Assembly: GCF_030815145.1 (NCBI RefSeq)
Contig: NZ_JAUSWJ010000001.1
Coordinates: forward strand, 3,550,001 to 3,614,000
Reading direction: 5' to 3'
Source of the DNA: Kaistia geumhonensis
GTDB lineage: Bacteria > Pseudomonadota > Alphaproteobacteria > Rhizobiales > Kaistiaceae
DNA: 64,000 nucleotides
Made by a program: the position numbers and the translations under genes. Numbering within the stretch: the first letter of the stretch is position 1; every line of letters starts with the position of its first letter. Under the pieces are notes generated by a model that ran no database searches, was not told the origin of the DNA, and saw only the letters and a program-made list of their open reading frames with translations. This document shows positions 1 through 64,000 of this stretch, one piece after another.

Positions 1-115
1 AATTGTCAAGCCCAGCGGCTGGGCATCCACGACTCTTCCTGCGCCGCCCGGCTGCCGGGGAACCCATGCCGGAGCGGGGGGTTGGGCAGCGTCGAGTTGG
101 TCGGACGAGGGTGAA
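1..115. other. Left edge, no assignable gene
   Basis: All of this stretch is open in the frame that enters treY and also in the frame ending at the TGA at 112-114, so it could be the 3' end of an upstream gene overlapping the treY leader by a few bases. Too little is present to recognise a family. GACGAGG just before 111 is a weak ribosome binding site for treY. Confidence 0.4.
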
Positions 116-2668
116 ATGACGGCAGAGGCACAGACGGCGGCGCGCGCGGGGCGCTTCCGCGCGACCTACCGGGTTCAGTTCAACGACAACTTCACCTTCG
201 CCGACGCGGAGCGGCTGGCCCCCTATCTCGCCGCGCTCGGGATCAGCCATCTCTATGCCTCACCGATCTTCGCGGCCAGAGCGGGGTCCGCGCATGGCTA
301 CGACATGGTCGACCCGACGCGCATCAGCGACGCGCTCGGCGGCGAGGCCGGATTTCGGCGCCTCGCAGCCGCGCTGAGGGCCAAGGGCATCGGCATCATC
401 CTCGACATCGTGCCCAACCACATGGCGGCCGACGCGGCCAATCCGTACTGGATGGACGTGCTCGAATTCGGCAAGGCAGCGGCGAGCGCCGGCGTGTTCG
501 ACATCGACTTCTCGCGGCCGATCGCGCTGCCATGGGTGGGCGACGACGTGAGCGAGCCGATCGAGAGCCTTCGCCTCGATGCCGCCGCAGGCCGCATCGA
601 GGCGGTCGTCGCCGGCAACGGCGTGCCGCTCCGCCCCGCCAGCGTCGCGCTGCTTCTCGACCGGATCGGCGCGCTCGAAGCGGCGGAGGCGTTCCGTTCC
701 CTCGAGGCCGAGGCAGACGAGGCGGCGATCGCCGCCGCGCGCGCTGCGCTCCGCACCGCCGCAGCCGCCGCGCCGGACGCTTTTGCCCGCGCGCTCCAAA
801 GCGCCGACCTGACGGCGCTCCACACCACGCAGCATTGGCGGGCCGTTCCCTGGCGCCGGACCGAGGCGCTCAACTATCGGCGCTTCTTCGAGGTCTCGCA
901 TCTCGTCGGCGTGCGCGCCGAGGATCCGGCGGTGTTCGAGATGGTGCACAGGCTGCCGCTCGCGCTGGTCCGCGAAGGCCTCGTGCAGGGCCTCCGCGTC
1001 GACCATATCGACGGTCTCTGCGACCCCGCCGGCTATGCGGGCGCGTTGCGGGACGCCGCCGGCGAGGACACGCTGATCCTCATCGAGAAGATCCTCGGCC
1101 GCGACGAGCCGCTGCGCGACTGGCCGATCGACGGCACGACCGGTTACGAGCGCCTCAACCTCATCAACGCCGCCTTCGTCTCCGCCAGGGGGCGCGCGCG
1201 GCTGCAACGGGCGCTGGAGGATGAGGGGCTCATCGAAGGCAGCCCGGAGCGGCGTCTCTTCGACGCCAAGCATGCGGTGCTCGACCGCAGCTTCCGGCCC
1301 GAACTCGCGCGGCTCGCCGATCGCGCGGCGAAGCTGCCCGGGCTCGAAGCCGTGCCGCGCGGCGCGCTGACGGCGACGCTCGCCGCGCTGCTCGCCGCCT
1401 TTCCCGTCTATCGCTCCTATATCGACGCGCTGCCGGCGTCGCTTGAAGACGAGGCGCTGTGGCGCGAGGCCTTGCGGCGGCTGGAACACCTTTCGCCCGG
1501 CGATGCCGCGGCCGCCGGCCAGATCGTCGAAGCGGCGCTCGGCGCCGGAGGCGAGCCCGGCGACCTCTTCCGCACCGCGTTCCAGCAGCTCTCCGGCCCC
1601 GCGATGGCGAAGGGCTACGAGGATACCGAACTCTATCGCAGCGTCGCGCTCACCTCGGTCAACGAGGTCGGCTCCGATCTCGGCGCCGAGACCCCGGCCG
1701 GCGATGCGCTGCATGCGAGCTTCGCGGCCTTCTCGCTCGGCGGCCAGACGCCGCTCGCGACCCACGACACCAAGCGCGGCGCCGATACGAGGGCACGGCT
1801 GAACCTCCTCTCGCACGATCCCGAAGACTGGCTCGCCCATGTGAAGCGTTGGCGCGAGCGCCATGCCGGCCTGAAGCAAAACGATGCGCCGGACGCGCTC
1901 GACGAGTGGCTGATCTACCAGACGCTGTTCGCCGCCTGGCCGATCACCACCGAGCGGGCGCGCGGCTATTTCGAGAAGGCGTTGCGCGAGGCGAAGCGGC
2001 ATGGCAGCTGGACCGACCCGGATACGGCCTATGAGGAGGCGCTGCACGGCTTCGTCGCAGAACTCATCGAGGGCGAAGGCGGGGCGGATTTCCGCAGCGA
2101 CATCGAAGCGTTGCACCAGCGGCTCGCGGCGGATGCGGCGCGGTTCGGCCTCGGCCAGACGGTGCTTCAGCTGACGCTGCCGGGCATCCCGGACATCTAT
2201 CGCGGCACAGAACTCGCCGATCTCTCGCTGGTCGATCCCGACAATCGCCGGCCGGTCGACTGGGAGCGGCGGATCGCATTGGCGGAAGGGCCGCTTGAGG
2301 CGGCTCCGGCCGGGGATCGCGAAGGGGTGGCGAAGCTCGCGGCGATCCGCGCTCTCCTCGCGTTGCGCGCCGCCCATCCGGCGCTGTTCGCCGCGCCCTA
2401 CGAGGCCGTGCCGCTCCGCCAGGAGGGCTGGTTCGCCTTCAAGCGCGTCGCCGAGGAAGGAACGCTGTTCGTCGCGCTGCCGGTCACGCCGGCCGCGGCG
2501 CGCGCCACGGCGCTCGATACCGGGACGGCGCTTCGCGATGGCGATTTCACGCGCGTGCTGCCGCCGGAGGGGACGGTCTCCGTCGCCGGCGGCCGCCTCG
2601 CGATCGATCCTGATCATCCCGTGACCGTTCTGGCGCATCCCGGAGCGTCGTCGGGGCCGGCGACGTGA
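116..2668 (+). CDS. treY: Maltooligosyl trehalose synthase
   Basis: Cytoplasmic GH13 enzyme that turns the reducing-end alpha-1,4 bond of maltodextrin into the alpha,alpha-1,1 bond of trehalose, giving maltooligosyltrehalose for TreZ. The 850-residue product starts with the family-typical FRATYRVQF. It carries SAHGYDMVD near residue 58, DIVPNHM near 97, RVDHIDG near 292 (nucleophile region), LIEKIL near 321 (acid/base Glu region) and THDTKR near 545. The long insert after residue 130, specific to TreY among GH13 enzymes, is present. The frame stays open upstream to the window edge, but ATG 116 fits the usual N-terminus. It lies in a probable operon with a DUF2934 protein and treZ. Alternative GH13 roles are unlikely given the TreY-type HGYD motif and the treZ neighbour. 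Confidence 0.93.
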   Translation: MTAEAQTAARAGRFRATYRVQFNDNFTFADAERLAPYLAALGISHLYASPIFAARAGSAHGYDMVDPTRISDALGGEAGFRRLAAALRAKGIGIILDIVPNHMAADAANPYWMDVLEFGKAAASAGVFDIDFSRPIALPWVGDDVSEPIESLRLDAAAGRIEAVVAGNGVPLRPASVALLLDRIGALEAAEAFRSLEAEADEAAIAAARAALRTAAAAAPDAFARALQSADLTALHTTQHWRAVPWRRTEALNYRRFFEVSHLVGVRAEDPAVFEMVHRLPLALVREGLVQGLRVDHIDGLCDPAGYAGALRDAAGEDTLILIEKILGRDEPLRDWPIDGTTGYERLNLINAAFVSARGRARLQRALEDEGLIEGSPERRLFDAKHAVLDRSFRPELARLADRAAKLPGLEAVPRGALTATLAALLAAFPVYRSYIDALPASLEDEALWREALRRLEHLSPGDAAAAGQIVEAALGAGGEPGDLFRTAFQQLSGPAMAKGYEDTELYRSVALTSVNEVGSDLGAETPAGDALHASFAAFSLGGQTPLATHDTKRGADTRARLNLLSHDPEDWLAHVKRWRERHAGLKQNDAPDALDEWLIYQTLFAAWPITTERARGYFEKALREAKRHGSWTDPDTAYEEALHGFVAELIEGEGGADFRSDIEALHQRLAADAARFGLGQTVLQLTLPGIPDIYRGTELADLSLVDPDNRRPVDWERRIALAEGPLEAAPAGDREGVAKLAAIRALLALRAAHPALFAAPYEAVPLRQEGWFAFKRVAEEGTLFVALPVTPAAARATALDTGTALRDGDFTRVLPPEGTVSVAGGRLAIDPDHPVTVLAHPGASSGPAT

Positions 2669-2702
2669 CGGGCAGCCGGGCGGCGAGACGAAGGAGGGCC
2701 GC

Positions 2703-2888
2703 ATGGAGTTCAGCGACGAGGAGATTGCCGCCGAGGCCTATCGCATCTGGGAGGCCGATGGCCGCCCGATGTTCACCAAGGATCACGACCACTGGTTCCG
2801 GGCCGTCGAGAACCTGCGCAGGCAGCGATCGGCGGAACGCGATTTCGGCATCAGCCTGCCGCTCGCCGGGACCGACATCGCCCGCTGA
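2703..2888 (+). CDS. DUF2934 small protein
   Basis: A 61-residue protein with the DUF2934 pattern: IAAEAYRIWEADGRP near residues 8-22, then H-D-H-W and a charged helix. Function is unknown; members are common beside stress and storage-carbohydrate genes in Rhizobiales. The ATG has a good site, AAGGAGG, seven bases upstream. It sits 34 bp after treY and 18 bp before treZ on the same strand, so it is probably cotranscribed with the trehalose pathway. No signal peptide or membrane segment is visible. Confidence 0.8.
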   Translation: MEFSDEEIAAEAYRIWEADGRPMFTKDHDHWFRAVENLRRQRSAERDFGISLPLAGTDIAR

Positions 2889-2906
2889 CAAAAGGGAAGC
2901 GAAGCT

Positions 2907-4868
<1,962 letters not shown>

Positions 4869-4875
4869 GAGGCCT

Positions 4876-5223
4876 TCAGGCGCCGCTCACCGAAGCGATG
4901 GCGGCGGCGAGCGCCGGCATCGTATAGGGCTTGTTGACCGAGACGATGCCGGCATCGCCGGCGAAGCCTTCGACCGTGCCGAGGCCGGAGGCGAAGATGA
5001 CGGGCAGGCGTGGTTGCGTGGCCCGCGCCTGACGGACGAGATCGATGCCGCTCATGTCCGGCAGGCCGATATCGGTCAGCAGGATATCGACGCCGCCGCG
5101 TGCGAGCGCTTCCAGCGCCGACCGGCCGTCCGCCGTCTCCTCGGCGTCGTGGCCGAGTTCGCGCAGCATTTCCGCCGTGTTCATCAGGATCAGGAAGTCA
5201 TCCTCGCAGACGACGATCTTCAT
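4876..5223 (-). CDS. Single-domain response regulator (CheY-like)
   Basis: A 115-residue stand-alone receiver domain. Visible receiver residues are the acidic pair E7-D8-D9, the phosphoacceptor D51 in LLTDIGLPD, the serine of FASG near 79 and K98 in NKPY. No output domain follows, so it probably acts as a phosphorelay intermediate or by protein binding, as do the orphan regulators of Rhizobiales, often with a hybrid or HWE kinase encoded elsewhere. No kinase gene is in the window. Transcribed toward treZ; the start ATG at 5223 follows a GGCGGAGCG leader. Confidence 0.85.
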   Translation of the reverse strand: MKIVVCEDDFLILMNTAEMLRELGHDAEETADGRSALEALARGGVDILLTDIGLPDMSGIDLVRQARATQPRLPVIFASGLGTVEGFAGDAGIVSVNKPYTMPALAAAIASVSGA

Positions 5224-5348
5224 TTCGGCGCTCCGCCTCGAGAGGACGCGTTCCCGCCCGGCGCAACCAGCGCCGGCGGGATCGGCTCAGGCCGCTTCAT
5301 CCCCGATCGTCATCGTAGGGCGATATGTTCACAAGGAACAGTCCCGAG

Positions 5349-5627
5349 CTAGCCGACGGCGCGGAACGGGATCACCGAACGCGGCGCCGGGATCATGCCG
5401 AGCATGCTCTCCTCGCCCTGCCGGCCGAAGCGGACGGCGCTCACCGACGCATAGGGGACGCGGACCCTGAACCCGGCATCGTCCTCGAACTCCACCGCCT
5501 CGGCCTGGCAGGTGAGGCGGCCGCTGGCGAGAGAGGCACCCTCGTCGACATGCTCGATCTCGATCCAGCCGCAGACCGACGCCATCTCGGCATCGATGCG
5601 CGCGATCATTTCCCGGACGGTTTCCAT
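5349..5627 (-). CDS. Hypothetical protein under a LexA-type box
   Basis: A 92-residue acidic protein that I do not recognise. An N-terminal amphipathic helix (about residues 3-16) is followed by a beta-rich part (WIEIEHVD, GRLTCQAEAVEFED, FRVRVPYASVSAVRFG) that resembles a small PilZ-like or SH3-like barrel, though no PilZ RxxxR motif is evident. There is no signal peptide. A perfect GTTC-N7-GTTC LexA site lies 38-52 bases upstream of the ATG, overlapping a plausible -10 element, so it is likely DNA-damage inducible. ATG 5627 is preceded by a GAAAGG-type site. Confidence 0.6.
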   Translation of the reverse strand: METVREMIARIDAEMASVCGWIEIEHVDEGASLASGRLTCQAEAVEFEDDAGFRVRVPYASVSAVRFGRQGEESMLGMIPAPRSVIPFRAVG

Positions 5628-5664
5628 GGCAACGCCTTTCGCGGCAGATCAATCCCTCGCCGAT

Positions 5665-5698
5665 GTTCTTATTTTGTTCTCATTATCCCCGCTGTCAA
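5665..5698 (-). promoter_or_regulatory. SOS promoter with LexA box
   Basis: Read on the minus strand: TTGACA (5698-5693), a 16-bp spacer, CAAAAT (5676-5671). On the plus strand, GTTC (5665-5668), seven bases and GTTC (5676-5679) form the direct-repeat LexA operator known for alphaproteobacteria. The operator covers the -10 element, the expected geometry for repression. Confidence 0.65.
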
Positions 5699-5715
5699 GA
5701 TATCCACAGCGGGGA
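5686..5715. terminator. Ten-bp inverted repeat between two minus-strand genes
   Basis: TCCCCGCTGT (5686-5695) and ACAGCGGGGA (5706-5715) form a perfect stem with a 10-base loop. It lies just after the stop codon of the AtzH-like gene and contains the -35 of the SOS promoter. It may terminate the ribokinase-AtzH transcript; no U-tract follows, so this is tentative. Confidence 0.45.
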
Positions 5716-5724
5716 GGGGCGAAT

Positions 5725-6123
5725 TCACGGGCCGCGGTCGACCGGCACGGCGTCGACCACGCTCACATGCGCGGCCACGACATGCCAGCCGCCGTCCAGC
5801 CGCGCCCAGGTCTGCATCTGGCGGCCGATCTTGCCCGGCGGCACATCGACATAGAGCGTCGAGACGGTCGCGAAGTCGTGTCCGAAGGTCGTGACGACCG
5901 TCTCGGCGAGCGCGCGGTCGGGGCCGAGCTTGCGGCGGCGGGCATTGAAGGCCTTGATCGGCGCATGGCCATGCTGGATCTGGCCGTCGCCATAGCGGAT
6001 CGTGAGCGGGCTGTCCCAGAACAGCTCGTCGAGCGCGGCGGCGTCGGCGTCGATCAGTCCCTGCTCGTAGCGCTGGAAGGCCGCCGTCACTTCGGCGACG
6101 GTGGCGGGATCGTTGACGATCAT
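5725..6123 (-). CDS. AtzH-like / HpxZ-type NTF2-fold protein (DUF3225)
   Basis: A 132-residue cone-fold (NTF2/SnoaL-like) protein. VTAAFQRYEQGLIDADAAAL, LDELFWDSPLTIRYGDGQ and the RALAETVVTTFGHDFATVS strand order match the AtzH/HpxZ group, whose members assist amidase-type enzymes in triazine and oxalurate catabolism. ATG 6123 is chosen over an in-frame start at 6297 because it begins the conserved domain and has GGAGCC upstream; the longer form would overlap the ribokinase gene. It follows the ribokinase by 22 bp and is probably cotranscribed. No amidase lies nearby, so its partner here is unclear. Confidence 0.75.
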   Translation of the reverse strand: MIVNDPATVAEVTAAFQRYEQGLIDADAAALDELFWDSPLTIRYGDGQIQHGHAPIKAFNARRRKLGPDRALAETVVTTFGHDFATVSTLYVDVPPGKIGRQMQTWARLDGGWHVVAAHVSVVDAVPVDRGP

Positions 6124-6145
6124 CGGGGGCTCCTCGGTGTGGGCA

Positions 6146-7048
6146 TCAGCGATCGGCGCCGATGATGGCGGCGATCTCCGTTCGGCTCGGAAAGGCGGCG
6201 CGCGTGCCGTGGCGGGTGACGGCAAGGGCAGCGGCGCGCCCCGCGGCGCGAAGGCTCGCCTCGATCGGCATCGCGCGGCCGTAGCGGCAGGCGGCAAAGA
6301 TGGCGGTGAAGACGTCGCCGGCGCCGGTCGTATCGACGGGGCGGACGGGCTCGGCTTCGACGGCGACGGAGCCGTCGGCGTCCAGCGCCAGCGCGCCCCG
6401 CGCCCCGAGCGTCACCACGACGAGCCCGGCGCCGCTGGCGCGCAAGGCCTCCGCGGCCTGAAGCGCATCGTCGCGGCCGCCGAGGAGACGGGCCTCGCCT
6501 TCGTTCACCACCAGGCAGTCGGCGAGCGGCACGAGGCTCGCGATGTCCGGGCGGGCCGGCGAGGGGTTGAGCAGCGTGAGGGCGCCGGCGGCGCGCGCCG
6601 CCGCGAGCGCCGCGCGGGTGGCGGCGAGCGTCAGGTTGCCCTGCATGACGAGCAGGTCGCCGGGGCCAAGCAATTCGACGCTTTCTCGGGCGAGGCGCTC
6701 GTCGATACATTCGGCGGCCGCGACGATGGAGGCGATGGCATTCTCGCCGCCCGGCCCGACAAAGATCAGCGAGCGGTCGGTCGGGACCTCGACCGGGACG
6801 AGGTCGGCGGGGTCGAGCCCCTCGCCGGCAAGTTCGCCCGCCACCCACTCGCCCGCCGTGTCGCCGCCGACCGGGGCCACAAGGCGGACATCGAGGCCGG
6901 CGCGGCGCATCACCAGCGCCTGGTTGGCGCCCTTGCCGCCGAGGTCCCGCTCCGCAGGTCCGGCGATCACGGTGGCGCCGGCATGCGGAAAGACGGCCGC
7001 CGCCATGGTCTCGTCGACCATCGCCGTCCCGAGCACGAGAACCCGCAT
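6146..7048 (-). CDS. rbsK: Ribokinase (PfkB family)
   Basis: Phosphorylates ribose (or a related pentose) to ribose 5-phosphate in the cytoplasm. The 300-residue protein has the PfkB signatures: LGGKGANQAL near residue 42 (sugar binding), LLNPSPARP near 160, NEGEARLLGG near 184 and DTTGAGDVF near 242 (anion hole and catalytic Asp). ATG 7048 has GGAGAGGAG upstream and begins the expected strand MRVLVLGTA; earlier in-frame codons run into the operator region. It is divergent from the LacI gene with tandem ATACGTAT operators between, so it likely belongs to the regulon of that repressor and serves the adjacent importer. Confidence 0.85.
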   Translation of the reverse strand: MRVLVLGTAMVDETMAAAVFPHAGATVIAGPAERDLGGKGANQALVMRRAGLDVRLVAPVGGDTAGEWVAGELAGEGLDPADLVPVEVPTDRSLIFVGPGGENAIASIVAAAECIDERLARESVELLGPGDLLVMQGNLTLAATRAALAAARAAGALTLLNPSPARPDIASLVPLADCLVVNEGEARLLGGRDDALQAAEALRASGAGLVVVTLGARGALALDADGSVAVEAEPVRPVDTTGAGDVFTAIFAACRYGRAMPIEASLRAAGRAAALAVTRHGTRAAFPSRTEIAAIIGADR

Positions 7049-7129
7049 CGCCACTCCTCTCCGGCCCTGTCGCATCAAGCCACGACTATCGCCGCGATTG
7101 GGTTGCCAACTGCTTGCGACCGGATTACA

Positions 7130-7152
7130 GATACGTATCACTAATACGTATC
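7130..7152. promoter_or_regulatory. Tandem LacI-type operators
   Basis: The palindrome ATACGTAT occurs twice, at 7131-7138 and 7144-7151, 13 bp apart centre to centre; the first extends to GATACGTATC. They lie in the 117-bp divergent gap between the ribokinase and lacI-type genes, 15-36 bases upstream of the GTG start. The CG-centred palindrome fits LacI-family binding. Confidence 0.65.
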
Positions 7153-7165
7153 AGGAAACATCGCC

Positions 7166-8182
7166 GTGGAAACGGGCCGCCCCCGCCGAGTGACGCAGCG
7201 CGATGTGGCGCGCCTGGCAGGCGTGTCGCAGACGACCGTCTCCATGGTGCTCTCCGGCGCGTCGGCGCCCTCGCTGCCGACCGAGACGCTGGAGCGGGTG
7301 CAGGCGGCGGTGCGCGAGCTCGGCTATGTGCCCAACCGCTTCGCACAGGCGCTGAAGACCAACCGAACGATGACCATCGCCTGCGTGGTGCCGGACATCG
7401 CCAACCCCTTCTATCCCTCGCTCCTGCGCGGCGTTCAGTCGGTTGCGGACGATGCCGGCTACGATGTCATCACGGTCAACACCGACGGCACGGCGGAGCG
7501 CGAGCAGCGCTTCCTCTCCTGGTGCCTCGAACGGCGGGTGGACGGCGTCGTCGGCGTCTTCTTCACGCTGCGCGCCGCCGATTTCCAGCCGCTGACCGAT
7601 TCCGAGATCGGCGTCGTGCGCATCGAATCCTCGGCGAAGCGCGGCGGCCCGCTGCCGGTCGACAATCTCTACATCGACAACGAGGCGGCCGCCGGCGCGG
7701 TCACGCGCTATCTGATCGGGCGCGGCTACCGGCGCATCGCGATGATCGCCGGCATCGGCGGCCCGCAGGACGGCCGCATCCGCGGCTATCGCTCGGCGCT
7801 GATCGAGGCCGGCCGCGAGCCGCTGATCGTCACCGACGAGGCGTTCACGGAGGAGGGCGGGCAACGCGCGGCCGAGACGCTCTTCGCCCTCGCCGAGCGC
7901 CCCGACGCCCTCTTTGCGGCCAACGACCTCATGGCGATCGGCGCCATGGCGGCGGCGCGCGAGGCGGGCTTCTCCGTTCCCGGCGACATCGCCGTCGCGG
8001 GCTTCGACGACATCTTCGCGGCGCGGCTGGTGACGCCGCCGCTCACCACCGTTTCGCAGTTCCAGTACGACCTCGGCACGACGGCTGCCGAGGTTCTTCT
8101 CGACCGGCTCCAGCGCGGCAATGCCGGCGCCGGCACGAGCCAGGCCATGCCGTTTCGCCTGATCGAGCGCGGTTCAACCTGA
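7166..8182 (+). CDS. LacI-family transcriptional regulator
   Basis: A 338-residue repressor: N-terminal helix-turn-helix RDVARLAGVSQTTVSMVLSG (about residues 12-31), hinge helix near 50-60, then a periplasmic-binding-protein-like effector domain (TIACVVPDIANPFYPSLLRG near 68; FDDIFAARLVTPPLTTV near the C-terminus). Start is GTG 7166 with AGGAAA seven bases upstream. It probably senses the sugar carried by the downstream importer and controls both itself and the divergent ribokinase through the ATACGTAT pair. The importer genes begin 30 bp downstream in the same direction. Confidence 0.9.
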   Translation: METGRPRRVTQRDVARLAGVSQTTVSMVLSGASAPSLPTETLERVQAAVRELGYVPNRFAQALKTNRTMTIACVVPDIANPFYPSLLRGVQSVADDAGYDVITVNTDGTAEREQRFLSWCLERRVDGVVGVFFTLRAADFQPLTDSEIGVVRIESSAKRGGPLPVDNLYIDNEAAAGAVTRYLIGRGYRRIAMIAGIGGPQDGRIRGYRSALIEAGREPLIVTDEAFTEEGGQRAAETLFALAERPDALFAANDLMAIGAMAAAREAGFSVPGDIAVAGFDDIFAARLVTPPLTTVSQFQYDLGTTAAEVLLDRLQRGNAGAGTSQAMPFRLIERGST

Positions 8183-8212
8183 ACGATGCGAGACAGGCTC
8201 GGAGGGAGGAGC

Positions 8213-9538
8213 ATGAACATGGGTTTCAGAGCGAAAATCACTTTGGCGGGGGCGGCCCTCGTCGCACTCGGCGTCGCCGCGGCGCAGGCCGAGGACAAGA
8301 AGCCGATCAGCTGGTGGTACGAGACCGCCGCACCGGAAAACCAGGAAGCGCTGCAGAAGCTCCTGGTCGAGCCGTTCAATGCCGCGCATCCGAATGAGGA
8401 GCTGTCGATCGACTTCCGCGGCGCGGAACTCGACAAGCAGCTGCGCATCGCGATGCTGTCCGGCTCGGGCCCGGATATCGTCTATACCGCCGGCCCCAGC
8501 TATGTCGCCGCGATGGCGCAGGCCGGGCAACTGCTGCCGCTCGACGACTATGCCGCCAAGCTCGGCTGGAACGAGCGCATCCTGCCCGTCTTCATCGAGC
8601 TCGGAAAGTATAACGGCAAGCTCTACGCGCTGCCGAAGACCTACGAGACGCTCGGCCTCTTCTACAACAAGACGCTGTTCGACAAGAACGGCTGGAAGGC
8701 GCCCACCACCATCGCCGAGATGGAGAAGCTCGCCGACGAGATGAAGGCGAAGGGCATGGTCCCGTTCGCGGCCGGTAATGCCGACTGGCGGCCGACCAAC
8801 GAGCACTATGTCTCGATCGTGCTCAACTCGATCGCCGGCCCCGACAACGTCTACAAGGCGCTGAAGGGCGAGATTCCGTGGACCGCCGAGCCCTTCGTCA
8901 AGGCGATCGATAAGCTGAACGAGTGGTGGCAGAAGGGCTATTTCGGCCCCAACTACTTCTCGCTGACCGGCGAGCAGGCCTTCGCGCAGATCGCCACCGG
9001 CCAGGCCGGCATGGCGCCGACCGGCACCTGGAACTTCCAGAACGTGCCGCGCTACTTCCCGCAGAACAATGCCGAGCCGGCCTTCATCGGCTTCCCGAGC
9101 GCCGAGGGCGTGCCCTCGCCGATCTATGCGCTCGGCATCGGCTCGACCTTCTCGATCGCCAACTCCTCGGAGAATCCGGAAGGGGCGGCCGAGGTGATCG
9201 ACTATGTTTTCAGCGACAAGTTCTACGGCGACATCAACACCGTCTGGCAGGGCGAGTGGAACACGCCGCTGAAGGACCTCTCGAAGGTCAAGATCGGCGC
9301 CGAAGTCCTTCCGCTCTACGGCGAGACGATGAAGAGCCTCGCCGACGCGGTCGGCAAGAACCAGTACGGCTACACGACCTGGACCTTCCTGCCGCCCGCG
9401 ACCGACACCTATCTCGTTTCGGGCATGGAAGAGGTCTGGCTCGGCAAGATCACGACGGCCCAGTTCCTCGAGAAGCTGAACGCGGCGTTCCTCGAGGAAA
9501 AGGCGGCCGGCAAGGTGCCGGCGATCCCGGCCCGCTGA
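8213..9538 (+). CDS. Carbohydrate ABC transporter substrate-binding protein (family 1)
   Basis: Periplasmic solute-binding protein of 441 residues. The signal peptide spans about residues 1-26 (KITLAGAALVALGVAAAQA, then EDKKP). The mature part has the SBP_bac_1 pattern: ISWWYETAAPENQEAL, FRGAELDKQLRIAMLSG, ALPKTYETLGLFYNKTLF, TGQAGMAPTGTWNF. ATG 8213 is chosen because GGAGGGAGG lies just upstream, rather than the in-frame ATG at 8186. With the two permeases after it this makes a CUT1-type importer with no ATPase gene in the cluster. Substrate is unproven; the ribokinase and ARH-fold hydrolase nearby suggest a riboside. Confidence 0.9.
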   Translation: MNMGFRAKITLAGAALVALGVAAAQAEDKKPISWWYETAAPENQEALQKLLVEPFNAAHPNEELSIDFRGAELDKQLRIAMLSGSGPDIVYTAGPSYVAAMAQAGQLLPLDDYAAKLGWNERILPVFIELGKYNGKLYALPKTYETLGLFYNKTLFDKNGWKAPTTIAEMEKLADEMKAKGMVPFAAGNADWRPTNEHYVSIVLNSIAGPDNVYKALKGEIPWTAEPFVKAIDKLNEWWQKGYFGPNYFSLTGEQAFAQIATGQAGMAPTGTWNFQNVPRYFPQNNAEPAFIGFPSAEGVPSPIYALGIGSTFSIANSSENPEGAAEVIDYVFSDKFYGDINTVWQGEWNTPLKDLSKVKIGAEVLPLYGETMKSLADAVGKNQYGYTTWTFLPPATDTYLVSGMEEVWLGKITTAQFLEKLNAAFLEEKAAGKVPAIPAR

Positions 9539-9554
9539 GGGCGCCGCACGTCGA

Positions 9555-9628
9555 CCTCTCCTTGAGGGAGAGGCGCGGAACGTGCAGGCGGGCCGTCTCG
9601 GCGCGCCGGCCTCTCCCGACGGGAGGGG
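9555..9628. repeat. Two stem-loop palindromes between binding protein and permease
   Basis: CCTCTCC/GGAGAGG (9555-9573) and CCTCTCCC/GGGAGGGG (9610-9628, one G-U pair) are two related hairpins separated by a GC-rich stretch. They resemble the short intergenic palindromes common in Rhizobiales genomes. Their place after the binding-protein gene suggests mRNA stabilisation or partial termination, giving more binding protein than permease. Confidence 0.5.
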
Positions 9629-9688
9629 CGAAGAAAGGGCAGGCGGACCGCATCCGCCTGCCGTCCATCCGTCCCGAAGGATCCGCCC

Positions 9689-10531
9689 ATGTGGCTCTAT
9701 CTCGCGCCGACGCTCGTCATCAATGTCGTGATCATCCTGATCCCGGCGCTGCTCACGATCGGTCTCGCCTTCTTCCAGTGGGACGGCCTCTCGGCGCCCG
9801 TCTTCGTCGGCCTCGGCAACTTCGTGTCCCTCTGGAACGACAGCGTGTTCTGGACGGCGCTCGAGAACAACCTGATCTGGACGGCGATCTTCCTGACGAT
9901 CCCGATCGCCATGGGCCTTCTCGCCGCGAGCATGCTGCTCATCGTGCCGCGGCGCGGCTCGACCATCTTCCAGGTCGTCTATTTCCTGCCCGTGATCATC
10001 GCCACCGCCATCACCGCCCGCGTCTGGCAGGGCATGATCTACAGCCCAGTCACCGGCATCTTCGGCTGGCTCGGCAAGCTCGGCCTGCCGCTCACCAACC
10101 CGCTGTCGCAGACTTCGACGGCGCTGTTCGGCATCGCCACCGTCGATCTCTGGCACTGGTGGGGCTTTCTCTGCGTGATCTTCTTCGCTGCGCTGCGCCA
10201 GGTGCCGCAGGAGCAGATCGAGGCGGCGCGCATCGAGGGCGCGAGCTTCTGGCAGATGATGCGCTACGTGCTCCTGCCGGGCATCCGCTCCACCATCGTG
10301 CTCATGATGGTGATGACGGTCATCTGGTCGTTCCTCGTCTTCGACTTCGTCTACATCCTGACGCAGGGCGGACCGGCCTTCTCGAGCGAGGTTCTCTCGA
10401 CGCTCGCCTATCGCAAGGCCTTCTACGACCTGAATGTCGGCCAGGCGGCCGCGACCGCGCTCGTCATCAGCCTGTTCGGCCTCGTCGCCACCTATTTCTA
10501 CATCCGCATCCAGCAGAGGGAGGGCGTCTGA
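9689..10531 (+). CDS. Carbohydrate ABC transporter permease (MalF/UgpA type)
   Basis: Inner-membrane permease of 280 residues with about six hydrophobic segments beginning at residue 4. The EAA loop for ATPase contact reads EAARIEGASFWQMMRYVLLP near residue 178. GAAGGA lies eight bases before ATG 9689. The N-terminus is short, with almost no cytoplasmic tail. It follows the binding-protein gene after a 150-bp gap holding two palindromes, and its stop overlaps the next permease start by one base (TGATG), indicating translational coupling. Confidence 0.92.
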   Translation: MWLYLAPTLVINVVIILIPALLTIGLAFFQWDGLSAPVFVGLGNFVSLWNDSVFWTALENNLIWTAIFLTIPIAMGLLAASMLLIVPRRGSTIFQVVYFLPVIIATAITARVWQGMIYSPVTGIFGWLGKLGLPLTNPLSQTSTALFGIATVDLWHWWGFLCVIFFAALRQVPQEQIEAARIEGASFWQMMRYVLLPGIRSTIVLMMVMTVIWSFLVFDFVYILTQGGPAFSSEVLSTLAYRKAFYDLNVGQAAATALVISLFGLVATYFYIRIQQREGV

Positions 10532-11364
10532 TGAGGCTCGTCGAAAGCCGCGCCACCCTGACGATCACCTATCTGGTGCTCGGGATCGGCCTCTTCACCG
10601 CGCTCTTTCCCATCGCGCTGCTCGTTCTCAATTCACTGAAGAGCGCGCAGGAAATCGTGACCAATCCGCTGGCGCTGCCGGCGGCGATCCGCTGGGACAA
10701 TTTCGCCCGCGCCTGGAAGGACGCGCGCTTCTCCACGAGCTTCGTCAATTCGGCGACGCTGACGGGGCTCACCATCCTCCTCGTCTGCACCACCGGTTCG
10801 GCCTCGGCCTATGTGCTGGCGCGCAAGAAGATCAAGTCGTGGAAGCTCGTCACCTTCTACCTTCTCGCGACGACGACGGCGCCGATCCAGCTCTTCCTGT
10901 TCCCGCTCTATTTCGGCTTCGCGAAGCTCGGACTGATCAACAACGTCTTCGCCGTCTCGCTCGTCTATACGGCGATCTACAGCCCGTTCGCGATCATGCT
11001 GCTGCGAACCTATTTCCTCGCCGTGCCGCGCGAGATCGAGGAGGCGGCGCTGATCGACGGCGCCTCGTCCTGGCAGATCTTCACGCGCGTCATGCTGCCG
11101 ATCGTCTCGCCCGGCATCGTCACGGTGGCGCTGATCATCGGCCTCTATTCCTGGAACGAATTCCTGATCGCCACGACCTTCCTGCAGAAGAAGGATTCGC
11201 TCACCGCCGTCGTCTCCTTCTTCCTGCTCTCGGGCCAGTACTCGTCCGACTGGGGCGAGATCATGGCCGCTGCGCTCATCATCGTGCTGCCGATCGTCAT
11301 CCTGTTCGTCTTCCTGCAGCGCCGCTTCATCGAGGGCATGGCCGGCGGCTCGGTCAAGGGCTGA
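10531..11364 (+). CDS. Carbohydrate ABC transporter permease (MalG type)
   Basis: Second permease of the importer, 277 residues, six predicted membrane segments. The EAA motif reads EEAALIDGASSWQIFTRVML near residue 170, and the C-terminus FLQRRFIEGMAGGSVKG is typical of MalG-type subunits. The start overlaps the preceding stop. No ATP-binding subunit follows, so the pair must use a shared UgpC/MsmK-like ATPase encoded elsewhere, as is common for CUT1 systems. It is followed 58 bp later by the ARH-fold hydrolase in the same operon. Confidence 0.92.
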   Translation: MRLVESRATLTITYLVLGIGLFTALFPIALLVLNSLKSAQEIVTNPLALPAAIRWDNFARAWKDARFSTSFVNSATLTGLTILLVCTTGSASAYVLARKKIKSWKLVTFYLLATTTAPIQLFLFPLYFGFAKLGLINNVFAVSLVYTAIYSPFAIMLLRTYFLAVPREIEEAALIDGASSWQIFTRVMLPIVSPGIVTVALIIGLYSWNEFLIATTFLQKKDSLTAVVSFFLLSGQYSSDWGEIMAAALIIVLPIVILFVFLQRRFIEGMAGGSVKG

Positions 11365-11422
11365 GCCGGCCGCCGTTCGTCAATCGACAAGAAACACCGA
11401 GGAACCTCCAAGGACCCCCAGC

Positions 11423-13543
11423 ATGACCACCGCACCGCTTCCCAACGACTATCTCGAGCGCGTCTATGCCGGCGTGCTCGGCAAGCTGATCGGCGTCTAT
11501 GTCGGCCGCCCGTTCGAGGGCTGGACCTACCAGAAGATCATGAGCGAGCTCGGCCCGGTCGAGTATTACGTGCATGACCGGCTCGGCGTGCCGCTCGTCG
11601 TGACCGACGACGACGTCGCCGGCACCTTCACCTTCGTGCGGGCGCTGGAGGATTATGGCATCTCGCCGGATCTCACCGCCGAGGATATCGGCAAGGCCTG
11701 GCTCAACTATCTCGTCGAGCAGCGCACGGTGCTCTGGTGGGGCGGCAACGGCAATTCGACCGAGCACACCGCCTGGCTCAACCTGAAGCGCGGCGTGCCG
11801 GCGCCGGCCTCGGGCTCGATCGCCACCAATGGCGCGACGGTGGCCGAGCAGATCGGCGCGCAGATCTTCATCGACGGCTGGGCGCTGGTGGCGCCAGGCC
11901 AGCCGAAGCTCGCGGCGAAGCTCGCCGAGCAGGCCGGCAAGGTCAGCCATGACGGCGAGAGTGTTTATGCCGCGATGCTCTGGGCGGCGATGGAGGCGGA
12001 GGCCTTCGTCTCGGGCGACATCGATCATCTGATCGATACCGGCCTCGCGGCGATTCCGGCGGACAGCCTGATCGCGAAGCTGATCGCCGACATCCGCGCC
12101 TGGCACAAGAAGTTCCCCGACTGGCGCGACACGCGGCAGAAGATCGAGGACCACTACGGCTACGACAAATATCCCGGCAACTGCCATGTCGTGCCGAACC
12201 ATGCCCTGATGATCATGGCGATCCTCTATGCGCCGGACGATTTCCAGCGCGCGCAGATGATCGTGAACACGTCGGGCTGGGACACCGATTGCAACGCCGG
12301 CAATGTCGGCTGTCTGCTCGGCATCAAGCTCGGCCTCGAGGGCATCGACGCCGGTCCGGACTTCCGCGGCCCGGTTGCCGACCGGCTGCTGATCTCCTCG
12401 GCCGATGGCGGCAATGCGATCAACGACGCGGTGCGCACCGCCTATCGTCTGGCCGGGCTCGGTCACAGCCTCGCCGGCGCTGCACCGATCGCGCCGCCGA
12501 AGGACGGCGCGCAGTTCCATTTCTCGCTGCCGGGCAGTGTTCAGGGCTTCCGCGCCGAGCGTGGTCACGGGCTAGCGGAGCGCTCGCATGTCGAGAACCG
12601 CGAGGTTCCCGGCGGCCGCGCGCTGGCGCTGGTCTATTCGGGCGTCGGCCCGGGGCAGAGCGCCGCGGCGCTGACGCCGACCTTCACGCCGCCCGAAGTC
12701 GTCGACATGCGCACTTATGAGCTGATGGCGACGCCGATCGTCTATCCGGGCCAGCGCCTCTCTGCAGCGCTCTCTGCCGAGCGCGGCAACCAGGGCGCGG
12801 TCGAGGTCGCCTATCGGCTCAAGGTCTATGGCGCCGAGGACAAGCTCAGAACCGTCGACGGGCCGTCGGTGGTGCTGGAGCCCGGCAAGGACGCGGTGAT
12901 CGACTGGACGCTGCCCGATTTCGGCGGCCAGCCGATCGCCGAGATGGGCTTCGTCGTGCGCGCCAAGGGCATCAGGGCCGACGGCGCGGTGCTCGTCGAC
13001 CACCTGCGCTATGACGGGACGCCGGACCTGCATCTCCGCCGCCCTGCCGAGCCGAGCGATTTCTGGCGCATGGCCTGGGTCAACGGCGCGAGCTTCTTCT
13101 CGAAGCGCTTCCCGCAGTCCTTCCGCCTGTCGCAGGATCGCGGCGAGGGGATCATCATCCACGGCACGCGCGAATGGCGCGACTACCGCGTCGCCGCCGA
13201 CACCATGATCCATCTCGGCAACGAGGCCGGCGTCGCTGTCCGCGTGCAGGGGCTCCGCCGCTATTATGCGGCGCTGCTCTCGCGCGACGGCCGCCTCGCC
13301 ATCGTGCGCCAGCGCGACGAGGAGCGCACGGTGCTCGCCGAGACCCGCTTCGACTGGCAGTTCGAGACGCCCTACGACGTCGCGGTCGAGGCCGACGGCG
13401 CGGTGATCCGGGCGCGGATCGGCGGCACGGTGCTCACCGCCGAGGACACGAGCGCCGAGGCCTTCCGCGACGGCGGCATCGGTCTCCTCGTGCATGAGGG
13501 CGCGCTTTCCAGCAACGCGGTTCGCGTGTCGCCGCTCGGCTGA
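11423..13543 (+). CDS. ADP-ribosylglycohydrolase-fold enzyme with large C-terminal domain
   Basis: A 706-residue protein without a signal peptide. Residues about 10-350 form an ARH-fold hydrolase: VYAGVLGKLIGVYVGRP, the metal ligands TDDD at 61-64, and the C-terminal metal motif SGWDTDCNAGNVGCLLG near 283-299. These enzymes cleave bonds to the C1 of ribose (ADP-ribosyl or related N/O-glycosides) with a dinuclear Mg centre. Residues about 370-706 look beta-rich, perhaps carbohydrate-binding or jelly-roll modules, of a type I do not recognise; typical ARH proteins are 300-360 residues. It is the last gene of the importer operon, and with the ribokinase it suggests cytoplasmic release and phosphorylation of ribose from an imported riboside. 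Substrate is inferred only. Confidence 0.82.
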   Translation: MTTAPLPNDYLERVYAGVLGKLIGVYVGRPFEGWTYQKIMSELGPVEYYVHDRLGVPLVVTDDDVAGTFTFVRALEDYGISPDLTAEDIGKAWLNYLVEQRTVLWWGGNGNSTEHTAWLNLKRGVPAPASGSIATNGATVAEQIGAQIFIDGWALVAPGQPKLAAKLAEQAGKVSHDGESVYAAMLWAAMEAEAFVSGDIDHLIDTGLAAIPADSLIAKLIADIRAWHKKFPDWRDTRQKIEDHYGYDKYPGNCHVVPNHALMIMAILYAPDDFQRAQMIVNTSGWDTDCNAGNVGCLLGIKLGLEGIDAGPDFRGPVADRLLISSADGGNAINDAVRTAYRLAGLGHSLAGAAPIAPPKDGAQFHFSLPGSVQGFRAERGHGLAERSHVENREVPGGRALALVYSGVGPGQSAAALTPTFTPPEVVDMRTYELMATPIVYPGQRLSAALSAERGNQGAVEVAYRLKVYGAEDKLRTVDGPSVVLEPGKDAVIDWTLPDFGGQPIAEMGFVVRAKGIRADGAVLVDHLRYDGTPDLHLRRPAEPSDFWRMAWVNGASFFSKRFPQSFRLSQDRGEGIIIHGTREWRDYRVAADTMIHLGNEAGVAVRVQGLRRYYAALLSRDGRLAIVRQRDEERTVLAETRFDWQFETPYDVAVEADGAVIRARIGGTVLTAEDTSAEAFRDGGIGLLVHEGALSSNAVRVSPLG

Positions 13544-13553
13544 CACGCCCGAG

Positions 13554-13592
13554 CGCGCCGGCGGCCGTTCCCTCCTCCCGGCCGCCGGCGCG
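13554..13592 (+). terminator. Thirteen-bp GC-rich stem-loop after the ARH-fold gene
   Basis: CGCGCCGGCGGCC (13554-13566) pairs perfectly with GGCCGCCGGCGCG (13580-13592) around a 13-base loop, 10 bp after the stop codon. No T-run follows, so it may be a factor-assisted terminator or an mRNA 3' stabiliser ending the importer operon. Confidence 0.5.
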
Positions 13593-13680
13593 GCTAACGC
13601 TCTCGACGCCCGCTCCGGCGGGTCTTGCGGGCGCGGCGGCGCGGGCACATGGTGCGGGACCCTTTCGCGCCGGAGAGACC

Positions 13681-15399
13681 ATGCCGTTCCTCGACCCGCG
13701 CCTCGGCGATGTCGAGGACGACGCCTCCAGCACGAAGAGCCGGTCGCTGTCGGGCCTCGCCGGCAGCCTTCTCGCCGAGATCAGCCTGCCGAAGCTCTTC
13801 GCCGCCTGGCTGTCGCTGGTCGCGCTACCGGTGCTGGTGCTCGGCCTCGGGCCGCTGCTCGCCTCGATCTGGATCGGCGCGGCATCGACTACGGTCGAGC
13901 GGCTGTTCTCGGGCCTCGTGCCGATCGCCATCGGCCTGATGCTCGCCGCAGCCGCCTATTTCGGCGGGCGGCCGCTCTGGCGGCTCGTGGAGACCAATTT
14001 CTGGTCGCTGAACGCGCTCGCCATCCAGCCCGGCTATGCGCTGGTGCGCGAATTGCTGCGCCATCTCGCGGAGAAGCGGGGCGAGCGGTCGCGTGGGCGC
14101 GGCTGGACCGCGCTGCTCGCCGGGCTGATCGTCGCCGCCATCTCCGGCGCCATCCTGGCGCTCGTCCTTCCCGAGACGCGCTGGACGGGAACGCTGGCCG
14201 ATCTCGCCGAGCCGGGCCGCCTCGCCATCGCCGCACTCTACAATGCCGTCGCCATCATCGCCGCCTATGTCGCCGTCGCGGCGCTCGTCTGGGGCGTCGC
14301 CGACGCCAGCATGGCGCAGCCCGAGGACCTGACCGCATTCGCGCCGCGCACGGCGGAGGGACGCGTCTTTCATGTGGCGCATCTCTCCGACATCCACATC
14401 GTCGGCGAGCGCTACGGCTTCCGTATCGAGAGCGGGCGCGCCGGGCCGCGCGGCAACGAGCGGCTGGCGCGGCTGCTCGCCCGTCTTGCCGAGATCGAAG
14501 CCGCGGGCGAACTCGACCTCGTGCTCCTCAGCGGCGACATGACCGATGCCGGCCGCGCCGCCGAATGGGCGGTCTTCTTCGACGCGATCGCCGCCTATCC
14601 GGCGCTCGCGCGCAAGATGGTGGCACTGCCCGGCAATCACGACCTCAACGTCGTCGACCGGGCCAATCCGGCGCGGCTCGACCTGCCGCTCTCGCCCCCC
14701 AAGCGGCTGCGCCAGATGCGGCTCGTCGCGGCGCTCGACCGGCTTCAAGGGCGGAGCGTCCGTGTCGTCGACGCGGCGACCGGCCGGCCGGGCGTCACGC
14801 TCGCCGAAGCGCTCGACCCGCACCGCGCGGCGATCGCCGCCTTCGCCGACGCCGGCGGGATGCGCCGGAGCCTCGCGCTCGCGCCGCTCCTCGCCACCGT
14901 CTTTCCGATGGTGCTGCCGCCGGAGGCGACGGGCGGGCTCGGCGTCGTGCTGCTCAATTCGAACGCGGAGACGCATTTCTCCTTCACCAATGCGCTCGGC
15001 TTCATGCCGCGCGAGCAGGAGGCGGCGCTCGCGGCCCTGCTCGATGCCGATCCGCACGGGATCTATCTCGTCGCCCTCCACCACCATGTCGTCGAATATC
15101 CGCGGCCGGCCAAGGCGCTCTCCGAGCGGATCGGCACCGCGCTCGTCAACGGCTCGTGGTTCGTCCGCCGCCTGTCGCGCTTCGCGGACCGGGTGATCGT
15201 GATGCACGGCCACCGCCATATCGACTGGATCGGCCGCTGCGGGCCGCTCGCCATCGTGTCCGCGCCTTCGCCGGTGATGAATGCGCGCGATGCCGGGACG
15301 ACCGCGTTCTATGTCCATGCCATCGGCCGGGCCGCCGATGGCCGCATCACCCTGCATGCGCCGCGGCGGATCGAGATCGAGGGAGAAACTGTCGCTTGA
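13681..15399 (+). CDS. Membrane-anchored calcineurin-like metallophosphoesterase
   Basis: A 572-residue protein with about four membrane segments in its N-terminal third (roughly residues 38-66, 76-95, 140-163, 186-212), then a metallophosphoesterase domain. The full metal-site motif set is visible: LSDIH near 235-239, GDMTD near 285-289, GNHD near 318-321, ALHHH near 464 and HGHRH near 509-513. It therefore should hydrolyse a phosphoester or pyrophosphate bond, with the catalytic domain probably cytoplasmic. ATG 13681 follows a GGAGAGACC leader. It stands alone between the importer operon and an XRE gene. The substrate could be a lipid-linked pyrophosphate or a nucleotide; nothing in the context decides this. 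Confidence 0.83.
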   Translation: MPFLDPRLGDVEDDASSTKSRSLSGLAGSLLAEISLPKLFAAWLSLVALPVLVLGLGPLLASIWIGAASTTVERLFSGLVPIAIGLMLAAAAYFGGRPLWRLVETNFWSLNALAIQPGYALVRELLRHLAEKRGERSRGRGWTALLAGLIVAAISGAILALVLPETRWTGTLADLAEPGRLAIAALYNAVAIIAAYVAVAALVWGVADASMAQPEDLTAFAPRTAEGRVFHVAHLSDIHIVGERYGFRIESGRAGPRGNERLARLLARLAEIEAAGELDLVLLSGDMTDAGRAAEWAVFFDAIAAYPALARKMVALPGNHDLNVVDRANPARLDLPLSPPKRLRQMRLVAALDRLQGRSVRVVDAATGRPGVTLAEALDPHRAAIAAFADAGGMRRSLALAPLLATVFPMVLPPEATGGLGVVLLNSNAETHFSFTNALGFMPREQEAALAALLDADPHGIYLVALHHHVVEYPRPAKALSERIGTALVNGSWFVRRLSRFADRVIVMHGHRHIDWIGRCGPLAIVSAPSPVMNARDAGTTAFYVHAIGRAADGRITLHAPRRIEIEGETVA

Positions 15400-15472
15400 C
15401 GCGCGTCAAGGCGGAACCCGAGGCGCGTGTGCATCGTTCTCACCGATCGCAAGCGACGGAGGACCAAAGGCG

Positions 15473-15751
15473 ATGGCACTCGACCTGCACCAGTTCCGCG
15501 ATCTTCCCAATCTCGGACCGCGCGACATCGGCGTGCTGCCCCCGCATGTCACCGCCAAGATGCGGCTCGGCGAGCCGGCCGTGAAGGTGGTGCGCGAGTG
15601 GCGCGGCATCAGCCAGGAGGAGCTGGCGGACCGCTCCGGCGTGGCCATCACCCAGATCGCGCGCGCCGAACGCCACATGGATACCTCGCCTGCGGTGATG
15701 CGGTGCCTCGCGCGGGCGCTGCGCGTGCGGGACGAGCTTCTCCTGAACTGA
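15473..15751 (+). CDS. XRE-family helix-turn-helix protein
   Basis: A 92-residue protein with a Cro/C1-type helix-turn-helix in its C-terminal half (VREWRGISQEELADRSGVAI near 39-58, then TQIARAERHM). The first 35 residues (FRDLPNLGPRDIGVLPP) have no recognised domain. ATG 15473 has ACGGAGGA upstream, favouring it over the in-frame ATG at 15281. It converges on the autotransporter gene with a 10-bp gap. No toxin partner is adjacent, so an antitoxin role is not supported. Confidence 0.8.
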   Translation: MALDLHQFRDLPNLGPRDIGVLPPHVTAKMRLGEPAVKVVREWRGISQEELADRSGVAITQIARAERHMDTSPAVMRCLARALRVRDELLLN

Positions 15752-15761
15752 CCGGCCGCTT

Positions 15762-17720
15762 CTAGAAGGCGAGCTGGATGTCGAGCGATCCGGCCTGGCT
15801 GACGAAGCCGGCCGGGCTGGCCTGCAGATCGTAGAAGAGGCCGATGCTGCGGCCCTTCCCGTCATTGCCGGAAAGACCGAGGCCGGCCGTCATCAGCCAG
15901 GGCGAGGCCGCGGCCGCTTCGGTCACGAAGGCGCCGCCGCCGCCGGCATAGCTGGCCGTGATCGGGCTCGACGTGTCGAGCACATTGTAGCTGATGCCGC
16001 CATGCGCGGTGAGATCCACGCCGCGCGCGAGGCGATAGGCGAAGGCGAGGTCGGCGCCGATCGGCAGTTCCTGATAGGCCTGATAGGTCGTTTCGAGGTC
16101 GAGCGGGCCGGCGCCCGTCTCACGATAGGCATCGGCCGTCACCTGCAGGAAGGCGGCTGTCAGTGCCGGCGTGGCGACGAGGCCCGGGGCGAGCGTGACG
16201 CTTTCATGCAGCTTCAGCGCGGCTCCGGCCGTCGTGCCGGAATAGTCGGCCGAGGCGGTGCTGCCCATGAAGGCGATCGGCCGCGTGGCGGAATTGTCGT
16301 TGATGCCGAACGCGAGACTGACATCGAGCCCGGCCGTCTCCGACAGGGCGGCGCTGCCATAGAGCGCGACGAGATAGCTGTCGACCGAGAGGCTGCCCGG
16401 CGCGTCGGCGCGCTCGCCCGAGGCGTTGACGCGGTTGTAGGCGAAGGCCGTGCCGAGGGTCAGCGCCGGCGACACCGCCTTGTCGAAGCCGAGCGCGACG
16501 CCGACCGTGTCGGCGCCGTAACCGGGGAGGGGATCGCGCGCGGTCTGGGTGAGCGTACCGCCGAGAGGCCGGAGCCATGCGGTCCAGTCCTCGCCGGGTT
16601 CGCGGTCGAGATCGAGCCGATCGCCGAGAACCTGGCCGAGCATGCGCTGGCTGTCGGCCGTCGCGCGGACGCCGGCACCGGCGAGGACCGGCAGCGTCGA
16701 TCCGACGGCGGAGGCGAGCGCGGCGCCGGAGAGGTCGTTGAGTGCCAGCGTCGCCGGCGCCATCGCGCCGGTGAGGCCGGTCAGCGAGCCGGCGACGTCG
16801 TAGAGCACGGTCGCGGCCGGCAGCGCCGCTCCGAGGCCCGCCGCGGCAACCGACTGCTCATACGGCCGGACGAGCTCCACGCCGGCCGACGGGGTCGCGT
16901 CGATGCCGCTGGTCGAGTAGCCGGACAGAATCATCGCCGCGGCGGACGCATCGCCGCGCACATCGCCATAGAGGCTGACGAGCTCGCCGTCCGAGATGGC
17001 GTTGTAGAGCACCTTGCCGTCGGGCGTGATCGAGCCGAGCAGCGTATAGGTGACGCCCGATCCGTCGGGGCCGATGCCTTGGCCCCAGAAATAGCCGTTG
17101 ACATAGTTGGTGATGACGAAGGTGCCGGGCGCGTCGCTGCCGAAGAGCGAGGGGTCGACCATCCGCCACGGCGTTCCCTCGGTCCACATCCACTGGCGCG
17201 ACGACAGCGTGACCGGGATCGCCTGCGGCGGCGGCGGCGTGAAGGTCGCCGGGTCATAGGTCAGCATATAGGCCCAGTGCGTGACCATCATCGAACCGGG
17301 CGTGATCATCTGCATCAGCATCGCCGGCTGGCCGTCGATCGTCTTCATCTGGCCGAGCCCGACGACCGGCGCTTCGAGGTCCTCGCTGTCGAAGATCATG
17401 ACCACCGAACCGTCCGGCGCGACCTGGCCGGAGATCGTCATATTGGACGGAAATTCGAGGTTGCCGAGCGAGAGTTCCGCCGAGAGCAGGCCGTTGAAGG
17501 CGCCGTTCGTGGCCGGGCCGAAGGCCCACAGCGTCTGGTCGCCGAGCGGGAAGGGATTGGCGAAGCTCGTGCCGGACGAGCCATAGGCGAGAAGCTGAGG
17601 CACCGGCACATACCAGTGCGAGTTGGAGAGCGTCTCGTCCCACGCCGTCGTCTGCGCCGCGGCCGGCGCCGCCGCCAGGGCCAGCCCGGCGGCGAGGCCC
17701 GTCATCATCGCCCGTCTCAT
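15762..17720 (-). CDS. Autotransporter-barrel outer-membrane protein
   Basis: A 652-residue secreted protein: signal peptide MTGLAAGLALAAAPAAAQ (about residues 6-23), a passenger-like region of about 350 residues rich in Gly/Thr/Ser, and a C-terminal autotransporter beta-barrel of about 280 residues (WTAWLRPLGGTL, alternating amphipathic strands such as VGVALGFDKAV and LTLGTAFAYNRV) ending in IQLAF with terminal Phe, the BAM signal. The passenger has no protease or adhesin motif that I recognise. The passenger is short and Cys-free. GAGGGGC precedes ATG 17720. It is a single gene, transcribed away from the downstream importer locus. Confidence 0.78.
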   Translation of the reverse strand: MRRAMMTGLAAGLALAAAPAAAQTTAWDETLSNSHWYVPVPQLLAYGSSGTSFANPFPLGDQTLWAFGPATNGAFNGLLSAELSLGNLEFPSNMTISGQVAPDGSVVMIFDSEDLEAPVVGLGQMKTIDGQPAMLMQMITPGSMMVTHWAYMLTYDPATFTPPPPQAIPVTLSSRQWMWTEGTPWRMVDPSLFGSDAPGTFVITNYVNGYFWGQGIGPDGSGVTYTLLGSITPDGKVLYNAISDGELVSLYGDVRGDASAAAMILSGYSTSGIDATPSAGVELVRPYEQSVAAAGLGAALPAATVLYDVAGSLTGLTGAMAPATLALNDLSGAALASAVGSTLPVLAGAGVRATADSQRMLGQVLGDRLDLDREPGEDWTAWLRPLGGTLTQTARDPLPGYGADTVGVALGFDKAVSPALTLGTAFAYNRVNASGERADAPGSLSVDSYLVALYGSAALSETAGLDVSLAFGINDNSATRPIAFMGSTASADYSGTTAGAALKLHESVTLAPGLVATPALTAAFLQVTADAYRETGAGPLDLETTYQAYQELPIGADLAFAYRLARGVDLTAHGGISYNVLDTSSPITASYAGGGGAFVTEAAAASPWLMTAGLGLSGNDGKGRSIGLFYDLQASPAGFVSQAGSLDIQLAF

Positions 17721-17807
17721 CGCATGCCCCTCGATCGGAGCGCGATCAGAGCATGATTCGCGCCCCGGATGGAGACGGGGAGGGCTGGCGCGGCTGAGGC
17801 AGCCCTG

Positions 17808-18716
17808 TCAGCCCTTCACCGCACCGGCGGTGAGGCCGGCGACGATGTGCTTCTGCGCCGCGAAGAAGACGATGATGGTCGGCAGGATGGTGAGCGTGAT
17901 GAAGGCGAGCACCAGCTGCCAGTTCGTCGAATACTCGCCCTGATAGACCATGATGCCGAGCGGCCAGGGATACTTGCCCTCGGTGTTGAGGAGGATCAGC
18001 GGCAGAAGGTAGCTGTTCCAGCTGCCGACGAAGGCGATGATCCCGACGGTGGCGAGGATCGGCCGCGAGAGCGGCAGCGTGATGTGCCAGAAATAGCCGA
18101 GATAGCCGCAGCCATCGACGAAGGCGGCGTCGAACAACTCCGCCGGGACGTTCTGGAAGAAGCGGCGGAAAAGAAGGATGCTCATGCCGAGCCCGAAGGC
18201 GACCTGGGGCAGGACGACGCCCCAATAGGTGTCGAGCAGGCCGAGATCGCGGATACGGATGAACAGCGGCAGGATGGCGGTCGCCACCGGGAACATCAGC
18301 CCGATCAGGAAATAGTTGAGCAGGAAGCCGGAGCCGAAGAACTTCACATGCGCGAAGGTGAAGGCGGCCATGGCGGCGACCACCAGCGTCAGCCCCACCG
18401 TCAGCGTCGCGATCAGGAACGAGTTGCCGAGCATCTGCCAGTAGCGAAGGCTGGTCAGGATGTCGGTATAGTTGGCCCACTGCCATTCGGTCGGCAGCCC
18501 GAACGGATGGACGCGGAGATCGCCCAGCGTCTTGAAGCCGCCCAGCGCGGTGGTCAGCAGCGGCAGCAGCACCACGGCCGCGACGATGAACAGGCTCGCA
18601 TAGAGATAGAGTCTCGTGACGAAGCCGATGCGGTTCTCCTCGAACACCGAGGCATGGCGGCGGCGCGGAGCCGGCACAGGCGGGGCAAGCGAACGATCGG
18701 TCACCGCTTCAGTCAT
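17808..18716 (-). CDS. Carbohydrate ABC transporter permease (MalG type)
   Basis: Inner-membrane permease of 302 residues with six predicted membrane segments after a 35-residue cytoplasmic N-terminus. The EAA loop is AAFVDGCGYLGYFWHITLPL near residue 205. The C-terminus HIVAGLTAGAVKG is typical of the subunit. It forms an importer with the MalF-type permease and binding protein upstream; no ATPase gene is present. Its start region repeats 14 bp found at the end of the upstream permease gene. With the ROK regulator, ThuB-like and ThuA-like genes across the divergent promoter, the probable cargo is a disaccharide such as trehalose or an isomer. Confidence 0.92.
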   Translation of the reverse strand: MTEAVTDRSLAPPVPAPRRRHASVFEENRIGFVTRLYLYASLFIVAAVVLLPLLTTALGGFKTLGDLRVHPFGLPTEWQWANYTDILTSLRYWQMLGNSFLIATLTVGLTLVVAAMAAFTFAHVKFFGSGFLLNYFLIGLMFPVATAILPLFIRIRDLGLLDTYWGVVLPQVAFGLGMSILLFRRFFQNVPAELFDAAFVDGCGYLGYFWHITLPLSRPILATVGIIAFVGSWNSYLLPLILLNTEGKYPWPLGIMVYQGEYSTNWQLVLAFITLTILPTIIVFFAAQKHIVAGLTAGAVKG

Positions 18717-18736
18717 TTTACGACCGCTTCAGTCAT
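18703..18736. repeat. Fourteen-bp direct repeat at a permease gene junction
   Basis: ACCGCTTCAGTCAT occurs at 18703-18716 and 18723-18736, 20 bp apart. On the coding strand each copy reads ATGACTGAAGCGGT: the first contains the stop codon of the upstream permease and an ATG, the second is the actual start of the downstream permease. This looks like a short tandem duplication that separated an original ATGACTGA stop/start overlap. Confidence 0.7.
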
Positions 18737-19640
18737 GGCGCATGAAAATCCTTCTGTAGCCGAAGGCGAGCGTGACGCAGATGATGAACAGCACGACGCC
18801 GATGGCGCTGCCGAACCCGACCTTCATGCGCGTGATGCCGTAGGAATAAAGGAAGGTGACCATGGTCTGCGTCGAGTTGGACGGACCACCGCCGGTCAGC
18901 GGCATGATCATGTCGAAGAGCTGCAGCGAGCCCACGACCGAGAAGAAGACGGAGAGGCGGATGGTCGGCGCGAGCAGCGGCAGCGTCACATAGCGGAAGC
19001 GCTGCCAGCGCGACGCGCCGTCGATCTCGGCCGCCTCGATATAGCTTTTGTCGATGTTCTGCAGCCCGGCGATGAAGAGCATCATGTGAAAGCCGAAATA
19101 CTTCCACACGATCACCGCCAGAACGGCATAGATGGCGAGGTTGCGGTCGGCCAGCACATAGGGCGCGGCGACGTTGAAGAACGAGGCGATCGCCGCGAAC
19201 AGGCCGTAGTCGCCGTCATAGACGAAGCGCCAGATCAGGCCCGCCGCCACATCGGCCAGCACATAGGGCATGAAGAAGATCAGCCGGAAGACGACGGCGC
19301 CGGGGATGCGGTTCGAGACCATGGTCGCGAGCCACAGCGCCAGCGGCAGCTGGATCAGGATCGAGACCAGGATGATCAGGAAGTTGTTTCCGAGCGCCGT
19401 CCTGAAGGCGGATGTCCGCCACAGCGTCTCGAAATTCTTCAGGCCGACGAACTTGTCGGGCAGGCCGTAGCCGTTCCAGTCATAGAGCGAATACCACGCG
19501 GCCTCGCCCATCGGCAGGATGACGAACAGCGTGAACAGGAGAAGCGCCGGCGGCAGGAACAGCACCAGCACCGGCAACGTGCCCTGCATGTGCATCCGCC
19601 GCGACCGGAGCGGTGAAGCGAGGCTGGCAGCTTGGCTCAT
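18729..19640 (-). CDS. Carbohydrate ABC transporter permease (MalF/UgpA type)
   Basis: Permease of 303 residues with six predicted membrane segments; the first follows a 22-residue tail. The EAA loop reads EAAEIDGASRWQRFRYVTLP near residue 197, and GGGPSNSTQTMVTFLY is the usual periplasmic loop near 247. ATG 19640 has GGAGGTG upstream. It lies 74 bp after the binding-protein gene and 12 bp before the next permease, clearly one operon reading leftward from 20983. Confidence 0.92.
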   Translation of the reverse strand: MSQAASLASPLRSRRMHMQGTLPVLVLFLPPALLLFTLFVILPMGEAAWYSLYDWNGYGLPDKFVGLKNFETLWRTSAFRTALGNNFLIILVSILIQLPLALWLATMVSNRIPGAVVFRLIFFMPYVLADVAAGLIWRFVYDGDYGLFAAIASFFNVAAPYVLADRNLAIYAVLAVIVWKYFGFHMMLFIAGLQNIDKSYIEAAEIDGASRWQRFRYVTLPLLAPTIRLSVFFSVVGSLQLFDMIMPLTGGGPSNSTQTMVTFLYSYGITRMKVGFGSAIGVVLFIICVTLAFGYRRIFMRHD

Positions 19641-19714
19641 CGATCAGCACCTCCACGCGGGGAATCGGGACGCCGCGCCACGGGGGCGCGGCATCCGCTG
19701 GCGTAGGTCGAGCC

Positions 19715-20983
19715 TCAGTGATCGAGGTCCCAGGCGTCCTGGATCTGCTGCGTGGCATCTTCCGGCGACATCTGGCCGGAGACGATCTCCACCGATACGT
19801 CGTTCACGACGCGGCCGACCGCCGGGCCGAGATCCTGGTCGAGGAAGTTCTGATGCCAGGTCGAGCCGGCGAGCTGCTCGGCCGCGGCCTTGACCAGCGG
19901 CTGGCCGATGGCCGAGCCGGCACCCACCGCGGCGGGGATGATGAGGTTCTTGCTCGCCATCATCGTCTGGTTTTCCTTGTTGGTCAGGAAAGCCGCGAAG
20001 TCGAGCGCCTCGGGCGGCGCATTCTTGGTCAGAACCCAGCCGTTGATGCCGCCCATGGTGTCGGTCAGCTTGCCGGCGCCGCCGCTCGTGGCCGGGAACG
20101 GGAAGGAACCGATATTGGCCTCGTCGAGGCCCTTGCCGTCAGCGGCGACATTGTGCTGCTGCACCGGGGTCGAGTCGAAGCCGAGCAGCATCGCGACCTT
20201 GCCGTCGGCGAAGAGGCCCACCGGCTCGGGCCACTTGGAGCCGAGATAGCCCTGCTGGAAGGGCTCGAGCTTGCCGAGCGCCGCGAGGTCCTGGCCAGCC
20301 TTGATGAAGGCCTCGGACTTGAAGCCGTCGCCCTCGCCGGCCTTGGCCGCATCGAAGGCCGCCTTGCCGCCCTCGCGCATCGCGAGATAGCCCCAGTAGA
20401 AATGGATCGGCCACTTGTCGCCGCCGCCGCCGGCGATCGGCGTGATGCCCGCGTCCTTGAGCTTCTTCACCGCGGCGAGGAAATCGTCCCAGGTCTTGAT
20501 CTGGTCGGCCTCGACGCCGGCCTTCTTGAACAGCTCCTTGTTGTAATAGAAGCTGACGAGGCCAGTCTGGTAGGGCACCGCCCACACCTTGCCGTCGATC
20601 GACAGGCCGTCGACCAGCGCCGGGCTGTAGACGGCCTTCAGCTTGCCGCCATCGGCGTCCATCGCCTCCGTCACGTCGCGGATCGCGCCGGTGCCGGACT
20701 GCGCGGCCAGCACGCCGCCGCCCCAGGTATAGAAGAGATGCGGCGGATCGTTCGACTGCAGCAGCGTCGGAAGCTTGGCCTTGAAGGCCTCGTTCTCGAG
20801 GAACTGCATCTCGATCTTGGTGCCGGGATGCGCCGCCTCGTAATTCTTGACGATCTCCTCCCAGGCAGCGGCGATGCCGGGATCGGTGTTGAGATGCAGC
20901 CACTTCACAGTGACATCGGCGAAAGCCGAGCTGGCCGACAGCGCAAGCGCGACCGACGCGCCAAGCAGCGTACGAAGCTTCAT
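19715..20983 (-). CDS. Carbohydrate ABC transporter substrate-binding protein (thu-like locus)
   Basis: Periplasmic binding protein of 422 residues with signal peptide MKLRTLLGASVALALSASSAFA, then DVTVKWLHLNTDPGIAAAW. SBP_bac_1 features include KIEMQFLENEAFKAKLPTLL, WAVPYQTGLVSFYYNKELF, TWDDFLAAVKKLKDAGITPI and DTMGGINGWVL. ATG 20983 has GGGAGG upstream, favouring it over an in-frame ATG at 21028. It is divergent from the ROK regulator and shares a CGGATTAAAT motif in its leader, so the importer is probably under ROK control. The ThuA and ThuB-like genes suggest a disaccharide ligand. Confidence 0.9.
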   Translation of the reverse strand: MKLRTLLGASVALALSASSAFADVTVKWLHLNTDPGIAAAWEEIVKNYEAAHPGTKIEMQFLENEAFKAKLPTLLQSNDPPHLFYTWGGGVLAAQSGTGAIRDVTEAMDADGGKLKAVYSPALVDGLSIDGKVWAVPYQTGLVSFYYNKELFKKAGVEADQIKTWDDFLAAVKKLKDAGITPIAGGGGDKWPIHFYWGYLAMREGGKAAFDAAKAGEGDGFKSEAFIKAGQDLAALGKLEPFQQGYLGSKWPEPVGLFADGKVAMLLGFDSTPVQQHNVAADGKGLDEANIGSFPFPATSGGAGKLTDTMGGINGWVLTKNAPPEALDFAAFLTNKENQTMMASKNLIIPAAVGAGSAIGQPLVKAAAEQLAGSTWHQNFLDQDLGPAVGRVVNDVSVEIVSGQMSPEDATQQIQDAWDLDH

Positions 20984-21042
20984 GACGTTCCTCCCAAAAC
21001 GAACCGGGCTCCTCTCCCGGGCGATCACTTAAATAAATGATG

Positions 21043-21170
21043 CGGATTAAATCTGTCCCCTTATCGGACGGGCTGTCAAGGGGAGTGGCGGAATGCTGCT
21101 CTGCAACATGGCAGAGTGCCGTTGACAGGGCCAGATCGGGATGGGAATAACTGCCCAACCCGGATTAAAT
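21043..21170. promoter_or_regulatory. Divergent control region of ROK regulator and importer
   Basis: CGGATTAAAT appears at 21043-21052, 60-69 bases upstream of the binding-protein start, and at 21161-21170, just before the ROK start. A sigma-70-like promoter faces right: TTGACA (21122-21127), 18 bp, AATAAC (21146-21151). Between lies a perfect inverted repeat, CTCTGC (21099-21104) and GCAGAG (21111-21116). The two matching decamers are candidate ROK operators. Confidence 0.55.
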
Positions 21171-21179
21171 GCCGCCGAT

Positions 21180-22397
21180 ATGAAAACCGCCGACCCCGAG
21201 CTGATGCGTGCGATCAATCGCTTCCATGTCATGGACGCGATCCGTCGCTTCGGCCCCATTGCGCGGGTCGAGATCTCTGACCGGACCGAACTTTCGGCGA
21301 CGACGGTGTCGGCGATCACCGGCGCGCTGCTCGACGACGGGCTCATCATCACCCATCAGCTCGGCGGCATCCGCGATGCCGCGCGCGGCCGGCCGCGCGT
21401 GCTGCTCGATCTCAACCCCGACGCGGCGCATGTCGTCGGCGCGCGGCTCGCGCCCGACCACATCACCATCGCCACTACCAATTTCCGCGCCGATGTCCGC
21501 TCCAGCCTGACGCTGCCGGTCCGCGTGGGCCGCCATGGCGTGTCCGTCGTCGCCGATCTCGTGGAGGACGGCATCCGCCGCTCCGTCGCCGATGCCGGGC
21601 TCGAACTCAGCCAGATCTCCGGCGTCTGCATCGGGCTGCCCGGCGTCGTGGAACGCGGGGCCGGCATCTGCCGCGCCAGCCCGCTGTTCGGCGAGCGCGA
21701 CATCCCGCTCGCGGCGGAGCTGTCGCGCCGTCTCGACGGTGTCGCGGCGACGCTCGACAGCGACGTCAATCTCGTGACGCTCGCCGAGCACTGGTTCGGC
21801 CAGGCGCGCGGTCTCGACGATTTCCTCGTCGTCTCGGTCGAGCTCGGCCTCGGCCTCGGCATCATGCACAAGGGTGAACTGTTCCGCGGCGCCAACGGGC
21901 TCGGGCCCGATCTCGGAGACCTGCTGGTCAAGCCGCCGAACGGCAGCGGCCTCGTGCGCCTCGCCGAGGTGGCGTCGGAGGAGAGCATGCTCGCCGATGC
22001 CCGGCGCACGCTGTCCGGCTCCGAGCACGAGCACGCCTTCCGCCTCGGCCGTGGCATGGAGAAGCTGCTGGAGCGCGCCGAAGCCGGTGACCCGGCGATC
22101 GTCGCGCTGCTGCGCGAGGCGGGCGAATCGCTCGGCTTCGCGATCGCCAATCTCATCGTCCTGTTCGCCCCGCCCAAGGTGATCCTGGCCGGAGCGGCGC
22201 TCGCCGCTGGCGAGGCGCTGGTGCGGCCGCTGCGCGACACGGTTTCCGCGCTGCTGCCGCCGAGCCTCGCCGATGTCGCCGACATCGTGGTGCATGAATG
22301 GGGTGACGACGACTGGGCGCGCGGCGCCGCGGCGATGACGCTGCGCGATCTTTACGGCGCGCCATGGGGAACCACGGGACCGGCCGCGCATCTCTAG
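21180..22397 (+). CDS. ROK-family transcriptional regulator
   Basis: About 405 residues: N-terminal winged helix (RFGPIARVEISDRTELSATT near 20-39) and a ROK sugar-kinase-like domain (ISGVCIGLPGVVE, LDSDVNLVTLAEHW, VSVELGLGLGIMHKGELF). The region that in most ROK proteins holds the zinc motif CxCGxxGC reads LGPDLGDLLVKPPNGSGL here, without cysteines. ATG 21180 is preferred over the in-frame ATG 21141 because the best promoter would start transcription near 21158, downstream of 21141, though its ribosome binding site is weak. It likely represses the divergent importer and the ThuB/ThuA genes that follow in the same direction. Confidence 0.86.
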   Translation: MKTADPELMRAINRFHVMDAIRRFGPIARVEISDRTELSATTVSAITGALLDDGLIITHQLGGIRDAARGRPRVLLDLNPDAAHVVGARLAPDHITIATTNFRADVRSSLTLPVRVGRHGVSVVADLVEDGIRRSVADAGLELSQISGVCIGLPGVVERGAGICRASPLFGERDIPLAAELSRRLDGVAATLDSDVNLVTLAEHWFGQARGLDDFLVVSVELGLGLGIMHKGELFRGANGLGPDLGDLLVKPPNGSGLVRLAEVASEESMLADARRTLSGSEHEHAFRLGRGMEKLLERAEAGDPAIVALLREAGESLGFAIANLIVLFAPPKVILAGAALAAGEALVRPLRDTVSALLPPSLADVADIVVHEWGDDDWARGAAAMTLRDLYGAPWGTTGPAAHL

Positions 22398-22432
22398 CGT
22401 GCCGGCCCAAATCGCAATCGGAGGAGGATCGA

Positions 22433-23527
22433 ATGGTGGATCGGGTCGGGATCGGTTTCATCGGCTGCGGCAATATCAGCGCCGCCTATCTGAAGGCGGC
22501 GCGGGGCTTCCCAATCCTCGACGTGCGCGGCGTCGCGGACCTCAACACGGCCGCTGCCGAGGCGCGGGCGGCCGAATTCGGCCTGAAGGCGATGACTGTC
22601 GAGGAGCTGCTGGCCGATCCGAGCGTCGAGATCGTCGTCAACCTCACGATCCCCAAGGCGCATGTCGAGGTCGGCCTGCGCGCCGTCGCGGCCGGCAAGC
22701 ATGTCCATTCCGAGAAGCCGCTCGGCATCGCGACTGCCGAGGCGAAGCAGCTCGTCGAGGCCGCGAAGGCGCGCGGCGTGCGGCTCGGCGCGGCGCCCGA
22801 CACCCTCTTCGGCGGCGCGCAGCAGACCTCGCGCAAGCTCGTCGACGAGGGCGCGATCGGCACGCCGCTCGGCGGCACCGCCTTCTTCATGTGCCCCGGC
22901 CACGAGCGCTGGCACCCCAATCCGGGCTTCTACTATCTCGACGGCGGCGGGCCGATGCTCGACATGGGCCCCTATTACGTGACGAGCCTCGTCAATCTGC
23001 TCGGACCGGTCGAGAGCGTCGCCGGCATCGCCACCAAGCTGCGCGACGAGCGTCTCGTGACCTCGGAGCCGCTCAAGGGCACGAAGATTCCCGTCGAGGT
23101 CGCGACCCATGTCGCCGGCACGATGAAATTCGTCTCCGGCGCCGTCGTGTCGATCGCCATGAGCTTCGACGTGCCGCGCCACCAGCACAGCCCGATCGAG
23201 CTCTATGGCTCTGAAGCCTCGCTGCTCGTGCCCGACCCGAACCATTTCGGCGGCGAGATCATGCTCGCCACCGCCTCGGAAGACTGGAAGGCCGTTGCGA
23301 CCGAACACGCCTATGCCGACGGCAACTACCGCGTCATCGGCGTCGCCGACATGGCGGATGCCATCCGCAACCGCCGGCCGCACCGCGCGAGCGGCGAGCT
23401 CGCCTATCACGTGCTCGAGGTGATGGAGGCATTCCAGCGCTCGTCCGACAGCGGCCGCCACGTCACAATCGAATCGCGGCCCGAGCGGCCGGCGCCGCTG
23501 CCGGTCGGCCCCGGCATCTTCAGCTGA
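22433..23527 (+). CDS. Gfo/Idh/MocA dehydrogenase, ThuB-like
   Basis: NAD(P)-dependent sugar dehydrogenase of 364 residues. Rossmann motif IGFIGCGNIS is near residue 6, the catalytic-lysine motif SEKPLG near 97, and conserved FFMCPGHERWHPNPGFYYLD near 156. Its place directly before thuA and next to a disaccharide-type importer matches the thu operon of Sinorhizobium, where ThuA and ThuB oxidise imported disaccharides to 3-keto derivatives. ATG 22433 has GGAGGAGG upstream. Assigning it as ThuB rests on synteny plus general similarity, not on a diagnostic residue. Confidence 0.83.
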   Translation: MVDRVGIGFIGCGNISAAYLKAARGFPILDVRGVADLNTAAAEARAAEFGLKAMTVEELLADPSVEIVVNLTIPKAHVEVGLRAVAAGKHVHSEKPLGIATAEAKQLVEAAKARGVRLGAAPDTLFGGAQQTSRKLVDEGAIGTPLGGTAFFMCPGHERWHPNPGFYYLDGGGPMLDMGPYYVTSLVNLLGPVESVAGIATKLRDERLVTSEPLKGTKIPVEVATHVAGTMKFVSGAVVSIAMSFDVPRHQHSPIELYGSEASLLVPDPNHFGGEIMLATASEDWKAVATEHAYADGNYRVIGVADMADAIRNRRPHRASGELAYHVLEVMEAFQRSSDSGRHVTIESRPERPAPLPVGPGIFS

Positions 23528-23556
23528 CCGACGAACAGGACCAGGAGGAAATCATC

Positions 23557-24201
23557 ATGCGCGAGGCTTTGATCGTCTGGGGCGGCTGGAGCGGCCACGA
23601 GCCCGAGCAGGGCGCGAAGGTCATCCAGGGCATGCTCGAGGAGGAGGGCTTCAAGGTCTATGTCGAGAACACGACCGAAGCCTTCGCCGACCCGTCCATC
23701 GCCGACCTGTCGCTGATCGTTCCGATCTTCACCATGTCGAAGATCGAGAAGGAGGAGCTGCAGAACCTCACCGATGCCGTGAAGGGCGGCGTCGGGCTCG
23801 GCGGCTATCACGGCGGCATGGGCGACGCGTTCCGCGACGCGACCGAATACCAGTTCATGGTCGGCGGCCAGTGGGTCGCGCATCCGGGCAACATCATCGA
23901 CTACCATGTCGACGTCATCAAGCCGGAAGACCCGATCATGGAAGGCATCCCGGCGCGGTTCCCCTACCGCTCCGAGCAGTACTACATGCATGTCGACCCC
24001 TCGAACGAGGTGCTGGCCACGACGACCTTCAACGGCGAGCACGCATCCTGGATCGACGGCACCGTGATGCCGGTCGTCTGGAAGCGCCGCTATGGCAATG
24101 GGCGGGTGTTCTATTCCTCGCTCGGCCATGTCGCGAGCGAGTTCGAGGTGCCGGAGATGCGCACCATCGTGCGGCGTGGCCTGCTCTGGGCGGCGCGCTG
24201 A
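23557..24201 (+). CDS. thuA: ThuA-like trehalose utilisation protein
   Basis: A 214-residue class-I glutamine-amidotransferase-like fold of the ThuA family: ALIVWGGWSGHEPEQGAKVI at the N-terminus, LIVPIFTMSKIEKEEL near 53, GLGGYHGGMGDAFRD near 78-92 and YRSEQYYMHVDPSNEVL near 136. ThuA is needed with ThuB for conversion of trehalose, maltitol and related disaccharides in rhizobia; its exact catalytic part is still unsettled. CAGGAGG lies upstream of ATG 23557. The operon ends at a strong hairpin 25 bp downstream. Confidence 0.87.
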   Translation: MREALIVWGGWSGHEPEQGAKVIQGMLEEEGFKVYVENTTEAFADPSIADLSLIVPIFTMSKIEKEELQNLTDAVKGGVGLGGYHGGMGDAFRDATEYQFMVGGQWVAHPGNIIDYHVDVIKPEDPIMEGIPARFPYRSEQYYMHVDPSNEVLATTTFNGEHASWIDGTVMPVVWKRRYGNGRVFYSSLGHVASEFEVPEMRTIVRRGLLWAAR

Positions 24202-24224
24202 GCGCAGCCGAAGGACCAGACAAG

Positions 24225-24257
24225 AAGGGCCGGGCGCCTCGCGGCGTCCGGCCCTTT
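24225..24257. terminator. Bidirectional terminator hairpin
   Basis: A 14-bp stem (24225-24238 with 24243-24256, one G-U pair) around the loop TCGC, with AA/TTT at its base and CCCTT after it. It lies between the convergent thuA and hyuB-like genes and should end both transcripts. Confidence 0.75.
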
Positions 24258-24277
24258 CCCTTGCAGAGACGGAAGGC

Positions 24278-26080
24278 CTATTCGGCCGCTTCCTTCATCG
24301 ACGGATCGAAGCCGAAATTGAACGGCGCCGGCTCGCCGCGCTCGGCGCGCATCGCCGCGCGGAGCGTCTCGGTCGCCGCGACGTCGACCTCGTTCTCCGC
24401 CGTCAGTACGACGCCGTAGCCGTCCTTCGCCTGCTCGCGCGAGACGAGGTCGTAGCGCACGTCGCGGGCGACCTGCTCAGCCGGCCGCTCGAAGGGATCG
24501 CCCCAGCCGCCGGCGCCTGCCGTGCGGAAGAGGATCTTGTCGCCGGCCTCGACGGCGAGATTGTCGATCTTGGAGGGGATGCGCTGCGGCTCGCCGCCGG
24601 CCGCCTTCACCATCCATTTCGACGAGGTGCCGCCGAACTGGCCGCCATTGATGCCCCAGGGCGGAACGACCTCGCGGTCGTCATGGATCGACACCTTGCC
24701 CGGCTCGAGCACGCGGTAGACCTTCTCGATGCCGGCGCCGCCGCGATGGAGGCCCGGGCCGCCGGAATCGCGGATCGGACGATAGCCTTCGACGAGGACC
24801 GGATAGTAGTTCTCGATATATTCGATCGGCGTCGCCGAGAAGAGCGGCCACCAGGCATGGCCGTCGAGCCCGTCGCCGCGCGGTCGGCCCGGCACACCGC
24901 CGAAGAGAAGCTCCATCAACTGGAAATACTTCCCGTCCTTGTCGTGGCCGGTGAAGATGAAGTGCGGGCTGGTGCCGTAGCCGGCCGCCATCGAGAGATG
25001 CGGCGCGCGCTGGCCGAGCGCGCCGGCCTGGCAATCGAAGAAGCGCGTATGCGTGTTGAGGCGGTTGCTGAGCGCCGCAGGGAAGCGCGGATTGAGCAGC
25101 GAGCCCTCCGGCAGCACGATCTCGAACAGATCGTAGAAGCCCTCGTTGAACAGCACCGAGGGATCGAAGGCCATGATCATGTACACGCCGAAGAAGAGCT
25201 TGCAGAGCCCTTCATGGATGTGGAAGTTGATCGGGCCTTCCGCCTGGTCGTCGGTGCCGGTCCAGTCGAAGACGGCGATGTCGCCCTTGCGGTAGATCGA
25301 CAGCGTCATCTTGAACGGGCCATTGCCGAGGCCGTCGTCGTCGACGTAATCCGTGAAGGTGACCGGCTCGACGGAGATATACTTGTCGATCAGCACCTTC
25401 ATCGCCTCGCGGGTACGGTCGAGCAGCATGTCGCAGGCGGCGACATAGGTGTCGCGGCCGAAGCGGTCGCAGAGCTCGCGCACGCGGGTCGCGGCCGTCC
25501 GGCAGCCGGCGATCAGCGCCATCAGGTCGGCCCGGTTCATGTCCGGCGTGCGCGTGTTGTTGAGCATGATGTCGAGCACGCCCTTGTTGAGCACGCCCTT
25601 CTCATAGATGCGCACCGGCGGGATCCGGAGGCCTTCCTCCCAGATCGTCCGCGCGTCGAACGGCATCGAGCCCGGCACCTTGCCGCCGACATCGACCATG
25701 TGGCCGAAGATCGACGAGAAGCCCACCAGGATGCCCTGGTGGAAGATCGGCATCATCACGCACCAGTCGTTGTTGTGCGAGATGGAGCCCTTGCAGGCAT
25801 AGGGATCGTTCCAGACGAAGACGTCGCCTTCGTTGAGGTCACCCTCGAACTGCTCGACGATCGCCGGGATGTAGGAGCCGAACTGGCCGACGACCATGCG
25901 ACCCCTGGCGTCGCAGATCATCGGGAATTCGTCGTGCTGCTCGCGGATGACCGGCGACAGCGAGATGCGCACCACGACGCCGTCCATCTCGGAACGCGCG
26001 TTCTTCAGCGCGTTCTCGATGATGTCGAGCGTGATGGGATCGACCTTGGCGGCGCCCTGGGCGGTGACGGAAGCGGTCAT
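24278..26080 (-). CDS. Hydantoinase B / oxoprolinase-family subunit
   Basis: A 600-residue HyuB-family subunit: PITLDIIENALKNARSEMDG near residue 15, IREQHDEFPMICD, NDPYACKGSISHNNDWCVMM near 91 with the conserved N-D-P-Y and H, GHMVDVGG near 125 and PVRIYEKGVLNKGVLDIMLN. HyuB partners with HyuA in ATP-dependent opening of lactam-like rings (5-oxoproline, N-methylhydantoin, caprolactam) or, in related carboxylases, activation of ketones. It is encoded 4 bp after hyuA on the same strand. Shared regulation with the LeuCD/amidohydrolase/lyase operon suggests ring opening as an early step. Substrate is unknown. Confidence 0.86.
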   Translation of the reverse strand: MTASVTAQGAAKVDPITLDIIENALKNARSEMDGVVVRISLSPVIREQHDEFPMICDARGRMVVGQFGSYIPAIVEQFEGDLNEGDVFVWNDPYACKGSISHNNDWCVMMPIFHQGILVGFSSIFGHMVDVGGKVPGSMPFDARTIWEEGLRIPPVRIYEKGVLNKGVLDIMLNNTRTPDMNRADLMALIAGCRTAATRVRELCDRFGRDTYVAACDMLLDRTREAMKVLIDKYISVEPVTFTDYVDDDGLGNGPFKMTLSIYRKGDIAVFDWTGTDDQAEGPINFHIHEGLCKLFFGVYMIMAFDPSVLFNEGFYDLFEIVLPEGSLLNPRFPAALSNRLNTHTRFFDCQAGALGQRAPHLSMAAGYGTSPHFIFTGHDKDGKYFQLMELLFGGVPGRPRGDGLDGHAWWPLFSATPIEYIENYYPVLVEGYRPIRDSGGPGLHRGGAGIEKVYRVLEPGKVSIHDDREVVPPWGINGGQFGGTSSKWMVKAAGGEPQRIPSKIDNLAVEAGDKILFRTAGAGGWGDPFERPAEQVARDVRYDLVSREQAKDGYGVVLTAENEVDVAATETLRAAMRAERGEPAPFNFGFDPSMKEAAE

Positions 26081-26084
26081 GGCG

Positions 26085-28142
26085 TCAGTTCCCCCTCGAG
26101 ACGGGCCAGATCAGCAGATTGCCCTGCGCGTCCACCTCGGCATAGTGCCGCGGCAGCAGAACGGTGGTGGTGTCGTATTGGCGGATGATCGCCGGACCCT
26201 CGACGCGGGCGCCGACGGCAAGCTTCGACCGGTCGTAGTTGGGTGTATCGACGAAGGCGCCGTCGAAATAGCTCGGACGGACCTCCATGAGCGCGGCGGA
26301 GACATCCTTGCTGCCGGCGGAGGGCAGCGCCTCCTCGACGCTCGGCGTCGCGCCGGTCGCGACGACCCGCAGCGCCACCAGTTCGACCGGAACATGGAAG
26401 CGCACGCCATAAAGCCGCTCATGCGTGGCGTGGAAGGTGTCGAGGATCTCGTCGAGCGCCCCGGCGCGCTTCACCAGCGCATCGGGGAGCGGGATCGTGA
26501 CCTCGAAGCCCTGCTGCTCGTAGCGCAGGTCGAGCGAATAGCTGATGCCGCGGTCGGCCGGCGCCACTTCCTGCTCGTCCAGCCAGGCGCGCGCCTTGCC
26601 GTCGAGCGTCTCGAAGCGTGACCAGACCTCCCTGGGGTCGAGCCCGCGCGTTGTGCGGATGAAGGTCTGCACGAACTCGTTCTTGAACTCGGCCTCGAGG
26701 AAGCCGAGCGCCGACAGCACGCCCGGCGAGGGCGGCACGACGACCGGATAGCAGCCGAGAAGTTCGGCCAGCGCATTGGCATGCAGCGGTCCGGCGCCGC
26801 CGAACGCGACGATGCCGAAATCGCGGGGATCGAGACCGCGCTGCACGGTGATGACGCGCAGCGCACCGAGCATCACCTCGTTGGCGATGTCGATGATGCC
26901 CTTGGCGGCATCCTCCGGCGAGAGGCCGATCACGTCGCCGATCCGCTTGACCGCGGCGCGGGCGCCCTCGACGTCGAGCGCCATGTCGCCGCCGAGCAGC
27001 ACCGGCGGCAGATAGCCGAGCACGACATTGGCGTCGCTCACGGCCGGCTCGGTGCCGCCGCGACCATAGGAGACTGGGCCGGGGCGGGCGCCGGCGCTGC
27101 GCGGGCCGACGCGGAGCGACTTCGTCAGTTCCGACACCTCGGCGATCGAGCCGCCGCCGGCGCCGACCGAGCGGACGTCGAGCGTCGGCACCTTGGCCGG
27201 GAAGTAGCCGACTTCGGTGGAGCGCGAGATGGTCGGCTCGCCGTCGATGATCACCGATACGTCGGTGGAGGTGCCGCCCATGTCGAAGGCGAGGAGACGC
27301 GGGAAGCCGCTCCGCCGCGCGATCATCACGGTCGAGGTCACGCCGCCGGCCGGTCCGGACAGGACCGTGTGGACGGGACGTTCAGAGGCCGCGGCGGCGC
27401 TCATCAGGCCGCCGTCGGAGCGGACGATGTGGAGGCGGGCGGTGACGCCCTCGTCCTTCAGCCGGTCCTCGATGCGCGAGAGATAGCGCTTCATGATCGG
27501 CCGCACATAGTCGTTCATCACCGTGGTGATGGCGCGGTCATATTCGCGGAATTCCGGCAGGATGTCGGAGGACAGCGACACCGGGATATGCGGATGGCGC
27601 TCGGCGACGATGCGGCCGAGGATGCGCTCGTGCTCCGGATTGGCATAGGAGTGCATCAGCGAGATCGTCAGCGCCTCGATGCCGGAGCCGCAGAGATCGT
27701 CGATGAGCGCCGTCGCGGCCTCGATGTCGAGCGGCCGCACCACCTCGCCGCGCGCGTTCATGCGCTCGGGAATGCCGCGCGTGTCGGCGAGCGAGGCCAG
27801 CGGATCGGGCTTGTCCATGACGATCCAGCCGAACAGCGGCCCGGGCGTCCAGGATTTCGCGAGATGGAGGGTGTATTCGAACCCCTCCGTGACGAGCAGG
27901 CCGACCCGCGCGCCCTTGCCCTCGAGGACGGCATTGGTCGCGACCGTCGTGCCGTGCAGGATCAGCGAGATGTCGGACGGCGTGATGCCGGCCTTCTCGC
28001 AGATCAGCTTCACGCCCGCGGCGACGCCGATCGACTGGTCCTGCGGCGTCGACGGGGTCTTCGCCTGAAAGGTCCGCTGCGTCCTCTCGTCGTGCAGCAG
28101 CAGGTCGGTGAAGGTACCGCCCACATCGACTCCGAGCCTCAT
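26085..28142 (-). CDS. Hydantoinase A / oxoprolinase-family subunit
   Basis: A 685-residue ATP-binding subunit of the HyuA family with the actin-like phosphate loop MRLGVDVGGTFTDLLLHDE at the N-terminus, ILHGTTVATNAVLEGKGARV near 63, the adenosine-loop region FDMGGTSTDVSVI near 290 and RPGPVSYGRGGTEPAVSDAN near 350. It phosphorylates the ring carbonyl so that the HyuB partner can open the ring. ATG 28142 has AGAGGGA upstream. It is divergent from the LeuC-like gene; the intervening 205 bp holds a LacI operator matching those at 34111-34141. Confidence 0.87.
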   Translation of the reverse strand: MRLGVDVGGTFTDLLLHDERTQRTFQAKTPSTPQDQSIGVAAGVKLICEKAGITPSDISLILHGTTVATNAVLEGKGARVGLLVTEGFEYTLHLAKSWTPGPLFGWIVMDKPDPLASLADTRGIPERMNARGEVVRPLDIEAATALIDDLCGSGIEALTISLMHSYANPEHERILGRIVAERHPHIPVSLSSDILPEFREYDRAITTVMNDYVRPIMKRYLSRIEDRLKDEGVTARLHIVRSDGGLMSAAAASERPVHTVLSGPAGGVTSTVMIARRSGFPRLLAFDMGGTSTDVSVIIDGEPTISRSTEVGYFPAKVPTLDVRSVGAGGGSIAEVSELTKSLRVGPRSAGARPGPVSYGRGGTEPAVSDANVVLGYLPPVLLGGDMALDVEGARAAVKRIGDVIGLSPEDAAKGIIDIANEVMLGALRVITVQRGLDPRDFGIVAFGGAGPLHANALAELLGCYPVVVPPSPGVLSALGFLEAEFKNEFVQTFIRTTRGLDPREVWSRFETLDGKARAWLDEQEVAPADRGISYSLDLRYEQQGFEVTIPLPDALVKRAGALDEILDTFHATHERLYGVRFHVPVELVALRVVATGATPSVEEALPSAGSKDVSAALMEVRPSYFDGAFVDTPNYDRSKLAVGARVEGPAIIRQYDTTTVLLPRHYAEVDAQGNLLIWPVSRGN

Positions 28143-28211
28143 TCGATTGTCCCTCTGGTTCGGGCGTCACCCCCCTCGGACAAGCGCCTCGGGGACCGCG
28201 CCGGCACGCTA

Positions 28212-28240
28212 TTGAATGCGCATGCAAACTAGCATAGTTT
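28212..28240. promoter_or_regulatory. LacI operator plus adjacent palindrome in the hyuA/leuC-like gap
   Basis: TTGAATGCGCATGCAA (28212-28227) matches the palindrome TTGAATGC-GCATTCAA with one mismatch. It abuts AAACTA-GCA-TAGTTT (28226-28240), a perfect 6-bp-arm inverted repeat. The first motif recurs at 33953-33960 (half) and 34111-34141 (twice), linking this divergent promoter to the LacI regulator at 32851. Confidence 0.68.
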
Positions 28241-28347
28241 CAAGGTCGGGTCGTCCGCAAGGGGCAAAAACAGCCGGTCAAACGGCGCGCCGGACGAGGG
28301 GTCCGGTCATCCGGAAAAGCGTTGATCTCGATGAAGAAGCCGATCGC

Positions 28348-29757
28348 ATGAGCGCGCTCACGCTATACGACAAGGTCTGGCGGCAGCATGTCGTCAAATC
28401 CTATGAGGACGGCAGCGACCTCATCTATATCGACCGCCACCTCGTGCAGGAGGTGTCGAGCCCGCAGGCCTTCGCCGGGCTTGTCGCGCAAAACCGCACG
28501 ATCCGGCGGCCGGATGCGCATGTTTCGGTCGCGGATCACGCCGTGCCGACGCGCCACCGCGACCGTCCGCTGCCCGACGGGCTGGCGGCGCGCCAGGTCT
28601 CGCGGCTCGAGAGCAACGCCGCGCGCTTCGGCATTCCCTATATCCCCATAAACGATCGCCGCCATGGCATCGTGCATGTCATCGGCCCCGAGCTCGGCTT
28701 CACGCTGCCGGGCGCGACGCTGGTCTGCGGCGACAGCCACACCTGCACGCATGGCGCCTTCGGTGCGCTGGCCTTCGGCATCGGCTCCAGTGAATGCGAA
28801 TGCATCTTCGCCACGCAGACGTTGCGCCAGAAGAAGCAGAAGCGCATGCGCGTGGTGCTCGACGGGGCCATCCCCGCCGGCGTCACGGTCAAGGACGTGA
28901 TCCTCGCCCTGATCGGCGAGATCGGCACCGGCGGCGGCAACGGCCATGCGATCGAGTTCGCCGGCAGCGCGGTCCGCGCCATGTCGATGGAAGCGCGGAT
29001 GACGCTCTGCAACATGTCGATCGAGGCGGGAAGCCGGGTCGGCATGGTGGCGCCGGACGACACCACCTTCGCCTATCTGAAGGGCCGGCCGCTGGCGCCC
29101 TCGGGCGCCGACTGGGACGCCGCCGTTGCGCATTGGCGCTCGCTCGCGACCGATGCGGATGCCGTGTTCGACCGCGAGGTGACGCTCGACGTCTCGGCGC
29201 TCAGCCCGCGCATCTCCTGGGGCACGACGCCGGAGGAGAACCTGCCGATCACCGGACGCGTGCCCGACCCCGCCGCGGAGAGCGATCCCTCGCGGCGCGC
29301 GCGCATCGCCCGCAGCCTCGCCTATATGGGCCTCGAGCCCGGCCGGCCGCTCGCCGAGATCCCGATCGACCGGGTCTTCATCGGCTCCTGCACCAACAGC
29401 CGCATCGAGGATCTGCGCCTCGCGGCGAAGGTCGTCGCGGGGCGGCAGGTGGCGCCGAACGTCGCGGCCATCGTCGTGCCCGGCTCGGCCGGCGTGCGCC
29501 TGCAGGCCGAGGCGGAGGGGCTCGACGCCGTCTTTCGTGCCGCCGGCTTCGAATGGCGCGATTCCGGCTGCTCGATGTGCGTCGCCATGAACGACGACCG
29601 CCTGTCGCCGGGCGAGCGCTGCGCCTCGACGTCCAACCGTAATTTCGAGGGCCGCCAGGGGCAGGGCGGCCGCACCCATCTCATGAGCCCAGCCATGGCT
29701 GCCGCCGCTGCGATCTCCGGGCGGCTCACCGATGTGCGGACGCTCTCATCCCGATAG
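28348..29757 (+). CDS. LeuC-like aconitase-family hydratase, large subunit
   Basis: A 469-residue [4Fe-4S] hydro-lyase subunit very like 3-isopropylmalate dehydratase Leu[21 protein letters not shown] near 20, [20 protein letters not shown] near 128, cluster ligands in [11 protein letters not shown] near 348 and [13 protein letters not shown] near 407, then [23 protein letters not shown] 28348 starts the family-typical [16 protein letters not shown]. The operon context (amidohydrolase, isocitrate-lyase-family lyase, HyuAB, LacI regulator) does not fit leucine synthesis; it fits paralogues that hydrate citraconate, maleate or dimethylmaleate. The function is inferred from context; the fold and cluster are clear. 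Confidence 0.85.
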
Positions 29758-29761
29758 ACGC

Positions 29762-30412
29762 ATGAAGCCCTTTTCGACCGTCACCAGCATCGCCGCGCCC
29801 CTGCCGGAAGCGGATGTCGATACCGACATCATCTTCCCGGCGCGCTTCCTGCTTCTCCTCGACCGCGAGGGGCTCGGGCGCCATCTCTTCCACGAAAGGC
29901 GGCGGCCGGCAGAGGGCGCGCCGCCCTTCGTACTCGACAGGCCGCCCTATGACCGGGCCGAGATCCTCGTCACCGGCCCCAATTTCGGCACCGGATCGAG
30001 CCGCGAGCAGGCGGTGTGGGCGCTGGCCGATTTCGGCATCCGCGTCGTCATCGCGCCGCGCTTCGGCGAGATCTTCTTCTCCAACTGCTTCCGCAACGGC
30101 CTCCTTCCGATCGTGCTCGGCGAGGCCGACCACAGCCTCGTGATGCGGGCCGCCGAGGCGGGCGAGGCGGTGAGCGTCGATCTCGAGGCGCAGCGGATCG
30201 TGCTCGCCGACGGCACTGCCATCGCCTTTTCCATCGATTCCTACCGGCGCCGCGCGCTGCTGCTCGGCCTGGACGAGATCGGCGCCATCCTCGCCGACGA
30301 CGCGGCCGATATCGCCGCCTTCGAGGCGCGGCAGAAGGCCGGGGCGCCCTGGCTGCATCTCACCCGCGAGCAACTCTCCCATTTCGACGATCTGAGGACC
30401 AGCGAGGCATGA
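29762..30412 (+). CDS. LeuD-like aconitase-family hydratase, small subunit
   Basis: A 216-residue swivelling-domain partner of the preceding gene: ADVDTDIIFPARFLLLLDRE near 17, LVTGPNFGTGSSREQAVWAL near 70 (the GSSRE substrate loop) and GIRVVIAPRFGEIFFSNCFR near 93. The substrate-selective loop after FPARFL reads LLLDREGLGRHLF. ATG 29762 is four bases after the LeuC-like stop. The next gene overlaps its stop by ATGA, so subunits and pathway enzymes are coupled. Confidence 0.86.
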   Translation: MKPFSTVTSIAAPLPEADVDTDIIFPARFLLLLDREGLGRHLFHERRRPAEGAPPFVLDRPPYDRAEILVTGPNFGTGSSREQAVWALADFGIRVVIAPRFGEIFFSNCFRNGLLPIVLGEADHSLVMRAAEAGEAVSVDLEAQRIVLADGTAIAFSIDSYRRRALLLGLDEIGAILADDAADIAAFEARQKAGAPWLHLTREQLSHFDDLRTSEA

Positions 30413-31047
30413 CCGAGGAAGCGCTCGATGCCAACTACAAGCGCGCCTTCGGCAAGCGCATCGGTTTCGGCGCCCGCCCGGCGCTGATCCTCATTGATTT
30501 CGTCGAGGCCTATTTCGATCCGGCATGCCCGCTCTATGCCGGCGTCGAGGATGCACTTGCCTCGGCGATCCGCCTTCGCGATGCGGCGCGGGCGGCCGGG
30601 GTGCCGGTCATCTACACCAATGTCGTCTACGACAAGGGCGGCCGGAACGGCGGGCGCTTCTACCAGAAGTCGATGGTGCTGCATCACTTCATCGCCGGCA
30701 GCCCGATGGGCGCCTGGCCCAAGGGTCTCACCGTCGGCGAGGACGAGCTCGTCATCTCCAAGCAGTATCCGAGCGCGTTCTTCGGCACCTCGCTCGCCGC
30801 GACGCTGACCAGCTGGGGCATCGACACGCTGATCCTGACCGGGCTCAGCACCTCCGGCTGCGTGCGCGCGACCTGCGTCGATACCTGCTCCTACGGCTTC
30901 ATTCCCATCGTCGTCCGCGAGGCGGTCGGCGACCGGCATCCGGCGCCGCACGAGGCCAATCTCTTCGACATGGACGCGAAATATGCGGACGTGGTGAGCG
31001 AGGCCGAGGCGACCGCCTATCTCCACAGGATCGGACAGTCCCAATGA
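30409..31047 (+). CDS. Isochorismatase-family cysteine amidohydrolase
   Basis: A 212-residue cysteine hydrolase with the family triad visible: Asp in LILIDFVEAYFDP near 27, Lys in ISKQYPSAFFGT near 117 and Cys in TGLSTSGCVRATCVD near 148. The GFGARPALILIDFVEAYFDP start is closest to N-carbamoylsarcosine amidase and maleamate amidase (NicF) rather than to isochorismatase proper. Such enzymes release ammonia from a carbamoyl or amide group. It overlaps both neighbours by ATGA. In this operon it could deaminate the half-amide left after ring opening by HyuAB, giving a dicarboxylate for the LeuCD-like hydratase; that is inference. Confidence 0.83.
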   Translation: MTEEALDANYKRAFGKRIGFGARPALILIDFVEAYFDPACPLYAGVEDALASAIRLRDAARAAGVPVIYTNVVYDKGGRNGGRFYQKSMVLHHFIAGSPMGAWPKGLTVGEDELVISKQYPSAFFGTSLAATLTSWGIDTLILTGLSTSGCVRATCVDTCSYGFIPIVVREAVGDRHPAPHEANLFDMDAKYADVVSEAEATAYLHRIGQSQ

Positions 31048-31925
31048 CCAAGCGCAGCCTCCGCGCCGCCCTCGCGGCCGGCGAATTCGTCGCCGCCCCC
31101 GGCATCCACGACATGATCGCGGCGGCGGTCAGCAACAAGTTCGACCTCGATTTCGTCTATGCCTCCGGCTACTGGACGACCGCCTCGGCCTATGGCCTGC
31201 CGGACGCCGGCATCGCCACCTACACGCAGATGCTCGACCGTGTCGCGACGCTCGCGCGCGTCTCGAAGGCGAGCGTCATCGCCGATGCCGATACCGGCTA
31301 TGGCGGCCTGCTCAACGTGCACCACACCGTGCGCGGCTACGAGGAGGCCGGCGTCGTCGGCATCCAGATCGAGGACCAGGAATTTCCGAAGAAGTGCGGC
31401 CACACGCCGTTCAAGCGCGTGGTGCCGATCATCGACATGGTCGAGAAGATCAAGGTTGCGGTCGAGGCACGGCGCAGCCCCGAGACGCTGATCATCGCCC
31501 GGACGGATGCGCGGCAGACGCATGGCTTCGAAGGCGCGATGAAGCGCGGCGAAGCCTATGCGGAAGCCGGTGCCGACATCGTCTTCCTCGAGGCGCTGGA
31601 AAGCGAGGCGGAGATGCGCGAGGCCTGCGCGCGCATCAACAGGCCGATGATGGCCAACATGGCCGATGGCGGCCGCACGCCGATCCGCTCGCGCGACGAA
31701 TTGAAGGCGATCGGCTACGCCATGGCGATCTATCCCTCGATGACCGGCCTCGCAGCCGCGCATGCGGTGGAGAACGCGCTCAAGGTATTCGTCGCCGAGG
31801 GCACGTCGAATTCGCCCAGCCTGCCGCTCTTCCCGTTCTCGGAGTTCAACTCGCTGATCGGTTTCGAGGAGGTGTGGGACTTCGAGCGGCGCTGGGCTCG
31901 CCGCGACGCCGAGGCGGCCGAGTGA
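31044..31925 (+). CDS. Isocitrate lyase / PEP mutase-family C-C lyase
   Basis: A 293-residue TIM-barrel lyase: YASGYWTTASAYGLPDAGI near 38, DADTGYGG near 79-86 (Mg ligand Asp), IEDQEFPKKCGH near 110-121 with the KKCGH motif and its catalytic Cys, then LIIARTDAR near 151. The Cys motif marks lyases (2-methylisocitrate, dimethylmalate, oxaloacetate-type) rather than PEP mutases. It would split a 2-hydroxy dicarboxylate to pyruvate or glyoxylate plus a carboxylate. 2,3-Dimethylmalate lyase is the best-known family member partnered with a LeuCD-like hydratase. The gene overlaps the preceding one by ATGA. Confidence 0.85.
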   Translation: MTKRSLRAALAAGEFVAAPGIHDMIAAAVSNKFDLDFVYASGYWTTASAYGLPDAGIATYTQMLDRVATLARVSKASVIADADTGYGGLLNVHHTVRGYEEAGVVGIQIEDQEFPKKCGHTPFKRVVPIIDMVEKIKVAVEARRSPETLIIARTDARQTHGFEGAMKRGEAYAEAGADIVFLEALESEAEMREACARINRPMMANMADGGRTPIRSRDELKAIGYAMAIYPSMTGLAAAHAVENALKVFVAEGTSNSPSLPLFPFSEFNSLIGFEEVWDFERRWARRDAEAAE

Positions 31926-31927
31926 GC

Positions 31928-32854
31928 ATGCGCGTCGCCTGCATCGGCACCGGGACGGTCGGCAGTGCCTTCGCGGTCGTCTTCGCCCGCGCCGGGCATG
32001 AGGTGGCGCTGTTTGACGCCGCGCCGGGCGCGGTGGAGGACTTCGCGCTGAAGCGCATCCGCGCCACGCTCGATCTGCTCGGGACCGAAGGCGCGCTTGC
32101 CGAACCCGTCGCGGAGATCATGAGCCGCGTTCGCCCGGCAGCGAGCCTCGCCGACGCCGTATCCGGGGCGGCCTATGTGCAGGAGAGCGTCGCCGAGGAG
32201 GTCGCGGTCAAGCGCGCCGTCTTCGCCGCGCTCGGCGACGCGGCGCCCGAGGATGCCGTCCTCGCCTCGTCGACCTCGGCGCTCGCGGGATCGCGCTTCC
32301 TCGATGCCGCGGCGCGTCCGGGGCGCTGTCTCGTGGCGCATCCGGTCAATCCGCCGTCGCTGATCCCGCTGGTCGAGCTCTGCCCGGCGCCGTTCACGGC
32401 GAAGGAGACGGTCGAGCGGGCGCGGGCCCTGCTCGCGGCGGCCGGCATGAGCCCCGTGACGCTCGCCCGCGAGATCGACGGGTTCATTCTGAACCGCCTG
32501 CAATACACGCTCGTCGCCGAAGCGCTGCATCTCGTCGGCGAAGGCTATTGCTCGGCGGCCGACATCGACCGTGTCGTCACCGAGGGGCTCGCGCCGCGCT
32601 GGGCCTCGATCGGTCCGTTCGAGGTGGCGCATCTCAATGCCGTGGACGGGTTCGCCGGCTTCGTCGCCCGCCTCGGCGGCATGATGCGCGCGATGGGGCA
32701 GGGGGCGAGGACCGACTACGACTGGTCCGACGATCTCGTCGCGTCGATCCATGCCGAGCTGGAGAAGCAGGTGCCCGTCGCTGGGATCCCCGCGCGCCAG
32801 GCCTGGCGCGACCGCCGCATCCTCGCGACGCGCCGGCTGCAGAAGGGCGATTAG
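31928..32854 (+). CDS. 3-Hydroxyacyl-CoA dehydrogenase-family oxidoreductase (gulonate dehydrogenase-like)
   Basis: A 308-residue NAD-dependent dehydrogenase: Rossmann motif ACIGTGTVGSAFAVVFARAG at the N-terminus, SSTSAL near 115, HPVNPPSLIPLVELCPAP near 137 and FILNRLQYTLVAEALHLVGE near 185. The short length and the HPVNPP motif fit the lambda-crystallin / L-gulonate 3-dehydrogenase / carnitine dehydrogenase branch, which acts on free hydroxy acids rather than CoA esters. Start is ATG 31928 or the GTG at 31922 overlapping the previous stop. It is the last pathway gene and overlaps the convergent LacI gene by 4 bp. Confidence 0.82.
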   Translation: MRVACIGTGTVGSAFAVVFARAGHEVALFDAAPGAVEDFALKRIRATLDLLGTEGALAEPVAEIMSRVRPAASLADAVSGAAYVQESVAEEVAVKRAVFAALGDAAPEDAVLASSTSALAGSRFLDAAARPGRCLVAHPVNPPSLIPLVELCPAPFTAKETVERARALLAAAGMSPVTLAREIDGFILNRLQYTLVAEALHLVGEGYCSAADIDRVVTEGLAPRWASIGPFEVAHLNAVDGFAGFVARLGGMMRAMGQGARTDYDWSDDLVASIHAELEKQVPVAGIPARQAWRDRRILATRRLQKGD

Positions 32855-33927
32855 CCGGCTTCGTCCATGCCGGCGTCGTCGGCGACGTCGGAGCGGTAGG
32901 CCGGCGGAACCGGGATGGTGCTGCGCCAGATCAGGCGGCTCGCCAGCGGCATGTCGATGCCGCGCTCGATCGGGCGGTCCGGCTCGTCGAGATGCATCAG
33001 CGCCAGCGTCTGCTCGACCATCTGGTTGATCGGCTGGCGCACCGTCGTCAGCTTGTAGGGCGCGCGGCGGGCCTCGGGAATGTCGTCGAAGCCGGCGACC
33101 ATCAGATCATCCGGGATCTTCAGCGCGAGGCGATAGCGCAGCGCGTCGATCGCGCCCATGGCCATGATGTCGTTGATGCCGAACAGCGCGTCCGGCCGGG
33201 GCTTCGCACGGTCGCCGAACAGCGTCAGCGCGGCCCGCGCCGCGCCGTCATAGGAAGACTGGCCCCCGACCTCCTCGATCTCGCTGCGGCGGATCCCTTC
33301 CTCCATCAGCCGCTCGACGAAGCCGCGCACGCGATCCTGGCTGGTTGTGCCCTTGGGATCGCCGGTGATCATGGCGAAGCTCTTCGCGCCGGCGGCCAGG
33401 AAGGCCTCGGCGATGAGGCGCCCGCCGCCGACATTGTCGCAGCGCACGCCCGACGCGTCGCTGCCGGGGATATAGCGGTTGAAGAGCACGATCGGGATGC
33501 CGCGGTCGTGACAGAGCGAGGTCATCCGCGTCGAGAGCTGGGCCGCCGTCAGGATGACGCCGTCGATCTGGTATTGCAGCGCCCGGAGAATCGCCTCGTC
33601 GCTCTCCGAGCCGGGATCGACGGTGAAGATCAGCACCTGGCGGCCGAGCGCCTGCAGGCGGCGGCTGAACTCGTGCAGCACATGGACATAGAACGGGTTG
33701 CCCATGTTGCCGAGGATCAGCGCGATGATATTGGTACGCTTGGTGGTGAGGCTCGATGCGATCGAGTTCGGCACGTAGTTGAGCTTGCGCGCCGCCTCCA
33801 GGACCTTGGCGCGCTTCTCCTCCGCGATGCTCGATCCCGGGGTGAAGGCACGCGAGACGGCCGACTGCGAGACGCCGGCGAGCGCGGCGACGTCGAAGGA
33901 CGTGGCCCTTGAGCTGATGCGTTTCAT
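32851..33927 (-). CDS. LacI-family regulator of the hydantoinase/hydratase and importer operons
   Basis: A 358-residue LacI-family repressor: helix-turn-helix SFDVAALAGVSQSAVSRAFT (about residues 10-29), hinge ARKLNYVPNSIASSL, effector domain IALILGNMGNPFYVHVLHEF and FDDIPEARRAPYKLTTVRQP. It lies between two operons whose promoters carry copies of TTGAATGC-GCATTCAA, and its own leader holds a half-site (33953-33960), so it probably autoregulates and controls both flanks. It overlaps the convergent dehydrogenase gene by 4 bp. No clear ribosome binding site precedes ATG 33927. Confidence 0.9.
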   Translation of the reverse strand: MKRISSRATSFDVAALAGVSQSAVSRAFTPGSSIAEEKRAKVLEAARKLNYVPNSIASSLTTKRTNIIALILGNMGNPFYVHVLHEFSRRLQALGRQVLIFTVDPGSESDEAILRALQYQIDGVILTAAQLSTRMTSLCHDRGIPIVLFNRYIPGSDASGVRCDNVGGGRLIAEAFLAAGAKSFAMITGDPKGTTSQDRVRGFVERLMEEGIRRSEIEEVGGQSSYDGAARAALTLFGDRAKPRPDALFGINDIMAMGAIDALRYRLALKIPDDLMVAGFDDIPEARRAPYKLTTVRQPINQMVEQTLALMHLDEPDRPIERGIDMPLASRLIWRSTIPVPPAYRSDVADDAGMDEAG

Positions 33928-33952
33928 GTCAGACGAACGGGGCGAGTACTAC

Positions 33953-33960
33953 GCATTCAA
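33953..33960. promoter_or_regulatory. LacI half-operator upstream of the lacI-type gene
   Basis: GCATTCAA, the right half of the palindrome seen at 28212-28227 and 34126-34141, lies 26-33 bases upstream of ATG 33927. The left half is poorly conserved (3 of 8 bases). Possible weak autoregulatory site. Confidence 0.4.
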
Positions 33961-34097
33961 GTCCCGGCGCGCCACGGTGGCCCGTGCGCGGTGAGTGGGT
34001 TTTTCGATCCGAGAGCATGCCGGATCGCCGCAGATTCTTCAATCCGTCGCTCATCTTTTCATTCGCCGATCGCCGCCCTTCGGCGGTCAGGATCGCG

Positions 34098-34141
34098 TTG
34101 ACTCGCCGTCTTGAATGCGCAATCATTGAATGCGCATTCAC
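34098..34141 (+). promoter_or_regulatory. Promoter with two LacI operators for the ribose-type importer
   Basis: TTGACT (34098-34103), 17 bp, AATCAT (34121-34126) form a sigma-70-like promoter. Two operator copies overlap it: TTGAATGCGCAATCAT (34111-34126) and TTGAATGCGCATTCAC (34126-34141), 15 bp apart. The first covers the -10, the second the expected start site, so binding should repress. The leader to ATG 34195 is about 60 bases. Confidence 0.72.
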
Positions 34142-34194
34142 AGTCGCGTTGCCGAGCAGGGAAAATTCGGCGGCGGCGACCAGAGGGAGACATC

Positions 34195-35313
34195 ATGATC
34201 AGACATGTGCTGGGCGCCACGCTGGTGGCGGGTGCCGTCATGGCCGGATTCACGGCCTCCGCCTCGGCCGACGCGGCCGCCGACGGGCTGGCCGCGGCCA
34301 AGGCGAAGCTTCAGAAATACACCGAGAAGCCCGTCTTCGTGGCGCCGGGCGAGGCCTTCGACGCCAAGGCCTGCGCGGCCGGCAAGAAGCAGCTCTCGAT
34401 CCCCAATTCCTCCGCCAATCCCTTCCTCAAGGGCATCATCGACCGGATGAAGAAGGTCGGCGCCGAAGTCGGCCTCGAGGTCAAGGAGTGGGAGAACCAG
34501 GGCCAGCCGAGCCAGTGGGTCCAGGGCGTCGAATATGCCATCCGCGACAAGTATGACATCATCGACCTGATCTCGGGCATCGATCCCTCGACGATCGAGC
34601 CGCAGGTCAAGGCTGCCAAGGATGCCGGCGTCAAGGTGATGACCTCGCATTTCTACGATCCGAGCGACGCGCAGAACCCGCTGGTCTCGTCCTCGCTGAC
34701 GATCGGCTTCGGCGAGATCGGCACCGTGCTGGCCAACTGGTCGACGGTCGCGACCGACGGCAAGGCGAATATCCTGCTCATCGTCTCCGACGAAGTGCCG
34801 CCGACCAAGCCGCTCGTCGCCGGACTCAAGAGCGAACTCGCCGCCAACTGCCCGAACTGCAAGATCGTGCAGGAAGTGAATGTCGGCGTCACCGAGTGGG
34901 GCACCAAGATCCAGCCGTCGGTGCAGGCGGCGCTCCAGGCCAACCCCGATATCAACGTCGTGATCCCGATCTACGATTCGATGTCGCAGTTCGTCGTCCC
35001 GGCCCTCCGCCTCACCGGCAAGACCGGCCAGGTGAAGGTCGCGACCTTCAACGGCACGCCCTTCGTGCTCGACTATATCCAGCAGGGCACGGTCGACATG
35101 GATATCGGCGAGAGCCTCGACTGGATCGCCTATGCGACCATTGACGGCCATCTGCGCGATCTCTGCGGCCTGCCGGTTCCCTCGGCGCTCAATGTGCCGT
35201 TCTATATCTTCGACAAGAACAACGCCGCCGAGGCCGGCACGCCGGCCGGTTACGACCAGGGCTATGGCGACGCCTATGTCGAAGGCTTCCGCAAGCTCTG
35301 GAAGCTGCAGTAA
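34195..35313 (+). CDS. Sugar-type ABC substrate-binding protein (RbsB-like, extended)
   Basis: Periplasmic binding protein of 372 residues, longer than RbsB (about 296). Signal peptide MIRHVLGATLVAGAVMAGFTASASA, then a 50-residue N-terminal region before the Peripla_BP_4 core (KKQLSIPNSSANPFLKGIID). Cysteines in FDAKACAAGKK and ANCPNCKI could form disulfides. ATG 34195 with AGAGGGAGA upstream is preferred over in-frame ATG 34111, which lies in the promoter. It is the first gene of an operon controlled by the LacI operator pair. The ligand is unknown; regulation suggests the substrate of the hydantoinase/hydratase pathway or of the dehydrogenases downstream. Confidence 0.86.
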   Translation: MIRHVLGATLVAGAVMAGFTASASADAAADGLAAAKAKLQKYTEKPVFVAPGEAFDAKACAAGKKQLSIPNSSANPFLKGIIDRMKKVGAEVGLEVKEWENQGQPSQWVQGVEYAIRDKYDIIDLISGIDPSTIEPQVKAAKDAGVKVMTSHFYDPSDAQNPLVSSSLTIGFGEIGTVLANWSTVATDGKANILLIVSDEVPPTKPLVAGLKSELAANCPNCKIVQEVNVGVTEWGTKIQPSVQAALQANPDINVVIPIYDSMSQFVVPALRLTGKTGQVKVATFNGTPFVLDYIQQGTVDMDIGESLDWIAYATIDGHLRDLCGLPVPSALNVPFYIFDKNNAAEAGTPAGYDQGYGDAYVEGFRKLWKLQ

Positions 35314-35360
35314 GGCCGATGCCCATCGACCATGCGCCCATCGACAAAAGGGAGGCGCCC

Positions 35361-36947
35361 ATGGCGCTTCCCGTCCTGAAACTCGATGGGATCGCCAAGA
35401 CCTTCGGCGGCGCGCGTGCGCTGGCGGGGGTCTCCTTCAGCGTCGCGCCCGGCGAGGTCCATGGCCTCCTCGGCAAGAACGGCTCCGGCAAGTCGACGCT
35501 CGTCAAAATCCTGGCCGGCTTCCATGCCCCCGATCCCGGCGGGCGGCTCGACTTCAACGGCGAGGCGGTCGATCTGCCGCTGAAGCCTGGCGATTTCCGC
35601 CGCCTCGGCATGAGCTTCGTGCATCAGAATCTCGGTCTCGTGCCCTCGCTGACGGTGCTCGAAAATCTGCGCTTCGCCCATCTGACGACCGCGAAGAGCG
35701 GCTTCATCGACTGGCGGCGCGAGCGGGCCACGGCGCGCGAGGCGCTCGACCGTTTCGGTCTCGCCATCGATACCGAAGAACGCATCGACCGGCTCAGCCC
35801 CGTCGAGCGGGCGCTGCTCGCGATCGTGCGGGCCTTCGAGGAAATCCGCGTCGCCTGCGCGGCGACCGGCCGGCCGGGCCTCGTACTGCTCGACGAGCCG
35901 ACGCCCTTCCTGCCGCGCGAGGGCGTCGAGAAGCTGTTCGGCCTCGTCCGCTCGATCGCCGCGACCGGCTCCAGCGTGATCTTCATCTCGCACGACATCG
36001 ACGAGGTGATGACCATCACCGACCGCATCACCGTGCTCCGCGACGGCCAGCTCGCCGGCTCGCTCGTCACGCGCGGGGCGACGCATGAGCAGGTCGTCGA
36101 GGCGATCGTCGGGCGGCGCATCGCCCGGCTCGGCGTTGCCAGCCACGCCGGCCCGGCCGTGGCCCGGCCGGCTTTTGCCCGGATCACCGCTGCGGCGGGC
36201 GCGACGCTCGAGCCCTCCGACATCACCATCGGCAAGGGCGAGATCCTCGGCGTCACCGGCCTCATCGGCTCCGGCTACGAGGAACTTCCCTATCTCGTCT
36301 TCGGCGCGCGGCCCTGCCGGTCGGGCAGCATCGCCTTCGACGGGGGCGAGCCGATCGCGCTTTCGGCCATGACGCCGAAGCGGGCGATCGATCTCGATCT
36401 CGCGCTTCTTCCCGGCGACCGCCAGGGCGCGAGCGGCGTCGACAGCCTGCCCATCGTCGACAACATGTTCCTGCCGGATGTCGCGCGCTTCTTCCGCGGC
36501 GGCCGGCTCAGCCGCGGCGCCATGCTGCGCGAGGCCTTCGACCTCGGCGTGCGCTACGAAGTGCGGCCCAACGATCCGTCGCTGAAGCTCTCCGCGCTCT
36601 CGGGCGGCAATGCCCAGAAGGTGCTGATCGCGCGCTGGATGAACCGCAATCCGCGCCTTCTCCTGCTCGACGAGCCGACGCAGGGCGTCGATGTCGGGAC
36701 GCGGGTGCAGATCTTCGCCGCCCTCAAGGCGGCCGCCGCGTCCGGCATGTCGGTGGTCTGCGCGTCGTCCGATGCCGAGCAGCTGGCGGAAATCTGCGAC
36801 CGCGTGCTCATCTTCGCGCGCGGCCGCATCCTCACCGAAATCACCGGCGCCGACCTCACCAAGGATGGCATCGCGGAAGCATGCTATGCCTCGATCGATC
36901 TTGCCGGCCATGTCGGCGCGGCGTCCCCGTCCGTTCATGCGAGCTGA
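35361..36947 (+). CDS. Sugar-type ABC transporter ATPase (RbsA-like, two NBDs)
   Basis: A 528-residue tandem ATPase. First domain: Walker A LLGKNGSGKSTLVKIL near 36-51 and Walker B LVLLDEPTPFLP near 175, with a degenerate signature (LSPVERALLAI) as usual for RbsA. Second domain: degenerate Walker A VTGLIGSGYEELP near 298, good signature LSGGNAQKVLIARWM near 412 and Walker B LLLLDEPTQGVDVG near 433. ATG 35361 with AAAGGGAGG upstream is preferred over ATG 35319. It powers the importer with the single permease downstream. Confidence 0.9.
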   Translation: MALPVLKLDGIAKTFGGARALAGVSFSVAPGEVHGLLGKNGSGKSTLVKILAGFHAPDPGGRLDFNGEAVDLPLKPGDFRRLGMSFVHQNLGLVPSLTVLENLRFAHLTTAKSGFIDWRRERATAREALDRFGLAIDTEERIDRLSPVERALLAIVRAFEEIRVACAATGRPGLVLLDEPTPFLPREGVEKLFGLVRSIAATGSSVIFISHDIDEVMTITDRITVLRDGQLAGSLVTRGATHEQVVEAIVGRRIARLGVASHAGPAVARPAFARITAAAGATLEPSDITIGKGEILGVTGLIGSGYEELPYLVFGARPCRSGSIAFDGGEPIALSAMTPKRAIDLDLALLPGDRQGASGVDSLPIVDNMFLPDVARFFRGGRLSRGAMLREAFDLGVRYEVRPNDPSLKLSALSGGNAQKVLIARWMNRNPRLLLLDEPTQGVDVGTRVQIFAALKAAAASGMSVVCASSDAEQLAEICDRVLIFARGRILTEITGADLTKDGIAEACYASIDLAGHVGAASPSVHAS

Positions 36948-37979
36948 ATGATGACCGAAGCCGCAAGCCCAATCCCCGCGACGCCTTCCCCCGCGACGCC
37001 CTCCGCCGGCCATCGGCCCGCCTTCCGGCTCGGCCGCTTCATCGAGCGGATTGCCCTCATCTTCGTCTGGTTGCTGCTGATCGCCTTCTTCGGCGCCCTG
37101 ATGCCGCAGTCCTTCCTGAACTGGGGCAATTTCTCCATCATGTTCGCGTCCTATGCGCCGGCCGCGGTGCTGGCGCTCGCGATCATCGTGCCGCTGACGG
37201 CGGGCGACTACGACCTCTCGGTCGGCGCGACGCTGACGCTCTCCTCCGGCCTCATCGGCGTGCTCAATGTCTGGCACCATATGCCGATCGGCCTCGTGCT
37301 CGTCATCGCGCTCGGCGTCGGCGCGCTGGTCGGCATGGTGAATGCGCTGTTCATCATCTATTTCCGCATTCCCTCTCTCGTCGTCACGCTCGGCACGACC
37401 TCGCTGATGACCGGCATCGTGCAGTGGATGACGAATTCCTCGACCATCGGCGGCATCGACAATGCGCTGGTGATGGCGGTGGTCGGCGGGCGCCTCCTCG
37501 GCGTTCCCTACGCCTTCTACTATGCGATGATCGTCGTGGTCGCGATGTGGTACGTCTTCGACTACACCCCGCTCGGCCGAAAGCTGCTCTTCGTCGGCCG
37601 CGGCCGCGAGGTGGCGCGCCTCAACGGCATCGCGGTCGATCATGTGCGGTTCGGAGCACTGGTGACGTCGGGCGTGCTCGCCGCCGCCGCCGGCATCATC
37701 TATGCGGGCGTGCTCGGTTCGGCCGATCCCTATTCCGGGCTGAACTTCCTGCTGCCCGCTTTCGCCGCCGCCTTTCTCGGCGCGACGACGATCCTGCCCG
37801 GGCGGTTCAACCCGTGGGGCGCGATCGTCGCGGTCTATTTCCTCGCCACCGGCATCACCGGCCTCACCATGCTCGGCATTCCGCTCTGGGTGACGAACGT
37901 GTTCAATGGCGGGGCACTGATCTTGGCGGTCACGATCTCGCAGCTGACCCGAGGCCGCGAAGCCACCGATATCGGCTGA
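36948..37979 (+). CDS. Sugar-type ABC transporter permease (RbsC-like)
   Basis: A 343-residue RbsC/BPD_transp_2-family permease with eight to ten hydrophobic segments after a 45-residue Pro/Ala-rich tail. Family motifs include LTAGDYDLSVGATLTLSSGL near 84 and RIPSLVVTLGTTSLMTGIVQ near 141. ATG 36948 directly follows the ATPase stop; a second in-frame ATG at 36951 is equally possible. Only one permease is present, so it probably forms a homodimer. Confidence 0.9.
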   Translation: MMTEAASPIPATPSPATPSAGHRPAFRLGRFIERIALIFVWLLLIAFFGALMPQSFLNWGNFSIMFASYAPAAVLALAIIVPLTAGDYDLSVGATLTLSSGLIGVLNVWHHMPIGLVLVIALGVGALVGMVNALFIIYFRIPSLVVTLGTTSLMTGIVQWMTNSSTIGGIDNALVMAVVGGRLLGVPYAFYYAMIVVVAMWYVFDYTPLGRKLLFVGRGREVARLNGIAVDHVRFGALVTSGVLAAAAGIIYAGVLGSADPYSGLNFLLPAFAAAFLGATTILPGRFNPWGAIVAVYFLATGITGLTMLGIPLWVTNVFNGGALILAVTISQLTRGREATDIG

Positions 37980-38039
37980 ACCGCACCCTTTCCCATGACT
38001 TGGCGGCGCATTGCCCGCGCCGCGCTGGAGCTTGCTGAC

Positions 38040-39347
38040 ATGGCACGTCATCTGAAGACGGCGAAGGGCGCTGCCGAACGCGCCGAGGCGGACCAGAAGG
38101 TGCGCGCCACGGTCGAGCGCATCCTCGGCGATATCGAGGCGCGCGGCGACGAAGCGGTACGCGCGCTGTCCGAGCAGTTCGACAACTGGTCGCCGGCGTC
38201 GTTCCGCCTCTCCGAGGCCGAGATCGAGGCGGCGGTCGCCTCGCTGCCGAAGCGGGTCCTCGACGATATCCGCTTCGCGCAGACGCAGGTGCGCGGCTTT
38301 GCCGAGAAGCAGAAGGCGGCGCTTGTCGACATCGAGGTCGAGACGCTGCCGGGCGTCTTCCTCGGCCATCGCAACATCCCGGTCAACGCCGTCGGCTGCT
38401 ATGTGCCCGGCGGCAAATATCCGATGGTCGCCTCGGCGCATATGAGCGTGCTCACCGCCAAGGTGGCGGGCGTGAAGCGCGTCGTCGCCGCCGCGCCGCC
38501 CTATCGCGGCGGGGCGCATCCGGCGATCGTCGCCGCCATGCATTTCGCGGGGGCGGACGAGATCCTCGTGCTCGGCGGCGTGCAGGCGATCGGCGCCATG
38601 GCGCTCGGCACGGCGAGCATCGCGCCGGTCGACATGCTGGTCGGACCTGGCAACGCCTTCGTCGCCGAGGCGAAGCGCCAGCTCTATGGCCGCGTCGGCA
38701 TCGATCTCTTCGCCGGTCCGACCGAGACGCTGGTGATCGCCGACGACAGCGTCGATGGCGAGATCTGCGCCACCGACCTGCTTGGCCAGGCGGAGCACGG
38801 GCCGACATCGCCGGCGATCCTCATCACCAATTCCGAGAAGCTGGCGCGCGACACCATGGCCGAGATCGAGACGCTGCTCGGCAAGCTGCCGACCGCCGAT
38901 CTCGCCGGCGCCGCCTGGCGCGATTACGGCGAGGTGATCCTCTGCGACGACGAGGCGGAGATGGTGGCCGAGGCCGACCGCATCGCCTCCGAACATGTGC
39001 AGGTCATGACCCGCGACCCGGACTATTTCCTGAACAACATGACCAATTACGGCGCGCTGTTCCTCGGGCCGCGCACCAATGTCGCTTTCGGCGACAAGGT
39101 GATCGGCACCAATCACACGCTGCCGACCAAGAAGGCGGCGCGCTTCACCGGCGGGCTCTGGGTCGGCAAGTTCATGAAGACCTGCACCTATCAGCGCGTC
39201 GAAACCGACGCGGCGAGCGCGCTGGTCGGCGAATATTGCTCGCGCCTCTCGATGCTCGAAGGCTTTGTCGGCCATGCCGAGCAGGCCAATATCCGCGTGC
39301 GACGCTATGGCGGCCGCAATGTCGGCTATGGCGAGGCGGCGGAATAG
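38040..39347 (+). CDS. Histidinol dehydrogenase-family catabolic dehydrogenase
   Basis: A 435-residue HisD-family enzyme using NAD for two-step oxidation of a primary alcohol to an acid. HisD residues are present: Zn ligands in [13 protein letters not shown] near 249, the catalytic E-H pair in ASEHVQVM near 315, [14 protein letters not shown] near 349 and [13 protein letters not shown] near 408. [18 protein letters not shown] and the operon context fit the catabolic subgroup that includes HpsN, which oxidises 2,3-dihydroxypropane-1-sulfonate to sulfolactate. ATG 38040 has GGAG nine bases upstream; ATG 37995 has none. It is followed by an SDR and a zinc dehydrogenase, a set also seen in hps loci. 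Histidine synthesis is unlikely here. Confidence 0.8.
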
Positions 39348-39350
39348 GCG

Positions 39351-40118
39351 ATGGACAATTTGCCTGCGACGCCCTCGTTCCGGCTCGACGGCCGCCGGGC
39401 GCTCGTCACCGGTGCCGGGCGCGGTCTCGGCCTCGGGGCCGCGGCGGCGCTCGCCGAGACGGGGGCCGAGGTGACGCTCGTCGCCCGCAGCGGCGAGGAG
39501 ATCGGGGCGGTGGCCGCTGCGCTGGTGGCGCGCGGCCTCGCTGCGCGGCCGCTGGCGCTCGACGTGCTCGACACGGCGGCCGTGAAGACGGCCATCGCTG
39601 CTGAGGGTCCGTTCGACATCCTCGTCAACAATGCCGGAACAAACCGGCCGGCGCCGTTCCTCGCCGTGAGCGAGGCGGATTTCGACGCGATCCTCGACCT
39701 CAATGTGCGCGCCGCCTTCTTCGTGGCGCAGGCGGTGGCGCGCGGACTCGCCGAGGCGAAGCGGCCGGGCTCGATCATCAACGTCTCCTCGCAGATGGGC
39801 CAGGTCGGGGCGGCGAACCGCACCGCTTACTGCGCGTCCAAGCATGCGATGGAGGGATTCACCAAGGCGATGGCGATCGAACTGGCGCCGCTCGGGATCC
39901 GCGTCAACACCATCGCGCCGACCTTCATCGAGACGCCGCTGACCGCGCCGTTCTTCGAGGAGCCGGCCTTCCGCGCCTCGGTGCTTTCCAAGATCAAGCT
40001 CGGCCGGCTCGGCCGGATCGAGGATGTGATGGGAGCTATCGTCTTCCTCGCCTCCGATGCGTCGGCGCTGATGACGGGCAGCGCGCTCGTCGTCGACGGC
40101 GGCTGGACGGCGGAGTGA
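39351..40118 (+). CDS. Short-chain dehydrogenase/reductase
   Basis: A classical SDR of 255 residues: cofactor motif ALVTGAGRGLGLGAAAALAE near 17-36, DILVNNAGTNRPAPF near 88, catalytic Ser in NVSSQMGQVG near 142 and YCASK near 159-163, and the C-terminal GSALVVDGGWTAE. It probably oxidises a secondary hydroxyl of a polyol or hydroxy acid. It lies 3 bp after the HisD-like gene and 27 bp before the zinc dehydrogenase in the LacI-controlled operon. Confidence 0.86.
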   Translation: MDNLPATPSFRLDGRRALVTGAGRGLGLGAAAALAETGAEVTLVARSGEEIGAVAAALVARGLAARPLALDVLDTAAVKTAIAAEGPFDILVNNAGTNRPAPFLAVSEADFDAILDLNVRAAFFVAQAVARGLAEAKRPGSIINVSSQMGQVGAANRTAYCASKHAMEGFTKAMAIELAPLGIRVNTIAPTFIETPLTAPFFEEPAFRASVLSKIKLGRLGRIEDVMGAIVFLASDASALMTGSALVVDGGWTAE

Positions 40119-40145
40119 CCGCTTCGGCTCCCGCAGGAGGATGAC

Positions 40146-41270
40146 ATGAAGATCCGCGCCGCCGTTCTCGAACGATCCGGCCTGACGGCGCCCTATGCCG
40201 AGAGCCGGCCGCTGGCGATCCGCGAGCTGGAGCTGGCGCCGCCCGGTCTCGGCGAGGTGATGATCCGCATCGACGCCGCCGGGCTCTGCCACTCCGACCT
40301 GTCGGTCATCGACGGCAATCGTCCGCGGCCGCTGCCGATGGCGCTCGGCCACGAGGCGGCCGGCACGGTGATCGAGATCGGCGCGGGCGTCGACGACCTT
40401 CGGCCCGGCGACCAGGTGGTCTGCGTCTTCGTGCCGAGCTGCGGCGCCTGCCTGAGTTGCGCCGAGGGGCGGCCGGCGCTCTGCGAGCCGGGCGCCGGCG
40501 CGAACGGCGCCGGAACGCTGCTGTCGGGCGCGCGTCGCCTCGTCTGCGACGGCGAGCCGGTCAACCACCATCTCGGCGTCTCGGCCTTCGCCACGCATGC
40601 GACGGTCTCGCGGCGCTCGATGGTGAAGGTCGACCGCGACCTGGATCCGGCGCATGCGGCGCTGTTCGGCTGCGCGGTGCTGACCGGTGTCGGCGCGGTG
40701 TTCAACGCCGCTGCTGTGAAGCCGGGCTCGAGCGTGGCGGTCATCGGCCTCGGCGGCGTCGGCCTCGCCGCGCTCATCGGCGCCCGGGCGGCCGGGGCGG
40801 AGCGCATCATCGCCGTCGACCGCGTGCCCGCCAAGCTCGACCTCGCGCTCCAGTTCGGCGCGACCGATGCCGTGATCGCCGATGCCGAGGCGGCTGGCCG
40901 CATCCGCGAGATGACGGGCGGCGGGGTCGATCAGGCCATCGAGCTCGCCGGTGCGGCGCCGGCGCTGGAACTCGCCTACTGGATCACGCGCCGCGGCGGC
41001 AGCGTGACGACCGGCGGCCTGCCCGCGCCGACCGCGATGCTGAGCCTGCCGGCGGTGAGCCTGGTCGCGGAGGAGAAGACGATCCGCGGCTCCTATCTCG
41101 GCAGCTGCGTTCCCGCGCGCGACATCCCCCGCTTCGTCCGCATGTTCCGGCGCGGCATCCTGCCGGTCGACGTTCTGCTGACCCACCGCCTGTCGCTCGA
41201 CGCCATCAACGAGGGCTTCGATCTCCTGCGCACCGGCGAAGCGGTGCGCAGCGTCGTCATCCCGGCCTGA
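40146..41270 (+). CDS. Zinc-dependent alcohol dehydrogenase (medium-chain)
   Basis: A 374-residue MDR enzyme of the class-III-like group. Catalytic zinc ligands lie in GLCHSDLSV near 47 and GHEAAG near 69; the structural zinc site CGACLSCAEGRPALC near 99-113 is complete; the nucleotide motif VIGLGGVGLAALIG is near 199. It likely oxidises an alcohol with NAD. AGGAGG lies upstream of ATG 40146. Last gene of the importer operon, convergent with the Gfo/Idh/MocA gene 6 bp away. Confidence 0.88.
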   Translation: MKIRAAVLERSGLTAPYAESRPLAIRELELAPPGLGEVMIRIDAAGLCHSDLSVIDGNRPRPLPMALGHEAAGTVIEIGAGVDDLRPGDQVVCVFVPSCGACLSCAEGRPALCEPGAGANGAGTLLSGARRLVCDGEPVNHHLGVSAFATHATVSRRSMVKVDRDLDPAHAALFGCAVLTGVGAVFNAAAVKPGSSVAVIGLGGVGLAALIGARAAGAERIIAVDRVPAKLDLALQFGATDAVIADAEAAGRIREMTGGGVDQAIELAGAAPALELAYWITRRGGSVTTGGLPAPTAMLSLPAVSLVAEEKTIRGSYLGSCVPARDIPRFVRMFRRGILPVDVLLTHRLSLDAINEGFDLLRTGEAVRSVVIPA

Positions 41271-41276
41271 GGGCGC

Positions 41277-42461
41277 TCAACCGAACGAGGCCGGCGTCCA
41301 GGCACCGCCCGCCTTCGACGAGGCAACGGCGGCAGCGACGAACTTGACGCCGCGCGCGCCGTCGACGACGTCGGGAACCAGCGCCGCGATCGCGGGATCG
41401 ACTGGCGTTCCGGCGCGATGCGCGCGGATGATCGTCGCCGCGTCGCGGTAGTAGTTGCCGAAGGCCTCGATATAGCCTTCCGGATGCGCGGCCGGCATGC
41501 GGGACACGCGCTTCGCGGCATCCGTCGCGCCGAAGCCGCCGCGGATGATGGTCCGCGCCTCCTCGCCATAGCGCGCATGCCGCAGTTCCTCCGGCGCCGT
41601 GCCGCGCCATTCGAGACTGCCCTTCGAGCCATGGATGCGGACGGAAAGGTCGTTGTAGTGGCCGGGCGAGGTCTGGCTGGCGGTGAGCGTGCCGCGCACG
41701 CCGCCGCTCCAGCGCATCAGGAGATGGGCGTTGTCGTCGAGCCGGCGGCCGGGCACCGCGGTGAAGAGGTCGGCCGAGATCGCCTCGGCTGTCCGGCCCG
41801 AGATGAAGGCGGCGAGGTTGAAGGCATGGACGCCGATATCGGCGAGAACGGCGGATTCGCCGGCCCGCGCCGGATCGGTGCGCCACTCGGCCTGCTTCTG
41901 ACCGTCGGCGTCGATGGGCAGGGTCAGCCAGTCCTGGATATAGGCGGCGTGGATGGCGACGATGTCGCCGATCTCGCCTGCCGCAACCATCTCCCGCGCC
42001 TGCCGGACCATGGCATAGCCGGTGTTGTTGAGCGTCACGAGGAAGCGCCGCCGCCGCTCGGCCGTCAGCGCCACCAGCGCCTCCGCCTCGGAGAGTGTCG
42101 TCGAGAGCGGCTTGTCGCAGATCACGTCGATGCCGGCTTCGAGGAAGGCCGTCGAGACCGGCGCATGCAGATGGTTCGGCGTCACGATGACGACAGCCTC
42201 GATGCCGTCCTCGCGGGTCGCCTCGGTCTCCGCCATCATGCGGTAGTCGGCATAGCTGCGCGCCGGGTCGATGCCGAGTTCGGCCGCCGAGGCGGCGGCA
42301 TTGGACGGGTCGGAGGAAAGGGCGCCCGCCACGAGCTCGATCTGGTCGTCGAGCCGCATCGCGAGGCGATGCACCGCGCCGATGAAGGCGCCGCGCCCGC
42401 CGCCGACCATGCCGACCCGCAGCCGCCTGCCGGCCGCGCCGTCCGCCGTCGCATAGACCAT
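41277..42461 (-). CDS. Gfo/Idh/MocA-family oxidoreductase
   Basis: A 394-residue NAD(P)-dependent sugar or polyol dehydrogenase: GMVGGGRGAFIGAVHRLAMR near 17, the loop VIVTPNHLHAPVS near 91, catalytic motif CDKPLSTTLSEAEA near 113 and ADIGVHAFNLAAFISG near 206. GGAGGA precedes ATG 42461. It is divergent from the RpiR-type regulator; the gap contains the TTTCG-N5-CGAAA operator candidate, so it is probably in the same regulon as the mannitol-type dehydrogenase operon. Confidence 0.87.
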   Translation of the reverse strand: MVYATADGAAGRRLRVGMVGGGRGAFIGAVHRLAMRLDDQIELVAGALSSDPSNAAASAAELGIDPARSYADYRMMAETEATREDGIEAVVIVTPNHLHAPVSTAFLEAGIDVICDKPLSTTLSEAEALVALTAERRRRFLVTLNNTGYAMVRQAREMVAAGEIGDIVAIHAAYIQDWLTLPIDADGQKQAEWRTDPARAGESAVLADIGVHAFNLAAFISGRTAEAISADLFTAVPGRRLDDNAHLLMRWSGGVRGTLTASQTSPGHYNDLSVRIHGSKGSLEWRGTAPEELRHARYGEEARTIIRGGFGATDAAKRVSRMPAAHPEGYIEAFGNYYRDAATIIRAHRAGTPVDPAIAALVPDVVDGARGVKFVAAAVASSKAGGAWTPASFG

Positions 42462-42535
42462 GTTGTCCTCCCGTTTCGTTCCGCTTTCACCGCAGGATAG
42501 CGGCTCCCTTCGCGCATTCGAAGAGGTTTTCCATT

Positions 42536-42550
42536 TTTCGGATTGCGAAA
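42536..42550. promoter_or_regulatory. Candidate RpiR-type operator 1
   Basis: TTTCG-GATTG-CGAAA is a perfect inverted repeat (TTTC-N7-GAAA) in the divergent gap between the Gfo/Idh/MocA gene and the RpiR gene, preceded by TTCCAT. The same TTCCAT + TTTC-N7-GAAA arrangement recurs at 43557-43571. Confidence 0.6.
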
Positions 42551-42623
42551 TGATCGTGCCGCGCTACCGTGGCGCTGCCGGCCCTCTGAGAAGGGCGCAA
42601 TCCGGGCGGGGAGGATGCGGATC

Positions 42624-43532
42624 GTGGCCAAGGCGGACGCCGCCTCGCTCGACGAAGCAGGCGAGGGCGAGGAAAGCGGCCTCAAATCGGCCCTCGGCCA
42701 TACGCGGCCGCGCACCTATGAGGAGCTGCGCGCGGTTCTCGCCTCGGGGACCATCCATTTCCCGAAGCGGCTGCGCCAGGTCGCGATCTTCCTCTGGCAA
42801 CATCCCGACGATGTGGCGCTCGGAACGATCGTGCAGGTGGCCGAGCAGGCGGGCGTGCAGCCATCGACGCTGGTGCGGTTCGCCAAGAGCTTCGGCTTTT
42901 CAGGCTTTTCCGAGTTCCAGAGTCTTTTCAAGGATCATGTCAAAGGGACATGGCCTGAAGGTCGCGCGCGCGAGGTCGAACCGGCTGCCACGGAGGAGAC
43001 GCGGGCGAGCCTGCATTTCCTCTCCGGCATGATCGGCGCCGCGCGCACCTCGCTCGACCGGATCGGCGAGACGATCGACGTCGCCAGCTTCGAGGCGATG
43101 GTGACGCTGCTCGCCGAGGCCGATCTCATCTATCTCGTCGGCAGCAAGCGCGCCTTCCCGGTCGTCACCTATCTGTCGCTCACGCTGTCGCAGCAGGGGG
43201 TGCGCAACGTGCTCGTCGACAATGTCGGCTCCACCGCCTTCGACCAGATCGGCTGCATCGGCCGGCGCGACGGGCTGCTCGCGGTCAGCTTCAGCCCCTA
43301 CAACTCGATCACGCCGGACCTCGTGCGCGTGGCGCATGAGCGCGACGCCGGCATCGTCGCGATCACCGACAGCACGTTTTCGCCGCTGATCCCGCTCGCG
43401 CGCCATTCCATCGAAGTCATCGAGGCCGACTTCGCCGGCTTTCGCTCGCTCGCCGCCTCGCTCTCGGTCGGCATGGCGCTGGTGCATGGCGTCGCCGCGC
43501 GCCGCGCCGCGCGGGGCCGCGGAAGCGATTGA
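42624..43532 (+). CDS. RpiR-family transcriptional regulator
   Basis: About 302 residues: N-terminal HTH_6 domain (FPKRLRQVAIFLWQHPDDVA, then VAEQAGVQPSTLVRFAKSFG) and a C-terminal SIS domain (YLVGSKRAFPVVTYLSLTLS, LLAVSFSPYNSITPDLV, VAITDS) that binds a sugar phosphate. Start is GTG 42624, nine bases after GGGGAGG; ATG 42615 is in frame but abuts the Shine-Dalgarno. It probably controls the divergent oxidoreductase and the downstream polyol operon through TTTC-N7-GAAA sites. Confidence 0.87.
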   Translation: MAKADAASLDEAGEGEESGLKSALGHTRPRTYEELRAVLASGTIHFPKRLRQVAIFLWQHPDDVALGTIVQVAEQAGVQPSTLVRFAKSFGFSGFSEFQSLFKDHVKGTWPEGRAREVEPAATEETRASLHFLSGMIGAARTSLDRIGETIDVASFEAMVTLLAEADLIYLVGSKRAFPVVTYLSLTLSQQGVRNVLVDNVGSTAFDQIGCIGRRDGLLAVSFSPYNSITPDLVRVAHERDAGIVAITDSTFSPLIPLARHSIEVIEADFAGFRSLAASLSVGMALVHGVAARRAARGRGSD

Positions 43533-43556
43533 CGACAGGGAAATTCCATTCCATAT

Positions 43557-43571
43557 TTTCGATTATAGAAA
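43557..43571 (+). promoter_or_regulatory. Candidate RpiR-type operator 2
   Basis: TTTC-GATTATA-GAAA, preceded by TTCCATA, 100 bp upstream of the mannitol-type dehydrogenase and 24 bp after the RpiR stop. It matches operator 1 in half-sites, spacing and upstream TTCCAT. Confidence 0.6.
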
Positions 43572-43593
43572 TCGAGTTCTCGGGAGGAGAGCC

Positions 43594-43674
43594 GTGAACG
43601 AGGGGGGAGCGAGCCTGCGCGAGCGGGCCGCAGCATGCGCCGGCGTGCGCCGCGCCGAGAGGAGGCCGGCATGA
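43594..43674 (+). CDS. Possible 26-residue leader peptide
   Basis: GTG 43594 has GGGAGGAGA four bases upstream and opens a 26-codon frame whose TGA overlaps the ATG of the mannitol-type dehydrogenase (ATGA). The peptide is Ala/Arg-rich with no recognised domain. It could be a leader for translational coupling or simply chance in a high-GC leader with two Shine-Dalgarno-like tracts. Confidence 0.3.
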   Translation: MNEGGASLRERAAACAGVRRAERRPA

Positions 43675-45167
43675 CGCCGCCGCGGCTTGGCGTATCCATG
43701 CTCGGCTCGCTGCCGGCCGGGGTGACGGCGCCACGCTATGACCGCGCGGCGCTCCAGGCCGGCATGGCGCATGTCGGCGTCGGCGCCTTCCATCGCACCC
43801 ACCAGGCCGAGTTCGCCGACGACCTCCTTGCCGACCGTTTCGACCGCTGGGGCATCGTGGGCGTGAACATCCGCCCGCCGCTGCTCGCCGAAACGCTCGG
43901 GGCGCAGGACGGGCTCTATACGAGGCTGCTGCGCGAGGACGACCGCGTCGAGGCGCGGGTGATCGGCAGCATCGTCAGGGTCGTCGACAGCGCGGAGGAC
44001 GCCGCGCCGGCGCTCGCCGTGCTCGCTGCGCCCGAGATCGACGTCGTCACCATGACGGTGACCGAGAAGGGCTATTGCCATATCCCGGCCACGGGAGCGC
44101 TCGATCCCGGACGCGCGGAGATCGCTCACGACATCGCCGATCCGGAGCATCCCGTCTCGCTGCCGGGCATCCTGCTGCGCGCGCTCGAGATGCGCCGCGC
44201 CACCCATGGACGGCCGCTGACGCTCGTTTCCTGCGACAACATCCCCGCCAATGGCGCGATCCTGCAATCCGTCGTCGGTGCGCTCGCCGATCATCGGGGC
44301 GGCGGCCTCGCGGCGTGGATCGAGGCGAATGCGGCCTTTCCCGGAACCATGGTCGACCGCATCGCGCCGGCGCCGACCGAGCTCGACCGCCGCTTCGTCG
44401 TCGAGCGGCTGGGCTACCGCGACGAGGCCGTCGTCGTCGGCGAGCCGTTCCGCCAGTGGGTGATCGAGAACCGCTTCGCCGGCCGCTTCCCGGATTTTGC
44501 GCGCGTTGGCGCGGAACTGGTCGAGGATGTCGAGGTCTTCGAGCATCTGAAGATGCGCGTCCTCAACGGCGCGCAGACGGCGCTCTGCTACCAGGGCGTC
44601 CTTGCCGGGCTGGAGCACACCTTCGACGACATGGCCGATCCGCTGCTCGCCCGCTTCGTCCGCCGCATGCTGGTCGAGGAAAGCGTTCCGACGCTGGAGC
44701 CGGTGCCGGGCATCGCGCCGCTCGCCTATGTCGACGAGAGCCTTTCGCGGCTCCGCAACACCGCCATCCGCCATCGCAACCACCAGATCGCGACCGACGG
44801 CTCGCAGAAGATCGTGCAGCGGCTGCTCAATCCGATCCGCGACCGCATCCGAGCCGGCGCGTCCTTCGATCTGCTCGCCGCCGCGGTCGCCGGCTGGATG
44901 GCCTATCTCGTCCTCGCCTCCGAGCGGTTCGGCCGGCGCTGGACGGTCGATGACCCGTTCGCGGGACGGGTGGCGGCGATCGCCGACACCGCCGGCGCCG
45001 ATCCCCGGCAGCTGGTCGCGGGCATCACGGCGATCGACGCCATCTTCACGCCCGAGCTTTCCGGCAATCCGCGCTTTACGGCGTCGGTCGCCTGGCATCT
45101 CGCCGGCTTCATCGGACCCGATCCGATGGCGCATCTGGCGCGCGTCACCGGCACGGCGGGCGCTTGA
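43671..45167 (+). CDS. Mannitol dehydrogenase / fructuronate reductase-family enzyme
   Basis: A 498-residue polyol-specific long-chain dehydrogenase: MAHVGVGAFHRTHQAEFADD near 31-50, VTMTVTEKGYC near 127, LTLVSCDNIPANGAILQSVV near 183, VEVFEHLKMRVLNGAQTALC near 287 (the conserved K-N-x2-H-type site region) and DGSQKIVQRLLNPI near 379. It interconverts a polyol or aldonate with its keto form using NAD. ATG 43671 with AGAGGAGG upstream is preferred over an in-frame ATG at 43635. First gene of the RpiR-controlled operon. Confidence 0.88.
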   Translation: MTPPRLGVSMLGSLPAGVTAPRYDRAALQAGMAHVGVGAFHRTHQAEFADDLLADRFDRWGIVGVNIRPPLLAETLGAQDGLYTRLLREDDRVEARVIGSIVRVVDSAEDAAPALAVLAAPEIDVVTMTVTEKGYCHIPATGALDPGRAEIAHDIADPEHPVSLPGILLRALEMRRATHGRPLTLVSCDNIPANGAILQSVVGALADHRGGGLAAWIEANAAFPGTMVDRIAPAPTELDRRFVVERLGYRDEAVVVGEPFRQWVIENRFAGRFPDFARVGAELVEDVEVFEHLKMRVLNGAQTALCYQGVLAGLEHTFDDMADPLLARFVRRMLVEESVPTLEPVPGIAPLAYVDESLSRLRNTAIRHRNHQIATDGSQKIVQRLLNPIRDRIRAGASFDLLAAAVAGWMAYLVLASERFGRRWTVDDPFAGRVAAIADTAGADPRQLVAGITAIDAIFTPELSGNPRFTASVAWHLAGFIGPDPMAHLARVTGTAGA

Positions 45168-45213
45168 AAATGCGCGGGCGACAGCAAACAATTCTGAGGC
45201 GAGGGAGGATCAC

Positions 45214-46128
45214 ATGAAGCTCGGATTGCTGACGGCGCCGTTCCCGGACCTGCCGCTCCAGGCGGTGGCCGACTGGGCCGGCTCGGCCGGCTTCGAGGTG
45301 CTGGAGGTGGCCTGCTGGCCGCGCACGAGCGGCGAGACGCGCCGCTATGCCGGCACGTCGCATCTCGATGTCGTGGCGATCTCGGCTTCGGAGGGCGAGG
45401 AACTGAAGGCGGCGCTGGCCGGGGCCGGCGTCACGATCTCGGCGCTCGGCTACTATCCGAACCCGCTCCATCCCGACCCCGCCCATCGCGAGGCGGTGAT
45501 CGAGCATCTGAAGAGCGTCATCGCCGCGGCGGGCCGCATCGGCGTGCCGCTCGTCAACACCTTCCTCGGCGGCGACGCTTCGAAGACGGTCGATCAGAAC
45601 TGGGAGAACGCGCTCACGGTCTGGCCCGAGATCGTCCGCCACGCCGAGGCTCATGGCGTGCGCATCGCCATCGAGAACTGCCCGATGATCTTCAGCCATG
45701 ACGAATGGCCGGGCGGTCACAACATCGCCTATTCGCCGCTCGTCTGGCGGCGGATCATCGAGGCCTTCGACGGCGCGGTCGGCATGAACTACGACCCGTC
45801 GCATCTCGTCTGGCAGATGATCGACCAGGCGCGGTTCATCCGCGAGTTCGGGCCGCACATGTTCCATGTGCATGCCAAGGACCTGATGATCGACCGCGAC
45901 GGCCTCTACGAACACGGCATCCTCTCGGCCGGTATTGGCTGGCAGGTGCCGCGCATGCCCGGCCTCGGCGAAGTCGACTGGCCGGTCATCTTCTCCGGGC
46001 TCTATCGCGCCGGTTATGACGGTCCGGTCGTGGTGGAGCATGAGGATCGCCGCTTCGAAGGCAGCGAGGACAAGGTCAAGCGCGGCTTCCTGCTCGCGCG
46101 CGACGTGCTGAGACCGCTGGTCAAGTAG
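45214..46128 (+). CDS. Sugar phosphate isomerase/epimerase (TIM barrel)
   Basis: A 304-residue AP-endonuclease-2/xylose-isomerase-like TIM barrel. Metal-site residues are visible in VRIAIENCPMIF near 150 (Glu), GMNYDPSHLVWQ near 190 (Asp and His), HVHAKDLMID near 220 (His, Asp) and VVVEHEDRRF near 273 (Glu). Family members isomerise or epimerise keto sugars or dehydrate inosose. GGGAGG lies upstream of ATG 45214. It follows the polyol dehydrogenase by 46 bp and precedes the importer, so it should act on the keto product. Confidence 0.85.
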   Translation: MKLGLLTAPFPDLPLQAVADWAGSAGFEVLEVACWPRTSGETRRYAGTSHLDVVAISASEGEELKAALAGAGVTISALGYYPNPLHPDPAHREAVIEHLKSVIAAAGRIGVPLVNTFLGGDASKTVDQNWENALTVWPEIVRHAEAHGVRIAIENCPMIFSHDEWPGGHNIAYSPLVWRRIIEAFDGAVGMNYDPSHLVWQMIDQARFIREFGPHMFHVHAKDLMIDRDGLYEHGILSAGIGWQVPRMPGLGEVDWPVIFSGLYRAGYDGPVVVEHEDRRFEGSEDKVKRGFLLARDVLRPLVK

Positions 46129-46197
46129 GCCGCGGAGCGTCACACTCGGCACCGGGAACACAAGAACGTCGAACAACGACAAAAGTGGAGGAATGAC

Positions 46198-47238
46198 ATG
46201 ACCAGGACCATGCGTGCGACCCGGATCGGCCTGCTGGCCGGCGCGGCGCTCGTTCTCTCGGCGGCCGGCGCGCTGGCGCAGGGCACCTACACGATCGGCA
46301 TCTCGAACACCGTGCAGGGCAATGGCTGGCGCGAGGAAATGATCTGCGCGATGAAGGCGCAGGCGCTCGCCTCGGGCAAGGTGGCGAAGCTCAACATCGC
46401 CCACCGCAACACCGACGCCGCCGGCCAGTCGGAAGACATCCGCAACCTGATCAGCGCCGGCGTCAACGCGATCGTCGTCAACCCGGCCGATCCCTCGGGC
46501 ATTAATGCCGCCCTCAAGGAAGCGACCGACAAGGGCATCGTCGTGATCGCGGTCGACCAGGCGGTGACCGAGCCTTCGGCCTACATCATCTCGAACAACC
46601 AGGAACAATACGCCTATCTCGGCGCCAAGTGGCTGTTCCAGCAGATGGGCGGCAAGGGCGATGTCGTCTATATGCGCGGCGCCGCCGGCGCTTCGGCCGA
46701 CAGCGACCGCGACAAGGGCTTCAAGAAGGCCCTCGCCGAGTTCCCGGACGTCAAGGTCGCGCAGGAGGTGTTCACCGGCTGGCAGCAGGATCAGGGTAAG
46801 CAGCAGATCCTCGACTTCATCGCCACCGGCACGCCGTTCAACGGCATCTGGACCTCGGGCATCGACAACGTGATCGTTGACGCGCTCGTCGAATCCGGCG
46901 CCACGATGGTGCCGGTCGTGGGTGCCGACAATGCCGGCTTCGTCGGACAGCTCAACAATGTCCAGGGCTTCACCGGCGCGGCGGTCACCAATCCGGGTTC
47001 GATCGGCGCCGCCGGCGTGAAGCTCGCGGTCGACATCCTCGACGGCAAGAAGCCGGAAGAGAAGGTCGTGCTCGTCGAGCCGCAGCTCTGGGAGAATGCG
47101 ACCGCGGAAGGCAAGGCCAAGCTGAAGGCCGCCGCCGATCCGTCGCTGTCGCCGGAATGGCCGGTTTCGATCATGATCCCCGGCTGGACCGACTACACCA
47201 AGGAGCAGATCGTCGCCTGCAAGGGCCCGGGCGAGTAA
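46198..47238 (+). CDS. Sugar ABC transporter substrate-binding protein (RbsB-like)
   Basis: Periplasmic binding protein of 346 residues: signal peptide RIGLLAGAALVLSAAGALA then QGTYTIGISNTVQGNGWREE. Peripla_BP_4 features include NLISAGVNAIVVNPADPSGI near 83, VIAVDQAVTEPSAYIISNN near 117 and VPVVGADNAGFVGQLN near 238. GGAGG is six bases upstream of ATG 46198; an out-of-frame ATG at 46193 lies between. First gene of a four-gene importer for a sugar or polyol. Confidence 0.9.
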   Translation: MTRTMRATRIGLLAGAALVLSAAGALAQGTYTIGISNTVQGNGWREEMICAMKAQALASGKVAKLNIAHRNTDAAGQSEDIRNLISAGVNAIVVNPADPSGINAALKEATDKGIVVIAVDQAVTEPSAYIISNNQEQYAYLGAKWLFQQMGGKGDVVYMRGAAGASADSDRDKGFKKALAEFPDVKVAQEVFTGWQQDQGKQQILDFIATGTPFNGIWTSGIDNVIVDALVESGATMVPVVGADNAGFVGQLNNVQGFTGAAVTNPGSIGAAGVKLAVDILDGKKPEEKVVLVEPQLWENATAEGKAKLKAAADPSLSPEWPVSIMIPGWTDYTKEQIVACKGPGE

Positions 47239-47256
47239 CGCCTCGACGGTGATTGC

Positions 47257-47284
47257 GCGGGGGCGCGGCTTGCCGTGCTCCCGC
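47257..47284 (+). other. Stem-loop between binding-protein and ATPase genes
   Basis: A 12-bp stem (47257-47268 with 47273-47284, two G-U pairs) with a CTTG loop, 19 bp after the binding-protein stop. Its place suggests 3' protection or attenuation so that the binding protein is made in excess over ATPase and permeases. Confidence 0.5.
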
Positions 47285-47309
47285 ATCCCCTGACCCCGAT
47301 CGTGAGGCC

Positions 47310-48833
47310 GTGCGCGCCGTCGTGACGACCGAACCGCTGCTCGACGCCACCGGCGTCGCGAAGAACTATGGCGCCGTGGCGGCGCTGCGCAACGCGTCGC
47401 TGTCGGTCCTGCCGGGCGAAGTGCATGCGCTGATGGGCGCCAATGGCGCCGGCAAGTCGACGCTGGTCAAGATCCTGACCGGCGCGGTTGCGGCCAGCGC
47501 CGGCACGATCCGCATCCGCGGGACCGCGCGGCGCATGCATTCGCCCGCCGAGGCGCGCCGCTCCGGCCTCGTGCCGGTCTACCAGGAACCCTCGCTCATC
47601 CCCGATCTCGACGTCGCGGCCAATCTCCGCCTGACGGGGACCCCGGTCGAGCCGTTCCGCGCCTTTGTCGAGGAGCTCGGCGTTCCCGATCTCGACCTGT
47701 CCGAGACGGCGCGCGACATTCCCCTCGCCATCCTCCGCGTGCTCGATCTCGCCCGCGCGCTCGCCGTCAAGCCGGACGTGCTGCTGCTCGACGAGATGAC
47801 GGCGGCGCTGCCGGCCAACCTTGCCGAGCGCGTGCTCGAGGTCGTGCGCCGCGAGGCGCGCGGCGGCCGCTCCGTGATCTTCATTTCGCACCGTTTCGTC
47901 GAGATCGCCGCGCTCTGCGACCGCGCCACCGTGCTGCGCGACGGCGCCACGGTCGGCGTCGTCGATATCGCGCCGGGCATCGAGGAGCGGATCGTCGAGC
48001 TGATGCTGGGTGCCAAGGTCGAGAAGACCCGCATTGCCGGACCCGACGCCGCAGTGTCGCAGCAGGCCGGCCCGCCGCGCATCGCGGTGCGCAATCTCGC
48101 CGTCGGAACCAAGCTCGCCGACGTCTCCTTCGATCTCGCCAATGGCGAGGTCGCGGGCCTCGTCGCCCTCGAGGGGCAGGGCCAGGACGAGCTCTTCGGC
48201 GTTCTCGCCGGCTCGATCCGACCCTCCGGCGGCACGGTCGAGGTCGACGGCGAGCGCGTCGCCTTCAGCCATCCCGCCGACGCGATCCGGCGCGGCATCG
48301 CCTATGTGCCCGGCGATCGCAGCGAGGCGCTGCTCGGCCATCGCTCGGTGCGCGAGAACATCGCGCTCCCCTTCAGCGCAAGGCTGCGCGACTGGGGACC
48401 GATCAACATGCGGCGCGAGCAGGCGACGGTTGAGAGGGCGATCGAGCGGCTGCAGATCGATACCCGCGCCCAGCGCGAGGTTCTGCGCCTTTCCGGCGGC
48501 AACCAGCAGAAGGTGACGATCGCCCGCTGGGTGGCGGCCGATGCCCGCACCATCCTCTGCTTCGACCCGACGCGCGGCATCGATGTCGGAACGAAGCGCG
48601 AGATCTACCGGCTGCTGCGAGAGCTCGCGGCACAGGGGCATTCGGTCCTCTACTACACCTCCGAACTCGAGGAGGTGCAGCTCGTCTGCGACCGCGCAAT
48701 CGTCATCTTCGGCGGCCGTGTCGTGGACATCCTTCCGGTCGCGATCGCTGACGAGGCGGCGCTGACCCGCGCCGCTTATGGTCTGGCGCGCGAGGCGGAG
48801 AGCGGACCGGCAAACGGAGCGGGGGCGCCGTGA
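47310..48833 (+). CDS. Sugar ABC transporter ATPase (RbsA-like, two NBDs)
   Basis: A 507-residue tandem ATPase. First domain: Walker A LMGANGAGKSTLVKIL near 43, Walker B VLLLDEMTAALP near 157 and degenerate signature. Second domain: degenerate Walker A LVALEGQGQDELF, signature LSGGNQQKVTIARWV near 396, but Walker B reads ILCFDPTRGIDVG, where family members have LDEPTRG: the usual Asp-Glu pair is replaced. Start is uncertain: GTG 47310 (GAGG close upstream), GTG 47322, or TTG 47253 inside the stem-loop. Its stop overlaps the next gene by GTGA. Confidence 0.87.
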   Translation: MRAVVTTEPLLDATGVAKNYGAVAALRNASLSVLPGEVHALMGANGAGKSTLVKILTGAVAASAGTIRIRGTARRMHSPAEARRSGLVPVYQEPSLIPDLDVAANLRLTGTPVEPFRAFVEELGVPDLDLSETARDIPLAILRVLDLARALAVKPDVLLLDEMTAALPANLAERVLEVVRREARGGRSVIFISHRFVEIAALCDRATVLRDGATVGVVDIAPGIEERIVELMLGAKVEKTRIAGPDAAVSQQAGPPRIAVRNLAVGTKLADVSFDLANGEVAGLVALEGQGQDELFGVLAGSIRPSGGTVEVDGERVAFSHPADAIRRGIAYVPGDRSEALLGHRSVRENIALPFSARLRDWGPINMRREQATVERAIERLQIDTRAQREVLRLSGGNQQKVTIARWVAADARTILCFDPTRGIDVGTKREIYRLLRELAAQGHSVLYYTSELEEVQLVCDRAIVIFGGRVVDILPVAIADEAALTRAAYGLAREAESGPANGAGAP

Positions 48834-49804
48834 TCAGAACTCTTCGCCGGCACGCCTGGGTCACCGGCCTCGTCGTCCTGCTCGCGCTGCTCTTCGTCGT
48901 GACGAAGCTGATCCAGCCCGGCTACGGAGCGGCGGATTTCGTCTCGCTGACGCGGGCGGTGCTGCCCTATGCCTTCGCCGTCGCGGCGCAGACGGTGGTG
49001 GTCATCGCCGGCGGCATCGATCTTTCGGTCGCCTCGATGATGGCGCTGACCAGCGTCACCGCCGCCGTCATGATGGCGGGGGCGAGCGAGGAATACGCGC
49101 TCTTCGTCGTGCCGTTCGTGCTGCTGATGGGCTTTTGCCTCGGCGCCCTCAACGGCATCCTCATCGTCGTCAGCCGCGTGCCGGACATCGTCGTGACGCT
49201 GGCGACCTTGTTCATGCTGCAGGGCGCGGCGCTGCTGGTCCTGAACGCGCCCGGCGGCGGGGCGGCGGAATGGCTGAAGGCCCTCGTCATCGGCCCGGTG
49301 CCGATCCCGTTCCTGCCGGATTCCGTCGACGCCTATCTGCCCAAGGCGCTGCTTCTCCTCGTCGTCTGCCTCGCCGTCGTCTGGATTCCGCTCAAGCGCT
49401 CGAGGACCGGCCTGTCGCTCTATGCGATCGGCTCCTCCGAACTCGCCGCCTTCCGCAGCGGCGTTCCGGTGGCCCGCACCAAGATCCTCGCCTATGCGCT
49501 GTCCGGCCTGTTCGGCGCCATGGGCGGCCTCTCGCTCACCATGAGCACCGGCATCGGTGCGCCGATCCCCGGACCCTATCTCCTCGCCTCGGTGGCGGCG
49601 GTGGTGCTCGGCGGCGTTACGCTCGGCGGCGGACGCGGCGGGTTGCTCGGCCCGATCGTCGCCGTCTTCGTGCTGCGCCTCGTGCGCACCGATCTGACGC
49701 TGCTCGCCGTCGACCCGAACGTCACCACCATCATCGAGGGCGTCATCATGGTCATCGTCGTGATGCTCGGCGCCTTCCTCGCGATGCGGGAAAAGAGATC
49801 ATGA
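48830..49804 (+). CDS. Sugar ABC transporter permease 1 (RbsC-like)
   Basis: A 324-residue BPD_transp_2 permease with about nine hydrophobic segments. Motifs include VVVIAGGIDLSVASMMALTS near 58 and SRVPDIVVTLATLFMLQGAA near 116. GTG start 48830 overlaps the ATPase stop, and its own stop overlaps the next permease start by ATGA. Two distinct permeases in one operon suggest a heterodimeric channel, as in AraH/XylH-like systems of rhizobia. Confidence 0.9.
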   Translation: MIRTLRRHAWVTGLVVLLALLFVVTKLIQPGYGAADFVSLTRAVLPYAFAVAAQTVVVIAGGIDLSVASMMALTSVTAAVMMAGASEEYALFVVPFVLLMGFCLGALNGILIVVSRVPDIVVTLATLFMLQGAALLVLNAPGGGAAEWLKALVIGPVPIPFLPDSVDAYLPKALLLLVVCLAVVWIPLKRSRTGLSLYAIGSSELAAFRSGVPVARTKILAYALSGLFGAMGGLSLTMSTGIGAPIPGPYLLASVAAVVLGGVTLGGGRGGLLGPIVAVFVLRLVRTDLTLLAVDPNVTTIIEGVIMVIVVMLGAFLAMREKRS

Positions 49805-50790
49805 GCGACAGCGCGACCGCCGCCGTCCCGCCTCAGCCGTTCGGACGCCGCCTGAAGCGGCTGATGAGCGACCAGCCGCTGATCCCGCTCATCCTGCTGC
49901 TGGTTGCGCTCGTCGTCGCCCTGCAGATATTGCGGCCCGGCATCGTCAACCCGGCCTGGATCGCGACGACCATCAAGTTCGCCATCCCGCTCGCCATCTT
50001 CGCCGGCTGCCAGACCATGGCCATGCTGACCGGCGGCATCGATCTCTCGGTCGGCACCGTGGCGACCATGGCGGCGTTCATCGTGGCGACGCAAGGCGTC
50101 TATCACGATCCCGCCGTCGCCATCGCCATCGCGCTGACGCCGGCGCTCGTCATCGGCCTCGCCAACGGCATCGGCATCGGCGTCTTTCGCGTGCATCCGC
50201 TGATCATGACGCTCGGCACCGGCCTGATCGGCACCGGCTTCCTGCAGGTCTACCAGCGGACCGTGATCGCGACCGGCACGGCGGTCCCGCCAGGCCTCGC
50301 CTGGCTCGGGACGGGGCTGACCTGGGGCATCCCCAACGCGCTGCTCCTGTTCATTCCCGCCGCCGCGTTCATCCTGTTCCTGCTCAACCGCACCGGCTTC
50401 GGCCGGCTGCTCTATGCCGTCGGCGACAACGAGCGCGCCGCGAAACTCTCCGGCGTGCAGTACTGGCAGGTCATCCTCGTTCTCTATGTCCTCTGCAGCC
50501 TGCTCGCGGGCATCGCGGGGCTTCTCTATATCGGCCTGATCAAGTCCGCCTCGCTGTCGCTGGCCGAGCCGCTGGTGCTGCCCTCCGTCGCCGCCGCCGT
50601 CATCGGCGGGACGTCGATCTTCGGCGGGCGCGGCGGCTATCTCGGCTCGATCGTCGGCGCGCTCATCCTGCGCGTCCTGATCACGCTGCTCACGATCCTG
50701 CAGATGCCGGAGGGGGCGCGGCAGATCCTGTTCGGCGTCATCGTGCTCGGCGTCACGGCCGCCTATCTCAGGATCATCGAGGACCGCTGA
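49801..50790 (+). CDS. Sugar ABC transporter permease 2 (RbsC-like)
   Basis: A 329-residue BPD_transp_2 permease starting with a 25-residue cytoplasmic tail. Motifs are MLTGGIDLSVGTVATMAAFI near 75 and RVHPLIMTLGTGLIGTGFLQ near 130, plus GGTSIFGGRGGYLGSIVGAL near 269. It partners with permease 1. The Gfo/Idh/MocA genes follow 28 bp later in the same direction. Confidence 0.9.
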   Translation: MSDSATAAVPPQPFGRRLKRLMSDQPLIPLILLLVALVVALQILRPGIVNPAWIATTIKFAIPLAIFAGCQTMAMLTGGIDLSVGTVATMAAFIVATQGVYHDPAVAIAIALTPALVIGLANGIGIGVFRVHPLIMTLGTGLIGTGFLQVYQRTVIATGTAVPPGLAWLGTGLTWGIPNALLLFIPAAAFILFLLNRTGFGRLLYAVGDNERAAKLSGVQYWQVILVLYVLCSLLAGIAGLLYIGLIKSASLSLAEPLVLPSVAAAVIGGTSIFGGRGGYLGSIVGALILRVLITLLTILQMPEGARQILFGVIVLGVTAAYLRIIEDR

Positions 50791-50818
50791 AGAACGGTCG
50801 CGAAGGGAGGAAACCACC

Positions 50819-51913
50819 ATGGAGCGCAAGAGCCCGGCGCGGAAATGGCGCGTCGCCGGCATCAATTTCGACCATATGCATATGGGCGACCTGCTGCGCG
50901 AGGTCTTCGAGCATCCGGATGCGGAGATCGCGGGGATCTGCGATGCCGATCCGGCGCGGATGACGGGCGCCATCGAGGCCTTCCATATCCCCAAGGATCG
51001 CGTTTTCACCTCCGTCGCGAGCCTGATGGCGAAGGCGGAGCCGGATTTCGTCATCCTCTGCCCCGCGACGGCCGATCATGCCCGCGCGGTCGAGGAGGTG
51101 GCGCCCTATGGCAAGCCGATCCTTCTCGAAAAGCCCTTCGCCGCCTCGCTCGCCGACGCCGACCGCATGATCGCCGCGACCGGGGCCGGCGGCGGCCGTC
51201 TCGCGATCAACTGGCCGCTCGCCTGGTATCCGCCGCATGTCACGGCCAAGCGGCTGATCGACCAGGGCGTGATCGGCGATCTCCTCGAAGTGCATTTCTA
51301 CGACGGCAATCGCGGCCCGCTCTATCATCTCGCCGACAAGGTCGAGGTCTCCGACGCCGAGGTGAAGGCGGCCAAGCCGACCTCCTGGTGGTACAAACGC
51401 GCCTCGGGCGGCGGGAGCCTGCTCGACTATCTCGGCTACGGGGCGACGCTCGGCACCTGGTACATGAACGGTCGTGCGCCGCTCACCGTCACGAGCGTCG
51501 TCGACCGGCCGGCCGGGCTCGAGGTCGACGAGCATTCGATCACGGTTCTGCGCTACGAGAGCGGGCTTTCCAGGCTCGAGACGCGATGGGGCACGTTCAC
51601 TGATCCGTGGACCCTGCAGCCGCAGCCGAAATGCGGCTTCGTCCTGGTCGGCACCGACGGCACCATTTCCAGCTACGACTACGAGCATCACCTGCATCTC
51701 CAGACGCGCCAGCACCCGGCCATCCACCCGGTCCCGGTCGACACGCTGCATGCGCCGCATCGCAAGCCCGTCGAATATGTGATCGCGCGCTGGGGGGCCG
51801 GGCTCGATGTCGAAGGGCCGCTGTCGCCGGCGCTCTGCCGGATCGGCCAGCGCATCGTCGACACCGCCTATCGGTCGGCCGAGGAAGGCCGGACGCTCGA
51901 ACTCCTGCCGTGA
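50819..51913 (+). CDS. Gfo/Idh/MocA-family oxidoreductase
   Basis: A 364-residue dehydrogenase-family protein with an unusual N-terminal motif: the Rossmann GxGxxG is replaced by WRVAGINFDHMHMGDLLREV, which keeps the fold pattern but has few glycines. The catalytic motif LLEKPFAASLADAD is near 102. INWPLAWYPPHVTAKRLIDQ and SWWYKRASGGGSLLDYLGYG follow. GAAGGGAGG lies upstream of ATG 50819. It is in the polyol importer operon and probably oxidises or epimerises the cargo. Nucleotide binding may be altered. Confidence 0.84.
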   Translation: MERKSPARKWRVAGINFDHMHMGDLLREVFEHPDAEIAGICDADPARMTGAIEAFHIPKDRVFTSVASLMAKAEPDFVILCPATADHARAVEEVAPYGKPILLEKPFAASLADADRMIAATGAGGGRLAINWPLAWYPPHVTAKRLIDQGVIGDLLEVHFYDGNRGPLYHLADKVEVSDAEVKAAKPTSWWYKRASGGGSLLDYLGYGATLGTWYMNGRAPLTVTSVVDRPAGLEVDEHSITVLRYESGLSRLETRWGTFTDPWTLQPQPKCGFVLVGTDGTISSYDYEHHLHLQTRQHPAIHPVPVDTLHAPHRKPVEYVIARWGAGLDVEGPLSPALCRIGQRIVDTAYRSAEEGRTLELLP

Positions 51914-51923
51914 AGGGCCTTGC

Positions 51924-53036
51924 ATGAGCACCGCTGCCGACAGCCAGCCGGAAGGCATGCCCTCCGAGGACGCCTATGCGCTGGTTTCGCGCGAGGCCGC
52001 CGAGGTCGAGGCGCCCGTCATCGACTTCCGTCCGCCGATGCCGAAGGACCGGTCGATCCCCATCGGCCTCGTCGGGGCCGGCGGCATCAGCTTCGCCCAT
52101 CTCGACGCCTACAGGCGGCACGGGCTCAACGTGGTCGCGATCGCCGACCGCCATCTCGACCGGGCGAAGGCCCGGCGCGACCAGCATTTCCCGGAGGCGC
52201 TGGCGACCGACGACATCGCCGCCGTGATCGCGGATCCGTCGATCCGCGTCCTCGACCTGACGCCGCATCCCGAAAGCAGGGCGCCGCTCATCCGCGATGC
52301 GCTCGAGGCGGGCAAGCATGTACTGTCGCAGAAGCCCTTCGTGCATGATCTTGCGCTCGGCGAGCAGCTCGCCGATCTCGCCGATGCCAGGGGGCTCCAC
52401 CTCGCGGTCAACCAGAACGGCCGCTGGTCACCGCATATGGCCTGGATGCGCGAGGCGGTGGCGCGCGGCCTCGTCGGCACGGTCACCTCGGTGCATGTCT
52501 CGATCCAGTGGGATCACAGCTGGGTCGCCGGCACGCCCTTCGACGCGATGGACGACCTGATCCTTGAGGATTTCGGCATCCACTGGTTCGATTTCCTCGT
52601 CAGCGTGATCGGCCCGGGAGCGCGATCCGTCTATGCGATCGCCGGCCGGGCCGAGGGGCAGTCGGCGCGCGCGCCGCTGCTCGGCTCGGCGCTCGTCGCC
52701 TTCGACGGCGGCCAGGCCTCGCTGGTCTTCGACGGCGCCACCCGCTTCGGCTCCGCCGACGGCACGGTGATCACCGGCACGGCCGGCACGCTGCGCAGCG
52801 AGGGGCCCGATCTCGGTCGCCAGACCGTGACCCTCCACACCGAGGCGGGGGTGGCGCGGCCGGCGCTGGAGGGAACCTGGTTCAACGACGGCTTCGCCGG
52901 CACCATGGGTGCGCTGCTCGTGGCCATCGAGACGGGGCAGCCGCCGATCCACGCCGCCAGGGCCAATCTCGCCTCGTTGAGGCTCGGCCACGCGGCGATC
53001 GAGAGCGTCCGGCGCGGCCAGCCCGTCCGCCTTTAA
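51924..53036 (+). CDS. Gfo/Idh/MocA-family oxidoreductase
   Basis: A 370-residue dehydrogenase: a 45-residue N-terminal extension (EDAYALVSREAAEVEAPVID), Rossmann motif IGLVGAGGISFAHLDAYRRH near 47, catalytic motif LSQKPFVHDLALG near 133 (SQKP where many relatives have SEKP or CEKP), then ILEDFGIHWFDFLVS near 213. It begins 10 bp after the previous Gfo gene, with AAGGG upstream of ATG 51924. The two adjacent, divergent paralogues may carry out consecutive oxidation and reduction steps on a cyclic polyol or sugar. Confidence 0.86.
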   Translation: MSTAADSQPEGMPSEDAYALVSREAAEVEAPVIDFRPPMPKDRSIPIGLVGAGGISFAHLDAYRRHGLNVVAIADRHLDRAKARRDQHFPEALATDDIAAVIADPSIRVLDLTPHPESRAPLIRDALEAGKHVLSQKPFVHDLALGEQLADLADARGLHLAVNQNGRWSPHMAWMREAVARGLVGTVTSVHVSIQWDHSWVAGTPFDAMDDLILEDFGIHWFDFLVSVIGPGARSVYAIAGRAEGQSARAPLLGSALVAFDGGQASLVFDGATRFGSADGTVITGTAGTLRSEGPDLGRQTVTLHTEAGVARPALEGTWFNDGFAGTMGALLVAIETGQPPIHAARANLASLRLGHAAIESVRRGQPVRL

Positions 53037-53166
53037 AACGATTTCTGCCGGCGGTCTTGCGCTGCGCCGGCGCGGCCTTAGCTTTGAGAAAAAGCGCGGC
53101 TGCGCCCTGCGGCCGGACCGCGCCCCTCAGCCGCCGCGGCGACGGGGTGGATTGGCAGAGAGTGAG

Positions 53167-54075
53167 ATGAACCTTCCGAACGCGTTGAAATCCATCGTCG
53201 GCATTCATGCCTTCATTCCCGAGGACGGCTTCACCGCCGAAACGCTCGGCACGGAGCGCGCCGGCAGCGGCGTCGTGATCGGCGAGGGGCTGGTCCTCAC
53301 CATCGGCTATCTGATCACGGAGGCGGATCGGCTGTGGCTTCGGACCTCCGACGGGCGCGTCGTGCAGGGCCATGCGCTGGCCTATGACCAGGAGACGGGG
53401 TTCGGGCTCGTCCAGTCGCTCGGGCGGCTCGACCTGCCGGCACTCGATCTCGGCCGTGCCAGCGAGATCCGGCTCGGCGATCCCGTCGTTCTGGCCGGGG
53501 GCGAGGCCGGACAGTATGTCCGCGCCAGCGTCGTCGCCAAGCAGGAATTCGCCGGATACTGGGAATATCTGCTCGACGAGGCGCTGTTCACATCGCCGCC
53601 GCACCCCGTCTGGGGCGGCGCCGGTCTCCTCTCGGAGGATGGTCGGCTGATCGGCATCGGCTCGCTGCTCGTGCAGCAGATGACGGAGGAGGGCGAGACG
53701 CGCGACGCCAACATGATCGTGCCGATCGACCTCTTGCCGCCGATCCTCGACGATCTTCTCGCCTATGGCCAGGTCAGGCGGCCGGCACGGCCCTGGCTCG
53801 GCATGTTCTCGGCCGACAGCGAGGATGGCATCGCCGTGGTCAGCCTCTCCGATGGCGGCCCGGCCGCGCTCGCCGGCATCCGGCCGGGAGACCAGATCGA
53901 GGCCGTGGGCGGCCAGGCGGTCGGCACGCTCGCGCAGTTCTACCGTACGCTCTGGAGTCTTGGTCCCGCCGGCACCGAGATCGCCCTCGATATCCGCCGC
54001 GACGGCCGGGAGCGGACGATCCGTGTCACCTCCGCCGATCGCGCCGACTTCCTCAAGAAGCCGCGCCTTCACTGA
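53167..54075 (+). CDS. HtrA-like S1C/PDZ protein without a recognisable catalytic triad
   Basis: About 302 residues: a trypsin-like barrel (AGSGVVIGEGLVLTIGYLIT; RLGDPVVLAGG) and a C-terminal PDZ domain (RPWLGMFSADSEDGIAVVSL; GGPAALAGIRPGDQIEAVGG). Where HtrA proteases have LTNxHV the protein has LTIGYLI, where they have GNSGGPL it has WGGAGLL, and the DLAVL segment reads TGFGLV. All three triad positions appear changed, so it is probably a binding or chaperone-like protein. No signal peptide is seen, unlike DegP. ATG 53167 is preferred over TTG 53152. A hairpin terminator follows. Confidence 0.75.
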   Translation: MNLPNALKSIVGIHAFIPEDGFTAETLGTERAGSGVVIGEGLVLTIGYLITEADRLWLRTSDGRVVQGHALAYDQETGFGLVQSLGRLDLPALDLGRASEIRLGDPVVLAGGEAGQYVRASVVAKQEFAGYWEYLLDEALFTSPPHPVWGGAGLLSEDGRLIGIGSLLVQQMTEEGETRDANMIVPIDLLPPILDDLLAYGQVRRPARPWLGMFSADSEDGIAVVSLSDGGPAALAGIRPGDQIEAVGGQAVGTLAQFYRTLWSLGPAGTEIALDIRRDGRERTIRVTSADRADFLKKPRLH

Positions 54076-54152
54076 AGGGGGGCCTCCCGAACCTTCGCGC
54101 TATCGGCCAAATTCTCACAGTCTGTCAGGAAGAGCCACCCCATCGGCCTCGG

Positions 54153-54184
54153 CCGCCGAATAACAGGGTTCGGCGGGGCTTTTG
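54153..54184 (+). terminator. Rho-independent-type terminator
   Basis: CCGCCGAA (54153-54160) and TTCGGCGG (54169-54176) form a perfect 8-bp stem with an 8-base loop, followed by GGCTTTTG. It ends the HtrA-like transcript and insulates the PqqD-GT-kinase cluster. Confidence 0.72.
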
Positions 54185-54198
54185 AAGTCTGGCTAATA

Positions 54199-54228
54199 TT
54201 GACGGCCGAGTTGAGCCTGCCCTAGATG
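54199..54228 (+). promoter_or_regulatory. Tentative promoter of the PqqD-GT2-kinase cluster
   Basis: TTGACG (54199-54204), 18 bp, TAGATG (54223-54228). The -35 is good, the -10 weak. It would start transcription near 54235, between the terminator and the GGGGGGAAG ribosome binding site of the PqqD-like gene, supporting ATG 54262 as its start. Confidence 0.35.
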
Positions 54229-54261
54229 ACTCGACCAGTGTGTGCCTCGTGGGGGGGAAGA

Positions 54262-54696
54262 ATGGCCGATTCGGGCGCTTATCGCGTCAATGAGCCGAAG
54301 GTGGTCAGCGAGACGCTGGACGGCGAAACGATCGCCATCGATCTCGAAAGCGGCAGTTATTTCAGCATGAACCCTGCGGCTTCGGTCGTCTGGAATCTCA
54401 TCCTCGCTGGATACCCGTCCGCCGCCTTTGCGGGGGTCGTCGCTGCCCATTTCGACGTTGCCGCCGAGGACGCCGCGTCCGATATCGCGACATTCGTCGA
54501 GACCCTCGTCCGTGACCGTCTCGTCATCGCCGCCGAGCCGACCGCCGCGGCCGAGACGCCGCCCGCCGGGGTAGAGGCGCGGCTTCCCTATGCATCGCCG
54601 TCCGTCGAGCGTTTCGACGACATGCAGGAACTGCTGCTCGCCGACCCGATCCATGACGTGACGCTCGCCGGCTGGCCCCACCTGCCACCGTCCTGA
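54262..54696 (+). CDS. PqqD-like RRE protein with conserved-looking C-terminal tail
   Basis: A 144-residue protein. Residues about 8-90 match the PqqD/RRE fold: YRVNEPKVVSETLDGETIAI, LESGSYFSMNPAASVVWNLI, then a helical part ending FVETLVRDRLVI. This fold binds peptide leaders in RiPP pathways. A linker leads to a tail (about residues 109-144) containing PYASPSVERFDDMQELLLAD and PIHDVTLAGWP. The tail resembles motifs I recall from PqqD-family proteins of HprK-associated clusters. It has no Cys but several Ser, Thr and Tyr. ATG 54262 with GGGGGGAAG upstream is preferred over ATG 54226. First gene of a five-gene operon. Confidence 0.78.
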   Translation: MADSGAYRVNEPKVVSETLDGETIAIDLESGSYFSMNPAASVVWNLILAGYPSAAFAGVVAAHFDVAAEDAASDIATFVETLVRDRLVIAAEPTAAAETPPAGVEARLPYASPSVERFDDMQELLLADPIHDVTLAGWPHLPPS

Positions 54697-54718
54697 GCCT
54701 TCGGCCGAGGAGCGCGCC

Positions 54719-55372
54719 CTGATCTCCGTCATCGTCCCGGTCTTCAACGGCGCCGGCTTCGTCGCGGAGGCTATCGGGTCGATCCTGGCGCAGCCCGGCA
54801 GCCATGATCCGGAGATCATCGTCGTCGACGATTGCAGCACCGACGAGACGGTCGCCGTGGTCGGGCGCTTCGGCGATCGGGTGCGCCTCGTCCGCCGCGA
54901 TCGCAACGCCGGCGTCGCCGTTGCGCGCAACGACGGGCTGGCGACGGCACGCGGCGATCTCATCGGCTTTCTCGATGCCGACGACCTGTGGACCGTGCGC
55001 CATCTCGAGGCCCTGCTCGGGCGCCTCGATGACGGATCCGCCGACTGCGCGCGGGGCTTCACCCGCACCGTCGCCCTCGCCGATCCCGAAGGTGCGGGCT
55101 CGGTGGCCTATCAGCCGATCCTTCTTGGAGCCGGTCTCTACAGACGGTCCCTCTTCGAGCGCATCGGCTGGTTCGACCCGAAGCTGAGGCTCGGCGAGGA
55201 TTTCGATTTCGCGGCACGGATGATCGAGGCCGGCGCCGTCGTCGCGCAGACCGAGGACGTGGTGCTCGTCTACCGGCGCCACGCGAACTCGGTCGCCGCC
55301 GAAGGCGGTGCGATCGTTCGTGGGCATCTGGCGTGCGTTCGGAATCGTCTGCGCCGGGGAACAGCGGCTTGA
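54719..55372 (+). CDS. GT2 glycosyltransferase with an apparent CTG start
   Basis: A 217-residue GT-A fold glycosyltransferase: ISVIVPVFNGAGFVAEAIGS at the N-terminus, EIIVVDDCSTDETV near 36, NAGVAVARNDGLATARGD near 61, the DxD motif FLDADDLW near 84 and RLGEDFDFAARMIEAG near 157. The frame opens at 54662 and has no ATG, GTG or TTG before 54857, which would delete the first third of the catalytic domain. CTG 54719 starts exactly at the family N-terminus and has GAGGAG five bases upstream. It may glycosylate a peptide or lipid carrier; acceptor unknown. Overlaps the kinase gene by TTGA. Confidence 0.8.
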   Translation: MISVIVPVFNGAGFVAEAIGSILAQPGSHDPEIIVVDDCSTDETVAVVGRFGDRVRLVRRDRNAGVAVARNDGLATARGDLIGFLDADDLWTVRHLEALLGRLDDGSADCARGFTRTVALADPEGAGSVAYQPILLGAGLYRRSLFERIGWFDPKLRLGEDFDFAARMIEAGAVVAQTEDVVLVYRRHANSVAAEGGAIVRGHLACVRNRLRRGTAA

Positions 55373-56439
55373 GCCTCATCGCGCACAGCGAAAAGACAGC
55401 GGGACTGCGGCGACGATTTCTCGAGAGGGTCGTCGGCCCTGCGCTGGCGCTCGCCTCCGCGCGCTCGCCGACCGTCGCCCAGACGTTTCGCGTCGCCGGC
55501 TGCGTGATCCGGGTCGAATATGCGGGGCGCGCTCTGGCCGAACGCCTCGGGCGGGCCTTCAGCCACGCGGCGCTATCGGGCGACGCGACACCCGACCTCG
55601 TCATCCATGCCTGGGATTCGGCGTCGAACGCCCTTCCGCCCCCGGCGCACAGTCTCCCCGTCCAGGATGCGGCCGACCTCGTCGAGGGGGGCGAGGAGAG
55701 CGGGCTGCTGGCCGGATTCGTCAGCAAGGAGGAGACGCTAAACCTCATCGATCTCGAACGCGGCCACGCCTATTTCTGGCTGCCCTCGCTCGACGCGATG
55801 CCCGGCTGGGTTCCGGCCGCGCCGTTCCGGCGCATTCTGCAATGGTTCCTCGCAACGCGGAACGTGCATCTCGTTCATGGCGCCGCCATCGGCCGGCCGG
55901 CCGGCGCGTTGCTCGTGACGGCACGGGGCGGATCGGGCAAGTCGAGCACGGCGCTCGCCGCGGCCGCGCACGGGCTCAGCTATCTCGGCGACGATTATGT
56001 TGCGATCAGCGAGGGAACCCCGCCCGAACTCCACTGCCTCTACAATTCGGCCAAGCTGACGGATGCCAGTCTCGCCCGCCAGTCATTCTATCGCGCATTC
56101 GTCCGCGAGCGCGATGTCGGGGACCGGTTGAAATCGGTGCTGTTCATGGCGGAGGCCATGCCCGAGGTGATCATCCCGGCGGCTCCCCTGATCGGGATCG
56201 CGGTGCCGGTCATCGACCACGCCGGGCGGACCCGTTTCGAGAGGCTGGACGCCAGGGGCGCTTTCCTCGCCCTCGCGCCGAGTTCGATGCTGCATGTGTC
56301 GCTCCAGGGCGGACCGCAGCTGATGCGCGCGCTGCGCCATCTCGTCGGGACGGCCCCCTGCTACCGGCTGATGCTCGGCCGCGAGCCGGCCGAGATCGCG
56401 GATGCGATCGCCGCCTTTGTCGACGGGAGGGGGGCGTGA
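55369..56439 (+). CDS. HprK-like serine kinase-related protein
   Basis: About 356 residues. The C-terminal half matches HPr-kinase-like proteins: VHLVHGAAIGRPAGALLVTA, Walker A ARGGSGKSSTA near 186-196 and YLGDDYVAI near 204. The N-terminal half (FRVAGCVIRVEYAGRALAER) is a separate domain of the kind seen in HprK-related kinase A and lasso-peptide kinases. It has no HPr-binding Gly-rich loop that I can identify, so HPr is an unlikely substrate. TTG 55369 has GGGGA eight bases upstream and overlaps the GT2 stop; GTG 55333 is the alternative. Likely phosphorylates a peptide or sugar hydroxyl in the pathway. Confidence 0.76.
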   Translation: MSLIAHSEKTAGLRRRFLERVVGPALALASARSPTVAQTFRVAGCVIRVEYAGRALAERLGRAFSHAALSGDATPDLVIHAWDSASNALPPPAHSLPVQDAADLVEGGEESGLLAGFVSKEETLNLIDLERGHAYFWLPSLDAMPGWVPAAPFRRILQWFLATRNVHLVHGAAIGRPAGALLVTARGGSGKSSTALAAAAHGLSYLGDDYVAISEGTPPELHCLYNSAKLTDASLARQSFYRAFVRERDVGDRLKSVLFMAEAMPEVIIPAAPLIGIAVPVIDHAGRTRFERLDARGAFLALAPSSMLHVSLQGGPQLMRALRHLVGTAPCYRLMLGREPAEIADAIAAFVDGRGA

Positions 56440-58811
56440 CCGATCTGGCGGTGCTGCGGCGCCTCCTTCCCTATTTCTCGGGCCAGCCGCTGCGGGCCGC
56501 CGCCGCGATCCTGCTCATCATCGTCCAGGCGGCGGCCATGCTGCCGATCGCGGGGCTCGTCCAGCATGTGTTCGACCGCACGCTCGGCGGAGGCGACACG
56601 GGAGGCCTCGTCCTGACGCTCGGGGCGGTCCTCGGCCTCTTCACGCTGAACGCGCTGGCGACGGTCGCCACCCGGCATGTCGCGCTCGGCATCATCAAGC
56701 CGGGTATCCGGCGCATGCGATCCGATGCGGCACGCAATCTGCTCGCCCGCGAGCCGTCCTTCTTCGCCACCGCCGATATCGACCGGCTTCAGACCGCGAT
56801 GGTGCGCAACAGCGAGCGCGTCGACTGGCTCGTGACGGCGCTGTTCACCCAGGTCGTCCCGGGTCTGATGGTCTCGGCCGTGCTGCTCGGCGTCCTCCTC
56901 GCGATCAATCCGCTGCTCTTCCTCGCCACGGCGGTGCCGATGGCTGCCGGCTATGTCTTCACGCAGATCTTCCGCGGCCATATGCGCCGGCAGGTCGCGC
57001 TGTTCCATGGGGATTACGACCACTACGGCAAGGTCGTGGCCTTCCTGCTGCGCTTCAGCGAGTTGATCCGCATGCATGGCGCCGAGCCCGCCGCGCTCGA
57101 TCGGATGGACGGCGCCGCCGAGGCGATGCGCCGTTCCGGCCAGCGTCTGGCCTGGATGGGCACCGCGCACACCGTGCTTCAGAACTACGTGCTGTCGTTC
57201 GGCGCCGTGGTGGTGCTTCTCATCGGCGGCTTGCAGGTGATCGCCGGCCAGATCAGCATCGGCGGGCTCCTCTCGTTCTATATCTGCCTCAACATCCTGA
57301 CCGGCCAGGCGCGCTCGGTGATCGGAACGCTGCCGGTCGTCAGCGAGGGCGTCGCCTGCGCCGAGGCGATGGCACCCCATCTCGTGCCGCCGCCCCCTGC
57401 CGCCGAGGGAGTGCCGTTCGAGGGTCTCCGCGACGGGATCGAGCTGACCGGCGCCAGCATCGCCATGGGCGGAGCGACCCTGATCGAGGGCGGCGCGCTC
57501 AGGCTCGGCAAGGGCGAGATCGTCGGCCTCTTCGGTGCGTCCGGTTCCGGCAAGACGACGCTGCTTTCGACACTGCTCAGCGTGCATCCGCTTCGCGGGG
57601 GCAGGCTGACGGTCGACGGCCGAGCCATCGAGAGCCTCGACCTTGGCAGCTATCGGCGCCGCGTCGGCGTCCTGTCGCAGACGATGCTGCTCTTTCCCGG
57701 CACGATCCGCGACAATCTCGTCTTCGGCCTCGAGGGCGTGACGGACGCGGCGCTCGACGAGGCGTGCCGGCAAGCGTTCGTGAACGATCTCGTCGCTTCC
57801 CTGCCGGACGGCTACGACACGGTCATCGGCGAGCGCGGGATGCGTCTGTCGGGTGGGCAGGCGCAGCGCATCGCGCTCGCCCGCGCCTTCCTGCGCGCGC
57901 CCGATATCCTGCTGCTGGACGAGCCCGACAATCATCTCGACGACAGGATGATCGCCGACATCCTTTCCGGCATTCGCGCGCGCGGCACCACGACACTCCT
58001 GGTCAGTCACAATCGCGGCCTCATCGGCCTCATCGACCGCGCCTATGAGGTGAGATCCGGGAGCGTGATGGAAATCGAGACTGGACTCGCCTCCGCCGCA
58101 GCCGCGGGCCAGAGGCCGCTCGTGAGCGTCGTCATGCCGGCCTTCAATGCCGAGCGCTACATCGTGGAGGCCATCGCGAGCGTCCTTGGCCAGAGCTATC
58201 CGCGCATCGAACTCATCGTCGTCAATGACGGCTCGACGGACCGAACTGGCGAGATCGCGCGCGGGTTCGGCGACCGGCTGACCGTCATCGACAGCCCGGC
58301 CAACGGCGGCAGCAGCGACGCACGCAATCGCGGGATCGCTGCGGCGGGGGGAGAGTTCATCGCCTTCATGGACGCCGACGACATCTGGACGAGCGACAAG
58401 ATCGAACGGCAGATGGAGAGCTTCTCGCGCGAGCCGGAACTCGGCATCTCCTTCACGCATATGCAGTGCTTCATCAGCCCCGAGCTGCCGGACGCGGTGA
58501 AGGCGATGCGCGCATGCCCGGCCGAGCCGCAGGCCGGCATCGTCTGCGGGACGGCGCTCGCGCGCAAGAGCGTTGTGGAGGCGACCGGACCCTTCGACAC
58601 CGGCCTCAAGGTCGGCGAATTCATCGACTGGTTCGCGCGCGCCAAGGCCGCCGGCTTCACCTGGCGGCTCGAGCCGGGCGTCCATCTCAGGCGTCGCATC
58701 CATGACACCAACAAGGGCGTCGTGGACCGTGCCAGCTACGCGGACTATGTGCGCGTCGTGCGCAATGCGCTGCGTCGCCGGGCCGAGCTCGAGGCGACGG
58801 CCGATGACTGA
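56436..58811 (+). CDS. ABC exporter fused to a GT2 glycosyltransferase domain
   Basis: One uninterrupted 791-residue frame. Residues about 15-300 form a six-segment exporter membrane domain (LPIAGLVQHVFDRTLGG; TRHVALGIIKPGIRRMRSDA). Residues about 330-545 form an ATPase: Walker A FGASGSGKTTLLSTL near 367, Q-loop VGVLSQTMLLFPGTIRDNL near 410, signature LSGGQAQRIALARAF near 471, Walker B ILLLDEPDNHLDD near 489. Residues about 560-791 form a complete GT2 domain (LVSVVMPAFNAERYIVEAIA; IVVNDGSTDRT; DADD near 644). GTG 56436 has GGGAGGGG upstream and overlaps the kinase stop. There is no C39 peptidase domain. Fusion of exporter and GT2 is unusual and suggests coupled glycosylation and export. Confidence 0.82.
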   Translation: MTDLAVLRRLLPYFSGQPLRAAAAILLIIVQAAAMLPIAGLVQHVFDRTLGGGDTGGLVLTLGAVLGLFTLNALATVATRHVALGIIKPGIRRMRSDAARNLLAREPSFFATADIDRLQTAMVRNSERVDWLVTALFTQVVPGLMVSAVLLGVLLAINPLLFLATAVPMAAGYVFTQIFRGHMRRQVALFHGDYDHYGKVVAFLLRFSELIRMHGAEPAALDRMDGAAEAMRRSGQRLAWMGTAHTVLQNYVLSFGAVVVLLIGGLQVIAGQISIGGLLSFYICLNILTGQARSVIGTLPVVSEGVACAEAMAPHLVPPPPAAEGVPFEGLRDGIELTGASIAMGGATLIEGGALRLGKGEIVGLFGASGSGKTTLLSTLLSVHPLRGGRLTVDGRAIESLDLGSYRRRVGVLSQTMLLFPGTIRDNLVFGLEGVTDAALDEACRQAFVNDLVASLPDGYDTVIGERGMRLSGGQAQRIALARAFLRAPDILLLDEPDNHLDDRMIADILSGIRARGTTTLLVSHNRGLIGLIDRAYEVRSGSVMEIETGLASAAAAGQRPLVSVVMPAFNAERYIVEAIASVLGQSYPRIELIVVNDGSTDRTGEIARGFGDRLTVIDSPANGGSSDARNRGIAAAGGEFIAFMDADDIWTSDKIERQMESFSREPELGISFTHMQCFISPELPDAVKAMRACPAEPQAGIVCGTALARKSVVEATGPFDTGLKVGEFIDWFARAKAAGFTWRLEPGVHLRRRIHDTNKGVVDRASYADYVRVVRNALRRRAELEATADD

Positions 58812-60018
58812 TCTCTATCCCGAGAGCTTTCCCGATCCGGTCGAGGAGGCGTTCCTGCGTCTCGTCCTCGCGCCTGACAGCGCGTTCCGCGAGCGCTGGG
58901 AGTGCTGGAAGCGGGCGACCGTCTTCGACGACATTCCGTTCGCGGTGCTGCGGACGCTGCCGATGCTGCATCTGCGTCTGGCGGCGCTCGGCATCGAGGA
59001 CGACGAACTCACGGGGCGCATCCGCGGCGTCTATCGCCAGGCCTGGTTCCGCAACCAGATGCTGCTCGACCGGACGGCGAAGATCGCCGTCGCGTTCAAC
59101 GCGGCGGACATTCCGGTCATGCTGCTCAAGGGCGTCGCGATGATGACCGACGTCTTTCCCAGCGCCGGGGCCCGGATGACGGACGATGCCGACCTCATGG
59201 TGCATGAGCGCGACGTCCTGAAGGCCGTCGACCTGATGCGCGTGCAGGGTGGCAGGCGCCGGGCGCTCGCCCTTGCGGAGACCGACGATTTCGCCGAGGC
59301 GCATCTCGCCTTCAGCCATGCCGTCGCGTTCGAGCTTCCCGGCGGCGTGGCGCTCGACCTTCACTGGCAGCCCTACCACAACAGCGCGATCGACCACCCC
59401 GTGAGGCTGCTGATGCTGCGCGATCCCTCGCCGGCGCCCGATATCGCCTCCGGCATCTGGGCACGGGCGCGGCATGGACACCTCAAGGGCGTGCCCGTCC
59501 TGCTCCAGTCGCTCGAGGACATGCTGCTGCATACGATCGAGCATGGCGCCCGCGCCAATGCGCACCGGCCGTTCCGCTGGGTGCTCGACGCGTCGGCGAT
59601 CATCGCGACGCCTGGCTTCGACTTCGATCGGTTCGCGGCCATCGCGGCCTCGACACCGTTCGCCATCCATGCGCGCGTCGCCTGCCGCTATCTGTCGGAG
59701 CGAATGGACATCGCCGTTCCGCCCGCCGCCATGGCCGCGCTCGACGCGGTCCCGGTCTCGAAGCCAGAGGTGCAGGACTATTACAGGACCGGCCGCATGG
59801 GGCGCCCGTCGCTGTTCGGGAAACTGCCGCTGATCTGGTACGCCTACTGGAAGACGCATCGCGGCGGCAGCCTGGCCGGCCGATTGAAGAACTTTCCCGG
59901 CTATCTCAGGCGGCAGTGGGAACTGCCGCCCGAACAGGGCCTCCTGGCCTTCGCGGTCGCGAAATATCGCCGCCGCCTGCCGCAATGCCTCCGACCGGCT
60001 GGACCGCGTCGGCGCTGA
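58804..60018 (+). CDS. Nucleotidyltransferase-family protein (NTP_transf_5-like)
   Basis: A 404-residue protein of the uncharacterised nucleotidyltransferase family often encoded with PqqD, HprK-like and lasso-peptide genes. The core is IPVMLLKGVAMMTDVFPSAG near 101 and RMTDDADLMVHERDVLKAVD near 121, with the D-x-D-type metal pair, then FSHAVAFELPGGVALDLHWQ near 173 and a helical C-terminal half. It would transfer a nucleotide to a hydroxyl of peptide, sugar or protein. The start overlaps the preceding stop by 8 bp. Last gene of the cluster, ending at a bidirectional hairpin. Confidence 0.76.
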   Translation: MTDLYPESFPDPVEEAFLRLVLAPDSAFRERWECWKRATVFDDIPFAVLRTLPMLHLRLAALGIEDDELTGRIRGVYRQAWFRNQMLLDRTAKIAVAFNAADIPVMLLKGVAMMTDVFPSAGARMTDDADLMVHERDVLKAVDLMRVQGGRRRALALAETDDFAEAHLAFSHAVAFELPGGVALDLHWQPYHNSAIDHPVRLLMLRDPSPAPDIASGIWARARHGHLKGVPVLLQSLEDMLLHTIEHGARANAHRPFRWVLDASAIIATPGFDFDRFAAIAASTPFAIHARVACRYLSERMDIAVPPAAMAALDAVPVSKPEVQDYYRTGRMGRPSLFGKLPLIWYAYWKTHRGGSLAGRLKNFPGYLRRQWELPPEQGLLAFAVAKYRRRLPQCLRPAGPRRR

Positions 60019-60029
60019 TCGCGGGGGTG

Positions 60030-60050
60030 GGGGCCGCCTGGCGCGGCCCC
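60030..60050. terminator. Bidirectional hairpin between convergent genes
   Basis: GGGGCCGC (60030-60037) and GCGGCCCC (60043-60050) form a perfect 8-bp stem with a 5-base loop in the 39-bp gap between the nucleotidyltransferase and SIS genes. Confidence 0.6.
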
Positions 60051-60057
60051 GGATGTC

Positions 60058-60852
60058 TCAGCCTTCCTTGGCCATCGACTTCTTGAAGTGCGGCAGGTGC
60101 TTCTGCTGCGCCTCGAGCATCAGCTCGCGATACTGGCCATAGATGATGTCGGTGTCGTGCAGCGTGACGCCGGCAATGGTCGGCGAGGCGAAGACCGGCA
60201 GCTCGATGCCGCGGTCGGCCAGCTTCTGCGCGCTCTCGGCGAGCAGCTCGTGCATCATCATCATGGCGAGGACGGTCGAGGAACCCGCGACCGGGCGGCT
60301 CCAGCCCTTGATCGGAACGATGGCGTCCTCGATCGGTGCACCGGTGTCGATGACGATGTCCGCCGCATGCGGCAGCCGCTTGCCCGAGGAGTGCGAGGCC
60401 GGCTTGTCCATGTTCGACTTGGCGGTGATCGCGATCACCGTCAGTCCCCGCTTCTTGGCATAGAGCGCCGCCTCGATGCCCGAGGCGTTGCTGCCCGAAT
60501 GGCCGAACACGACCAGCGTATCGCCGGGATTGAGCGGCTGATGGTCGAGGAACTTGTCGGCGTAATTCTCGGTCCGCTCCAGCCAGAGCAGCTCGCGCAC
60601 GCCGCCGGCACCGAGGATGTTGTGCCACATCACGCGGGGATCGGTCAGCGGGTTGAAGCCGAGATAGGAGCCATAGCGCGGATAGGTCTCCTGCACCGGC
60701 AGCACCGAGTGGCCCGAGCCGTAGAGGTGCACGAGGCCGCGATTGGCGAGCGTCTCGGCCACGGCCGAGGATGCCTTGGCGAAGGCCTCGGCATTGGCCT
60801 CGGCGGCCTGTTCCGCGATCTTCACGAGGCGGCTGATATAGAGCGTGGACAT
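60058..60852 (-). CDS. SIS-domain sugar phosphate-binding protein
   Basis: A 264-residue SIS protein: LVHLYGSGHSVLPVQETYPR near 40, TLVVFGHSGSNASGIEAALY near 111 and VIAITAKSNMDKPASHSSG near 137. The fold binds phosphosugars and serves as isomerase, aldosamine deaminase or etherase. It is the last gene of the minus-strand amino-sugar-type operon, 33 bp after the GntR gene. No second SIS domain is present, so it probably works as a dimer. Confidence 0.84.
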   Translation of the reverse strand: MSTLYISRLVKIAEQAAEANAEAFAKASSAVAETLANRGLVHLYGSGHSVLPVQETYPRYGSYLGFNPLTDPRVMWHNILGAGGVRELLWLERTENYADKFLDHQPLNPGDTLVVFGHSGSNASGIEAALYAKKRGLTVIAITAKSNMDKPASHSSGKRLPHAADIVIDTGAPIEDAIVPIKGWSRPVAGSSTVLAMMMMHELLAESAQKLADRGIELPVFASPTIAGVTLHDTDIIYGQYRELMLEAQQKHLPHFKKSMAKEG

Positions 60853-60885
60853 GGGAAGCCCTTCTTCTTTCGGTGGGGTTGAGGG

Positions 60886-61632
60886 TCAGATGTGGAGGGT
60901 CGAGCGGATCTCGTAGCGATCGGCCCGCATGGTCGAGATGGCGTATTCGAACGGTCCGCCGCGGTCATAGGCGATGCGCTCCACCTCGAAGGCCGGTGTG
61001 CCGGCGGCCTGCTGGATGAGCTCGGCATCGGCCTCGGCGACGCGGCCGACGCGGTAGACTTCCTTCGCCTTCACGGGCGTGATGCCGCAGTTTTCCTTGA
61101 GCCAGGTGTAGAGCGACTGCACTTCGTGCGCGGCTTCGTAGAGACCGGGGACCCGCGCCTCGGGGAGGTGCGCGGTCTGGATGCCGATCGGCATGCCGTT
61201 GCCGAGGCGCAGGCGGCGCAGCTGGACGACCGTGTCTCCGGCCGCGATCTCAAGCGCGTCGGCCACCTCCTGGTCGGCGGCCAGCAGCCGCGCCTCGAGA
61301 AGCCGTGTGCCGGGCGAAAGCGCCAGCGTCTTCATCTCCTCGGTGAAGGAGGTGAGGCCGCGCACACCGGCCACCATGGTCGCGGCGCGCACGAAGGTGC
61401 CCCTGCCATGCTCGCGGCGCAGGAAGCCGGCCTCCTCGAGATTGCGCAGAGCGTGGCGCACAGTGATGCGCGAGATGCCGAGCAGTTCGCAGAGCCGGTC
61501 CTCGTTGGGGATCTGCATCCCCGCCGTCCATTCGCCGCGCTCGATGAGGCCGCGCAGCGCCGTTTCGGCTTGGTGCCAGAGCGGTTCGGGACGGCGGCGA
61601 TCGGGCTTTTCCAGAGTCACGATGTCAGTCAT
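60886..61632 (-). CDS. GntR-family regulator, HutC/UTRA subfamily
   Basis: A 248-residue regulator: winged helix (LWHQAETALRGLIERGEWTA; LCELLGISRITVRHALRNLE near 47-66; LRREHGRGTFV) and a UTRA ligand domain (LEARLLAADQEVADALEIAA; FEVERIAYDRGGPFEYAIST). NagR-type members bind glucosamine phosphates. It is encoded inside the operon, overlapping the kinase gene by 8 bp, and probably represses it in response to a phosphorylated amino sugar. Confidence 0.88.
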   Translation of the reverse strand: MTDIVTLEKPDRRRPEPLWHQAETALRGLIERGEWTAGMQIPNEDRLCELLGISRITVRHALRNLEEAGFLRREHGRGTFVRAATMVAGVRGLTSFTEEMKTLALSPGTRLLEARLLAADQEVADALEIAAGDTVVQLRRLRLGNGMPIGIQTAHLPEARVPGLYEAAHEVQSLYTWLKENCGITPVKAKEVYRVGRVAEADAELIQQAAGTPAFEVERIAYDRGGPFEYAISTMRADRYEIRSTLHI

Positions 61633-62503
61633 TCATGCTTCTCCAGTCGCTGCCCGCCGCGCCGGCGAAGGCCGCGCCGACAAGGCCGGCCGAGGATCCG
61701 AAATGGGCGGCCCGCAGCGGAACGCCGCGCAGATGCGGCGGCAGCTGCCGGTCGAGTGCCGCGGAGATCTTAGGTCCGAGCATGTCGAGCGCGCGGGCGA
61801 CCCCGCCCGCCAAGATCACGACCGCCGGATCGAGCAGCCCGACGGCGCCGGCCAGCGCGGTGCCGAGCGCCGCGGCCGGCGCATCGAGGGCCGCGAGCGC
61901 ACGGGCGTCGCCGCCGCGCGCCGCGGCGATCAGCTCTTCGCCGGCCTGAAGGCCGATCGATCGGGCTGCGGCATCGAGCGCCCGCCCGGAGGCGTGCCGT
62001 TCCAGCCAGCCGGAGACGTCCTCGCCCGGGTCTTCGAGGTCGGCGGCGGCCCAGCCGAAGGAGCAGGCCCCGCCGCCGGCCCCGGCGATGATGCGGCCGC
62101 CCGCCAGCACGGCCGAGCCGATGCCGGTGCCGATCGCGACGAGCAGCGCGTCGCCGGCGCCCAGCGCCGCGCCGGCCTTCGCCTCCGCGAGCAGGGCAAA
62201 CTGCGCGTCGTTGCCGAGCCCGACCGTGACGGCAGGCAGCGCGACCGAAAGATCGAGACCGTCGAGCCACGGCAGGTTGGGCACCCAGCGGCAGAGCGTG
62301 CCGCGCGCGAGCCCCGGTACGCCGAGGCCGAGCCGATCGGCCTGCGTTTCCGCCAGAAGTCGCTCGACAAGGGCGAGGAAGGTCGCCCGGTCGCGCGGCG
62401 CGGGACCGGTCTCCAGCGTCGCGACCAGCGAGGGATCGGACGTGAAGGCCGTGGCCGCGCGATAATGCGTGCCGCCGAGGTCGATGGCGAGGATCCGGCT
62501 CAT
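61625..62503 (-). CDS. ROK-family sugar kinase
   Basis: A 292-residue sugar kinase: ATP motif ILAIDLGGTHYRAATAF at the N-terminus, VTVGLGNDAQFALLAEAKAG near 91, LLVAIGTGIGSAVL near 119 and VVILAGGVARALDMLG near 232. The zinc motif CxCGxxGC usual in ROK enzymes is absent; the region reads DLEDPGEDVSGWLERHASGR. It overlaps the PIG-L-like gene by ATGA and the GntR gene by 8 bp. Likely phosphorylates the sugar released or deacetylated by the operon. Confidence 0.85.
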   Translation of the reverse strand: MSRILAIDLGGTHYRAATAFTSDPSLVATLETGPAPRDRATFLALVERLLAETQADRLGLGVPGLARGTLCRWVPNLPWLDGLDLSVALPAVTVGLGNDAQFALLAEAKAGAALGAGDALLVAIGTGIGSAVLAGGRIIAGAGGGACSFGWAAADLEDPGEDVSGWLERHASGRALDAAARSIGLQAGEELIAAARGGDARALAALDAPAAALGTALAGAVGLLDPAVVILAGGVARALDMLGPKISAALDRQLPPHLRGVPLRAAHFGSSAGLVGAAFAGAAGSDWRSMND

Positions 62504-63240
62504 CGCTGCGCACCGCTCCCGACCGGCGGCATGAAGAGGCCGGCACCGGCATTCCAGGAATGCGACATGGTCATGAAGGCCTGCGCATAGGTGCTCCCGC
62601 GAAGGCAGCCTCTGAGGCGATAGAGCGAGGCGTAATAGTCCATGTAGGGAAAGGAGCTCAGCCCGCGCGCCAGCTCGTACTTCTCGGCGGCCGCGCGCCA
62701 GGGGGCGAAGCCCGGCGTGACGTCGACCAGATGCTGCGGCTCGAAGCCCTCGTCGTCCTCCCAGTTCTCGCCGAACAGGAGCAGGCCGGGACTATGGGCG
62801 GGCAGGGCGCGTTCGAGCGTCGGCAGCGCGGCGTAGAAAACGCCGTTTTTGGTGAGCTCGCAGGCGGCGCGATGGTCCTTGTGCCAGCTCCCCTTCCAGT
62901 GCGTGACGACCACCTCGGGCCGCAGCTCGCGGATCACGTCGCAGACCCTGAGCGCCGTCGCCTCGTCGTCGGGGAGGAAGGCGTCCGGCAGATCGAGCCC
63001 CCGCCAGCGGGCGCCGAGCAGCGCCGCGGCTTCGCCCGCCTCGCCCCGCTTCTGCTCGGCGTAGAGCGCCGGCGCGAGGCAGCGGTGCCCCTGCTCGCCC
63101 ATGGTGAGGTGGAGGAACGTGACCTCCGCGCCGCCGGCCGCGGCGACGAAGGCCATCGGCCCGGCAATGACCTCGGCATCGAAGGCATGGGCGCCGACCA
63201 CGAGGATGCGCCGTGCGGCATAGATCTGCGTCTCGATCAC
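62500..63240 (-). CDS. PIG-L-family deacetylase-like protein with altered active site
   Basis: A 246-residue PIG-L/LmbE-like protein. The zinc motif that normally reads AHPDDxE is AHAFDAE near residues 15-21: His and the second Asp remain, but the first Asp, the general base in MshB-type enzymes, is Phe. The second motif WHKDHRAA near 118 keeps H-x2-D-H. It may still deacetylate an N-acetyl sugar by another route or act on a different bond. GTG 63240 overlaps the permease stop. The context (permease, kinase, SIS, GntR) fits amino-sugar use. Confidence 0.78.
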   Translation of the reverse strand: MIETQIYAARRILVVGAHAFDAEVIAGPMAFVAAAGGAEVTFLHLTMGEQGHRCLAPALYAEQKRGEAGEAAALLGARWRGLDLPDAFLPDDEATALRVCDVIRELRPEVVVTHWKGSWHKDHRAACELTKNGVFYAALPTLERALPAHSPGLLLFGENWEDDEGFEPQHLVDVTPGFAPWRAAAEKYELARGLSSFPYMDYYASLYRLRGCLRGSTYAQAFMTMSHSWNAGAGLFMPPVGSGAQR

Positions 63241-64000
63241 TTCACGGCTCCCTGAATGCCTGCGCCCTCGCGGATCTGCCGCGCCAGAACCAGATACATC
63301 GCCGTGACGGGTGCGAGCGAGATCGCCAGCGAGGCGAACACCATTCCCCAGTCGGTCCGGAACTGGCCGACGAAATTGGTGATGGCGAGCGGCACCGTCT
63401 TCAGATCGTTGTCGAAGATCAGGATCAGCGGGAAGAAGAAGTCGTTCCACACCGCGATGGTGGTGAAGATCGCGACGATGGCGACGGCTGGCGCGACGAT
63501 CGGCACGATGATGCTGAAGAGGATGCGCAGTTCGCCGGCGCCGTCGATGCGCGCCGCCTCCTCGAGTTCGCGCGGCAGGACGCGCATGAAATTCGCGAAG
63601 ATGAAGACGGCGAACGGGATGCGGATCGACGCATAGACGAGCATCAGCCCGAACAGCGAATCGAGAAGGCCGAGCGCGCGCATCAGCGTGAAGAGCTCGA
63701 CCGATGCGAGTCGGATCGGCAGCATGATGCCGGCGAGGAACAGCGCCAGCATGGAAGTGCCCCAGCCGAGCTGGAAGCGGCTGAGCGGATAGGCCGCCAT
63801 CGCGGAGACGACCAGTGTGATGATCACCGCGCCCGCGGTGACGATGAAGCTGTTGACGAGGTTGCGGCCGAGATTGGCGCGCTCCCATGCGCTAACGAAA
63901 TTGTCGAGCGTGAACCGCGCCGGCAGGCCGAGCGGATCCGCATAGATTTCCTGCGTCGTCTTGAGGCAGGAGACCACCAGCACATAGAGCGGCAGCATCA
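63237..64000 (-). CDS. Carbohydrate ABC transporter permease (MalG type), cut by window edge
   Basis: Partial gene; at least 254 residues are present and the true start is beyond 64000. Five or more membrane segments are visible. The EAA loop reads EEAARIDGAGELRILFSIIV near the middle and the C-terminus REGAGIQGAVK is typical. The codon at 63998 is an internal Met within the first membrane segment. It is the distal permease of an importer whose other parts lie outside the window, and the stop overlaps the PIG-L-like start by GTGA. Confidence 0.88.
   Translation of the reverse strand, partial: MLPLYVLVVSCLKTTQEIYADPLGLPARFTLDNFVSAWERANLGRNLVNSFIVTAGAVIITLVVSAMAAYPLSRFQLGWGTSMLALFLAGIMLPIRLASVELFTLMRALGLLDSLFGLMLVYASIRIPFAVFIFANFMRVLPRELEEAARIDGAGELRILFSIIVPIVAPAVAIVAIFTTIAVWNDFFFPLILIFDNDLKTVPLAITNFVGQFRTDWGMVFASLAISLAPVTAMYLVLARQIREGAGIQGAVK

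Follow-up and report, generated by a model that had tools for sequence, protein, structure and literature searches.

An RRE protein with a fused, conserved precursor-like tail is encoded beside lasso-type tailoring enzymes and glycosyltransferases

Related systems

RREs normally bind a separate precursor. In the HPr-rel-A set (TIGR04352/TIGR04353), a PqqD-like protein is found beside an HprK-like kinase, and the cassette that we describe here likewise pairs these two proteins. The same pair is shared with SynChlorMet (ScmC/ScmD), to which the matches are weak. In glycocins, a GT2 enzyme (SunS) acts on a ribosomal peptide.

The most similar described systems are the tailoring pathways for lasso peptides, such as those with paeninodin PadeK, pseudomycoidin PsmK/PsmN, or BsfA/BsfB1/BsfK. 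As presented in excerpts of PMC9266682 and PMC10368454, these have several features in common with our cluster: a B1-like RRE, the position of a YxxPxL-like leader, an HprK-like kinase with a published motif, an NTP_transf_5-like protein, and an ABC exporter. PsmK phosphorylates the C-terminal Ser of a lasso peptide and PsmN adds a hexose, with an alternative left open (excerpt of PMC9266682). The addition of BsfB1 speeds up phosphorylation by BsfK (excerpt of PMC10368454). Unlike these pathways, our cluster has a precursor-like tail that is fused to the RRE, with a constant core and no conserved C-terminal Ser; the cassette contains neither a B2 protease nor a cyclase, and it contains one to several GT2 enzymes.

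RREs have also been linked to glycosyltransferases by fusions that are mentioned in an excerpt of the RRE-Finder paper (PMC7470986), but in our case the RRE is fused to a peptide tail instead. New RRE domain fusions in general have been reported, and these could include proteins of our type (excerpt of PMC12710340). In the open-access literature that we searched, we did not find a fusion of an RRE to its own peptide of this kind.

Organization of the gene cluster

The source genome is a single contig of 4.59 Mb. The window (the whole 64,000-nucleotide stretch of DNA that we analyzed) spans positions 3,550,001-3,614,000 of this contig and contains five closely spaced genes, A to E, which are arranged head to tail on the forward strand at 54262-60018. 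Gene A (54262..54696) encodes a 144-residue protein with an RRE (PqqD fold, nearest to lasso B1; PqqD in Pfam) and a conserved C-terminal tail. Gene B (54719..55372) encodes a GT2 glycosyltransferase (GT2 in Pfam, 6.5e-32), and gene C (55369..56439) encodes an HprK-like kinase with the motif of lasso-precursor kinases. Gene D (56436..58811) encodes an ABC exporter (amino acids 1-547) that is fused to a GT2 domain (amino acids 560-791). Gene E (58804..60018) encodes an NTP_transf_5 nucleotidyltransferase-like protein (PF14907, 2.5e-33). A first-pass annotation, made from the sequence alone, had proposed these five genes and their assignments, and both hold up. Neighboring genes overlap or are separated by at most 22 bases, so there is no space between them for a separate precursor gene.

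Two of the genes have unusual starts. Gene B has no ATG, GTG, or TTG that would give the full-length protein. A CTG at 54719, behind an AGGAG, fits and is probably the start codon; both the AGGAG and the CTG are kept in the Bosea relative L031 (at about position 9906). The TTG start of gene C at 55369 overlaps the stop codon of gene B, and a GTG at 55333 is a possible alternative.

The cluster had also been described as insulated by hairpins on both sides. The upstream hairpin (an 8-bp stem at 54153-54176, followed by TTTT) is apparent from the bases themselves, but a terminator scan listed neither the upstream nor the downstream one, so the insulation is putative.

A gene for a trypsin-like/PDZ protein lies upstream of gene A, at 53167-54075. 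We considered this protein as the missing protease and rejected it, because two Bosea genomes that lack the cluster (G099 and G637, with no A-family match at E <= 1e-6) carry the same gene beside other genes. The region that we take to hold its catalytic Ser reads VWGGAGLL, and the protein may be inactive.

Gene A encodes an RRE fused to a conserved tail

Protein A is well above the cut-off for PqqD in Pfam (2e-11; 44.5 bits, with a cut-off of 23.4). By sequence, the nearest solved relative of its family profile is TbiB1 (PDB 5v1u, 1.5e-18), and the top Foldseek matches to the AlphaFold2 model of A are complexes of TbiB1 with a lasso leader. By both comparisons, A contains a B1-type RRE. Its score against the lasso B1 model NF033530 is 43.6 bits, under the cut-off of 70. 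TbiB1 was solved with a separate leader peptide (PDB 5v1u/5v1v), and its chains of 83-91 residues align to the RRE part of A only. The tail begins about 20 residues beyond the RRE.

The tail consists of a part that resembles a lasso leader (54589..54642; residues 110-127, YxxPxV...DMxELLLA) and a core (54643..54678; residues 128-139, DPIHDVTLAGWP) that follows the pattern DP[IV]H[ED]Vx(3-4)GWP. In the lasso leader motif YxxPxL, the Tyr, Pro, and Leu are at positions -17, -14, and -12 (excerpt of PMC10368454). Y110, P113, and V115 of A correspond to these positions, which means that the core starts just past the point of lasso cleavage. Among 30 aligned homologs, 22 have the hydrophobic-xxPx-hydrophobic motif, 23 have P113, and 29 have D120.

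Conservation is higher in the core than in the RRE. Over the 30 aligned sequences, the mean column entropy is 0.84 bits for the core and 2.2 bits for the RRE, where the core columns (130-138) represent 27 of the 30 sequences and three divergent cores (LDPPLP, see below) are gapped. The corresponding values are 2.95 bits for the linker, 1.9 bits for the leader-like part, and 2.97 bits for the last five residues. In 21 A proteins with tails, two residues of the RRE (E22 and G31) and seven of the tail (D120, D128, P129, H131, G137, W138, and P139) are invariant; these proteins were chosen for having a tail (L034, L052, L053, and tail-less matches were left out), so the invariance is partly due to that choice. 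In a less biased set of 14 loci, which were retrieved by patterns based on the RRE portion, the tail is present in 13 (the exception is L080), and these 13 loci and the window have the same invariant tail residues as the set of 21. The sets of 21, 14, and 30 sequences overlap partly.

We considered whether the tail might be a known domain and rejected this: it has no match in NCBIfam (leader models included) or in the PDB, and the one Pfam match (Rop, 0.065, in one of 21 tails) is at the level of chance. The lasso leader model NF033521 does not match any of the fused tails. The label "leader" therefore comes from the position of the motif and from a strand predicted by AlphaFold2, which together suggest that this part of the tail is leader-like. 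Because NF033521 misses the fused tails, it would also miss a precursor encoded on its own if the leader of that precursor diverges as much.

In a first AlphaFold2 run (14 sequences), the mean pLDDT was 82.4. Residues 111-120 had a mean pLDDT of 93, with a strand at 115-118. Confidence was lower for the linker (residues 91-110; 71 and 66) and fell as far as 48 and 46 for residues 131-144. A second run with the Chloroflexota protein from L070 listed first, and with no Bosea sequences, gave a pLDDT of 91 for the leader-like part, a strand at 117-119, and again low confidence for the core; the 12 sequences in this run were also in the first. Given the strand assignment and its confidence, the leader-like strand probably pairs with the RRE's own sheet.

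Four loci (L034, L098, L099, and L100) have a second type of core: the same leader part is followed by LDPPLP. A homolog of E and a GT2 are found within 6 kb in all four of these, and C in two. Two other variants are a core in L097 that reads DIVH, and an RRE protein (L053:9990-10379) whose tail ends after the leader-like YEKPELYCHGNLEQLILSGE, without a core.

Across the 30 tails, there is no conserved Ser or Thr in the core, and in 11 tails, Ser, Thr, and Tyr are all missing from D128 onward. A C-terminal Ser in the window (Thr in L031) could be a paeninodin-like phosphorylation site, but we rejected this candidate because it is not general across the 30 tails. In the main core type, the invariant residues that could be acceptors are D128, H131, and W138.

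We also considered stand-alone copies of the tail and rejected the idea after a search of the class, in which up to 19 candidates were scored per genome. The tail profile matched at least 11 of 385 genomes, including the source genome. Two of the matches are 27-residue frames with a stop codon, which we take to be chance, and three cover the leader part only.

The modifying enzymes and the exporter

HMM searches place the RRE well over its cut-off, but protein C is below the cut-offs in Pfam and NCBIfam (Hpr_kinase_C, 0.057; TIGR04352, 3.9e-5 at 22.9 bits). The family profile of C gives a firmer call, with a match to the HprK structure 1jb1 at 1.8e-8. H170, G188, G190, K191, D208, and D209 are invariant in 18 aligned sequences. 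These sequences have the H-G-G-G-K-S-D-D active-site motif, with the same spacings as in BsfK (21 residues from H to K and 17 from K to D; excerpt of PMC10368454); in the window and in L031, Ala takes the place of the first Gly. Kinases of the lasso-precursor type act on a conserved Ser, and no such acceptor is present in the 30 tails, so the known chemistry of lasso kinases is not simply transferable.

The first-pass annotation had likened the cluster to the HPr-rel-A type. We rejected membership in that set on scores: TIGR04353 does not match A at E <= 0.1, and TIGR04352, with a cut-off of 200 bits, gives C a score of 23. Membership in SynChlorMet was rejected as well, as the match to ScmD (TIGR04248) is 25.7 bits with a cut-off of 100; also, unlike SynChlorMet, none of the five proteins has a radical SAM domain in Pfam. 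The resemblance to glycocins is similarly limited, as B scores 18.4 bits against TIGR04195 (cut-off of 350) and the tail has no Cys.

In protein D, Pfam finds ABC_membrane (1.5e-18), ABC_tran (7.6e-28), and GT2 (1.1e-34) in one chain and lists no peptidase domain. The best NCBIfam match of the exporter is MsbA, below its cut-off. Pfam identifies no protease among the five proteins. Two residues of E, D128 and D130, hardly vary among 15 sequences that we chose, but this does not hold in a set of 10. Three NTP_transf_5 homologs seem to lack the DxD: L068:358-1434 (reverse strand), L079:4310-5410, and L035:8425-9786 (reverse strand).

Relation to lasso pathways

The proposed link to the RRE, kinase, and nucleotidyltransferase of lasso systems is supported by the similarity of A to TbiB1 and by the kinase motif. 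Of the features of a lasso cluster, the B1-type RRE is present, and a separate precursor, a B2 peptidase (PF13471), and a cyclase (PF00733) were not found. As the first-pass annotation had noticed locally, the protease is absent: PF13471 has no match in the entire source genome (G000). PF00733 has no match among the five proteins of the cassette and two partial matches elsewhere in the source genome, both outside the window (32.6 and 26.3 bits, with a cut-off of 21); these cover only positions 16-90 and 25-87 of 354. The source genome thus has no full-length lasso cyclase. It also has no match over the cut-off for the lasso leader NF033521, a model that would miss a leader that is too divergent.

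Among 18 genomes with A, six have PF13471 at E <= 0.001 (four over the cut-off), but in no genome do it and a tailed A share a contig with less than 100 kb between them. NF033521 is over its cut-off in three of 23 genomes, each time beside matches to PF13471 and PF00733, at separate lasso loci; no recognized lasso-type leader is near a tailed A in any of the 23 genomes. The genomes with a separate lasso locus (leader, protease, and cyclase matches) are G069, G105, and G209. In G069, this locus is on the same contig, about 129 kb from the tailed A, and contains a leader ORF, a tail-less RRE, and protease and cyclase matches.

One genome (G182) has a strong PF00733 match about 3 kb from a tailed A. 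L037 is the only tailed-A locus in the 18 genomes with a full Asn synthase (PF00733 and GATase; L037:12287-14086), which is encoded about 2 kb downstream.

Distribution and gene neighborhoods

Within the order, 24 of 249 genomes, including the source genome, have a match to A at E <= 0.001, and some of these matches lack the tail. Within the genus, an A-family gene is found in 7 of 14 genomes, again including our own. In the phylum, at least 23 of 398 genomes match the A profile at E <= 1e-12 when up to nine candidates are scored per genome, and six of these matches extend over the tail. Tailed A proteins are found in Alphaproteobacteria (such as Stella), in Chloroflexota (such as Chloroploca), and in metagenome-assembled genomes (MAGs) that are labelled as Acidobacteriota (Bryobacterales) or Actinomycetota (Mycobacterium and Actinomycetes). 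The Acidobacteriota and Actinomycetota loci are all from MAGs, whose binning can err. Tailed A is also found in the cyanobacterium Crinalium epipsammum, on plasmid NC_019735.1 (L081), where PqqD, nucleotidyltransferase, HPr kinase, FkbM, and glycosyltransferase genes are in a row. This plasmid is typed as mobilizable; a second nucleotidyltransferase is encoded close by, and an ABC transporter at a distance of about 9 kb.

The recurring unit around A consists of the HprK-like kinase C, one to several GT2s, and the NTP_transf_5 protein E. The order A-C-GT2-GT2-E is frequent, as in Aestuariivirga (L069) and in Acidobacteriota MAGs (L073 and L075), and Stella (L078) has a cassette of the A-C-GT2-GT2 type without E. 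A, C, GT2, and E co-occur in most, but not all, of the loci that we examined, so the cluster recognized in the first pass is a recurring one. In contrast, the exporter-glycosyltransferase fusion is not a general part of it. Among the loci with gene calls, the fusion is confined to the Bosea form, that is, the window and L031 (the same locus as L067, the closest Bosea relative), where the homolog of D has 788 amino acids, and we rejected it as a core part of the system. (Lower-GC loci, such as L038, L049, L052, and L070-L072, were analyzed with six-frame searches in place of gene calling.) Separate ABC exporter proteins are encoded a few kb from A in Chloroploca (L070) and in the Mycobacterium MAG (L076).

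To quantify the association of the tail with its partners, we counted homologs within 6 kb of 74 RREs from 73 sources. (L067-L069 were omitted since they are the same places as L031, L033, and L032.) 49 of the RREs have tails (45 of the HIS-GWP type, or type I, and 4 of the LDPPLP type, or type II); the 25 without tails are mostly from the phylum search and include L053 and L080. A GT2 is nearby for 44/49 tailed and 6/25 tail-less RREs. This count covers GT2s that resemble those of the window, and it missed one or more in L036. C is nearby for 42/49 and 16/25, and E for 37/49 and 8/25; some of the contigs are short. The Fisher P values are 2e-8 for GT2, 4e-4 for E, and 0.04 for C, uncorrected for relatedness, as several loci come from one genus (such as L036, L101, L102, and L104). 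All three partners are present within 6 kb in 29 of the 45 type I loci and in 31 of the 49 tailed loci. L104 has none of the three, and L095 has neither C nor E. The number of similar GT2s per locus ranges from 0 to 5.

Proposed function of the tail

The earlier suggestion that the tail of the RRE protein might be a substrate gains support from the leader-like strand and the near-invariant core. The explanation that we favor, at a little short of an even chance, is that A combines a RiPP-type precursor and the RRE that recognizes it in one protein, and that lasso-type enzymes and GT2s build a glycopeptide or phosphoglycopeptide on it. The tail would be the substrate, and the cluster may represent an undescribed pathway of peptide modification that uses lasso tools without making a lasso.

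Under this proposal, the leader-like strand would sit in the RRE's own peptide groove, either in cis or between two copies of A, and would keep the core exposed as a substrate at all times. Like a lasso B1 protein with its kinase, the RRE would recruit C and E. C and E would put a phosphate and/or the first sugar on the core, for which phosphorylation by PsmK and hexose addition by PsmN are a precedent (excerpt of PMC9266682). The GT2 enzymes would then extend the glycan, so that the number of GT2s would vary by species while the peptide is constant. In Bosea, the final glycosylation would be coupled to export by the ABC-GT2 fusion. Self-presentation of this kind is in line with a core that does not change, with numbers of similar GT2s that do (0-5), and with the absence of space for a second precursor. 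On the other side, a near-invariant core is also expected of a docking motif, and the E homologs in L068, L079, and L035 appear to lack parts of the nucleotidyltransferase motif.

The main rival, which is possible but on the unlikely side, is that the tail is for docking or scaffolding: the strand would complete the RRE, the core would recruit the glycosyltransferases, the kinase, and the nucleotidyltransferase, and the true substrate would be another molecule (a peptide encoded elsewhere, a sugar, or a lipid). Docking accounts for the conservation equally well. It is also consistent with the lack of a conserved Ser or Thr in the core, with the co-occurrence of the tail and GT2s, with the lack of a recognized protease in the cassette, and with the potential of the lasso leader model to miss a divergent separate precursor. 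However, no recognized lasso-type leader is near tailed A in the 23 genomes, and the motif is positioned as it is in precursors. Also, in type II loci the core differs, yet E is kept in all four and C in two of the four.

It is improbable that the cluster serves to synthesize or decorate a polysaccharide or a lipid-linked glycan, with the RRE as a regulatory subunit and the kinase acting on a sugar or lipid. A few loci have genes that would suit such a role: a Glycos_transf_1 gene (L047), a sub-threshold match to polysaccharide deacetylase (L036), and an MFS gene (L039). The sub-cut-off match of the exporter to MsbA and the varying number of GT2s are in keeping with it as well. But the active-site motif of the kinase is the one found in the peptide kinases of lasso systems, lasso B1 is the closest match to the RRE, and the domains listed for the five proteins include no polymerase and no phosphoglycosyltransferase. 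Finally, a decayed lasso cluster that lost its cyclase and protease would explain the lasso-like RRE, kinase, and nucleotidyltransferase in a genome with no PF13471 and only partial PF00733 matches, but this is very improbable and we rejected it, because decay would not give an architecture with a highly conserved tail that recurs in several phyla, and G069, G105, and G209 each have a lasso locus elsewhere as well.

If the tail is the substrate, a broader and more doubtful proposal is that the DP[IV]H[ED]V...GWP core defines a widespread class of ribosomal primers for variable glycans, which would be started by the lasso-type kinase and nucleotidyltransferase on a residue other than Ser or Thr (the invariant His or Asp). 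Variation would then be in the glycan and not in the peptide, the opposite of how RiPPs ordinarily diversify. The parts and the chemistry are known from lasso tailoring. What we did not find described in the literature searched is the fusion with a near-invariant core, together with GT2s and mostly without lasso enzymes. A seems to carry both halves, the RRE and the peptide, with a core that is almost unchanged over several phyla. The tail is also a handle for finding clusters that are missed by the NCBIfam models for lasso and HPr-rel-A systems that we tested. And it raises the question of how an HprK-like kinase and an NTP_transf_5 protein act on a peptide without a conserved Ser acceptor.

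A possible split form

The tail-less locus L080 (7653-14070) contains genes for PqqD, NTP_transf_5, Asn synthase, a B12/radical SAM protein, and an HprK-like protein. It also contains a 29-residue ORF with YAKPEV that ends in LSQMTFSSH. This small ORF has no family match and is one of seven matches to the motif in 20 kb. As judged from these sequences, L080 is possibly a split form of the RRE and its precursor.
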